Assembly: GCF_009789225.1 (NCBI RefSeq)
Contig: NZ_WSTA01000029.1
Coordinates: forward strand, 1-37,740
DNA: 37,740 nucleotides
Reading direction: 5' to 3'
Source: Agromyces seonyuensis
GTDB lineage: Bacteria > Actinomycetota > Actinomycetes > Actinomycetales > Microbacteriaceae
Shown here: in pieces, positions 1 through 37,740 of the stretch
Numbering within the stretch: position 1 is the first letter of the stretch
Layout: every line of letters starts with the position of its first letter
Position numbers and translations under genes: made by a program
Notes under the pieces: model-generated
What the model was told of the DNA's origin: nothing
Seen by the model: the letters and a program-made list of their open reading frames with translations, nothing else
The model's database searches: none

Positions 1-2
1 GG

Positions 3-2558
3 GCGACGGGGCCGGCGCTGACGGCCGCGGAGCCGGGCGCGGCGGCAGGGGCCGGCGACGCGCTCCAACCGCACCCCGGCGAGCCGGTGCGCCCCGCGCT
101 CGACCTGCGCCCGGTGCTGCGCTTCGACGGCGTCCAGTACGACGTCGCCGGAGTGCGCCGCATCGGCGACCACGGGCTCGCCGCCGTCGACTTCGACGCC
201 GGGGTGCTGCGCCTCGCCCCGTTCGACCGCGCGCCGAGCGAGGTGCAGGCCGCCGTGCTCGCCGCCCCCGAGGAGCTCGCGGTGCCGGCCGAGGAGTCGG
301 CCGAGTTCGTCGGAACCCACCTGCCCGCGCTGCTCCGGCACGTGCCGATCTTCAGCGCCGACGGCTCGTTCACACCCCCGCCGCCGCCGCCCGCGACGCT
401 CGTGCTGCGGGTCGACCGGCTGAGCGGCGACCGCCTCGCGCTCGAGTGGCGCTGGCGGCGCGCGGATGGGCAGGAACTGCGCCTCGGCGCCCCCGAGGAC
501 GAGTTCGACGAGCCGCTCGCGCACCGTTCCGCGCTGCTCGACCGCGTGCACGCCGCGCTCGCCGGGTGGGAGCCGGAGTCGCCGTGGCCCGCCACGTCCC
601 TCACCGCACTGCCCGTGCCCGAGACGGCCGTGCTCGGCGACGCCGATGCCGCCTCGTTCGCGGTCGAAGTGCTGCCCGCCCTCGAAGCATTGGCCGGCGT
701 CGAGGTCGCCGTGTCCGACCCGCTGCCGCCGTACCGCGAGGAGGTCGCGGTGCCGGAGCTCGCCGTCACGCGCGTCGACGATCCGCGCACCGACTGGCTC
801 GACCTCGGCGTGCTCGTCACGGTCGGCGGCCGCCGCGTCGCCTTCCAAGCCCTCTTCATCGCCCTCGCGAAGGGCGCGAAGCGCCTGAAGCTCGTCGACA
901 ACAGCTACCTCAAGCTCGACCGGCCGGAGCTGGACCCTTTGAAGGCGCTGCTCGAGGAGGCCGGTCTGCTGCGCGAATGGGAACCGGAGACGAACCTGCC
1001 GCCGGCCGAGCGCGCGCGGCTCACGAGCGACTTCGAGGACCTCGCCGAGTTCGCGGAGCCCGCGGTCGCCTGGCGGCAGCTCGTGCGCTCGCTCGAGGAC
1101 GCCGAGGTCGCCCCGATCGCGCCGCCGGCCGACCTCCGGGCCGACCTCCGCCCCTACCAGCTCGACGGGTTCCGGCGGCTCGCGTTCCTCGCGGAGCGCG
1201 GGCTCGGGGGCATCCTCGCCGACGACATGGGCCTCGGCAAGACCGTGCAGACGCTCGCGCTGCTCCTGCACCTCCGCGAGCTCGACCGGTCGGCCGAGGG
1301 GCAGGATGCCGCCCCGCGGCCGTTCCTCGTCGTCGCCCCGACGTCCGTCGCGACGAACTGGGTGCGCGAGGCGGAACGGTTCGCGCCCGGTCTCCGGGTC
1401 GCGCTCGTCTCGAGCACCCGCGGGGCGAGGGCCGACTCGCTCGCGGCGGCCGCCGCATCCGCCGATCTCGTCGTGACGACCTACTCGGTGCTCCGGCTCG
1501 CCGCGCCGGCGTTCCACGCGCTGCGGTGGCGGGCGCTCGTCATCGACGAGGCGCAGGCGGTGAAGAACCCGGCGACGAAATCGCATGCGGCAGTCGCGGG
1601 GGTTCGCGCACCGGTGCGCCTGGCCCTCACGGGCACCCCCGTCGAGAACCACCTCGGCGACCTCTGGTCGATCCTCGCGATCGTCGCGCCCGGGCTGTTC
1701 CCGTCGCGGCGCTGGTTCACCGAGCACTGGCGGCGTCCCATCGAGCGCGGCAACGTCGCGCGGCTGGCGGAGCTCCGCGACCGCGTCCGCCCGCTCCTGC
1801 TGCGCCGCACGAAGGAACTCGTCGCCCCGGAACTCCCGCCCAAGCAGGAGCAGACGCTCGAGCTCGAGCTCGCGCCCGCGCATCGGCGACTCTACGACGC
1901 GACCCTGCAGCGCGAGCGGCAGAAGCTGCTCGATCTGCTCGACGAGGACGAGTCCCGCCAGCGGTTCATCCTCTACCGCTCGATCACGCTGCTCCGCATG
2001 CTCGCGCTCGACGCCGCCCTCATCGACGCGGCCCATGAGCAGGTGCCCTCGGCGAAGCTCGACGCCCTGCTCGAGCAGCTCGACGACGTGATCCAAGAGG
2101 GCCATCGCGCCCTCGTCTTCAGCCAGTTCACGACGTTCCTCGATCGCATCCAGGCGCGGCTCGAACGCGCCGGGGCGGCCTTCGCCCGGCTCGACGGCTC
2201 GACGAGCATGAAACGGCGGGACGCCGAGATCGCGCGGTTCCGCGCCGGCGAGGCGGGCGTCTTCCTCATCTCCCTCAAGGCCGGCGGCGTCGGCCTCAAC
2301 CTCACCGAGGCCGACTACGTCTTCCTCGCCGACCCCTGGTGGAACCCGGCGGTCGAGGAGCAGGCGATCGACCGCACGCACCGCATCGGGCAGGAGCGCC
2401 AGGTGATGGTCTACCGGCTCGTCGCCGCGGGCACGATCGAGCAGAAGGTGCTCGCGCTCGCAGCCCGCAAGGGCGAGCTCGCCGAGTCGCTCCTGGATGC
2501 GCCGGGCGGTGCGGGCGCCGGCCTCACCTCGGGCGAACTCCGCGCGCTGCTCGACTGA
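3..2558 (+). CDS. SNF2-family DEAD/DEAH-box helicase, 5' truncated
   Basis: Superfamily 2 ATPase of the bacterial SNF2/RapA-like group, expected to translocate on double-stranded DNA or remodel DNA-protein complexes. The frame is open from base 3 with no stop, so the gene begins upstream of the window; the GTG at 87 is only an internal codon. About 850 residues are visible. Helicase motifs are complete: Walker A DDMGLGKT at about 1221-1244, Walker B DEAQ at about 1545-1556, LTGTP at about 1625-1640, and in the C-terminal RecA lobe SLKAGGVGLNL followed by DPWWNP and THRIGQ (to about 2395). The N-terminal half matches the helicase-associated region of bacterial SNF2 proteins; family members are often 1000-1100 residues with an N-terminal SWIM zinc finger, which would lie outside the window. 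Physiological role unknown; repair or transcription recycling is possible. Confidence 0.93.
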   Translation, partial: ATGPALTAAEPGAAAGAGDALQPHPGEPVRPALDLRPVLRFDGVQYDVAGVRRIGDHGLAAVDFDAGVLRLAPFDRAPSEVQAAVLAAPEELAVPAEESAEFVGTHLPALLRHVPIFSADGSFTPPPPPPATLVLRVDRLSGDRLALEWRWRRADGQELRLGAPEDEFDEPLAHRSALLDRVHAALAGWEPESPWPATSLTALPVPETAVLGDADAASFAVEVLPALEALAGVEVAVSDPLPPYREEVAVPELAVTRVDDPRTDWLDLGVLVTVGGRRVAFQALFIALAKGAKRLKLVDNSYLKLDRPELDPLKALLEEAGLLREWEPETNLPPAERARLTSDFEDLAEFAEPAVAWRQLVRSLEDAEVAPIAPPADLRADLRPYQLDGFRRLAFLAERGLGGILADDMGLGKTVQTLALLLHLRELDRSAEGQDAAPRPFLVVAPTSVATNWVREAERFAPGLRVALVSSTRGARADSLAAAAASADLVVTTYSVLRLAAPAFHALRWRALVIDEAQAVKNPATKSHAAVAGVRAPVRLALTGTPVENHLGDLWSILAIVAPGLFPSRRWFTEHWRRPIERGNVARLAELRDRVRPLLLRRTKELVAPELPPKQEQTLELELAPAHRRLYDATLQRERQKLLDLLDEDESRQRFILYRSITLLRMLALDAALIDAAHEQVPSAKLDALLEQLDDVIQEGHRALVFSQFTTFLDRIQARLERAGAAFARLDGSTSMKRRDAEIARFRAGEAGVFLISLKAGGVGLNLTEADYVFLADPWWNPAVEEQAIDRTHRIGQERQVMVYRLVAAGTIEQKVLALAARKGELAESLLDAPGGAGAGLTSGELRALLD

Positions 2559-2587
2559 TCGAGCGTCCGGCCGATCGGCGGGCTCGA
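2559..2587. terminator. Short hairpin between convergent genes
   Basis: Directly after the helicase stop, TCGAGC (2559-2564) pairs with GCTCGA (2582-2587), and the loop can form a further GC stem. It lies between convergent genes and has no T-run, so it is only a plausible bidirectional terminator. Confidence 0.35.
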
Positions 2588-2591
2588 CGCG

Positions 2592-3926
2592 TCAGCGCGC
2601 GCGACCGGGCTTCCGCCGCCGCTCGCGCGGGGCGTCGAGGCCGAGATGGATGCGCGCACGACGGCGTTCGATCACGATGCACGCCGAGCCGAGGGCCCAG
2701 AGCGGCACCTGGGTGAGGAACGCGATCTTGAACGCGGCGAGCGTGTAGGTGTCGGGGGTGCCGGCGCCCTGCAGGTCGAGCGCGATGCCGATGAGCAGGA
2801 TCGCGAGGAGGGCGGCGAAGAACCCGCCGACGTTCACGATGCCGGTCGCGGTCGACAGGCGGTGGCTCGGGTTGTAGGTGCGGGCGTGGTCGAACGCGAC
2901 CATCGAGCCGGGACCGCCGACGGAGAGGGCGAAGGCGAGCACGAAGAGCATCCACTCGGGGGCGGCGCCGGGCCAGAGGATGACTGCGAGCCACGCCGCG
3001 ACCTGCACCCCGATGATCGGCAGCGCGAGCAGGCGCGTGCGCCGCATCGGATGCCGACCGGAGATCGCGCCGATGATCGGTCCCATCACGAGGCCGAAGA
3101 GCACGTAGACCGTGAGCACGAGGGAGGCGGTCGGGCCCGAGACGCCGAGGCCCTCCGTCATGAACGGGAAGCCCCAGAGCAGCACGAAGGCGGTGCCGGC
3201 GAACGGGGTGGTGAAGTGGGTCCAGAACCCGAGCCGGGTCGCCGGGTGCGCCCACGAGTCGCGGAAGCCGCGGCCGAGCTCGAGCGCGGAGACCACCTTG
3301 CGCCCGCCCGTCGAGCCGGGGGGCTCGTTGCGGATGAGCGCGAGGGAGAGCACGGCGAAGAGGGCCGCGACCGCGGAGAGCGAGCCGAACGCGACCTCCC
3401 AGCTCGTCGCGTGCAGGAGCGCGGCGAGCGGCAGCACTGAGATGATCTGGCCCGTCTGGCCGAGGATGCCCGTGAGCTGGATGAGGAACGGGGCGCGTTT
3501 CTCGTCGAACCAGAGGGCGATGAGCCGGAGGGCGCTCGGGAAGATCGCGGCGTCGCCGGCGCCGATGAGCATGCGCGCGACGATGGCGAGGCCGACGTGG
3601 TCGGCGAAGGCGAGGGCGAGCTGCCCGGCCGACATGAGCACCATGCCGACGACGATGAGGGGGCGCGCGCCGAAGCGGTCGAGCAGGAGCCCGACGGGGA
3701 TCTGCATGATGCCGTAGACCGCGAGCTGGATGACGGCGAACATCGACAGCGTCGACGCGTCGGCGTGGAACCGCTCGGCGGTGTCGACGCCGACCGCCGA
3801 GAGCGAGGTGCGGTTGACGATGGCGACGACGTACGCGAGCACCCCGATCGACCAGATGAGCCACGCCCGCCAGGTTCCGGTCGCCGGAGCGGGGGAAGCG
3901 GCGGGGAGAGCAGTCACGTGATCCAT
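2592..3926 (-). CDS. MFS transporter
   Basis: Major facilitator superfamily permease of about 444 residues in the inner membrane, with twelve hydrophobic segments judged by eye. The loop after the second segment has the MFS signature-like stretch IPVGLLLDRFGARPL, and the central cytoplasmic loop is charged. Overall order resembles the ACS/NarK-like group (organic or inorganic anion transport), but no substrate can be assigned. The open frame continues upstream to 4130, but that extension is arginine/proline-rich and not transporter-like. I prefer the ATG at 3926 (MDHVTALPAA); a GTG at 3917 (MTALPAA) is an alternative, and neither has a strong ribosome site. Divergent from the SRPBCC gene and convergent with the helicase. 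Confidence 0.85.
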   Translation of the reverse strand: MDHVTALPAASPAPATGTWRAWLIWSIGVLAYVVAIVNRTSLSAVGVDTAERFHADASTLSMFAVIQLAVYGIMQIPVGLLLDRFGARPLIVVGMVLMSAGQLALAFADHVGLAIVARMLIGAGDAAIFPSALRLIALWFDEKRAPFLIQLTGILGQTGQIISVLPLAALLHATSWEVAFGSLSAVAALFAVLSLALIRNEPPGSTGGRKVVSALELGRGFRDSWAHPATRLGFWTHFTTPFAGTAFVLLWGFPFMTEGLGVSGPTASLVLTVYVLFGLVMGPIIGAISGRHPMRRTRLLALPIIGVQVAAWLAVILWPGAAPEWMLFVLAFALSVGGPGSMVAFDHARTYNPSHRLSTATGIVNVGGFFAALLAILLIGIALDLQGAGTPDTYTLAAFKIAFLTQVPLWALGSACIVIERRRARIHLGLDAPRERRRKPGRAR

Positions 3927-4030
3927 TGTCCAACAAAAGTTCGCAGCCGAGTGCGACCCGCCCGCTGGACGGAACACGGGCCGGGGGCGGTAGCGTCGGA
4001 ATCCGGCCACGTCGGCGAAGGGGGATCGCA

Positions 4031-4558
4031 ATGGACGGAACGAACGGGGCAGGTGCACCCGGCCCGAGCGGACGGCTGGAGGGCGGGCCGTTCGGCGTCG
4101 AGCTTCGGATCGAGCGCCGCATCGAGGCATCCATCGAGCTCGTCTGGGCGAACCTCGTGGAGCCGGCGCGGCTCGAACGCTGGATCGGAACGTGGGAGGG
4201 CGACCCGGGCAGCGGGTCCGTGCGATTCGCGATGACCGCCGAAGGCGCGGATGCGCCGTGGGCCGACACCCGCATCCACGCGTGCGAGGCCCCGCACCTG
4301 CTCGACCTCGAGACCGCCGTCGGCGACGACTCGTGGCGGCTGCGCGTCGAACTGCTCGGCGCCGACGGCGTCACGCTCCTGCGCTTCGCACAGGCCGCGG
4401 CCCACGACCTCGGGGTCGACCTCGCGAGCGTCGGGCCCGGATGGGAGTACTACCTCGACCGGCTCGTCGCGGCCGCGACCGGCGGCGATCCCGCGTCGAT
4501 CGTGTTCGAACCGGACTACCTGCCCGGCATGGGCCGGTACTACGGCGAACTGCGTTGA
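4031..4558 (+). CDS. SRPBCC (START-like/AHSA1) family protein
   Basis: Protein of 175 residues with the START-like helix-grip pattern: an N-terminal strand VELRIERRIEAS, the characteristic VWANLVEPARLERWIG (compare the 'VW..lTdp..l..W' motif of AHSA1 proteins), WEGDPGSGSVRF, and a C-terminal helix GWEYYLDRLVAA. Such proteins bind hydrophobic ligands or act as Hsp90-activator-like domains; the ligand is unknown. The ATG at 4031 has a clear ribosome site (GAAGGGGG at about 4017-4024), so the in-frame extension back to 3926 is rejected. A TAGCGT -10-like box at 3991-3996 would give a leader of about 28 nt. It lies between divergent and convergent neighbours and is probably monocistronic. Confidence 0.85.
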   Translation: MDGTNGAGAPGPSGRLEGGPFGVELRIERRIEASIELVWANLVEPARLERWIGTWEGDPGSGSVRFAMTAEGADAPWADTRIHACEAPHLLDLETAVGDDSWRLRVELLGADGVTLLRFAQAAAHDLGVDLASVGPGWEYYLDRLVAAATGGDPASIVFEPDYLPGMGRYYGELR

Positions 4559-4571
4559 GCCGACGACCGGA

Positions 4572-4955
4572 TCAGTTCCAGTACCAGAACGCGTTGAAGA
4601 CGTTGGTGATGCCGCCGAGGATGAGCGAGGCGGCGACGAGGGTGAGCGTCACGATCCACGCCGTGCGCTTCTGCTCCTCGTAGCCGGAGAGCGGACGGCC
4701 CTGCTTGTCGCGCTGCGCACCCGTGAGCACGAGGATCAGGTCGACGAGCCACCAGATGCCGAGGCCGCCGAAGGTGATGAGCTTCAGGATGCCCGTGCCG
4801 ACCTTGCCGAGGTAGAAGCGGTCGATGCCGAGCGCGCCCAGGAGCCACGAGAGCAGCCACGTCGCGACGAACGACTTGCCCGTATCGGCGACCGAGACGG
4901 CCGTGCCGGGCGCCGCGCGGTAGCCCGCGCGGGAGTTCGCGTCCGCGTTCGTCAT
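4572..4955 (-). CDS. TM2 domain-containing membrane protein
   Basis: 127-residue small membrane protein. Residues about 27-80 form a TM2 domain: KSFVATWLLSWLLGALGIDRFYLG, then KLITFGGLGIWWLVDLILVLTG, two transmembrane helices linked by the conserved GxDRFYLG turn. A third hydrophobic helix follows (WIVTLTLVAASLILGGI). TM2 proteins are widespread and of unknown biochemical function. The ATG has an excellent upstream AGGAGG on the minus strand (within 4956-4970). Ends 13 bases from the convergent SRPBCC gene. Confidence 0.92.
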   Translation of the reverse strand: MTNADANSRAGYRAAPGTAVSVADTGKSFVATWLLSWLLGALGIDRFYLGKVGTGILKLITFGGLGIWWLVDLILVLTGAQRDKQGRPLSGYEEQKRTAWIVTLTLVAASLILGGITNVFNAFWYWN

Positions 4956-5077
4956 CGGTCCTCCTCGTGCTTCGACGTCCCTCGTACGGGGGCGACGCTA
5001 GCAGCGGCGCGGAGACGCACCGCGCCGATCGGCGAGGTTGTGACCCGACCGCAACACGGGCCCGGTGCGAGCCCGGG

Positions 5078-5533
5078 TCAGAGCGGCGGCAGCCCGCGGA
5101 CGGCGCGCGGATCGGGCCCGCCGACGACGTGGAGGAAGCGGAACTCCCGTCGTCGGAGAGCCCGGAGGATCAGTGCGCGCACGCCGCCGAAGGCCGCCAG
5201 TCCCGCCTCGGGCGGGACCGGCACGATCCGATCGATCGGGTGCTCGCGGCCGCGATGCTCGACGAATCCGATCGGCCCGTCGTCGCCGCGTCGGGCGGCG
5301 GCGACCAGGTTGCGGTACCAGTTCACGCCGTCACCGTAGGTGAGTTCGCAGACGAACCCGCCGGCCACCGGTGCGAGCACGAGCGGCGTCTCGAACGTGC
5401 GGCCCGACTTGCGGCCCGTCGTGCGGATGAGGGCGAAGGGGCCGACGCCGCTGCGCGCGCTCGCCGCCGTCGCGCGGTTCAGCCCGCCCTTGATGAACGC
5501 GAGCCACCCGCGCTTGATCCGGCCCATCGGCAT
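5078..5533 (-). CDS. Nitroreductase/quinone-reductase family protein (Ddn-like, deazaflavin-dependent)
   Basis: 151-residue split-barrel protein of the actinobacterial deazaflavin (F420)-dependent nitroreductase family, whose best-known member is mycobacterial Ddn. The signature RTTGRKSGRTFETPL (about residues 36-51) and the following 'GGFVCELTYGDGVNWYRNLVAA' region (YG...NW..N) are typical and contact the deazaflavin in the family. The reaction is probably F420H2-dependent reduction of quinones or similar compounds; the substrate is unknown. The start at 5533 has no ribosome site but lies exactly six bases after TAGCCT (5545-5540, minus strand), so the mRNA is probably leaderless. Divergent from the LacI gene. 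Confidence 0.88.
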   Translation of the reverse strand: MPMGRIKRGWLAFIKGGLNRATAASARSGVGPFALIRTTGRKSGRTFETPLVLAPVAGGFVCELTYGDGVNWYRNLVAAARRGDDGPIGFVEHRGREHPIDRIVPVPPEAGLAAFGGVRALILRALRRREFRFLHVVGGPDPRAVRGLPPL

Positions 5534-5604
5534 GCGGGCAGGCTAGCGTCCACGGCGTGGCGCCGCTGCGTGCGGGGCGTACGTTTCCGTTGTGCTCCGG
5601 CGCC

Positions 5605-5637
5605 TACACTTGGCGAATGGCTGAGGACCGTGGCTGA
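5605..5637 (+). promoter_or_regulatory. Promoter and possible six-codon leaderless ORF before lacI-type gene
   Basis: TACACT at 5605-5610 is followed after six bases by an ATG (5617) that opens a six-codon frame, MAEDRG, ending at a TGA at 5635-5637. The GTG start of the LacI gene (5630) lies inside it in another frame. If transcription starts at the ATG, the micro-ORF would be leaderless and translationally coupled to the regulator. Inferred from spacing only. Confidence 0.4.
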
Positions 5638-6643
5638 GTCCGGGCGCAGGCGCCCGACGATCGAAGACGTGGCGCGCGAGTCCGGGGTGTCGCGCGGCAC
5701 CGTGTCGCGCGTGCTCAACGGCGGGCACTGGGTGAGCGACGACGCCCGCGTCGCCGTCGAGCAGGCGATCAAGCGCACCGGCTACCGGCCGAACCCGCAC
5801 GCGCGCAGCCTCGCGACCTCTCGTGCCAACTCGATCGCGTTCCTGCTCACCGAGTCGCAGGACCGGCTCTTCGAGGACCCGAACTTCTCCGTGCTCATGC
5901 GCGGCGCCGCCGAGGCGCTCGCCGAGCGCGACCTCCCGCTCGTGCTGCTCATGGCCGGCTCCGACGCCGAGCAGCGCCGCGCGACCGAGTTCATCTCCGG
6001 CGGCCACGTCGACGGCGCGCTGCTCGTCTCGTCGCACCGCGGACGCGAGGGCTTCCTCGCCGACCTCGTCGCGGCGGACGTGCCGGTGATCGCCTGCGGC
6101 ATCCCGCTCGGGTACGAGCGCAAGATCGGCTACGTCACGGTCGACGACGTCGACGGCGCTCGGCAGATGGTCGCGCACCTGCGCGACTCGGGTCGCCGCC
6201 GCATCGCGACGATCACCGGCCCCGCCGACACCTCCGGCGGCATCGGTCGGCTCGAGGGCTATCGCGCCGAGCTCGGCGAGGACTTCGATCCGACGCTCGT
6301 CGTCGAGGGCGACTACTCGCGGGCGAGCGGCGTGCGGGGCATGCGCGAACTGCTGCGCCGAGCCCCCGACCTCGATGCGGTGTTCGCGTCGAACGACGTC
6401 ATGGCGTCGGGCGCCCTCGAGGTGCTGCGCGAGGCCGGCCGTCGGGTCCCGGAGGACGTCGCGGTCGCCGGGTTCGACGACGCGCCCATCGCATCCCGGC
6501 TCGAGCCGGGGCTGACGACGATGCGCCAGCCGTTCGACCGCGTCGCGCACGAGATGGTGCGCCTGCTGCTCGACGTCATCGACGGCCGTGTGGCCGCGCG
6601 TGTCACGCTGCCCGCCGAACTGGTCGTGCGCGACTCGGCCTAG
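5630..6643 (+). CDS. LacI-family transcriptional regulator
   Basis: 337-residue repressor-type protein. Residues about 8-30 form the LacI helix-turn-helix and hinge (TIEDVARESGVSRGTVSRVLN, then a YRPNPHARSLAT hinge helix); the rest is a periplasmic-binding-protein-like sensor domain with the usual C-terminal landmarks DAVFASNDVMASGALEVL and EDVAVAGFDDAPIASRLEPGLTTM. It should bind a palindromic operator and respond to a sugar or similar effector. Start chosen at GTG 5630 (VAESGRRRPTIEDV), preceded by GAGG at 5623-5626; the long in-frame extension upstream is non-homologous. No sugar gene is adjacent, so its targets are either itself or elsewhere. Its 3' end is duplicated in the following gap. 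Confidence 0.93.
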   Translation: MAESGRRRPTIEDVARESGVSRGTVSRVLNGGHWVSDDARVAVEQAIKRTGYRPNPHARSLATSRANSIAFLLTESQDRLFEDPNFSVLMRGAAEALAERDLPLVLLMAGSDAEQRRATEFISGGHVDGALLVSSHRGREGFLADLVAADVPVIACGIPLGYERKIGYVTVDDVDGARQMVAHLRDSGRRRIATITGPADTSGGIGRLEGYRAELGEDFDPTLVVEGDYSRASGVRGMRELLRRAPDLDAVFASNDVMASGALEVLREAGRRVPEDVAVAGFDDAPIASRLEPGLTTMRQPFDRVAHEMVRLLLDVIDGRVAARVTLPAELVVRDSA

Positions 6644-6700
6644 CGGCCGAACCGGTCGTGCGCGACTCGGCCGAGGCAGCCGAACCCGTCGCGCGCGACC
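6617..6700 (+). repeat. Three imperfect direct repeats over the end of the LacI gene
   Basis: The last codons of the LacI gene (GAACTGGTCGTGCGCGACTC, from 6617) recur 32 bases later in the untranslated tail (GAACCGGTCGTGCGCGACTC, from 6649), and a third, weaker copy starts at 6682. This is a small tandem duplication covering the 3' end of the gene. It fills most of the gap to the convergent DUF7882 gene. Confidence 0.7.
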
Positions 6701-6712
6701 GGGGCGACGAGT

Positions 6713-7093
6713 TCAGGCGGCGACCTTGGCGCGGCTCTTTGCCGCGCGGATCGGCGCCACGGGGCGTGCGGGTGCCGTGGGCGTCGCAGGCATCGCCGCG
6801 TTCGGCTCGTCGAGGTCCACCACGAGTCCGGCGTTGGAGTCGGCGGCGCGGGCGAGCGACTGCAGCAACTCTCGGTCGAGGGTCTCGAGTTCGACGGTGT
6901 CGAAGGTGAAGCGCAGCGGCATCGCCGGGTTCATCCAGAGCGACGTACGGCGCTCGGCCGAGCGGTCGATGCCGGTGAGCATGAAGGTCTCGCCGCGGCG
7001 GAGCTTGGTGGTGGCGACGACCTTGATGTGCGCGAGCGTCCAGTCCGGGATCTCGATCGGTTCGTCGAGGGTGCCGTAGCAGAGGCGTCCCAT
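6713..7093 (-). CDS. DUF7882 family small protein
   Basis: 126-residue protein starting MGRLCYGTLDEPIEIPDWTLAHIKVVATTKLRRGETFMLTG. I recognise this as the DUF7882 family common in Microbacteriaceae, which automatic pipelines have often mislabelled 'ATP-dependent DNA ligase'. No ligase motif (KxDG) is present. Residues 1-100 look like a compact beta-rich domain with WMNPAMPLRFTFD in the middle; the tail (AMPATPTAPARPVAPIRAAKSRAKVAA) is a disordered Pro/Ala/basic stretch that could contact nucleic acid. Function unknown. The ATG has a good ribosome site (GGAAGGA on the minus strand, about 7097-7105). It follows a small basic ORF on the same strand, probably in one transcript from the AT-rich region at 7.4 kb. 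Confidence 0.8.
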   Translation of the reverse strand: MGRLCYGTLDEPIEIPDWTLAHIKVVATTKLRRGETFMLTGIDRSAERRTSLWMNPAMPLRFTFDTVELETLDRELLQSLARAADSNAGLVVDLDEPNAAMPATPTAPARPVAPIRAAKSRAKVAA

Positions 7094-7162
7094 GGTGGGT
7101 CCTTCCGGTCGGGTGGTGCGGGGATGCGGGGAGAGGCGGTGCGAGGGGAGCGCAGGCCGTCG

Positions 7163-7360
7163 TCAGGCGGCGTGCTGGAGGTGCATGCGCCGGAGGTGGC
7201 GGCGCTCGGCGAGGCTGTCGGCGACGCCGCCGAAGCCGAATCGCCGGGGCTTCGGCACGAGGTCGAGTCCGATCTCGCGGCGGCGGACGGGCATCGGGCG
7301 GGCAGTCTGGTCGGCCGGCGAAGCGGCGGTGCGGCGGGTCGGAACGGTCGATCGGTTCAT
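7163..7360 (-). CDS. Small basic hypothetical protein (65 aa)
   Basis: Predicted 65-residue, arginine-rich protein (MNRSTVPTRRTAASPADQTA ... GLDLVPKPRRFGFGGVADSLAERRHLRRMHLQHAA). I do not recognise a family. The open frame extends to 7420, but the strongest ribosome site, AAGGAGG on the minus strand (about 7370-7376), is nine bases before the ATG at 7360, which decides this start. The first gene leftward from the AT-rich intergenic region, followed 69 bases later by the DUF7882 gene on the same strand. High arginine content, and small proteins of this kind beside DUF7882, suggest a real but uncharacterised gene; it could still be a leader without protein function. Confidence 0.55.
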   Translation of the reverse strand: MNRSTVPTRRTAASPADQTARPMPVRRREIGLDLVPKPRRFGFGGVADSLAERRHLRRMHLQHAA

Positions 7361-7498
7361 CTCGGTCATCCTCCTTGCGTCGGTGATGCCTAAGTTTTCA
7401 CATTTCATATCCACTGTCAATCACAGAATCGAAGAAGTACAGAAACTGTGTAATCTTCCGTGTGTTACAACTTCTGTCTGCTATCTTCGGAGGACGAA
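7361..7498. promoter_or_regulatory. AT-rich divergent promoter region with several inverted repeats
   Basis: About 7385-7490 is strikingly AT-rich against the surrounding DNA and separates the leftward small-ORF/DUF7882 pair from the rightward 65-aa ORF/MarR pair. It holds ACAG-AAA-CTGT (7439-7449), TGTAA...TTACA (7449-7453 with 7465-7469), AGAAGT...ACTTCT (7433-7438 with 7470-7475) and CACAG...CTGTG (7422-7426 with 7446-7450). A TTGACA on the minus strand (7420-7415) could be a -35 box; TAATCT (7451-7456) is a possible rightward -10. These symmetrical sites are natural candidates for binding by the MarR protein encoded just downstream. No single operator can be fixed by eye. Confidence 0.6.
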
Positions 7499-7696
7499 AT
7501 GACCGCGATCGAGCTCGGTACGTGGAGCGAAGTCGACGAGGGATTCTGGGCCGGCAACGCCCAGGGCGTGTTCCTCGGCACGATCGAACGGACGGGGGCG
7601 GAGACGTTCCTCGCCCAGGACCACGTGGGCGGTCGACTCGGGGAGTTCTCCTCGTCGTCGGCGGCACGTGCCGCGATCACCGACCCGGTCCGATAG
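7499..7696 (+). CDS. Small hypothetical protein (65 aa) upstream of MarR gene
   Basis: 65-residue protein MTAIELGTWSEVDEGFWAGNAQGVFLGTIERTGAETFLAQDHVG ... AARAAITDPVR. Clear ribosome site GGAGG at 7489-7493, five bases before the ATG. No named domain recognised; the sequence looks like a small beta-sheet protein with a short C-terminal helix, acidic overall. It is 20 bases upstream of the MarR gene on the same strand, so the two are probably cotranscribed. I infer it is part of the same regulatory unit as the MarR protein; function unknown. Confidence 0.7.
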   Translation: MTAIELGTWSEVDEGFWAGNAQGVFLGTIERTGAETFLAQDHVGGRLGEFSSSSAARAAITDPVR

Positions 7697-7716
7697 GGAA
7701 CAGCTCGGAGGTACGC

Positions 7717-8229
7717 ATGCCCAAGACCGTCGTTCGCCATGAGGGTGAGCACCTCTACGCGAACCAGCCGCAGACCGAGTCCGGGCAGCGCCTCTCCGCC
7801 GTCGTGCTGCGCATGCGGCAGGCGGAGCGGCTCCAGGCCGAGCGCGCGGTGCGGCGATCCGAGCTCTCGGCGGTCGATCTCGCGGCGCTCCGCTACCTCG
7901 TGCAGGGGCATCGCGACGGCCGAGACCTCAGCCCGAAGGACGTCATCATCATGCTCGCGACGTCGAGCGCGACCGTGACGAACGTGCTCGAGCGGCTCGT
8001 GAACCGGGGCTACCTCGCGCGCGTCCAGCATCCCAAGGACCGGCGCGCGCATTACCTCGTGCCGACCGAGCTCGGCATCCGGCACGTCGACGACGCCTAC
8101 CATGCTCGCGATGCCGCGGTCGTCTCCGTCATCGACGGCCTGACCGACGTGGAGGCCGACGCCGCGGCGGCGGTGCTCCGGCGCATCGCCGACGCGCTCG
8201 AGGCCATCGCGCCGATCGAATCCGACTGA
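7717..8229 (+). CDS. MarR-family winged-helix transcriptional regulator
   Basis: 170-residue MarR protein. Residues about 50-115 form the winged helix: LSPKDVIIMLATSSATVTNVLERLVNRGYLARVQHPKDRRAHYLVPTELG, with the family hallmark recognition helix (SSATVTNVLERLVNRGYL) and the DRR wing. Flanking helices (about 20-48 and 120-168) would form the dimer interface. The ATG at 7717 has GGAGG at 7707-7711. It sits behind a 65-aa ORF and faces a divergent small-ORF/DUF7882 unit, and MarR proteins usually repress their own divergent promoter, so the palindromes at 7422-7475 are probable targets. Effector unknown. Confidence 0.93.
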   Translation: MPKTVVRHEGEHLYANQPQTESGQRLSAVVLRMRQAERLQAERAVRRSELSAVDLAALRYLVQGHRDGRDLSPKDVIIMLATSSATVTNVLERLVNRGYLARVQHPKDRRAHYLVPTELGIRHVDDAYHARDAAVVSVIDGLTDVEADAAAAVLRRIADALEAIAPIESD

Positions 8230-8268
8230 CGGCCGGCCGACCCGCCGGACGCTCGGGCGTCGCCGCCG

Positions 8269-10614
8269 CTACTCGGTCGGCTGCTCGATCGCGGTCGGCC
8301 CGCCCCCGCGGCGCTCCAGCCGGATGACGATCGACTTCGAGGTCGGCGTGCCCGAGCCGTCGGCGACGGAGTCGAGCGGCACGAGCACGTTCGTCTCGGG
8401 GTAGTACGCGGCGGCGTTGCCGCGCGGGGTGTCGTAGTGCGTCACCCGGAACGCCTCGGCGCGGCGCTCGAGCCCGTCCGGCCACTCGGAGACGAGGTCG
8501 ACGAGCTCGCCCTCGGCGAAGCCCAGCTCCGTCGCATCCTCCGCATGCACGAGCACGACGCGGCGACCGTGCGCGATGCCCCGGTAGCGGTCGTCCTTGC
8601 CGTAGATCGTGGTGTTGTACTGGTCGTGCGAGCGCAGCGTCTGCAGCAGCAGGCGGCCCTCCGGGATCCTCGGGTACTCGAGCGGGTTCGCGGTGAACCG
8701 GGCCTTGCCGGTCGCCGTCGCGAAGGAGCGGTCGTCGCGCGGCCCGTTCGGCAGCATGAGCGTCTTGCCGCCGGCCACGCGCGACTCGAAGTCCTCGAAG
8801 CCCGGCACGACCGCCTCGATGTGGGCGCGGATGCCCGCGTAGTCGACCTCGAGCGCGTTCCAGTCCGCCTGCGGCGCGTTCGGCACGGCATCCGGGCCCG
8901 TGAAGAGCCGCCGGGCGAGGCGCGTGACGACCGCGACCTCCGAGGGCAGGTCCTCCGAGGGCGGGAAGAGCCGTCCGCGCGAGGCGTGCACGGCGCCCAT
9001 CGAGTCCTCGACGGTGACGCGCTGCTCGGGTTCCCCGCGGCCGCGCCGGTCGCGGTCCGTGCGGCCGAGCACCGGCAGGATGACCGCGCGGCGGCCGGTC
9101 ACGACGTGGGAGCGGTTGAGCTTCGTGGACACCTGCACGGTCAGGTCGCAGTTGCGCAGCGCGGCCTCGGTGACGGCGGTGTCGGGCGCCGCCGAGACGA
9201 AGTTGCCGCCCATCCCCATGAACACGCGACCGCGGCCGTCGCGCATCGCGCGGATCGCGTTGACGGTGTCGTGCCCGTGCCCCCGCGGCGCCTCGAAGGC
9301 GAACTCCGCGTCGAGCGCGGCCAGGAAGCGCTCCGGCATCTTCTCGAAGATGCCCATCGTACGGTCGCCCTGCACGTTCGAGTGGCCGCGCACCGGGCAG
9401 ACGCCGGCGCCCTCCCGGCCGATGTCGCCGCGCAGCAGCAGGAGGTTCACGACGTCGCGCAGGGTCGCGACCGAGTGCTTGTGCTGCGTCAGGCCCATCG
9501 CCCAGCACACGATCGTGCGCTTCGAGGCGCGCACGTACTCGCCGAGTTCGTGGAGGTGCTCGACGCTCAGGCCGGTGGCGAGGGCGAGCTCGTCCCACGA
9601 GGCATCCTGCATCGCCTGGGCGTACTCGGCGAAGCCGGAGGTGTGCACCTCGATGAACTCCTCGTCGAGCACGCGGCCCCAGCGCTCGTGCTGCTCGAGC
9701 AGGTGCTTGCCGAGCGCCTGGAAGAGGGCCTGGTCGCCGCCGAGGCGGATCTGCACGAACTCGTCGGCGATGGGCGTGCCGTCGCCGATGACGCCGCGCA
9801 CGAGCTGCGGGTTCTTGAAGCGCTTGAGCCCGGCCTCCGGCAGCGGATTGACGGCGATGACCGTGCCGCCGTTGCGTTTCGTCTTCTCGAGCGCCGAGAG
9901 CATCCGGGGATGGTTGGTACCGGGGTTCTGGCCGGCGACGATGACGAGGTCGGCACGGTGCAGGTCCTCGATCGTGACGGTGCCCTTGCCGATGCCGATG
10001 GTCTCGTTCAGGGCCGTGCCGGAGGACTCGTGGCACATGTTCGAGCAGTCGGGCAGGTTGTTCGTGCCGAGCCCGCGCACGAGCAGCTGGTAGAGGAACG
10101 CGGCCTCGTTGGAGGTGCGGCCCGACGTGTAGAAGATCGCCTCGTCGGGATCGTCGAGGCCGCGCAGGGCCTCGGCGACGAGGTCGAGGGCCTCGTCCCA
10201 GGATGCCTCGCGGTAGTGCGTCGCGCCCGGCTCGAGCACCATCGGGAACACCAGACGGCCCTGCTGGCCGAGCCAGTAGTCGTCCTGCTCCGCGAGCTCG
10301 GCGACGGAGTGCTCGGCGAAGAACGCGGGCCCGACGCGGCGCAGCGTGGCCTCCTCGGCGACGGCTTTCGCGCCGTTCTCGCAGAACTCGGCGACGTGGC
10401 GCTTGTCCTCCTCGGGCCAGGCGCAGCCGGGGCAGTCGAAGCCGTCCTTCTGATTGACGCGCAGCAGCGTGCGCGCCGTGCGGGCGACGCCCATCTGGTC
10501 GAGCGACACCTGCATCGCGTGCAGCACCCCCGGCACGCCGACGGCCCAGTCCTTCGGGCGCCCCACCTCGAGGCGGGACTCGTCGATGCCGTGCTCCGGT
10601 GCCTGCTTCGCCAT
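8269..10614 (-). CDS. FdhF/YdeP family molybdopterin oxidoreductase
   Basis: 781-residue oxidoreductase of the FdhF/YdeP group (DMSO-reductase superfamily, bis-MGD cofactor), cytoplasmic, with no Tat or Sec signal. The N-terminal GFDCPGCAWPEEDKRHVAEFCENGAKAVAEEA region is diagnostic of this subgroup; it replaces the four-cysteine Fe-S motif of true formate dehydrogenases. Other landmarks are SGRTSNEAAFLYQLLVRGLG, the CHESSG stretch, AGQNPGTNHPRML (MGD binding) and a C-terminal molydopterin-dinucleotide-binding domain containing LRSHDQYNTTIYG. The reaction is uncertain; E. coli YdeP is linked to acid resistance. The start at 10614 lacks a ribosome site but is six bases after TACGCT (10626-10621), suggesting a leaderless mRNA. 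Divergent from fdhD, whose product supplies the sulfur transfer such enzymes need. Confidence 0.93.
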   Translation of the reverse strand: MAKQAPEHGIDESRLEVGRPKDWAVGVPGVLHAMQVSLDQMGVARTARTLLRVNQKDGFDCPGCAWPEEDKRHVAEFCENGAKAVAEEATLRRVGPAFFAEHSVAELAEQDDYWLGQQGRLVFPMVLEPGATHYREASWDEALDLVAEALRGLDDPDEAIFYTSGRTSNEAAFLYQLLVRGLGTNNLPDCSNMCHESSGTALNETIGIGKGTVTIEDLHRADLVIVAGQNPGTNHPRMLSALEKTKRNGGTVIAVNPLPEAGLKRFKNPQLVRGVIGDGTPIADEFVQIRLGGDQALFQALGKHLLEQHERWGRVLDEEFIEVHTSGFAEYAQAMQDASWDELALATGLSVEHLHELGEYVRASKRTIVCWAMGLTQHKHSVATLRDVVNLLLLRGDIGREGAGVCPVRGHSNVQGDRTMGIFEKMPERFLAALDAEFAFEAPRGHGHDTVNAIRAMRDGRGRVFMGMGGNFVSAAPDTAVTEAALRNCDLTVQVSTKLNRSHVVTGRRAVILPVLGRTDRDRRGRGEPEQRVTVEDSMGAVHASRGRLFPPSEDLPSEVAVVTRLARRLFTGPDAVPNAPQADWNALEVDYAGIRAHIEAVVPGFEDFESRVAGGKTLMLPNGPRDDRSFATATGKARFTANPLEYPRIPEGRLLLQTLRSHDQYNTTIYGKDDRYRGIAHGRRVVLVHAEDATELGFAEGELVDLVSEWPDGLERRAEAFRVTHYDTPRGNAAAYYPETNVLVPLDSVADGSGTPTSKSIVIRLERRGGGPTAIEQPTE

Positions 10615-10708
10615 GCGGGCAGCGTAGCGCTGCAATCGAAGCCGAACCCGTCCGGATGGGCGCGCCGGCGCGCAGCGGATGCATGATGTGGTGAACGAAG
10701 GAGTCCCC

Positions 10709-11581
10709 ATGTCCCGAGCCGTGCTGCGCCGCCGCGTCACCCGCGTGCGCTGGGGGAGCGAGCCCGCCGACGCGCCCGGTCCATCGCGCTCGACGCGCGA
10801 GGACGTGCTCGCCGTCGAGGAGCCTCTCGAGATCCGCATCGGGGGCCGATCGTGGTCGGTCACGATGCGCACGCCGGGCGACGACTTCGACCTCGTCGCG
10901 GGGTTCCTCGTCTCCGAGGGCGTCGTCGCCGCGGCGCCCGAGCTCGCGTCGTTGCGCTACTGCGCCGGGGTCACCGAGACCGGTGAACGCGCCGAGAACA
11001 CCTACAACGTCGTGGATGCCGTGCTCGGGCCGGGGGCGATCCCGCCCCGGGACGCCCACGCGCGGCACTCGACGACGACGAGCGCGTGCGGCGTCTGCGG
11101 CACGACCTCGATCGACGCCGTCACCAAGGAGGCCCGATTCGAGCTGGATGCCGACGGCGACGCGGCCCTCGTCGACGCGGGCCTGCTCGCATCCCTGCCC
11201 GACCGCCTGCGTGCGCAGCAGCGGCTCTTCGACTCGACGGGCGGCGTGCATGCCGCGGGGCTCTTCACCGCCGAGGGCGAACTGCTGTGCCTCCGCGAGG
11301 ACGTCGGCCGGCACAACGCCGTCGACAAGGTCGTCGGCTGGGCGCTGCGCGAGGGGCGGCTGCCGCTGTCGGGCACCGTGCTCCAGGTGTCGGGGCGCGC
11401 CTCCTTCGAGCTCGTGCAGAAGGCGCGGCTCGCGGGCATCCCCGTGCTCGCGGCGGTGAGCGCGCCGTCCTCGCTCGCGCAGCAGCTCGCCGAGCGGTCG
11501 GGGCTCACGCTCGTCGGCTTCAGCCGCGGCACGAGCTTCACGGTCTACGCCCACCCCGAGCGCATCCGGCTGGTCGAGTAG
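10709..11581 (+). CDS. fdhD: Formate dehydrogenase accessory sulfurtransferase FdhD
   Basis: 290-residue FdhD. In the family it transfers sulfur from the cysteine desulfurase to the bis-MGD cofactor before insertion into formate dehydrogenase-type enzymes. Visible hallmarks: DVLAVEEPLEIRIGG, MRTPGDDFDLVAGFLVSEG, the essential CxxC in TTSACGVCG, the STGGVHAAGLF and REDVGRHNAVDKV stretches, and SGRASFELVQKA. Length is normal. The ATG at 10709 has GAAGGAG at 10697-10703; the frame extends back to 10679 without support. It is divergent from the FdhF/YdeP gene, its obvious client. The stop codon TAG lies inside the first unit of an intergenic repeat array, so the repeat has reached into the 3' coding end. 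Confidence 0.97.
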   Translation: MSRAVLRRRVTRVRWGSEPADAPGPSRSTREDVLAVEEPLEIRIGGRSWSVTMRTPGDDFDLVAGFLVSEGVVAAAPELASLRYCAGVTETGERAENTYNVVDAVLGPGAIPPRDAHARHSTTTSACGVCGTTSIDAVTKEARFELDADGDAALVDAGLLASLPDRLRAQQRLFDSTGGVHAAGLFTAEGELLCLREDVGRHNAVDKVVGWALREGRLPLSGTVLQVSGRASFELVQKARLAGIPVLAAVSAPSSLAQQLAERSGLTLVGFSRGTSFTVYAHPERIRLVE

Positions 11582-11790
11582 GCGCGCAGCGCCGTCTCGA
11601 GACCGGTGGGGCGCCCTTCGTTGGTCGACTCGGCGCGCAGCGCCGTATCGAGACCCGGTGGGGCGCCCTTCGTTGGTCGAGTCGGCGCGCAGCGCCGTAT
11701 CGAGACCGGTGGGGCCTCCTTCGTTGGTCGAGTAGGCGCGCAGCGCCGTATCGAGACCCGGCGGTTGCGGGGTCTGGATACGCTCGACCA
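11571..11790. repeat. Tandem array of a ~51-base intergenic repeat (family I)
   Basis: Four units start at 11571, 11622, 11674 and 11725 (periods 51, 52, 51). Each reads approximately TGGTCGAGTAGGCGCGCAGC, GCCGTATCGAGACC, then GGTGGGGCGCCCTTCGT. Each unit contains the hairpin GGCGC-GCA-GCGCC and ends that are partly inverted (GGTCGA ... TCGAGACC). The array closes with an inverted half-unit (GGTCTGGATACGCTCGACCA at 11771-11790). The first unit covers the stop codon of fdhD. Related to the hairpin at 14219-14292. Confidence 0.9.
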
Positions 11791-11799
11791 GCGGAGCGG

Positions 11800-12234
11800 C
11801 TAGGGCCGCTCCCACGCCGCCAGGGGACCCGGCACGACGCGGAACAACGGATGCGGAGCCGGCGAGGCGTCCTCGAGGTCGAGCGCGCGCTCGGGCGAGC
11901 GCGTGCGGAGCTTGCGCAGCAGGTGCCCCCACTCGTAGTCGAGCTGGCCGTCGCTGACGTCGATCGCCGGGGCGATCGGGCCGACCCGCAGCACGTCGAT
12001 GCGGGTGCGGTCGAACCGGTAGCCGCGCGCGGTCGCTTCGTCGGCGACGCCCGCGAGGAAGGCCCCGACGAGGTCGAGCGGCGCCTCGCCCGCCCGGAAT
12101 CGCTCGAGCTGGGGGTGACGGCGGTAGCCCGCGGTGCGCCCGGCGAGCACGGCCTGGGCGAGCAGAGCCTCGCGCCAGCACGCCGTGAGGCCCTGGCGGT
12201 CGAGGAACCGGGGATGCAAAGACCAGAGCCGCAC
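11800..12234 (-). CDS. Pyrimidine dimer DNA glycosylase/endonuclease V family protein
   Basis: 144-residue protein of the Pyr_excise family, related to phage T4 endonuclease V. The family sequence MRLWSLHPRFLDRQGLTACWREALLAQAVLAGRT is nearly diagnostic, followed by GYRRHPQLERFR and RGYRFDRTRID. The T4 enzyme cleaves the glycosylic bond of UV dimers and then the abasic site; activity of the short actinobacterial relatives is not established, so the name is by family. GTG start at 12234, without a ribosome site but six bases after TAGGCT (12246-12241), so probably leaderless. Stop codon is 10 bases from the repeat array, convergent with fdhD. Confidence 0.87.
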   Translation of the reverse strand: MRLWSLHPRFLDRQGLTACWREALLAQAVLAGRTAGYRRHPQLERFRAGEAPLDLVGAFLAGVADEATARGYRFDRTRIDVLRVGPIAPAIDVSDGQLDYEWGHLLRKLRTRSPERALDLEDASPAPHPLFRVVPGPLAAWERP

Positions 12235-12269
12235 CCCGTGAGCCTACGACGTGCGCCGAGTGGCGTGCC

Positions 12270-12686
12270 TCAGGTGGCGACCGTGCCGATGTTGATCATC
12301 CAGGTGACTCCGTACTTGTCGTCGAGCTGCCCGAACGCGTCGCCCCACGGCGCGTTCTCGAGCGGCATGGCGATCGTGCCGCCGTCGGCGAGCGCCGCCC
12401 ACCACCCGCGAAGCGTCGCGTCGTCGGCCGGTTCGCCCCACAGCGCGACGGCGAAGCCGCCGAAGGGCTTGGCCGGGTACTGGGCGGTCGCGTCGGAGCC
12501 CATGAGGTCGAAGCCGGGCCCGGTGAGCTGGCTGTGCATGACGAGGTCGCCGTCCTCCGGGCGCTCGTTCATGCCGAACTCGGAGTACGTCGAGACGGTC
12601 AGCTCGCCGCCGAACACCTCCTGGTAGTACGCCATCGCCTCACGGGCGTTGCCGTTGAAGCTGAGATAGGTGCTGGCCGAGGTCAT
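12270..12686 (-). CDS. VOC (glyoxalase/PhnB-like) family protein
   Basis: 138-residue vicinal-oxygen-chelate protein of the PhnB / 3-demethylubiquinone methyltransferase-like group. Typical pattern: STYLSFNGNAREAMAYYQEVFGG at the N-terminus, DLVMHSQL, and the C-terminal GDAFGQLDDKYGVTWMIN. These small proteins form paired beta-alpha-beta-beta-beta modules; the DDKYGVTW segment carries the usual end motif, but the metal-binding set is incomplete in most of this subgroup, and no reaction can be assigned. ATG 12686 is preceded by GGAGA; the open frame running further upstream is not homologous. The gene is 33 bases upstream of the Pyr_excise gene on the same strand. Confidence 0.88.
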   Translation of the reverse strand: MTSASTYLSFNGNAREAMAYYQEVFGGELTVSTYSEFGMNERPEDGDLVMHSQLTGPGFDLMGSDATAQYPAKPFGGFAVALWGEPADDATLRGWWAALADGGTIAMPLENAPWGDAFGQLDDKYGVTWMINIGTVAT

Positions 12687-12877
12687 CGTCGTCTCCGTTC
12701 GCGAGCAGGATCGTGCGTCCGGGGGCAGCCTCGCACCGACCGGGGACATCCGGAACCCCGTCGCGGACGCGTCGAAGCCCCCACCGGCGCCGCCCGGCCC
12801 GGCCGCCACTCGCTGCTCGCCGTCGACCGGTTCGCGTCGAGGTCGGACCTCTCGTCGGCCCACTCGGCGCACGCTCG
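12687..12877. other. Intergenic DNA without a recognised feature
   Basis: First part of the 536-base gap between the VOC gene and the sugar ABC operon. GC-rich, with open frames only by composition. I see no RNA or gene in it. The rest of the gap (12878-13222) holds the operators and promoters listed separately. Confidence 0.5.
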
Positions 12878-12906
12878 TTGAGCGGCGCGGTTGTGAGCGA
12901 TAACAT
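12878..12906 (+). promoter_or_regulatory. Putative promoter P1 with LacI-type operator
   Basis: TTGAGC (12878-12883), 17 bases, TAACAT (12901-12906). The sequence TTGTGAGCGATAACATC (12891-12907) overlaps the -10 and is identical to one at 13075-13091. Its symmetrical core TGTGAGC/GATAACA fits a LacI-family operator with a CG centre, and binding there would block RNA polymerase. Confidence 0.65.
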
Positions 12907-12996
12907 CCCGCCACCGGCCGCTCCGGGGTCGCCCGGATCCGCGGGAATCCGGGGCGCTGGAGCAGTTCGGGCCCGGACTCGGCGAGGCGGCACAAA

Positions 12997-13010
12997 TATG
13001 AGCGCTCACA
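12997..13010. promoter_or_regulatory. LacI-type operator palindrome
   Basis: TATGAGCGCTCACA, a 14-base palindrome with one mismatch between arms (TATGAGC against TGTGAGC). It shares the TGTGAGC half-site with the two operators on either side, at spacings of about 105 and 79 bases centre to centre. It has the classical LacI-family central CG and may serve as an auxiliary looping site. Confidence 0.65.
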
Positions 13011-13060
13011 TTCAGGGGGCGCCGTTGCAGAACCGTGACATTCCGGGCGGAACGAAGCGC

Positions 13061-13090
13061 TTGTGATTCGCAGATTGTGAGCGATAACAT
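13061..13090 (+). promoter_or_regulatory. Putative promoter P2 with LacI-type operator for the sugar ABC operon
   Basis: TTGTGA (13061-13066), 18 bases, TAACAT (13085-13090). The operator TTGTGAGCGATAACATC (13075-13091) overlaps the -10 as in P1. Predicted transcript start near 13097, leaving about 125 nt of leader before the GTG at 13223. The leader shows no recognisable riboswitch. Confidence 0.65.
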
Positions 13091-13222
13091 CTCGACGCGC
13101 CCAACGACGGGCGCCCGGCACCGGCCGAACGCGACGAGCTGCAGCAGCACGACGCGCCACGCCCCCCACTGCGACGGCACCGAGAGACGCAGCACAGCCG
13201 GCACTGAACAAGGAGGTTCACC

Positions 13223-14209
13223 GTGAACAAGAAGTTCCTCTCGCTCGCGGCCGCCGGGGCCCTGATCCTCGGGCTCGCGGGCTGCGCCGGCGGCGACGCT
13301 GCCAGCGAATCGAGCGGCCCCAAGGCGCTCGACGAGCTCGTGGTCGGCTTCGCGCAGGTCGGCGCCGAGTCCGGCTGGCGCACCGCGAACACCAAGGACA
13401 TCCAGGCGTCGTTCGAAGACGCCGGGATCGAGCTGAAGTTCTCCGACGCCCAGCAGAAGCAGGAGAACCAGATCAAGGCGATCCGCTCCTACATCCAGCA
13501 GGGCGTCGACTACATCGCGTTCTCGCCCGTCGTCGAGACCGGCTGGGACGCCGTGCTCAACGAGGCGAAGGCCGCGGGCATCCCCGTCGTGCTGACCGAC
13601 CGTGCGGTCGACAGCAAGGACACCTCGCTCTACGTCTCCTTCCTCGGCTCCGACTTCATCGAAGAGGGCAAGAAGGCCGGCCAGTGGGTGCTCGACGAGT
13701 ACGCCGACGCCACCGAGCCCGTGAACATCGTCCAGCTCGAGGGCACGACCGGTGCCGCGCCGGCCATCGACCGCGCCGAGGGCTTCGCCGACGTCATCTC
13801 GGAGAACGAGAACCTCCAGGTCATCGCGAGCCAGACCGGCGACTTCACCCGCGCCGGCGGCAAGCAGGTCATGGAGGCGATGCTGAAGGCCAACCCCGAC
13901 ATCGACCTCGTGTACGCGCACAACGACGACATGGGCCTCGGTGCGATCGAGGCGATCGAGGCCGCCGGCCTCGTGCCCGGCCAGGACATCAAGATCGTCA
14001 CGGTCGACGCGGTCCACGACGGCATGCAGGCCCTCGCCGATGGCAAGATCAACTTCATCGTCGAGTGCTCGCCGCTGCTCGGCAAGCAGCTGGTCGACAT
14101 CATCACCACCCTGAACGAGGGCGGCACCGTCGAGCCCCGCATCATCACGGAGGAGACGACCTTCACCCAGGAGCAGGCGATCGAAGCCCTGCCCGACCGG
14201 CAGTACTGA
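13223..14209 (+). CDS. ytfQ: Sugar ABC transporter substrate-binding lipoprotein (YtfQ-type)
   Basis: 328-residue lipoprotein. The signal peptide MNKKFLSLAAAGALILGLAGC ends in a lipobox with Cys21. The mature protein closely follows E. coli YtfQ (galactofuranose-binding): VGFAQVGAESGWRTANTKDI, SDAQQKQENQIKAIRSYIQQGVDYIAFSPVVETGWD, VVLTDRAVD, QTGDFTRAGGKQVMEAML and YAHNDDMGLGAIEAIEAAG. Related Bifidobacterium FruE binds fructose, so the sugar may be a furanose form but is not fixed. The GTG has a strong ribosome site (AAGGAGG at about 13210-13216). First gene of the operon; a 74-base hairpin follows it, which would favour higher expression of this gene than of the downstream ATPase. Confidence 0.93.
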   Translation: MNKKFLSLAAAGALILGLAGCAGGDAASESSGPKALDELVVGFAQVGAESGWRTANTKDIQASFEDAGIELKFSDAQQKQENQIKAIRSYIQQGVDYIAFSPVVETGWDAVLNEAKAAGIPVVLTDRAVDSKDTSLYVSFLGSDFIEEGKKAGQWVLDEYADATEPVNIVQLEGTTGAAPAIDRAEGFADVISENENLQVIASQTGDFTRAGGKQVMEAMLKANPDIDLVYAHNDDMGLGAIEAIEAAGLVPGQDIKIVTVDAVHDGMQALADGKINFIVECSPLLGKQLVDIITTLNEGGTVEPRIITEETTFTQEQAIEALPDRQY

Positions 14210-14218
14210 TCCGCCGAC

Positions 14219-14292
14219 CGCTGGTCGAGCAGCGGCGAAGCCGCGTATCGAGACCTCGCGAGGTCTCGATACGCGTCGCTGCTCGACCAGCG
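14219..14292. repeat. Large inverted repeat (family I) between ytfQ and ytfR
   Basis: Outer arms CGCTGGTCGAGCAGCG (14219-14234) and CGCTGCTCGACCAGCG (14277-14292) enclose a 34-base perfect palindrome whose half is CGCGTATCGAGACCTCG. Left of the inner stem there is a 7-base bulge. The half-element GGTCGAG...TATCGAGACC is the same as in the tandem array at 11571-11790. In RNA this is a very stable hairpin inside the operon, likely a partial terminator or 3'-end stabiliser for the ytfQ message. Confidence 0.9.
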
Positions 14293-14335
14293 GAACACCC
14301 TCGATCAGCGAACCACGGACTCGATGGAGAGACGA

Positions 14336-15945
<1,610 letters not shown>

Positions 15946-15949
<4 letters not shown>

Positions 15950-16992
15950 GCGCCCTCCTCGCCCGCATCGTCGGGAGCCGGCTGTTCTGGCCGATCGTCA
16001 TGCTGTTCGTGCTCTTCGTGGTCAACCTCATCGCGTTCCCGGGCTTCTTCTCGATCACGATCAAGGACGGCCACCTCTTCGGCAGCCTCATCGACATCCT
16101 GCGCAACGGCGCGCCGACGCTCATCATCGCCGTGGGCATGACGCTCGTCATCGCCACGCGCGGCATCGACCTCTCGGTCGGCGCGGTCGCGGCGATCTCG
16201 GGCGCGGTCGCCTGCGCGATCATCCTCGGCTCCCCGAACCCGGGCAGCCCGGCGACCGTCGCCGTCGCGGTGCTCGTCGCGATCGGCATCTCGCTCGTGC
16301 TCGGCGTGTGGAACGGCTTCCTCGTGGCGGTGCTCGGCATCCAGCCGATCATCGCGACGCTCATCCTCATGACCGCGGGCCGCGGCGTCGCCATGCTCAT
16401 CACCGAGGGCCAGATCCTGACGGTCAACAGCCCGCCGTTCAAGATGCTCGGGTCCGGGTTCTGGCTGGGTCTGCCGGTGGCCGTCATCATCGCGGCCGTG
16501 CTCTTCGCGGCGGCGGCTCTGCTGACTCGGCGCACCGCGCTCGGCATGCTCATCGAGTCGGTCGGCATCAACCCCGAAGCCTCCCGGCAGGCGGGCGTGC
16601 GCGCCCGCGGCCTCCTCTTCGGCGTCTACACGTTCTGCGCCTTCTGCGCGGCGATCGCCGGCGTCATCCTCACCGCCAACACGGCCGCGGCCGACGCGAA
16701 CAACACGGGCCTGTTCATCGAGCTCGACGCCATCCTCGCCGTCGTCATCGGCGGCACCTCCCTCGCGGGCGGCCGCTACTCGCTCGCCGGCACGCTCGTC
16801 GGCGCCCTCGTCATCCAGACCCTCGTGACGACCGTCTACACGGTCGGCATCCCGCCGATCGCGACGATGGTGTTCAAGGCCGCCGTCGTGACGATCGTCT
16901 GCATCCTCCAGTCGCCCAGAACCAACCAGGCGCTCGGCTCGTTCCGACGAAGCCTCGCCGTCCGAGCCGGGAAGGGAGCGGCCGCGTCATGA
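15946..16992 (+). CDS. ytfT: Sugar ABC transporter permease (YtfT-type)
   Basis: 348-residue inner-membrane permease of the RbsC/YtfT family with about ten hydrophobic helices. The family landmarks TLIIAVGMTLVIATRGIDLSVGAV, GVWNGFLVAVLGIQPIIATLILMTAGRGVAMLIT, ALGMLIESVGINPEASRQAGV and LDAILAVVIGGTSLAGGRYSLAGT are all present. The start is a TTG (MSALLARIVG) whose last two bases belong to the ytfR stop codon; AAGGAG lies about nine bases upstream. This TTGA overlap implies translational coupling. A longer open frame upstream in this register is antisense-like composition, not protein. Acts with YjfF as the transmembrane heterodimer. Confidence 0.93.
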
Positions 16993-18041
16993 CCGCCACA
17001 CTCGAGCCCACGTCCGTCGCCCCCGGCGGACCCGACCGTCAGGACGGCAAGCCCGCCGTCGCGGCTCGACTGCGCAGCGCGCTGCGCGTGCTCATCAGCC
17101 CGAAGTACGGGCCGGTGCTCATCACGCTCGCCCTGTTCGTGCTGCTCTTCATCGTCGGCGGGGTGCGGTACACCAACTTCTTCTCGGCGCAGGTGCTGCT
17201 GAACCTCTTCGTCGACAACGCGTACCTCATCGTGCTCGCGGTCGGCATGACGTTCGTCATCCTGACGGGCGGCATCGACCTCTCGGTCGGCGCGGTCGTC
17301 GCGCTCAGCGGCATGATCGCCGCGAGCCTGCTGCAGGCGGGCTGGGGGCCCGAGGTCGTGATCCCGCTCATCCTCGTGCTCACGAGCGTCCTCGGCCTGC
17401 TCGTCGGGCTCATGATCCACGTGTTCGACGTGCAGCCCTTCATCGCGACGCTCGCGGCGATGTTCCTCGCGCGCGGCCTCTGCTACGTCATCAGCCAGTC
17501 GTCGATCTCGATCACCGACCCGACGTTCGTGCAGCTCGCGGTCACGCGCATCCCGCTCGGCGGCGGCGCCTCGATCACCCCGAGCGTCATCATCGCGGTC
17601 GTCGTCGTGGCGATCGCCGTCTGGGTGCTGCACCGCACGCGCTTCGGCCGCACGGTCTACGCGCTCGGCGGCAGCGAGCAGTCGGGCATGCTCATGGGCC
17701 TGCCGGTGGCCCGTACGAAGGTGCTCGTCTACGTCGTCTCGGGCTTCTGCTCGGGGCTGGCGGGCGTGCTCTTCACGTTCTACACGCTCTCGGGCTACCC
17801 GCTGACGGCCATCGGCACCGAGCTCGACGCCATCGCCGCGGTCGTCATCGGCGGCACGCTGCTGACCGGCGGCTACGGCTTCGTGCTCGGCTCGGTGCTC
17901 GGCGTGCTCGTGCTCGGCCTGATCCAGACCATCATCAGCTTCGAGGGCACCCTCTCGTCGTGGTGGACGAAGATCTTCATCGGCGCGCTCCTGCTGGTGT
18001 TCATCATCCTGCAGCGGGTGCTGACCACGCGGCGCCGATAA
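16989..18041 (+). CDS. yjfF: Sugar ABC transporter permease (YjfF-type)
   Basis: 350-residue second permease of the importer. A 40-residue hydrophilic N-terminus is followed by about ten transmembrane helices, with YLIVLAVGMTFVILTGGIDLSVGAVVALSG, VQPFIATLAAMFLARGLCYVI, RFGRTVYALGGSEQSGMLMGLPVARTK and ELDAIAAVVIGGTLLTGGYG. The ATG overlaps the ytfT stop by four bases (ATGA), so it is translationally coupled. Equivalent to E. coli YjfF and Bifidobacterium FruG in an otherwise identical gene order. Last structural gene before the LacI regulator. Confidence 0.93.
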   Translation: MTATLEPTSVAPGGPDRQDGKPAVAARLRSALRVLISPKYGPVLITLALFVLLFIVGGVRYTNFFSAQVLLNLFVDNAYLIVLAVGMTFVILTGGIDLSVGAVVALSGMIAASLLQAGWGPEVVIPLILVLTSVLGLLVGLMIHVFDVQPFIATLAAMFLARGLCYVISQSSISITDPTFVQLAVTRIPLGGGASITPSVIIAVVVVAIAVWVLHRTRFGRTVYALGGSEQSGMLMGLPVARTKVLVYVVSGFCSGLAGVLFTFYTLSGYPLTAIGTELDAIAAVVIGGTLLTGGYGFVLGSVLGVLVLGLIQTIISFEGTLSSWWTKIFIGALLLVFIILQRVLTTRRR

Positions 18042-18090
18042 TACTGAGGACGATCGCGCCGCCGGCGGCGCGAGGCAGGAGCCGCACCGA

Positions 18091-19116
18091 GTGACCGAGG
18101 ACAAGACCCGCGGCGCGACGATCTTCGACGTCGCGCGCCTCGCGGGGGTCTCGCACCAGACGGTGTCGCGGGTGCTCAACAATCTGCCCAACGTGCGGCC
18201 GGCGACGCGCCAGCGCGTCGAGCAGGCCATCGCGCAGCTGCGCTACGTGCCCTCGCAGGCCGCCCGGGCGCTCGTCACCCGTCGCTCGAGGATGCTCGGC
18301 CTCATCGTCATGGGGGCGCCGGGCCAGGCTCCGGCGTCGACGGCGCTGCACTTCAACGAGGCCGCGCGCGACGCCCGGTACGCGGTCATCCAGGCCAGCA
18401 TGGCGCGCGCCGACCCGGCCGAGGTGCGGGCGGCGGCGGAGCTGCTCGTGCAGCAGTCGGTCGAGGCGGTCGTCGTGATCGCGCAGCAGCGCGCCGCGCT
18501 GGACGCACTCGCCGGGCTCGAACTGGGGGTGCCGCTCGTGGCGATCGCCTCGGAGGACCGCGGCATCGCCGCCCGGGTCGGGTCCGACCAGTTCGGCGGC
18601 GCGCGGGCGGCCGTCGAGCACCTCATCGCCCTCGGGCACACGCGGGTGCGGCACGTCGCGGGCCCGCCCGACTCGATGGACGCCGCCGAGCGGCTGCGCG
18701 GGTGGTTCCAGACGATCGCCGATCGCGGGCTGCCGGCCTCGGAGCCGATCATCGGGGACTGGTCGCCCGCGAGCGGGCACGCCGCCGCCGCCGTGATCGC
18801 GGCCGATCCCCAGGCGAGCGCCGTCTTCGTCGCGAACGACCTCATGGCGCTCGGCCTCATGCACGGACTCCGGGAGCGCGGCATCGCCGTGCCGGGCGAT
18901 GTCAGCGTCGTCGGGTTCGACGACCTCGCCGAGACGGCCTACTTCGACCCGCCGCTCACGACGGTGCGGCAGGACTTCGCGGTGCTCGGCCGCAACGCCC
19001 TCACGACGGCGCTCGCGGTGCTCGGCGACGAGGAGGCCGTCGTGCCGACGCCCGCCCCGACGGTGCTCGTCGAGCGCGAGAGCACGGCCGCGCGGGTGGG
19101 GTCCCCCGTCGAATGA
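18091..19116 (+). CDS. LacI-family regulator of the sugar ABC operon
   Basis: 341-residue LacI protein. Helix-turn-helix TIFDVARLAGVSHQTVSRVLNNLPNVRPATRQRVEQAI (residues about 10-47), hinge RYVPSQAARALVTRRS, then a sugar-binding core ending in VFVANDLMALGLMHGLRERG and VSVVGFDDLAETAYFDPPLTTVRQDF. GTG start at 18091 with CAGGAG about 12 bases upstream. It begins 49 bases after yjfF on the same strand and is probably cotranscribed, giving autoregulation through the operators at 12891, 12997 and 13075. That link is inferred from position and site type; the other LacI protein of the window (5630-6643) cannot be excluded. Effector likely the imported sugar or its phosphate. Confidence 0.93.
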   Translation: MTEDKTRGATIFDVARLAGVSHQTVSRVLNNLPNVRPATRQRVEQAIAQLRYVPSQAARALVTRRSRMLGLIVMGAPGQAPASTALHFNEAARDARYAVIQASMARADPAEVRAAAELLVQQSVEAVVVIAQQRAALDALAGLELGVPLVAIASEDRGIAARVGSDQFGGARAAVEHLIALGHTRVRHVAGPPDSMDAAERLRGWFQTIADRGLPASEPIIGDWSPASGHAAAAVIAADPQASAVFVANDLMALGLMHGLRERGIAVPGDVSVVGFDDLAETAYFDPPLTTVRQDFAVLGRNALTTALAVLGDEEAVVPTPAPTVLVERESTAARVGSPVE

Positions 19117-19128
19117 GGCGGCCGCGGC

Positions 19129-19797
19129 TCACGCGGTCGGCAGGTCGGCGAGGCCGACGAGCGGCAGGAACAGCTCGTCGACGATGCCGAGGATGTCGGA
19201 TTCGGCGAGCGGCGCGAAGTTCAGCAGCAGGTGCTGGCGGTAGAGGTCGAACGGGAGCGCGACGACCCGTGCGGGCGGCGGGGCGGTCAGCTCGCCGCGC
19301 TCGAGCGCGCGGGCGACGAACGTCTCCATCATCGGCCGGCGGTCCCGCACGAACTCGGCACGGAGCTCGGCGAACGTCGTGCCGGTGTCGAGGTAGTAGC
19401 TGCCGACGAGCACGCTCATGAGCGGGATGATCGGGGCGCGCGCGGCGTTGGCGCGACGCAGGCCCTCGAGCACGTCGCCGCGGAGCGTGCCCGTGTCGGG
19501 GACCTCGACGGCGTCGCGCCAGAAGCCGCGGGCGAGCGCGGCCTTCACGAGTGCGGGCTTGTCGGGCCAGCGCCGGTAGAGCACGGGGCGGCTGGTGCCG
19601 GCCCGCTCGGCCACCCGCTCGAACGTGAAGCCGTCGTAGCCGGACTCGGAGAGCTCGGCCCAGGCCGCGTCGAGGAGGGCCGCCTCGAGCTCGGGGCCGC
19701 GGCGGCGCGCGGGGCGTTCGGGGGTGCCGGAGCCGGTTCCGGACCCGGCGTCGGGCGACGCAGGCGGGGTCTCATCCGAACGGCTCGCAAGATCCAT
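19129..19797 (-). CDS. TetR-family transcriptional regulator
   Basis: 222-residue TetR repressor. A 33-residue disordered N-terminus (DETPPASPDAGSGTGSGTPE) precedes the helix-turn-helix (LEAALLDAAWAELSESGYDGFTFERVAERAGTSRPVLYRRWPDKPALVKAAL), which is the usual family pattern. The C-terminal ligand domain is variable. The ATG lacks a ribosome site but is exactly six bases after TAAGAT (19809-19804), so the mRNA is probably leaderless. Both the -10 and the start codon are covered by an operator-like palindrome matching a second one 47 bases away, implying autorepression together with control of the divergent MFS pump. Confidence 0.93.
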   Translation of the reverse strand: MDLASRSDETPPASPDAGSGTGSGTPERPARRRGPELEAALLDAAWAELSESGYDGFTFERVAERAGTSRPVLYRRWPDKPALVKAALARGFWRDAVEVPDTGTLRGDVLEGLRRANAARAPIIPLMSVLVGSYYLDTGTTFAELRAEFVRDRRPMMETFVARALERGELTAPPPARVVALPFDLYRQHLLLNFAPLAESDILGIVDELFLPLVGLADLPTA

Positions 19798-19855
19798 TTG
19801 TGTATCTTACATCGGCGGCGTAGCATCCGATGTCCGAGATACATGCCTGTATCTC
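19789..19855. promoter_or_regulatory. Divergent TetR/MFS promoter with two matching operators
   Basis: Operator O2 is a perfect inverted repeat, CGAGATACA (19835-19843), four bases, TGTATCTCG (19848-19856). O1 (19789-19808) has the same 8-4-8 layout, AAGATCCA, TTTG, TGTATCTT, with one mismatch between arms. The rightward promoter TTGTGT (19798-19803), 17 bases, TAGCAT (19821-19826) has its -35 inside O1, and O2 lies just past its start point. The leftward -10 TAAGAT (19809-19804) and the tetR start codon also fall in or at O1. One dimer at O1 could therefore block both promoters. Confidence 0.85.
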
Positions 19856-19876
19856 GACCGTCGTCTTGGAGCACCC

Positions 19877-21346
19877 ATGTCCGCCACCCCGGCCCCCGCG
19901 GCCGCCGCACTCGACCGTCGCACCCTCGTGACCGTGTTCGTGCTCATCGTCGGCGGCCTCGCCGTCATCTTCGACTCGACCATCGTCAGCGTCGCCCTCG
20001 ACACCATCGCCCGCGAACTCGGCGTGCCCATCAGCACCGTGCAGTGGGTGTCGACCGGCTACCTGCTCGCCCTCGGCGTCGCGATCCCGATCGTCGGCTG
20101 GGCGCAGGCGCGGCTCGGCGGCAAGCGCCTCTGGATGCTCGCCCTGACGGTCTTCCTCGTCGCCTCCATCGCCTGCTCCCTCGCCTGGGACGCTTCGAGC
20201 CTCATCGCCTTCCGCGTCGTGCAGGGCCTCGGCGGCGGTCTCATGATGCCGCTCATGACGATGCTCGCCCTGCAGCAGGTCGGCGCCGGAGGCCGCGCGG
20301 GCCTCGGCAAGCTCATGGCGATCGTCAGCCTGCCGATGGCGCTCGGCCCCATCCTCGGCCCGACCATCGGCGGCGTCATCCTCGAGTACCTCGACTGGAG
20401 CTGGCTGTTCTGGGTCAACGTGCCCTTCTGCCTCGTCGGCCTCGCCCTCGCGTGGAAGTTCCTGCCCGCCGACCGGACCGCCGGTCGCGCGAAACTCGAT
20501 ATGGTCGGGCTCCTCCTCCTCTCGCCCGGCCTCGTCGGCGTGCTCTTCGGCCTCTCCAACGCGGGCGACGAGGGCGGCTTCGCCCGCATCGACGTCTGGG
20601 GGCCGCTCGCGGCGGGCGCCGTGCTCGTCGCCGCGTTCGTCGCGTGGGCGCTGCCGCGCCCGAACCGCGCCCTGGTCGACGTGCGCCTCTTCGGCAAGCG
20701 CGCCGTCGGCTCCTCGTCGATGCTGTTCCTGCTCGCGGGCGCCTCGCTCTACGGCGCGATGCTGCTGCTCCCGCTCTACTTCCAGAACATCCAGGGGCTC
20801 AGCGCCCTCGAGGCCGGACTCGTGCTCATCCCGCAGGGCGTCGGGACGCTGCTCACCCGAGTGCTCGCCGGCCGGCTCACGGACTCGGTGGGCGGTCGGT
20901 GGGTCGCGCTCGTCGGCTTCGCCGTCATGGGTGCGGCGACCGTGCCGTTCGCCTTCGCCGACGCGGACACGTCGATCTGGCTGCTCATGGGCGTGCTGCT
21001 CGTGCGCGGCATGGGGCTCGGCGCGGTCATGATCCCCGTCATGTCGGTCGCCTACGTCGGCCTCGACAACGCCGAGGTGCCCCACGCGAGCATCGTCACA
21101 CGACTCGCGCAGCAGCTCGGCGGCGCGTTCGGCACGGCGCTGCTCGCCGTCATCCTCGAGGCGAACCTCGTCGGCGCCGTGGATGCCGCCGACGCCGCGG
21201 ACGCCTTCGACGCCGCGTTCTGGTGGGCCGTCGGCTTCACCGTCGTCGCAATGGGACTGACGTTCCTGCTGCCCGGCCGCACGGCGGTGCGGGCGGCCGC
21301 CGCGGCTGCGGAGGAACGGGAGGCCGCGGCCGCGCTCGCCGAGTAG
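19877..21346 (+). CDS. MFS transporter, DHA2 (EmrB/QacA-like) family
   Basis: 489-residue drug:H+ antiporter-2 family permease with fourteen predicted helices. Hallmarks: motif D1-like VIFDSTIVSVALDTIARELG, STVQWVSTGYLLALGVAIPIVGWAQARLGGKRLWML (motif A), RVVQGLGGGLMMPLMTMLA (motif B) and the antiporter motif C-like MALGPILGPTIGGVI. Likely exports toxic or signalling compounds. ATG 19877 with TTGGAG about seven bases upstream; the frame continuing upstream crosses the operators and is not coding. Divergent from tetR and presumably induced when TetR binds its ligand. Its last 35 bases (21308-21342) are duplicated at 22268-22302. Confidence 0.94.
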   Translation: MSATPAPAAAALDRRTLVTVFVLIVGGLAVIFDSTIVSVALDTIARELGVPISTVQWVSTGYLLALGVAIPIVGWAQARLGGKRLWMLALTVFLVASIACSLAWDASSLIAFRVVQGLGGGLMMPLMTMLALQQVGAGGRAGLGKLMAIVSLPMALGPILGPTIGGVILEYLDWSWLFWVNVPFCLVGLALAWKFLPADRTAGRAKLDMVGLLLLSPGLVGVLFGLSNAGDEGGFARIDVWGPLAAGAVLVAAFVAWALPRPNRALVDVRLFGKRAVGSSSMLFLLAGASLYGAMLLLPLYFQNIQGLSALEAGLVLIPQGVGTLLTRVLAGRLTDSVGGRWVALVGFAVMGAATVPFAFADADTSIWLLMGVLLVRGMGLGAVMIPVMSVAYVGLDNAEVPHASIVTRLAQQLGGAFGTALLAVILEANLVGAVDAADAADAFDAAFWWAVGFTVVAMGLTFLLPGRTAVRAAAAAAEEREAAAALAE

Positions 21347-21354
21347 GCGCCGAA

Positions 21355-21391
21355 CGCGGATGCCCGGGCCCGGCGGACCGGGGCATCCGCG
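21355..21391. terminator. Bidirectional hairpin terminator
   Basis: CGCGGATGCCC (21355-21365) and GGGCATCCGCG (21381-21391) form a perfect 11-base-pair stem with a 15-base GC-rich loop between the convergent MFS and LysE genes. No long T-run, as usual in GC-rich actinobacteria. Confidence 0.75.
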
Positions 21392-21399
21392 TCTCCGGT

Positions 21400-22038
21400 T
21401 CAGGCCGCCGGCTGCCGCTCGAACGCGAGCTTGACGGCGAACCCGGCGAGCACCGCGCCGGAGGCCCGGCGCTGCACTCGCATCGCGCGGGGCCGACCGC
21501 GCAGGAACCGGGCGAGTCGTCCGGCCCCGAGCACGACCAGGCCGTTGACCGCGAGCCCGACGACGATCTGCACGCCGCCGAGGACGAGGAACTGCGGGGG
21601 GATCGGCTGCGCCGGATCGAGGAACTGCGGCAGCACGGCGGCGTACAGCAGCGCGATCTTCGGGTTGAGCAGGTTGGTGACGAGCCCCATCCCGAACAGT
21701 CGGAGCGGACGGATCGGAGCGACCTCGGTCTGCTCGAACACGGAACGGCCGCCCGGCCGCAGCAGCTGCCAGGCGAGGTAGCCGAGGTAGAGCGCGCCGG
21801 CGATTTTGACGACGAGGAAGGCGACGGGAACGGCGGCGAAGAGCGCCGCCAGCCCGAACGCGGCCGCGACGAGGTAGGCGACGAAGCCGACCCCCGTCCC
21901 GGCGAGGGAGATCAGCCCCGCCCGCACCCCCTGCCCGATCGACCGCGAGGCGAGGTAGGCCATGTTGGGGCCCGGCGTCAGCGCCATTCCCAGTTCGACG
22001 AGCGCCACGCCGAGCACGGCCGTCCAGCTCACGAGCAC
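21400..22038 (-). CDS. LysE/RhtB-family amino-acid exporter
   Basis: 212-residue membrane protein with six hydrophobic helices. The LysE signature is clear: LGMALTPGPNMAYLASRSIGQGVRAGLISLAGTGVGF at the N-terminus and MGLVTNLLNPKIALLYAAVLPQFLDP in the middle. Family members export basic amino acids, homoserine lactone, threonine or cysteine; the substrate is unknown. GTG start at 22038 with GGGAGA upstream on the minus strand. It sits alone between the MFS gene and an unrelated operon, flanked on both sides by copies of the same 35-base segment. Confidence 0.92.
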   Translation of the reverse strand: MLVSWTAVLGVALVELGMALTPGPNMAYLASRSIGQGVRAGLISLAGTGVGFVAYLVAAAFGLAALFAAVPVAFLVVKIAGALYLGYLAWQLLRPGGRSVFEQTEVAPIRPLRLFGMGLVTNLLNPKIALLYAAVLPQFLDPAQPIPPQFLVLGGVQIVVGLAVNGLVVLGAGRLARFLRGRPRAMRVQRRASGAVLAGFAVKLAFERQPAA

Positions 22039-22377
22039 GTTCGGTCTCCCGTCGGACTCGCGCGTCGAGCGGGAGCCCGGCGCAGAACGCGATCGCCGTG
22101 AACGCCCATGACGAGGGCGACACCGAGGAGTGTTTCGGGGGTGGTCACCCGGGCAGCCTACGGCCGGGGCGAGGGCGCCCCGGACCGCAGGAGCCCGGCC
22201 GCCGGACCGCGGCGCTGGTCCCGGTCCGGGACGCCTCGAGGAACGCGAGCTCGTGCCCGGCCGAGACGCGGAGGAACGGGAGGCCGCGGCTGCGCTCGCC
22301 GACTGAGCCGGCCGACGGGCCCGGAACGCGAGGATGCCCCGGACCGCGCGGTCCGGGGCATCCTCGTTCCTCGTCGC
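22039..22377. other. Gap holding a duplicate of the MFS gene's 3' end
   Basis: 339 bases without a recognisable gene. Bases 22268-22302 match the coding end of the DHA2 transporter (21308-21342) with one mismatch, and the frame still reads AEEREAAAALAD then stop. Upstream of this the match fades after a short LVPGRD, so only a remnant remains. Read on the other strand, 22231-22268 gives RVSAGHELAFLEAS, resembling the C-terminus of the TenA domain at 28 kb, possibly by chance. Ends with a 38-base palindrome. Confidence 0.55.
22329..22366. terminator. 38-base perfect palindrome, probable terminator
   Basis: CGAGGATGCCCCGGACCGC (22329-22347) is followed directly by its exact reverse complement to 22366. 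It sits 11 bases past the stop of the DUF4387 gene (minus strand), so it most likely ends the AtuA-DUF4387 transcript. As RNA it would form a stem of about 17 pairs. Confidence 0.8.
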
Positions 22378-22716
22378 TCAGCCGACGACGATGCCGGCGA
22401 GCGGGACGTGCTGCTGGCCCGAGTGCATGTCGCGGTCGGCGAACGACCCCTGCACGACGGGGCGGGGCAGCGAGATCTTGATCGCCTTGAGCGCCGGCAT
22501 GCGGAAGACGCGGATGCCCTCGGCCGGCGTGCGGTAGAGCGCGGCGATCGTCGCCGGGTCGGTGACGGCCGATGCCGCCACGCGCTCGAACGCCTCGTCG
22601 GTCGGGAGGAAGACGTCGAGCGTCAGCCAGAACGGGCCGGCGTTCTTCGCGCGCACGAGGTCGGCGACCTCGGCGAGGGTCCGGCTGCTGCTGCTCGGTG
22701 CGACGGTCTCAGCCAC
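22378..22716 (-). CDS. DUF4387 domain-containing protein
   Basis: 112-residue protein covering one DUF4387 domain: TLAEVADLVRAKNAGPFWLTLDVFLPTDEAFERVAAS, then AALYRTPAEGIRVFRMPALKAIKISLPRPVVQGSFADRDMHSGQQHVPLAGIVV. The AKNAGPFW and DRDMHxGQQ stretches are the conserved parts. Function unknown; the domain habitually accompanies DUF1446/AtuA-like proteins, sometimes fused to them, which suggests a subunit of the same enzyme. The start is decided by AGGAGG on the minus strand, nine bases before the GTG at 22716; the frame extends to 22797 but without support. Overlaps the AtuA-like gene by eight bases, so coupled translation is likely. Confidence 0.88.
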   Translation of the reverse strand: MAETVAPSSSSRTLAEVADLVRAKNAGPFWLTLDVFLPTDEAFERVAASAVTDPATIAALYRTPAEGIRVFRMPALKAIKISLPRPVVQGSFADRDMHSGQQHVPLAGIVVG

Positions 22717-24130
22717 GGGGAGCCACCTCCTGGAACTCGGTGCGGAAGAGGTCGCGCTCGTCGGCGACCTCGATGGCGTGCTGCAGCACGAACTCATAGA
22801 CGGCGCCGCGCTCGAACTCGGCGGGCGACGTCGCGAACGCGAAGCTCGGCAGGTGCGTCATGCCTGCGAGCGGCAGGTGCAGCAGCACGGGGTTGGCGGT
22901 CTTCGCGAGGGCGGTCGCGGTCGCCTGGTCGGCGGCGCGCACGCGCAGCAGCACGCCGACCTCGCGGGGTACGGAGCCGCCCGGCTCGAGGTCGCCGAGC
23001 ACCGCGTTGTGGCCGTAGGCGCGCACCTCGAGGTCGTAGTCGGCGGGCTCGAGGCCGAGGAACGCGTGGGCGCGACGGCGCAGCTCGCCGTCGAGCCGTG
23101 CGAGCCAGGCATCCAGGTGCGCGAGGATCTCGGGGTCGCGCACGCCGACGAGCGACATGGTCTCGTAGCCCGCGAAGGCGCTGCCCTCGAGCTTGATCGT
23201 CGGCTGCTCGGCGGCCTCGAAGCGGGAGCCCTCGACGCGGGTCGTGCGCTCGTCGAGCGCCGTGTAGACGGCCGCGCTCGTGTCGAGGATGCCCGCGGGC
23301 TCGCGCATGCGGTACGGGTCGGCGTTCTCGTAGAGCATGTGGGCGGCGACCGTCATCGGGGTGGCGGCCGAGGTGTCGTCGAGCGGGACGACCGTGAAGC
23401 CGTCGTCGTCGATCTCGACCATGACGCCGCCGCCGAGCGGGTCGGTCGTGCACTGGCTGCCGCATTCGACGGTCTTCGCGGCGTGCCAGGCCGGTCCGGG
23501 GGCGATGCCGTGGCGCAGCGCGAGCGCGGCGACCGAGGCGGTGTCGGAGGCGCGGCCGGCGATGACGAGGTCGGCGCCGGCGTCGAGGGCGTCGGCGATG
23601 GGCGCGTGGCCCATGAGTCCGACGATGTGCGAGCAGCGCTCGACGGTCGCCGCGTCGAGCGGGCCCGCCGGTTCGAGGGCGCGGATGCGGCCCGCGGCCA
23701 GGGCGCCGAGCACCTGCTCCTGCGCGAGTTCGCTGCGGATCGTCGCGAGGCGGAACGTCAGCGACTCCTCGTCGGCGATCTCCTGCGCGATGCCGGCGAG
23801 CCAGTCGACGCCGGAGTCGGTGCCGCTCGTGCCCGCGCTCGTGACGACGACGGGGATGCCCGCCGCGCGCGCGGCGACGAGCATGACCCTGAGGTCGCGC
23901 TTCGCCGCGCCGCGCGGGGTCTTCGCGACCCCGGCGCCGAGGTACGAGGGCCCCGAGTCGGTCGAGCCGCCGTCGACGGCGATGGCGTCGGCGCCCAGCC
24001 GGATGCCTCGGGCGACGGTCTCCTCGGGGAAGCCGCCGCCGAGCATGCCGATGGGGAAGACGATGCGGATGGAGTCGCGCTTCGGCGACGGCGCGGGGCC
24101 GGTCGCTTCGGCGGTCAGGGAGTCGGTCAT
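22709..24130 (-). CDS. AtuA-like (DUF1446) acyclic terpene utilisation family protein
   Basis: 473-residue protein of the DUF1446/AtuA family. N-terminal landmarks are FPIGMLGGGFPEETVARGI, DAIAVDGGSTDSGPSYLG and VTSAGTSGTDSGVDWL; the middle holds LVIAGRASDTASVAAL, GPAWHAAKTVECGSQCTTDPLGGG and PMTVAAHMLYENADPYRMREPAG, which are conserved in the family. Pseudomonas AtuA belongs to the citronellol/geranyl catabolic cluster, but its reaction is not known; the many conserved Gly, Asp and Cys suggest an enzyme acting on a carboxylic acid or its CoA ester. ATG start at 24130. First gene of a two-gene operon with DUF4387, driven by a promoter carrying the GntR-type palindrome at 24164-24175. Confidence 0.9.
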   Translation of the reverse strand: MTDSLTAEATGPAPSPKRDSIRIVFPIGMLGGGFPEETVARGIRLGADAIAVDGGSTDSGPSYLGAGVAKTPRGAAKRDLRVMLVAARAAGIPVVVTSAGTSGTDSGVDWLAGIAQEIADEESLTFRLATIRSELAQEQVLGALAAGRIRALEPAGPLDAATVERCSHIVGLMGHAPIADALDAGADLVIAGRASDTASVAALALRHGIAPGPAWHAAKTVECGSQCTTDPLGGGVMVEIDDDGFTVVPLDDTSAATPMTVAAHMLYENADPYRMREPAGILDTSAAVYTALDERTTRVEGSRFEAAEQPTIKLEGSAFAGYETMSLVGVRDPEILAHLDAWLARLDGELRRRAHAFLGLEPADYDLEVRAYGHNAVLGDLEPGGSVPREVGVLLRVRAADQATATALAKTANPVLLHLPLAGMTHLPSFAFATSPAEFERGAVYEFVLQHAIEVADERDLFRTEFQEVAPRG

Positions 24131-24156
24131 TCGTGCACCTTTGCTCGGATCGCCTC

Positions 24157-24185
24157 ACTCTATTTGCTATAGCAAGTGTCGTCAA
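24157..24185 (-). promoter_or_regulatory. Promoter of the AtuA operon with operator in the spacer
   Basis: On the minus strand: TTGACG (24185-24180), exactly 17 bases, TAGAGT (24162-24157). The spacer contains the palindrome TTGCTATAGCAA (24164-24175), so a bound dimer would cover the promoter. The same palindrome, 18 bases long, is found at 25728-25745. Best assigned to the GntR regulator encoded next door at 24288. Confidence 0.85.
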
Positions 24186-24287
24186 CCGGCTCGGGCCCGG
24201 GGCGGGGTTAGCATCGCGGTGTCGCGCGCGGCGGGTGGGCGTCGATCGGATGCCCGCCGGAGCCGGTGCGCGACGGAGGAGGCACGG

Positions 24288-24953
24288 GTGGATCCGGAAC
24301 GCGGGCTGCCGCAGGTCGAGCGGGCGGGATCGCTCGCCGAACAGGCGTACCACGCGCTGCGCGCCGGCATCGCCGACGGACGGCTGGTGCCCGGCGAACG
24401 CGTCACCGAGCGCGGCCTCGCCGCCGCCCTCGACGTGAGCCCGACTCCCGTGCGCGAGGCCATCCGCAAGCTCGAGCACGAGGGGCTGCTGGAACGCGTC
24501 GGCGCCCGCGGTCTCCAGATCGTCGACCACCCGGCCGAGACGCTCGACGAGCTCCGCGAGGTGGAGGTCATGCTGCGCGGCGCCGAGGCGCGCTTCGCCG
24601 CGCGCAAGATCACGCCCGAGGCGGTCGCCACGCTCCGCGGCTACATCGACGAGCTCGTCGCCTCGCGCGACCGCCTCACCCCGCTCGAGCAGTTCGCGCG
24701 CGCGGAGCGCTTCGACGCCGAGCTCGCCCGCGTCGCCGCGAACCCCGCACTGCGCACGCTCATCGAGAGCTACGCGATCTACGGAACGGACCAGCGCACC
24801 CGCACGCTCGACCGCGACGCCCGCGACGACGCCTGGGTCGCGGCGCGCATCGCCGACCACTACGCGATCGTCGACGCGCTCGAGGCCCACGACGAGGAGC
24901 TCGCCGAGCGCATCATGCGCCGGCACGCGCGCTCGTCGATCCCCGATCTCTGA
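24288..24953 (+). CDS. GntR-family regulator (FadR/FCD type)
   Basis: 221-residue GntR regulator. Winged helix at residues about 13-80: LAEQAYHALRAGIADGRLVPGERVTERGLAAALDVSPTPVREAIRKLEHEGLLERVGARGLQIVD, then an all-helical FCD-type effector domain (ELREVEVMLRGAEARFAARKI; HYAIVDALEAHDEELAERIMRRHARSS) in which Asp/His residues usually bind a metal and a carboxylic-acid ligand. GTG start at 24288 with GGAGGAGG five bases upstream. It sits between the AtuA-DUF4387 and RraA genes and is the only regulator in the locus, so I assign it the TTGCTATAGCAA sites in both promoters. No such site lies close to its own -10-like TAGCAT (24209-24214). Confidence 0.93.
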   Translation: MDPERGLPQVERAGSLAEQAYHALRAGIADGRLVPGERVTERGLAAALDVSPTPVREAIRKLEHEGLLERVGARGLQIVDHPAETLDELREVEVMLRGAEARFAARKITPEAVATLRGYIDELVASRDRLTPLEQFARAERFDAELARVAANPALRTLIESYAIYGTDQRTRTLDRDARDDAWVAARIADHYAIVDALEAHDEELAERIMRRHARSSIPDL

Positions 24954-24980
24954 GCGAGCGCCTGCTTCCCGTCGGAGCGC

Positions 24981-25670
24981 CTACTTCCCGTAGGAGCGGA
25001 GCTCCTTGTAGCCGTCGAGGGTGAACTCGGGGCTCGCGAGGTAGTCGAGGTCGCGGCGCTCGCCCAGGCGGATCGTCTCGACGGCGTCGGGGAGCGCGGC
25101 GAGGCCCTCCCACGGCACGACGACGACGCCGTTGACGTCGCCGTGGAGCACGTCGCCGGTCCGCACGTCCTGCCCGTCGAGGCGCACGGGCTCGCCGACG
25201 CGGGTGAGCTCGAAGTTCGCGTGCGAGACGACGGCCTGCTTCATGAAGTAGTGGAAACCCTTCGCGCGCACTTCGTCGAGGTCGCGGAGCGCCCCGTCGG
25301 TGACGATGCCGACCGCGCCGAGGCGCTGCGCGAGGGTCGCCATGATCTCGCCGGCATAGGCGACGCGGGTCGGCGTGCCGGATGCATCCTGCATCGCGAT
25401 GACGGTGGGACCGGGCGTCGCGTCGAGGCGCTCCCAGAGCTCCCAGTAGCCGGTCTGGTCGGCCGGTCGGCCGAGCGCGTTGCCGACGGTGACCGTGACG
25501 GCCGTGCCGACCATGACGCCGAGCTCCGGGAAGGCGCACGCGACGTCGCCGCCGAGGTAGCCGTCGCTGCGGTCGCGGAGGTCGAGGCGCTCGAGGGCGT
25601 TCGCGATGGTCGGACTGTCGACGCCGCGCAGGAACTCGAGGTCGGCGGGGGCGAGGGTGCGGGGGCTCAC
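24981..25670 (-). CDS. RraA-like family protein (4-hydroxy-4-methyl-2-oxoglutarate aldolase-type)
   Basis: 229-residue protein of the RraA/HMG-aldolase fold. Members are either RNase E inhibitors or metal-dependent class II aldolases that cleave tertiary hydroxy-keto acids to pyruvate. The aldolase signature is present: YAGEIMATLAQRLGAVGIVTDGALRDLDEV, with Gly107-Glu108 and the Arg129-Asp130 pair used for pyruvate and metal binding. The catabolic neighbourhood, and the absence of any reason for RNase E control here, favour an aldolase or oxaloacetate-type decarboxylase. The GTG at 25670 has AAGGAG four bases upstream; a longer frame to ATG 25730 would start inside the operator and is rejected. 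Divergent from the MFS gene. Confidence 0.88.
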   Translation of the reverse strand: MSPRTLAPADLEFLRGVDSPTIANALERLDLRDRSDGYLGGDVACAFPELGVMVGTAVTVTVGNALGRPADQTGYWELWERLDATPGPTVIAMQDASGTPTRVAYAGEIMATLAQRLGAVGIVTDGALRDLDEVRAKGFHYFMKQAVVSHANFELTRVGEPVRLDGQDVRTGDVLHGDVNGVVVVPWEGLAALPDAVETIRLGERRDLDYLASPEFTLDGYKELRSYGK

Positions 25671-25723
25671 GAGACTCCTTCGTCGGCGTGGATGCGTCGG
25701 GCGAGGGCCGCGATTCGCATCGG

Positions 25724-25752
25724 TTTCCATTTGCTATAGCAAATGCTAGTCT
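25724..25752 (+). promoter_or_regulatory. Promoter of the MFS-dehydrogenase operon with 18-base perfect operator
   Basis: TTTCCA (25724-25729), 17 bases, TAGTCT (25747-25752). The perfect palindrome CATTTGCTATAGCAAATG (25728-25745) fills the spacer, the same arrangement as at the AtuA promoter. It lies between divergent RraA and MFS genes, so it may control both, though I could not find a convincing leftward -10. Confidence 0.85.
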
Positions 25753-25820
25753 CTCCGCACGATCGACGGCGGCGCCCTCGATCCACCCGACAATGGAGTC
25801 AAGACGATGGAGTCGAAGCA

Positions 25821-27188
25821 ATGAAGCGTGACCCCCGCGACCGGCCGAACGAATCGGCCTCCGCAGTGCAGACCGGCGCGACGCCGGCGGCCGCCCCTGC
25901 CTCGGGCATCCTCGCGGGGACCACCCCGCGCTTCCGACTGCGCGTCGCGATGCTTGTCGCCCTCGGCGTCTTCGCGCAGGAATCGGTGTGGAACTTCCAC
26001 GACGCGCAGACGCCCGTCACCCTCGCCCAGTACACCTCGAGCGCCGCGCTCATCGGCCTCATCATGGGCCTCGACAACATCCTCGGCATCTTCGTGCAGC
26101 CGTTCATGGGCCACCTCAGCGACCGCACCCGCAGCAAGTGGGGCCGCCGCACGCCCTACATCGTCGTCGGCGTGCCGATCGCGGCCATCCTGTTCACGCT
26201 CATCCCGTTCGCGCCGAACTTCCCCGCGCTCATCGCCGTCATCGTGCTCTTCGCCCTCACGGCGAACGCGTTCAAGCCGGTGACCGAATCGCTCATCGCC
26301 GACACCCAGGCGCCGCAGCACCGCAGCAAGGCGAACGCGATCGGGCGCATGGCCTCGAGCCTGACGATCATCGTCTCCGCGCTGCTCAGCCTCTTCGTCG
26401 TCGACGAGAGCGTCGAGGCGGCGTTCGCGATCTCCGCGCTGCTCATGGTCGCGTGCGCGACGTTCCTCGTGCTCGGCCTGCGCGAATCGAAGTCGGCCGA
26501 GTACCGCGCCGTCGTCGACGAGGACCGCATCGAGGGCACCGAGGGCCTCGGCTTCCGCGCGATCGTCAAGGACATCTTCACCGACCGCGACCGCAGCCGA
26601 CTCGTCATGATCATCGCGATCATCGTCGCCTGGTGCGCGTGGAGCGGCATCCGGGCGATGCTCACCCTCTACGGCGTCGAAGGGCTCGGACTCACCCGCG
26701 GGCAGGCCGGCGGGTTCACCCTCCCGGCGGGCGTCGCGTTCCTCGTCGCGGCGCTGCCCGTCGCGATCGTCTCCGACCGCTACGGTCGCCGAATCGTCAT
26801 GCGCATCGGCATGGGCGTCTTCGCGATCGGCACGCTCATCGGCTTCGCGGTGCCCACCGTCGTCGGCACCTACGTCGCCGTGCTCGTCGCGAGCGTCGGC
26901 TTCGCGGGCTTCGTCGTGAACGCGACGGTGATGCTCTGGAACCTCGCCCCGAGCCGGCGCATGATCGGCGTCTACACCGGCATCTTCTCGGTGGCGTGCG
27001 CGATCGGCTCGTCGATCGGCCCCGCGGCGCTCGGCGGGCTCGTCGACCTCACCGATTGGCGATACCTGATGTTCTTCCTCGCGGTCATCGCCGTCGCGGC
27101 CCTCGCGCTCACCTTCGGGGTGCGCCGCGAGTACGCGGGCACGCAGGTCGCGGAGGAGCGCCTCGTGGACGCCGAGCGGGCCGAGTGA
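25821..27188 (+). CDS. MFS transporter of the AtuA/RraA locus
   Basis: 455-residue permease with twelve helices. The N-terminal half contains SSAALIGLIMGLDNILGIFVQPFMGHLSDRTRSKWGRRTPYIVVG, a layout (DN..G.f.QP.mG..SDRTRs..GRR.P) typical of the sugar-type SLC45/GPH-like branch of the MFS rather than of drug pumps. It probably imports the compound degraded by the locus, but specificity cannot be read from sequence. ATG at 25821 with a weak GGAG eight bases upstream; about 60 nt of leader from the predicted transcript start. Its stop codon overlaps the next gene's GTG. Controlled by the palindrome-bearing promoter at 25724-25752. Confidence 0.9.
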   Translation: MKRDPRDRPNESASAVQTGATPAAAPASGILAGTTPRFRLRVAMLVALGVFAQESVWNFHDAQTPVTLAQYTSSAALIGLIMGLDNILGIFVQPFMGHLSDRTRSKWGRRTPYIVVGVPIAAILFTLIPFAPNFPALIAVIVLFALTANAFKPVTESLIADTQAPQHRSKANAIGRMASSLTIIVSALLSLFVVDESVEAAFAISALLMVACATFLVLGLRESKSAEYRAVVDEDRIEGTEGLGFRAIVKDIFTDRDRSRLVMIIAIIVAWCAWSGIRAMLTLYGVEGLGLTRGQAGGFTLPAGVAFLVAALPVAIVSDRYGRRIVMRIGMGVFAIGTLIGFAVPTVVGTYVAVLVASVGFAGFVVNATVMLWNLAPSRRMIGVYTGIFSVACAIGSSIGPAALGGLVDLTDWRYLMFFLAVIAVAALALTFGVRREYAGTQVAEERLVDAERAE

Positions 27189-28102
27189 TCCGGCTCGCCC
27201 TGCCCGACGAGGGGCTGCGGGCCCGGCTCGCGGCCCGGTTGCCGGACGCGGTGCTCGAGGTGCGCACGCCCGCGCAGCTCGCGGGTGCTCCGGAAGCGTT
27301 CGACCTGCTCGTGCTGCCCTACCTGGGGCCGGCGTCGGCCGTCGCCGGGCTCGCCGGGTCGGGCATCCGGCTCGTGCAGGCGCAGACGCTCGGCTACGAC
27401 GGGATCGCCGCGCACCTGCCCGACGGCATCACGTTCTGCAACGCGGTCGGCGTGCACGAGGCCTCCACGGCCGAGCTCGTGCTCGCGCTCGTGCTCGCCG
27501 CCCAGCGGGGCATCCCGGCGGCCGTGCGGGATGCGGCAGCCGGGTCGTGGCGGCACGAGCGCCGACCGGGGCTCGCCGGGCGCCGCGTGCTGCTCGTCGG
27601 CGTCGGCGGCGTCGGCCGGGAGGTGCAGCGCCGGCTCGAGCCCTTCGACGTGGAGCTCGTGCTCGCGGGGCGCACGGCCCGGCCCGGGGTGCTCGGCGCC
27701 GACGACCTGCTCGGCGCGTTGCCCGGCGCCGACATCGTGGTCGTCGCGGTGCCCCTCGGCCCCGAGACGACGGGGCTCGTGGATGCCCGATTCCTCGCCG
27801 CCATGAAGCCGGGTGCGCTGCTCGTGAACGTCGCCCGCGGGCCCGTCGTCGACACGGACGCGCTCGTGGAGGCCGTCCGCGCCGGTCGCGTGCGGGCCGC
27901 CCTCGACGTCACCGACCCCGAGCCGCTGCCGCCCGGGCACCCGCTCTGGGAGCTGCCCGGCGTGCTCATCACGCCGCACCTCGGCGGCGACACGGCGGCG
28001 ATGGATGCCCGCATCGACGACGTCATCGTCGAGCAGGTGCGCCGTCTCGCCGCGGGGGAGCCGCCCGCGAACGCGGTGCTCGGGCCGGCCCTCCTGGCGT
28101 AG
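27185..28102 (+). CDS. D-isomer-specific 2-hydroxyacid dehydrogenase
   Basis: 305-residue NAD(P)-dependent dehydrogenase interconverting a 2-oxo acid and its D-2-hydroxy acid. Rossmann motif GVGGVG (residues 139-144) and the catalytic triad Arg218 (NVARGPVVD), Glu246 (TDPEPLPPGHPLW) and His265 (ITPHLGG) are intact. The N-terminal catalytic domain is shorter than usual for the family. Start GTG 27185 overlaps the stop of the MFS gene by four bases (GTGA), so the two are translationally coupled. In this locus it may act on a hydroxy or keto acid formed by, or fed to, the RraA-like aldolase; substrate unknown. Confidence 0.93.
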   Translation: MIRLALPDEGLRARLAARLPDAVLEVRTPAQLAGAPEAFDLLVLPYLGPASAVAGLAGSGIRLVQAQTLGYDGIAAHLPDGITFCNAVGVHEASTAELVLALVLAAQRGIPAAVRDAAAGSWRHERRPGLAGRRVLLVGVGGVGREVQRRLEPFDVELVLAGRTARPGVLGADDLLGALPGADIVVVAVPLGPETTGLVDARFLAAMKPGALLVNVARGPVVDTDALVEAVRAGRVRAALDVTDPEPLPPGHPLWELPGVLITPHLGGDTAAMDARIDDVIVEQVRRLAAGEPPANAVLGPALLA

Positions 28103-28163
28103 CCCAGTCCGCAGCCCGGTGCAGCCCGGTGCAGCCCGATCGCCGGCCGGTCGCGTGCATCGC

Positions 28164-28221
28164 CGAGTGGGTAGGTGCCGTGGGTGCGAGACGACCGGCA
28201 CCCACGACACCTACCCACTCG
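28164..28221. repeat. Intergenic inverted repeat, family II, copy A
   Basis: Arms of 23 bases, CGAGTGGGTAGGTGCCGTGG... (28164-28186) and ...CACCTACCCACTCG (28199-28221), match with one mismatch around a 12-base loop. Located between the convergent dehydrogenase and thiD-tenA genes, where it may act as a bidirectional terminator. Related copies lie at 31570-31624 and 33714-33832. Confidence 0.9.
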
Positions 28222-28229
28222 CGGGGGCC

Positions 28230-29882
28230 TCAGGCCGTGGCCGTGGCCACGACCGTTGCCGGATTCCGCGCCCCGTCGGCGTCGTGCGGTGCGGCAGCCT
28301 CCGCAGCCGAACCGCCGCGGGGCGCGCCGAAGAACGCGAGTTCGTGCTCGGCGGAGACCCGGTAGGCGCGACGCATCCGCTCGCGCAGCGCGGGCGTCGC
28401 GGCCGCCGCCGTCGTCGCCAGGATGCCCGTCGCGATGCGGGTCGACTCGGCGAACCCGGGGTCGGCGTAGGACGCGAGCCACGGGGCGTACGGGTGCTCG
28501 GGCCGCCGGGCGGCAGCGCCGAACCCGCCGGCCGCGAGCCGCATCCCGAGGTCGACGTAGAGCTGGAAGCACGGCAGGAGCGCCGCGACGACGACGCCGT
28601 ACTCGCCGCGCGCGACCGCTGCGAGCAGGTGGTCGAGGTACGCGGTCGTCGTGGCATCCGGCTCGGGGTGCGCGGTCGCGGCCGCGCCGGCGAGCAGCCG
28701 CTCGTGCGAGGCGAGCTCCTCCGCGAGCGCGCCGGCGGCCGAGCCCGCCCAGAACCGCTGGGCGTCGGCGTCGGGCGCGAGCCGGGAGGCCGCGGCGAGC
28801 ACGCGCGCGTAGTCGCGGAGGTAGACGGCATCCTGGCCGAGGTAGTCGAGGAAGGCGTCGCGGGGCAGCGAGCCGTCCGCGAGCCGCCGCACGAACGGCA
28901 GGTCGTCGATCGCCGACCGGATGCCCGCCGTCTCCTCCCACCACTCGGCGGCGAGGTCGGCCGGGGTCGGCGGCGTCGTGGTGCCGCCGCGCGCCCAAAC
29001 GCCCGCGAAGTGGTGGATCGGCCCGTTGCCGCCGCCGACCTCGAGCTCGGAACCGGCCGCGATCGACTCGCGCAGCCACGCGCGCGCCTCGCCGACGGCG
29101 ACCGACCAGTCGCCCGTGACCGCACGGCGGGTCGCGATCGCGGAGGAGAGCGAGCAGCCGGTGCCGTGGGTGTTCGTCGTCGCGATGCGCGCGCCGTCGA
29201 ACCCGACCGTGGTGTCGTCGGCTTCGACCAGCGCGTCGGGCGTCTCGGGGCCGGCGAGATGGCCGCCCTTCACGAGCACGCGCACGCCCGTCGCGGCCGC
29301 GAGTGCGCGTCCCTGGGCGAGGGCGGCCGCCCAGTCGTCCGCGACCGGCTCGCCCACGAGCACCGCGAGTTCCGCGAGGTTCGGCGTGACGAGATCGGCG
29401 AGCGGCAGCAGATCGCGCAGCGCCCGCTCCGCATCGGCGTCGAGGAGCCGATCGCCGCTCGTCGCGATCATCACGGGGTCGAGCACGACGACGGCCGGGC
29501 GGGTGCCCACGAGCCAGTCGCCGACCGCCGCGACGACCTCGGCACTGCCGAGCATCCCGAGCTTCACGGCGTCGACGCGCGCGTCGTCGGCGATCGCATC
29601 GAGCTGCTCGGTCAGGAAGGCGACCGGCGGCACGTGCACGGCTCGCACGCCGCGGGTGTTCTGCGCCGTCAACGCCGTGATCGCGGCCATGCCGTACCCG
29701 CCGTTCGCGGCGATCGACTTCAGGTCGGCCTGGATGCCCGCCCCGCCGGACGGGTCGCTCCCGGCGATGCTCAGGATGTTCGGGATGCGGCGGCGGATGC
29801 GATCGGCGGCAACCGATCCGGTGGCGGCCGGTTCGTCGACGCGAAGGTATCCGGGGCGCTCGAGCCGGGGCAGAGCGCTCAT
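28230..29882 (-). CDS. thiD: ThiD-TenA fusion: HMP kinase/HMP-P kinase and thiaminase-like protein
   Basis: 550-residue fusion. Residues about 34-295 are ThiD (ILSIAGSDPSGGAGIQADLK; catalytic Cys243 in THGTGCS; DPVM), which phosphorylates hydroxymethylpyrimidine twice. Residues about 325-520 are TenA (IRSAIDDLPFVRRLADGSLP, FLDYLGQDAVYLRDYARVL, nucleophile Cys438 in LLPCF, and Glu514 in EHELAFF), which hydrolyses aminopyrimidine breakdown products of thiamine to HMP. The C-terminal tail is Ala/Gly-rich and likely disordered. ATG 29882 overlaps the thiE stop (ATGA). Fusion lets one protein release and phosphorylate HMP. Last gene of the TPP-riboswitch operon. Confidence 0.95.
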   Translation of the reverse strand: MSALPRLERPGYLRVDEPAATGSVAADRIRRRIPNILSIAGSDPSGGAGIQADLKSIAANGGYGMAAITALTAQNTRGVRAVHVPPVAFLTEQLDAIADDARVDAVKLGMLGSAEVVAAVGDWLVGTRPAVVVLDPVMIATSGDRLLDADAERALRDLLPLADLVTPNLAELAVLVGEPVADDWAAALAQGRALAAATGVRVLVKGGHLAGPETPDALVEADDTTVGFDGARIATTNTHGTGCSLSSAIATRRAVTGDWSVAVGEARAWLRESIAAGSELEVGGGNGPIHHFAGVWARGGTTTPPTPADLAAEWWEETAGIRSAIDDLPFVRRLADGSLPRDAFLDYLGQDAVYLRDYARVLAAASRLAPDADAQRFWAGSAAGALAEELASHERLLAGAAATAHPEPDATTTAYLDHLLAAVARGEYGVVVAALLPCFQLYVDLGMRLAAGGFGAAARRPEHPYAPWLASYADPGFAESTRIATGILATTAAAATPALRERMRRAYRVSAEHELAFFGAPRGGSAAEAAAPHDADGARNPATVVATATA

Positions 29883-30568
29883 GCCGCCGCCTCCCACGCC
29901 GAGCGCAGTTCCGCGGCGGCCGCGCGGGCATCCTCGGCGGCGCAGATCGCGGAGACGACCGCGACCCCGGCCGCCCCGACGGCCCGGAGCGGCGCGAGGT
30001 CGGCGAGCCCGACGCCGCCGATCGCGACGCACGGCAGGGTCGCCGCGGCGCGGATCGCCGCGAAGCCGTCGACGCCGAGCGCCGGCGGGTGGTCGGGCTT
30101 CGTCGAGGTCGGACGGATGACGCCGACGCCGAGGTAGTCGAGGGTGCCGGTCGGCAGCGCCGCGACGGCATCCAGGTGCGCCCTCGTGTTCGCCGTGAGG
30201 CCGACGATCGCGTCGGTGCCGAGCCGTTCGCGCGCCCGCAGCACCGGCACGTCGCCCTGACCGAGGTGCACCCCGTCGACCGGGATGCCCGCGGCCCGCG
30301 CCGCGAGCACGGCGTCGAGCCGGTCGTCGACGACGAGCGCCGCCCGCCCGTCGATCGCGACCGCGAGCGCCTCGAGCGTGCGGAGGGTCTCGAGGTCGGA
30401 GGCCGTCTTGTCGCGCAGTTGCACGACGCCGACGCCGCCGTCGACCGCCGCCCGGACGGTCCGGGCGACGCCGCGCTCGCCGCAGAGACCCGCGTCGGTG
30501 ACGAGGTAGACGCCGAGATCGAGCGCAGTGCGGGACGGGCGGCCGACTCGGGCGGAGCGGGCGCTCAC
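29879..30568 (-). CDS. thiE: Thiamine-phosphate synthase
   Basis: 229-residue TIM-barrel enzyme joining HMP-diphosphate and hydroxyethylthiazole phosphate to thiamine phosphate. Characteristic motifs: [81 protein letters not shown], and [29 protein letters not shown]. The GTG overlaps the thiM stop by four bases (GTGA), and its own stop overlaps thiD-tenA, so the three genes are translationally coupled. Length is normal. Acts on products of both neighbours (ThiM and ThiD). Confidence 0.96.
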
Positions 30569-31419
30569 GCGGCGGCCCCGTCGAAGGCGGCGACCTCGAC
30601 CCGCGCGCGGGCCACGACCTCGTCGCCGTCGGCGCTCGCGAGGGCGTCGAGGAAGCGCACCCCGAACGACCCCGGTCCCGCCGCGCCATCGGCCGCGAAC
30701 TCGGCCGCGACCTCGTAGACGAGGGAGGCGCACACGATCGCGAGGAACGCGTCGGGCTCGGCGGTGCCGGCGTCGGCCGCGAGGAACGCCGCCATCACGG
30801 CGCCGAGCGCGCAGCCGCCGCCCGTGACCTTCGTGAGCAGGGCGTCGCCGTTGGCGACGCGAGCCACGCGCTCGCCGTCGGTGATGAGGTCGACGGCCCC
30901 GGAGACCGCGACGACCGCGCGCGAGCGGCGGGCGAGCTCGGCTGCGGGCCCGGCTGCGGCATCCGTCTCGTCGGCGGCGTCGACCCCGCGGCCGCCGCCG
31001 CCCGTGCCCGCGAGGGCGAGCATCTCCGAGGCGTTGCCGCGGACGGCCGCCGGCCGCAGCGCGACGAGCTCGTGGGCGAGCGCCGTGCGGATGGGCAGCG
31101 CGCCGATCGCGACGGGGTCGAGCACCCACGGGGTGCCTGCGGCGTTCGCGCCGGCGACGGCCTCGCGGGCGGCCTCCCGTTGCTCGGGCGTCGGCGTGCC
31201 GAGGTTCACGAGCAGGCCGCCCGCGACGCCGGCGAACATCCCGGCCTCGCCGACGAGGTCGACCATCGCGGGCGTCGCCCCGACGGCGAGCACGGCGTTC
31301 GCGGTGAAGTTCGTCACCACCGAGTTGGTGATGCAGTGCGTGAGCGGCACGGTGCCGCGCACGAGGTCGAGGAGCTCCGAGGCTCGACGGGCAGGGTCGA
31401 TGGACAGACGATCGCGCAA
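30565..31419 (-). CDS. thiM: Hydroxyethylthiazole kinase
   Basis: 284-residue ribokinase-like kinase phosphorylating 4-methyl-5-(2-hydroxyethyl)thiazole. Family marks: [34 protein letters not shown] at the N-terminus, [32 protein letters not shown], and the catalytic Cys in [13 protein letters not shown]. Thiazole-binding and ATP-binding segments are complete. The start is a TTG at 31419, seven bases after AAGGGA; that ribosome site is the 3' part of the TPP riboswitch, so TPP can hide it. First gene of the salvage operon. Confidence 0.94.
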
Positions 31420-31427
31420 CGCGACAT

Positions 31428-31506
31428 CCCTTCGCTAGTCCGAACTAGATCAGGTTCGACGGGTGTGATCTCAGCCGCGTCGGTCGCGGCACCCCGTGTC
31501 ACTGCG
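31428..31506 (-). ncRNA. TPP riboswitch (THI element)
   Basis: Minus-strand sequence contains the conserved TPP aptamer blocks in order: ACACGGGGTGCC, GCTGAGA, a CCGT/GAACCTGAT block, and the closing TAGCGAAGGGA. The last block also supplies the thiM ribosome site, so control is probably at translation initiation. A TAGAGT -10-like box (31516-31511) lies just upstream, predicting that transcription starts close to the aptamer's 5' end. No convincing -35 box. Confidence 0.93.
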
Positions 31507-31569
31507 CGCCACTCTAGCGCTCGGCCGGTCGTCGACGTCGACGTTCTCGGCGAGGTGCTCCTTCTCCCC

Positions 31570-31624
31570 GAGTGGGTAGGCATCGCGGGTGCGCCGACCG
31601 GCGCACCCGCGATACTTACCCACT
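31570..31624. repeat. Intergenic inverted repeat, family II, copy B
   Basis: Arms of about 27 bases: GAGTGGGTAGGCATCGCGGG then TGCGCCG on the left and its complement on the right, with two mismatches and a 2-base centre. Lies between the start of the thiamine operon and the end of the first aldo/keto reductase gene. Same ends (GAGTGGGTA ... TACCCACTC) as copies A and C; the inner part differs. Confidence 0.9.
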
Positions 31625-31642
31625 CACGGGGTCGAGTTGGAC

Positions 31643-32659
31643 TCAGCGCCGCCGGTTCGCCGCCTGCAGCTCGAACGCCCCGTAACTGTGGTCCCCGGGA
31701 TGGATGGTCACACCGGGAGCGACGAGCTCGTCGATGCGGTCGAGGATCTCGTCCGAGAGCTCGATCTCGGCCGCCGGCAGGTAGGACTCCAGCTGCTCCA
31801 TCGTGCGCGGTCCGACGATCGCGGCCGTGACGCCCTGGTGGCGGATGACCCACGCGATCGAGAGCTCGATGAGCGTCATCCCGTTCGCCTCGGCGAGCAG
31901 CGCGAGCTCCTCGACGACGTCGAGCTTGCGCTGGTTCTCCGGCAGGCTCATGTCGAAGCGCACGCCGGGCCGCGCCGCCGAGGTCGGGGTGCCCGCGGCA
32001 TCCTTGCGCCAACGGCCCGACAGCCAGCCGCCGCCGAGCGGGCTGTACGTGAGCGCGCCCATGCCGTGACGTTGCACCGTGGGCAGCACGTCCGCTTCGA
32101 TGCCGCGAACGAGGATCGAGTACGGCGGCTGCTCGGTCACGAAGCGCTCGAGTCCGCGATCGCGCGACGCCCACTGGGCCTCGACGATCTGCGAACCCGC
32201 GAACGACGAGGACCCGAGGTAACGAACCTTGCCCTGATGGACGAGGTCGCTGAGCGCGCCGAGCGTCTCCTCGATGTCGACGTCCGGCGTCGGCCGGTGC
32301 ACCTGATACAGGTCGAGGTAGTCCGTGCCGAGGCGGCGGAGACTGTTCTCGACGGCCCGCATGATCCAGCGGCGGGAGCCGCCGCGGTGGTTCGGGTCGT
32401 CGTCGAACGGCATGAAGAACTTCGTGGCGAGCACGACGTCGTCGCGACGGCCCTTGAGCGCCTTGCCGGTGATCTCCTCGGACCGGCCGGACGAGTAGAC
32501 GTCGGCCGTGTCGACGAAGTTGATGCCGGCGTCGAGGGCGGCGTGGATGACGCGGATCGCGTCCGCCTCGTCGTCGTTGCCCCACGGGCCGAACATCATC
32601 GTGCCGAGGCACAGCGGGCTGACCTGCACGCCGGTGCGGCCGAGCGGTCGGTACTGCAT
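31643..32659 (-). CDS. Aldo/keto reductase (YdjG/Tas-like, AKR)
   Basis: 338-residue NADPH-dependent aldo/keto reductase. Catalytic tetrad visible as Asp50 and Tyr55 (FVDTADVYSSGRSEE), Lys80 (ATKFFMP) and His121 (LYQVHRP); the C-terminal NADPH site has AAIVGPRTMEQLESYL. An oxygen-insensitive carbonyl reductase of broad specificity is expected; physiological substrate unknown. ATG 32659 with AAAGGATC upstream. It follows the second aldo/keto reductase gene by 69 bases on the same strand and may be cotranscribed with it. Confidence 0.93.
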   Translation of the reverse strand: MQYRPLGRTGVQVSPLCLGTMMFGPWGNDDEADAIRVIHAALDAGINFVDTADVYSSGRSEEITGKALKGRRDDVVLATKFFMPFDDDPNHRGGSRRWIMRAVENSLRRLGTDYLDLYQVHRPTPDVDIEETLGALSDLVHQGKVRYLGSSSFAGSQIVEAQWASRDRGLERFVTEQPPYSILVRGIEADVLPTVQRHGMGALTYSPLGGGWLSGRWRKDAAGTPTSAARPGVRFDMSLPENQRKLDVVEELALLAEANGMTLIELSIAWVIRHQGVTAAIVGPRTMEQLESYLPAAEIELSDEILDRIDELVAPGVTIHPGDHSYGAFELQAANRRR

Positions 32660-32728
32660 GGTGGATCCTTTCGATCGAAGGCGATGGTCCCGATTGCGGG
32701 CGAGGATGCCCGTCGGATGCCGGCGCGC

Positions 32729-33622
32729 TCAGTCCTCCGGGATCGGGAAGAGCATCTGCTCGGTGAAGACGCGGTCCGGGTCGGGCCCGCTGCGGCGACC
32801 CGTGTCGAGCGCGTCGATGCGGCCGAGCTCCTCGGCGGAGAGCGCGAAGTCGAAGACGTCGAAGTTCTCGGCGATGCGCGTCGGGTTCACCGACTTCGGG
32901 ATGACCGAACGGCCCTGCTGGATGCCCCACCGCAGCATGACCTGCGCCGGGCTCTTGCCGTGCGCCGCCGCGATCGCGACGATCGTCTCGTCGTCCATGA
33001 CGCTGCGACGGTCATCCCCCCACGGTCCCGGGTAGAAGGTGATGCCGCCGATGGGCGACCACGCCTGGGTCAGGATGCCTCGCGCGGCGTCCGCCTCCTG
33101 GACGTCGTGCTGCGCGTGGTACGGGTGGAGCTCCACCTGGTTGACGGCCGGCACGACGGTCGCGACCTGCAGGAGCCGGTCGAGGTGCGCCGGCGTGAAG
33201 TTGCTGACGCCGATCGCGCGCACCTTGCCGTCGGCGAGGAGCGTCTCGAGCGCCCGGTACGCCTCGAGGGTCTGCTCGAAGAGGGAGACGGCGGGCTGGT
33301 GCAGGATCAGCAGGTCGAGCTGCTCGACGCCGAGCTTGCCGACGCTCTTGTCGAAGGCGTGCAGGGTCTCGTCGTAGCCGTAGTCGGAGGGCCACACCTT
33401 GGTCTCGAGGAACACGTCGTGCCGGTCGACGCCGGAGGCGCGCAGCCCCTCGCCGACCTGCCGCTCGTTGCCGTAGGCGGCGGCCGTGTCGATGTGCCGG
33501 TAGCCGACGCGCAGCGCGGCCTCGACGGCCGCTGCCGTCTCCGCGGGTGCGCTCTGGAAGACACCGAGCCCGATGACGGGCATCGTGACGCCGTTGTTGA
33601 GAGTCAGGAGTTCATCGCTCAT
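32729..33622 (-). CDS. Aldo/keto reductase (2,5-diketo-D-gluconate reductase-like)
   Basis: 297-residue aldo/keto reductase of the AKR5/2,5-DKG reductase-like class. Starts LTLNNGVTMPVIGLGVFQ; tetrad Asp45 and Tyr50 (HIDTAAAYGNERQVG), Lys75 (LETKVWPSDYGYDE) and His108 (LLILHQP); SNFTPAHLDRLL and QVMLRWGIQQGRSVIPKSVNPTRIAENFDVFDFALS are the usual later motifs. Reduces aldehydes or keto sugars with NADPH; substrate unknown. Start at 33622 is six bases after TAGCGT (33634-33629) with no properly spaced ribosome site, so probably leaderless. Upstream member of a likely two-gene unit with the other reductase. Confidence 0.93.
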   Translation of the reverse strand: MSDELLTLNNGVTMPVIGLGVFQSAPAETAAAVEAALRVGYRHIDTAAAYGNERQVGEGLRASGVDRHDVFLETKVWPSDYGYDETLHAFDKSVGKLGVEQLDLLILHQPAVSLFEQTLEAYRALETLLADGKVRAIGVSNFTPAHLDRLLQVATVVPAVNQVELHPYHAQHDVQEADAARGILTQAWSPIGGITFYPGPWGDDRRSVMDDETIVAIAAAHGKSPAQVMLRWGIQQGRSVIPKSVNPTRIAENFDVFDFALSAEELGRIDALDTGRRSGPDPDRVFTEQMLFPIPED

Positions 33623-33713
33623 GCCTCCACGCTAGGTCGGGGCCCCCGGGCCAGACAGGTCCGGTCGGTACCCCTCCCACCGGTCCCCCCTCATCCAACT
33701 GGTCGACCGCCCT

Positions 33714-33832
33714 TGCCTCTTCCCCGAGTGGACTTGCCTCTTCCCCGAGTGGGTAGGTGTCGCGGCCTCTTCCCCGAGTGGGTAGGTGTCGCGGGTGGGG
33801 ACGGGACGGCACCCACGACACTTACCCACTCG
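33714..33832. repeat. Intergenic inverted repeat, family II, copy C with triplicated left arm
   Basis: The leading edge CCTCTTCCCCGAGTGG occurs three times (from about 33715, 33737 and 33766), the later two continuing into GGTAGGTGTCGCGG. The third left arm, 33775-33797, pairs with the right arm 33810-33832 (CACCCACGACACTTACCCAC...) with one mismatch. The stuttered left arm suggests repeated partial duplication of the element. Confidence 0.85.
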
Positions 33833-33849
33833 AGAAGTGGGGTCAGCCG

Positions 33850-33879
33850 TTGACCGCGACACGCCCGGGCCGCTAGGTT
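33850..33879 (+). promoter_or_regulatory. Putative promoter of the rtcB leader
   Basis: TTGACC (33850-33855), 18 bases, TAGGTT (33874-33879). The predicted transcript would start near 33886, about 270 nt before the rtcB start codon. It is the best promoter I can see in the 534-base gap between the divergent aldo/keto reductase and rtcB. Confidence 0.6.
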
Positions 33880-33931
33880 CGTGAGGCTGCGCGACCTGCG
33901 CGGCGAACCCCGGCAGCAGGAAGGAACGGCC

Positions 33932-34024
33932 GTGCAACTGCAGCGCATGAATCCCGCTTCCTTCGTCGAGCCCACGGCATACGGCCGTTCGCTCGACGAA
34001 CTGCTGCTCGCTCCGGCCGGCTGA
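33932..34024 (+). CDS. Small ORF (30 aa) in the rtcB leader
   Basis: Predicted 30-residue product MQLQRMNPASFVEPTAYGRS, then LDELLLAPAG. The GTG start is preceded by AGGAAGGA at about 33918-33925 with good spacing. No known family recognised; no run of a single amino acid that would mark a classical attenuator peptide. It is placed between the predicted promoter and the rtcB hairpins, so it may be a leader peptide or a small protein in its own right. Confidence 0.5.
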   Translation: MQLQRMNPASFVEPTAYGRSLDELLLAPAG

Positions 34025-34054
34025 CGCCGCCCGCGGAACCTCCGCGATCTTCGT

Positions 34055-34130
34055 CACCCCGGCCGCACGAGGCCCGGGGTGTCCTTCCGATCTGCGCGCG
34101 ATCGGGAGCCCTCGGGCTCCGGAACCGATC
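34055..34130 (+). promoter_or_regulatory. Two hairpins in the leader between the small ORF and rtcB
   Basis: Hairpin 1: CACCCCGG (34055-34062) with CCGGGGTG (34074-34081), followed by TCCTTCC, terminator-like. Hairpin 2: GATCGG (34100-34105) with CCGATC (34125-34130) enclosing the perfect GGAGCCC-TC-GGGCTCC (34105-34120). They lie after the 30-codon ORF and before the rtcB ribosome site, a layout compatible with attenuation or RNA processing. Confidence 0.55.
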
Positions 34131-34156
34131 ACCACTGCACAGACTGGAAAGGACCG

Positions 34157-35323
34157 ATGGAGAAACTCTCCGGACGGCTCGTCTCCTGGGCGAGCCGCAT
34201 CGACGAGCGCACCGTCGAGCAGGCTCTCACCTCCTCGCGGATGCCGTTCATCTACCCGCACCTCGCCCTCATGCCCGACGCCCACCTGGGCCTCGGCGCC
34301 ACCGTCGGCTCGGTCATCCCCACGCTCGGGGCGATCATGCCGGCGGCCGTCGGCGTCGACATCGGCTGCGGCATGATCGCCGTGCGCACGCAGTTCGCGG
34401 TCGACGCGCTGCCGTCCGACCGGCGCACGCTGCGCGAGCAGATCGAGCGGGCCGTGCCCGTGTCGGCGGGCGGCGCGAACCGCAAGATCGTCGCGACCGC
34501 CGCGCCGCGCGTCGCGGAGCTCGAGGCCCTCGCGGCACGGGCATCCTTCGACCCCGACTCGTACGCCGGGAACTGGCGCCTGCAGCTCGGCTCGCTCGGC
34601 TCGGGCAACCACTTCATCGAGGTCTCGACCGACGAGCTCGGCCGCGTGTGGGCGTTCCTGCACTCGGGCAGCCGCGGCGTCGGCAACAAGATCGCGCAGC
34701 ACCACATCCGGGTCGCCCAGCGGCTCATGGCGAAGTGGTGGATCGAGTTGCCCGACCGCGACCTCGCCTACCTCGTCGAGGGCACCCCGGAGTTCGCGCG
34801 GTACCTCGCCGAGCTGCGGTGGGCCCAGCACTTCGCGCTGCTCAACCGCGAGGAGATGATGGACCGGGTCCTGCGCCAGGTCTCCGAGTGGGTCGGCGAG
34901 CCCGTGGTGGAGCAGGAGCGCATCAACTGCCACCACAACTTCACCGAGTCCGAGGAGCACTTCGGCAAGCGCGTGTGGGTCTCCCGCAAGGGCGCGATCC
35001 AGGCCGACGAGGGCCGGCCGGGCCTGATTCCGGGTTCGATGGGCACGGCGTCCTACGTCGTCGTCGGCAAGGGCGACCGGATGTCGCTGAACTCCTCGCC
35101 GCACGGCGCGGGGCGCGAGTACTCGCGGACGAAGGCGCGCCAGACCTTCACCCTTGAGCAGCTCCGCGAGGCGATGGCGGGCATCGAGTACCGCGACACG
35201 GATGCCTTCATCGACGAGATCCCGCAGGCGTACAAGCCGATCGACCGGGTGATGGCCGACGCGGCCCCACTGGTCGAGATCCGGCACACGCTGCGCCAGC
35301 TGGTGAACGTGAAGGGGAACTAG
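34157..35323 (+). CDS. rtcB: RtcB-family RNA ligase
   Basis: 388-residue RtcB, joining RNA 2',3'-cyclic or 3'-phosphate ends to 5'-OH ends using GTP and Mn2+. Very close to E. coli RtcB through its length: MPFIYPHLALMPDAHLGLGATVGSVIPTLGAIMPAAVGVDIGCGM (metal ligands Asp68, Cys71), LGSGNHF (His152), LHSGSRG (His169), NCHHNF (His260) and the guanylated His316 in SPHGAGR. No intein and no archease gene nearby. ATG 34157 with GGAAAGGA upstream. RNA repair after stress cleavage is the likely role; no partner RtcA or RtcR is seen. Preceded by a long structured leader and followed by two hairpins. Confidence 0.96.
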   Translation: MEKLSGRLVSWASRIDERTVEQALTSSRMPFIYPHLALMPDAHLGLGATVGSVIPTLGAIMPAAVGVDIGCGMIAVRTQFAVDALPSDRRTLREQIERAVPVSAGGANRKIVATAAPRVAELEALAARASFDPDSYAGNWRLQLGSLGSGNHFIEVSTDELGRVWAFLHSGSRGVGNKIAQHHIRVAQRLMAKWWIELPDRDLAYLVEGTPEFARYLAELRWAQHFALLNREEMMDRVLRQVSEWVGEPVVEQERINCHHNFTESEEHFGKRVWVSRKGAIQADEGRPGLIPGSMGTASYVVVGKGDRMSLNSSPHGAGREYSRTKARQTFTLEQLREAMAGIEYRDTDAFIDEIPQAYKPIDRVMADAAPLVEIRHTLRQLVNVKGN

Positions 35324-35331
35324 GACGACAG

Positions 35332-35360
35332 GGCGGGTCGGGGCGATGCCCCGGCCCGCC
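35332..35360 (+). terminator. Hairpin terminator after rtcB
   Basis: GGCGGGTCGGGGC (35332-35344), loop GAT, GCCCCGGCCCGCC (35348-35360): a 13-pair stem with one G-U pair, nine bases after the rtcB stop. Confidence 0.8.
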
Positions 35361-35368
35361 GCGGTCCG

Positions 35369-35395
35369 TTCCGCTCGCGGAGTTCGCGAGCGGAA
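35369..35395 (+). terminator. Second hairpin after rtcB
   Basis: TTCCGCTCGCG (35369-35379), loop GAGTT, CGCGAGCGGAA (35385-35395): a perfect 11-pair stem. With the preceding hairpin it forms a tandem terminator that isolates rtcB from the next gene. A TATCCT -10-like box for that gene follows at 35452-35457. Confidence 0.75.
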
Positions 35396-35549
35396 TCGTG
35401 CGGCTGGGGGTGGGCGGGTCGCGACGGGGCGAGGATGCCTCAGCGAGACGGTATCCTTGCGAGCGGCGTGGAAACGGCCAGGCGTTCGCGGATGCCGCCG
35501 GGGCGGGCCCTGCCGAACCCCCGATCGTCGACGAATCCGCCGAAACCCC

Positions 35550-36542
35550 ATGACCCTCGCAACCACCGGCGCCGGTTACGCGCGCACCACCCGCGACCAC
35601 CGCGTCGCCGTGCTCGTGCTCGACGGCGCGAAGCCCCTCGACGTCGGCATCCCCTCGCAGGTGTTCGCGAAGCGGGCGTCCATGCCCTACGAACTGCGCG
35701 TCTGCGGCGCCGCGCCCGGCCTCGTCTCCGGCGGCGAGGGTCTTGCGTACCACGTCGATCACGGCCTCGAGGTGCTCGCGTGGGCCGACACGATCTTCGT
35801 GCCCGGCTACCGCCGCCCCGACCAGGAGCTGCCGCGGCCGGACGTCGTCGCCGCACTGCGGGCCGCCGCCGGGCGAGGCGCGCGGCTCGTCTCCATCTCG
35901 ACGGGCGCCTTCGCGCTCGCCGCGGCCGGCGTGCTCGACGGCAAGCGGGCGACGACGCACTGGCACTACACGGACGCCCTCCGCGAGCGGTACCCGGAGG
36001 TCGACGTCGACGAGGACGTGCTCTTCGTCGACGAGGGCCAGGTCCTCACCTCGGCGGGGGCGGCGTCCGGGCTCGACCTCTGCCTGCACCTCGTGCGGCG
36101 CGACCACGGCGTCGGCCTGTCGAACCGCGTCGCGCGGCGGCTCGTCGCCCCGCCCTACCGCTCCGGCGGCCAGGCCCAGTACGTGCCGCACGCGGTGCCG
36201 GAGCCGCACGGCGAAGTGTTCGCCGCGACCCGCGCGTGGGCGCTCGGCCGGCTCGCCGAGCCGATCGGGGTCGCCGATCTCGCCAAGCAGGCGAACGTCT
36301 CGGTGCGCACGTTCTCGCGCCGCTTCCGCGACGAGACGGGCTACACGCCGATGCAGTGGATCCTCCGCGCCCGCGTCGACCGCGCCCGCGAACTCCTCGA
36401 ACGCTCCGAGCTCGGCGTCGAGCAGATCGCCTCGGAGGTCGGTCTCGGCACAGGTGCGAACCTGCGGCTGCACTTCCGCCGCATCCTCGGCACCAGCCCG
36501 AGCGAGTACCGCCACACGTTCGTGCGCCCCGCGGCATCCTGA
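35550..36542 (+). CDS. GlxA-family AraC-type regulator with DJ-1/PfpI domain
   Basis: 330-residue regulator. Residues about 17-185 form a class I glutamine-amidotransferase-like (DJ-1/PfpI) domain: HRVAVLVLDGAKPLDVGIPSQVF, RLVSISTGAFALAAAGVLDGKRATTHW, VLTSAGAASGLDLCLHLVRRDHG. The nucleophile position that is Cys in active DJ-1 enzymes reads STGAF here, so it is a sensor rather than an enzyme. Residues about 225-325 are an AraC double helix-turn-helix (IGVADLAKQANVSVRTFSRRFRDETGYTPMQWILRARVDRARELLE; VEQIASEVGLGTGANLRLHFRRILGTSPSEYRHTF). ATG 35550 has no good ribosome site. Target genes unknown; convergent with the MerR gene. Confidence 0.93.
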   Translation: MTLATTGAGYARTTRDHRVAVLVLDGAKPLDVGIPSQVFAKRASMPYELRVCGAAPGLVSGGEGLAYHVDHGLEVLAWADTIFVPGYRRPDQELPRPDVVAALRAAAGRGARLVSISTGAFALAAAGVLDGKRATTHWHYTDALRERYPEVDVDEDVLFVDEGQVLTSAGAASGLDLCLHLVRRDHGVGLSNRVARRLVAPPYRSGGQAQYVPHAVPEPHGEVFAATRAWALGRLAEPIGVADLAKQANVSVRTFSRRFRDETGYTPMQWILRARVDRARELLERSELGVEQIASEVGLGTGANLRLHFRRILGTSPSEYRHTFVRPAAS

Positions 36543-36585
36543 CTCGGGCTCCCGCCCCGGCCCAGGCATCGGCGCGGCCGAGGGC

Positions 36586-36975
36586 TCAGGATGCTTCGGC
36601 GCCGATCTCCAGCAGGAGCGCCGCGTGCTCGCTTCGCGCGAGATAGTCGCGGATGGTGTCGCGGCTGCGGCTGAGGCACGCGATCTTCGCCTCGAGTCCG
36701 ACGAGCTCGGCGGCGAGCGCATCGGCGACCGAGCGGGGGCAGCCGGGCTCGTCGCGCGCGATCGTGTCCTCGAGGCCCATGACCTGCTTGACGAGTTTCG
36801 TCGTCAGGCCCGACTGCACGAGGCCGGCGATGCGCTGCACCCGCTCGACGTGGGACTCGTCGTACTCGCGGTAACCGTTGGCGAGGCGGATCGGCTCGAT
36901 CAGCCCCTGCTGCTCGTAGTACCGGACGAGTCGGGCCGAGACCCCCGCGCGCTCTGCGACTTCGCCGATCCGCAT
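36586..36975 (-). CDS. MerR-family transcriptional regulator
   Basis: 129-residue MerR regulator. N-terminal winged helix MRIGEVAERAGVSARLVRYYEQQGLIEPIRLANGYREYDESHVERVQRIAGLVQSGLTTKLVKQVM, then a coiled-coil dimerisation helix (ALAAELVGLEAKIACLSRSRDTIRDYLARSE) and a short tail. No paired Cys metal site at the C-terminus, so it is not a classical metal sensor. ATG 36975 with GAGGAGG upstream on the minus strand. Divergent from an MFS gene across a 54-base gap that contains a MerR-type palindrome, which it most probably binds. Confidence 0.94.
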   Translation of the reverse strand: MRIGEVAERAGVSARLVRYYEQQGLIEPIRLANGYREYDESHVERVQRIAGLVQSGLTTKLVKQVMGLEDTIARDEPGCPRSVADALAAELVGLEAKIACLSRSRDTIRDYLARSEHAALLLEIGAEAS

Positions 36976-36991
36976 TCCGTCCTCCTCAGGC

Positions 36992-37023
36992 TTGACATTG
37001 ACATCAATGTCAAAGTTTAGCGT
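36992..37023 (+). promoter_or_regulatory. MerR-type promoter: palindrome in a long spacer
   Basis: TTGACATTGA (36992-37001), CA, TCAATGTCAA (37004-37013) is a perfect inverted repeat. The first six bases double as a consensus -35, and TAGCGT (37018-37023) is a -10 at a 20-base spacing, the over-long spacer that MerR proteins correct by twisting DNA. The MFS start codon (37030) is six bases after the -10, so this mRNA should be leaderless. Confidence 0.85.
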
Positions 37024-37029
37024 CGAGGT

Positions 37030-37740
37030 ATGGATGACACCAGCCCCGCTCCGAACTCCGCCGCACGCGCCGTCGAGGCGCCCGCCGCCCCCGATGTCGA
37101 CCGCCTGCCGTGGGCCGCGCTCCTCGTGCTCGGCGCCGCCGCGTTCGTGATGGTCACCGCCGAGATGCTGCCCATGGCGATGCTGCCGCAGCTCGCCGTC
37201 GGTCTCGGCCGAAGCGAGTCGGAGATCGGACTGCTCGTCTCGATCTGGGCGCTCGTGGTGGTCGTCGGCACGTTCCCCGCCGTGCGCCTGGTGCGCCGCT
37301 TCGACCGTCGCGCCGTCATCGCCTGGGCGCTCGTCGCCCTGGCCGTCGCGACCGTGCTCGCCGCAGCGGCGCCGTCCTGGGAGGCGATCGTCGTCGCGCG
37401 GCTGATCGGCGCCGTGTCGGTCGGCCTGCTCTGGGCGACCTCGAACGCCGCGACCGCCGACCTCGTGCCCGAGCGCGACCTGCCCAGCGCGGTCGCCGTC
37501 GTGCTCGGCGGCGCGATGCTGGGTACGGTCATCGGCACCCCGCTCGCGGGCTTCGTCGCCCAGGCCGTCGGGTGGCGCCCGGCGTTCTGGGGCCTCGCCG
37601 CGCTCGCCTTGGCAGCAGCCGTGGCGGTGCGGATGCTCGTGCCGGCATTGCCTGCACAGGCGGCCGAGGCCGAGGCCGCGGGCGTCGGCGTCGGCGTCGA
37701 GCGCGGCGGCACGGGCGGCTCCCGTGCCGCCGAGGCGGCG
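37030..37740 (+). CDS. MFS transporter (DHA1-type), 3' truncated
   Basis: First 237 codons of a major facilitator permease; the frame is open to the end of the window. A hydrophilic 30-residue N-terminus is followed by helices beginning LPWAALLVLGAAAFVMVTAEMLPMAMLPQLAVGLGRSESEIGLLVSIWALVVVVGTFPAVRLVRRFDRR, then RLIGAVSVGLLWATSNAATADLV and GGAMLGTVIGTPLAGFVAQAVGWRPAF, matching AraJ/YdhP-like exporters of the DHA1 family. Efflux is likely. No ribosome site; the ATG is at the predicted transcript start. Its expression is presumably activated by the divergent MerR protein when it binds an inducer. Confidence 0.88.
   Translation, partial: MDDTSPAPNSAARAVEAPAAPDVDRLPWAALLVLGAAAFVMVTAEMLPMAMLPQLAVGLGRSESEIGLLVSIWALVVVVGTFPAVRLVRRFDRRAVIAWALVALAVATVLAAAAPSWEAIVVARLIGAVSVGLLWATSNAATADLVPERDLPSAVAVVLGGAMLGTVIGTPLAGFVAQAVGWRPAFWGLAALALAAAVAVRMLVPALPAQAAEAEAAGVGVGVERGGTGGSRAAEAA

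Follow-up and report, generated by a model that had tools for sequence, protein, structure and literature searches.

A glutamine-rich leader frame and mutually exclusive hairpins before rtcB in Agromyces seonyuensis and its relatives: a probable ribosome-mediated attenuator

RtcB can reseal cut tRNA, and we know of no answer to the question of how bacteria without an RtcR sensor decide when to make it. The genome of Agromyces seonyuensis gave no match to RtcR (PF06956) in a search that matched the E. coli control, and its rtcB gene stands behind a long leader (33850-34157) in the stretch of DNA analysed here (the window: 37,740 nucleotides of contig NZ_WSTA01000029.1). In Salmonella the rsr-yrlBA-rtcBA operon is controlled by RtcR, a sigma-54 activator with a CARF domain, and induction of rtcB by damaged tRNA was demonstrated there, whereas for A. 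seonyuensis it is only proposed (PMC7790460, as far as the available part of the paper goes); the string “attenuat” is absent from the main text of that paper. We propose that in A. seonyuensis and its relatives RtcB is probably made only when translation of a tiny, Gln-rich upstream frame (uORF) falters, two mutually exclusive hairpins setting the outcome, and that the leader works by ribosome-mediated transcription attenuation, a reading to which we give a probability of about 0.8. Attenuation is indicated by (i) the Gln-rich frame; (ii) a covarying antiterminator; (iii) the predicted folding of the terminator; and (iv) the predicted masking of the rtcB ribosome site by the leader tail in Agromyces.

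The leader lies in an intergenic stretch bounded by a minus-strand ORF resembling an aldo/keto reductase (32729-33622) and by rtcB. A first-pass annotation had described a promoter, a 30-codon ORF, a terminator-like hairpin and a second, nested hairpin before rtcB, and all four can be read directly from the letters. Our analysis adds to that description an antiterminator, a Gln bias that relatives share, and complementarity between the leader tail and the ribosome site of rtcB. The features are:

33850-33879, plus strand: promoter TTGACC-N18-TAGGTT, read from the sequence
33886-33904, plus strand: 5' hairpin GCTGCGC..GCGCGGC, from the leader fold and from the Agromyces alignment where the sequences extend so far
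33918-33925, plus strand: ribosome site of the uORF, AGGAAGGA, read from the sequence
33932-34024, plus strand: leader-peptide uORF, GTG...TGA, 30 codons, VQLQRMNPASFVEPTAYGRSLDELLLAPAG, with in-frame counterparts in relatives
34007-34026, plus strand: predicted antiterminator 5' arm (CTCG, CGGCCGG, TGACG), formed by the end of the uORF with its stop codon, from folds
34052-34071, plus strand: predicted antiterminator 3' arm (CGTCA, CCGGCCG, CGAG), overlapping the terminator 5' arm and loop, from folds and the genus swap
34055-34081, plus strand: terminator-like hairpin hp1, CACCCCGG..CCGGGGTG, with the tail TCCTTCCGA, which is U-poor in A. seonyuensis
34082-34094, plus strand: tail strand D, which can pair with the ribosome site of rtcB, from pairing tests
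34100-34130, plus strand: second (nested) hairpin with the conserved loop CCTCGGG, from Agromyces alignment A2
34140-34153, plus strand: rtcB ribosome site and flank, CAGACTGGAAAGGA, strand E, from pairing tests
34157-35323, plus strand: rtcB, encoding RNA ligase RtcB, start ATG at 34157 (PF01139, 394.6 bits)

According to the proposed mechanism, RNA polymerase would start near 33886 and a ribosome would translate the uORF. A ribosome that got as far as the stop codon would sit on the final codons and hide the 5' arm of the antiterminator, which those codons form; the terminator hairpin would then form and transcription would end before rtcB. Should the ribosome stall early, most plausibly at the Gln codons, or should the uORF go untranslated, its end would pair with the terminator 5' arm and the polymerase would read into rtcB. 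In Agromyces a second lock may silence leak-through RNA, the tail behind the terminator pairing with the ribosome site of rtcB. The uORF, its Gln bias, the hairpin, the antiterminator and the covariation are backed by sequence comparison and predicted folding. As to the parts of an attenuator, we found a short, putatively translated ORF with a ribosome site just after the promoter, enrichment of that ORF in candidate regulatory codons (Gln) and a predicted antiterminator that takes in the end of the ORF and cannot form together with the terminator; the intrinsic terminator is represented by a hairpin with an excess of T after it across the set, while in the window the tail is U-poor and an E. 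coli-type consensus scanner, run over the leader, scored neither terminator nor promoter. The second promoter hexamer, TAGGTT, has three of six matches to TATAAT; the pattern TTGAC-N16-19-NANNNT is present in 38 of 74 leaders within 140 nt upstream of the uORF, against 0.5 expected from mononucleotide shuffles.

This layout recurs before rtcB in 81 of 88 leaders (23 from Agromyces, 65 from other Microbacteriaceae) of one Microbacteriaceae rtcB lineage, 22 genera in all, and in 76 of 83 once five Agromyces leaders that were fetched on account of their matches to covariance model R1 are excluded. The picking script, whose score combined the ribosome site, the start codon, the energy of the hairpin and its T tail, made no use of amino-acid or Gln content. 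It gave a uORF-hairpin pair in 85 of the 88 leaders (none in G215, G363 and G267), and 81 were kept after removal of G084, G321 and G397 (implausible) and G265 (wrong hairpin). For the pairing tests (n = 74) G341, G457, G197, G127, G251, G253 and G134 were also removed, since their hairpins either departed from the CCCCG/CGGGG type or had been mis-picked, and in G034, G011 and G014 the script's pick was exchanged for the CCCCG hairpin; these removals and exchanges, decided by eye, may make the pairing statistics look better than they are. Within a genus the leaders are related and hence non-independent, kinship being allowed for only in the genus-level tests (Gln in 22 genera, swaps in 21). 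The first-pass annotation had offered conservation of the ORF and the stems in related Microbacteriaceae as a check; both are kept there and the antiterminator also covaries between genera, so that its suggestion of attenuation is now well supported.

Within Agromyces, in-frame counterparts of the uORF were present in 17 of the first 17 leaders and later in 23 of 23, the stop lying 8-36 nt before the conserved GTCACCCCG in the first 17. Among 37 Agromyces genomes the leader was found in all 16 with a full-length, close rtcB and in G035, where rtcB is split, and in none of the other 20, three of which have rtcB remnants. R1, which models the hairpin region and was built from alignment A2, matched 23 of 60 genomes of the genus (one match each) and, with stricter filters, just 7 of 398 genomes of the family; the family genomes with an rtcB match numbered 93 of 398, fragments and distant ones counted. 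This suggests that the leader sequence is nearly confined to the genus, which the layout is not. A pattern search of named genomes gave 23 matches, 16 of them directly upstream of rtcB (15 in Agromyces, one in Leifsonia); the other seven, with no rtcB in the retrieved stretch, look like chance and were set aside. The rtcB gene itself is often lost or broken in Agromyces, with C-terminal remnants or an extra partial copy (G002, G012, G025, G011 and G035; loci L024, L029, L025, L027 and L026/L030), and in G035 it is split into two overlapping pieces behind a leader that is still intact.

Outside the Microbacteriaceae the plan was recognized by eye in 9 of 60 rtcB leaders, namely in 7 of 9 from family f7 and 2 of 8 from family f6, three doubtful leaders from other families (G596, G536 and G801) being scored as absent. 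Among lower-identity rtcB genes of the Microbacteriaceae the full plan was seen, again by eye, in 0 of 17, with one doubtful case (G386); for both of these groups the picking rule rewarded Gln content. A single rtcB lineage seems to carry the leader, because the layout is common in that lineage and complete in none of the 17 lower-identity genes. The doubtful case (locus L182) has a distant rtcB (41% identity) preceded by an LQQQ ORF and then a hairpin, and is perhaps an independent one, picked under the rule that rewarded Gln.

Glutamine accounts for 9.2% of the codons of the 58 non-Agromyces uORFs and for 10.0% in Agromyces, vs 2.3% in the window CDS, a background made up of the seven ORFs of the window only. 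The bias is specific for the frame, the other two frames having 0.9 and 2.8% Gln and shuffled sequences 3.3% (z 15; 0 of 500 shuffles as high). Control ORFs (ATG or GTG start, 15-60 codons, with a ribosome site; a rule similar but not identical to that for the uORFs, as no hairpin was required) had 2.1% Gln in leaders without the element (31 ORFs, after exclusion of 14 leaders that have or may have it) and 2.3% on the reverse strand of leaders with the element (49 ORFs). Gln exceeds 2.3% in each of the 22 genera, the lowest values being those of g71 (3.3%) and g67 (3.6%; five leaders, in which the hairpin is also indistinct). At least one Gln codon is present in 79 of 81 uORFs; in the other two the picked frame is a short one, read from an inner start of a longer ORF in which Gln does occur. 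Over the stretch 7-15 codons before the stop the Gln share is 12-15%, and it drops to 3-6% in the final six codons. The uORF of the window has Gln codons at positions 2 (CAA) and 4 (CAG) only. Gln is not the sole residue in excess: Leu and Glu exceed the shuffles as strongly (z about 14), and in comparison with the CDS Leu is raised (14.7 vs 9.0%) while Gly and Ala are lowered.

A functional small protein co-transcribed with rtcB would account for the similar N-terminal (VYLQRT-like) and C-terminal (LDQxLDPAP-like) ends of the uORF products within Agromyces. Against this, pN/pS of the uORF within the genus is 1.09 and the peptide is therefore without purifying selection at the protein level, the uORF sequences of different genera have, by eye, little in common, and the conserved C-terminal codons double as an arm of the predicted antiterminator; we consider such a protein highly improbable.

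The antiterminator of the window pairs CTCG..CGGCCGG.TGACG (34007-34026) with CGTCA..CCGGCCG..CGAG (34052-34071), at a calculated -25.1 kcal/mol. CTCGA, GGCAC and TGACG are found at the uORF end in 20 of 23 Agromyces leaders, with CGTCA..GTGCC..TCGAG on the opposite strand in most of them; the central block of the window differs from that of the relatives on both strands, with the pairing retained. Pairing between the stop-codon region and the terminator 5' arm has a mean z of -3.77 in Agromyces and of -1.49 to -1.79 in the other leaders and peaks there along the uORF; for uORF segments centred at least 24 nt upstream, z of the pairing with the same arm lies between -0.42 and 0.47. In 16 of 21 genera native pairs beat genus-swapped ones (p = 0.0019), a difference that two control regions did not show (p = 0.93 and 0.86); no native advantage was seen in the remaining five genera (g106, g55, g70, g71 and g90). 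In ten leaders from G779, f7 and f6, some of them closely related, z is also negative (-0.9 to -3.9). RNAalifold on 17 close Agromyces sequences gave no pairs with changes on both sides; it was uninformative because close Agromyces are too conserved, and wider sampling was needed.

Two further pairings were tried and rejected. One, between the 3' arm of hp1 and the sequence downstream of it (the nested hairpin included), looks good in Agromyces but failed the between-genus swap (p = 0.21) and is therefore left out of the proposed mechanism; the other, between the 5' UTR and the 3' arm, failed the same swap (p = 0.30).

The predicted effect of the ribosome on the terminator was read from equilibrium folds, which are not transcription kinetics, of 72 leaders (G375 and G191, with no Gln in the picked short ORF, were excluded). 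In free RNA the probability of the terminator is 0.20 in Agromyces and about 0.54 in the others; with the upstream sequence shuffled it is about 0.89-0.91, and because the native values are lower the upstream sequence would oppose the terminator beyond chance. With a ribosome at the stop codon the probability rises to 0.98 in Agromyces and 0.97 in the others, from which it follows that a ribosome finishing the uORF would remove this opposition. With the ribosome at the first Gln codon the values are 0.29 and 0.69 (vs 0.91 and 0.90 after shuffling of the upstream sequence), and at the last Gln codon 0.82 and 0.69, the terminator still being favoured on average in the latter position. The contrast is smaller in the window (0.53 free, 0.89 with the ribosome at the stop), where the best fold with a ribosome on Gln-4 is the terminator and not the antiterminator (probability 0.81). 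The 9 nt after the hairpin contain on average 5.17 T in Agromyces and 4.20 in the others (1.34 expected for the latter), and at least four T in 22 of 23 and 29 of 51 leaders, respectively; with three T the window is the lone Agromyces leader below four. The window is a weak example of the element because of its U-poor tail, the lack of a late Gln codon in its uORF and its small contrast in terminator probability.

The core hp1 motif is fitted by 45 of 74 leaders, pair 6 of the outer stem being A-U in 24 and G-C in 19. These 45 leaders also share one mismatch, mostly U-C or C-C, at a fixed position inside the stem. Elsewhere in the genome a loose pattern for hp1-like hairpins gave 19 rows vs 7 for the control. 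The leader as a whole (33886-34160) folds at -144.8 kcal/mol (z -5.76; 0 of 200 shuffles as good). Strong folding and the conserved mismatch might speak for a ligand- or protein-binding element that needs no translation, or for the idea, put forward in the first-pass annotation, of a leader that is itself cut and re-ligated as a feedback device. Rfam recognized no family in the leader at the gathering threshold (best 19.6 bits vs a gathering score of 56), no feature in support of an RNA-processing switch or of cutting and re-ligation by RtcB was found in the leader, and both the codon bias, confined to one frame, and the antiterminator, centred on the stop codon, suggest that a ribosome is the agent; we give readings of this kind very little credence.

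In Agromyces the predicted pairing of the leader tail would mask the ribosome site of rtcB. Pairing of strand D with this site has a mean z of -3.16 in Agromyces and falls below -1.5 in 23 of 23 Agromyces leaders and in 41% of the 51 others, controls being near 0, and native pairs beat genus-swapped ones in 15 of 21 genera (p = 0.0036). These values, as well as the U-poor tail of the window, would also fit mainly translational control, in which the tail strand covers the ribosome site, translation of the uORF uncovers it and the hairpin is no working terminator. The excess of T after the hairpin across the set argues against this reading, as does the behaviour of f6 and f7, where no lock was seen (z -1.2 to 0.7) while the antiterminator persists; we hold it to be improbable, and prefer transcription attenuation with the lock as a possible accessory in Agromyces.

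A conserved Gln-codon attenuator before rtcB in many genera of an actinobacterial family would point to a specific trigger, translation failing at Gln codons, and a shortage of intact or charged tRNA-Gln is a tentative candidate, held at somewhat below even odds. The boldest reading, sensing of tRNA-Gln loss, draws on the ability of RtcB to reseal cut tRNA and on the induction of rtcBA in Salmonella by damaged tRNA through another route: the uORF would be a test strip for intact tRNA-Gln, a nuclease that cuts tRNA-Gln would make ribosomes stall at the leader Gln codons, and RtcB would be made and could reseal the tRNA. We regard this as rather unlikely; if true, damage and repair would form a closed loop with the ribosome as its sensor, in a genome that lacks the RtcR/CARF sensor. 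A glutamine signal or a general ribosome-stress signal is as well supported as tRNA-Gln loss.

The design of a leader-peptide attenuator is already known (trp/ilv, whiB7, PA5471.1-armZ), and richness in Gln is the feature that sets the rtcB leader apart; to our knowledge whiB7/wblC uORFs have no Gln-codon bias. Judged by analogy and from the parts of the sources available, PA5471.1-armZ and the whiB7/wblC uORFs are the closest in plan. In Pseudomonas aeruginosa PA5471.1-armZ (PA5471, RtcB-like) likewise has a leader peptide, predicted terminators and a proposed attenuation before an RtcB-family gene, with ribosome trouble as the inducer; unlike the uORF described here, its peptide has 13 aa and lies about 250 bp upstream, and armZ has a role as MexZ antirepressor (PMC12057347, PMC3516279; available parts). 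The rtcB leader would be a second case, beside armZ, of an RtcB-type gene behind a leader peptide. A review, in the part available, links PA5471.1-armZ to a putative release-factor gene; in A. seonyuensis the downstream gene is of the RtcB family (PF01139) and a linked PrfH-like release factor was not found, the genome giving no PrfH match over the cut-off (two matches, 100.3 and 94.4 vs 166.65 bits). In the whiB7/wblC attenuators of actinomycetes full translation of the uORF similarly favours a Rho-independent terminator and disturbed translation an antiterminator, while the regulated gene encodes a transcription factor (PMC11550727, available part). Membership of the whiB7/wblC family was rejected, the downstream gene being rtcB and not that of a WhiB protein. 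Amino-acid leader peptides (trp; the ilvB-II uORF of Corynebacterium) share a uORF rich in the sensed codons and mutually exclusive hairpins; they differ in controlling synthesis of the sensed amino acid, whereas rtcB makes no glutamine (PMC11550727, available part). Among the matches listed in a search of open-licence papers there was no report of this rtcB leader.

The same attenuator might respond to general inhibition of the ribosome (antibiotics, damaged ribosomes), with Gln codons as a convenient slow or neutral filler; this would change the signal and leave the attenuator as it is. As described in the available parts of the sources, both PA5471.1-armZ and the whiB7/wblC uORFs respond to ribosome-targeting antibiotics, and in our folds the mean terminator probability is lowest in free RNA. 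A general sensor would not need Gln, which is about fourfold over the CDS and the control ORFs and raised in 22 of 22 genera, and we place a general signal slightly short of an even chance.

Three observations concern the surroundings of rtcB and of its leader. The sole Rfam match in the window is a TPP riboswitch at 31410-31506 on the minus strand (67.4 bits), which adjoins minus-strand ORFs that by eye resemble thiamine genes. A dispersed, partly palindromic repeat at 33712-33840, with tandem units such as GCCTCTTCCCCGAGTGGGTAGGTGTCGCG, stops just before the rtcB promoter; a 501-base query over the repeat gave at least 30 matches in the genome, itself included (40 of 141 candidates scored), and further matches within the window lie near 28160 and near 31565. 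Another Agromyces genome (G026:C445) has a second, distant rtcB homologue (44% identity), and 137 bases separate its matched part from the end of a preceding tRNA-Arg(TCT) gene (L028, 1289-1364).
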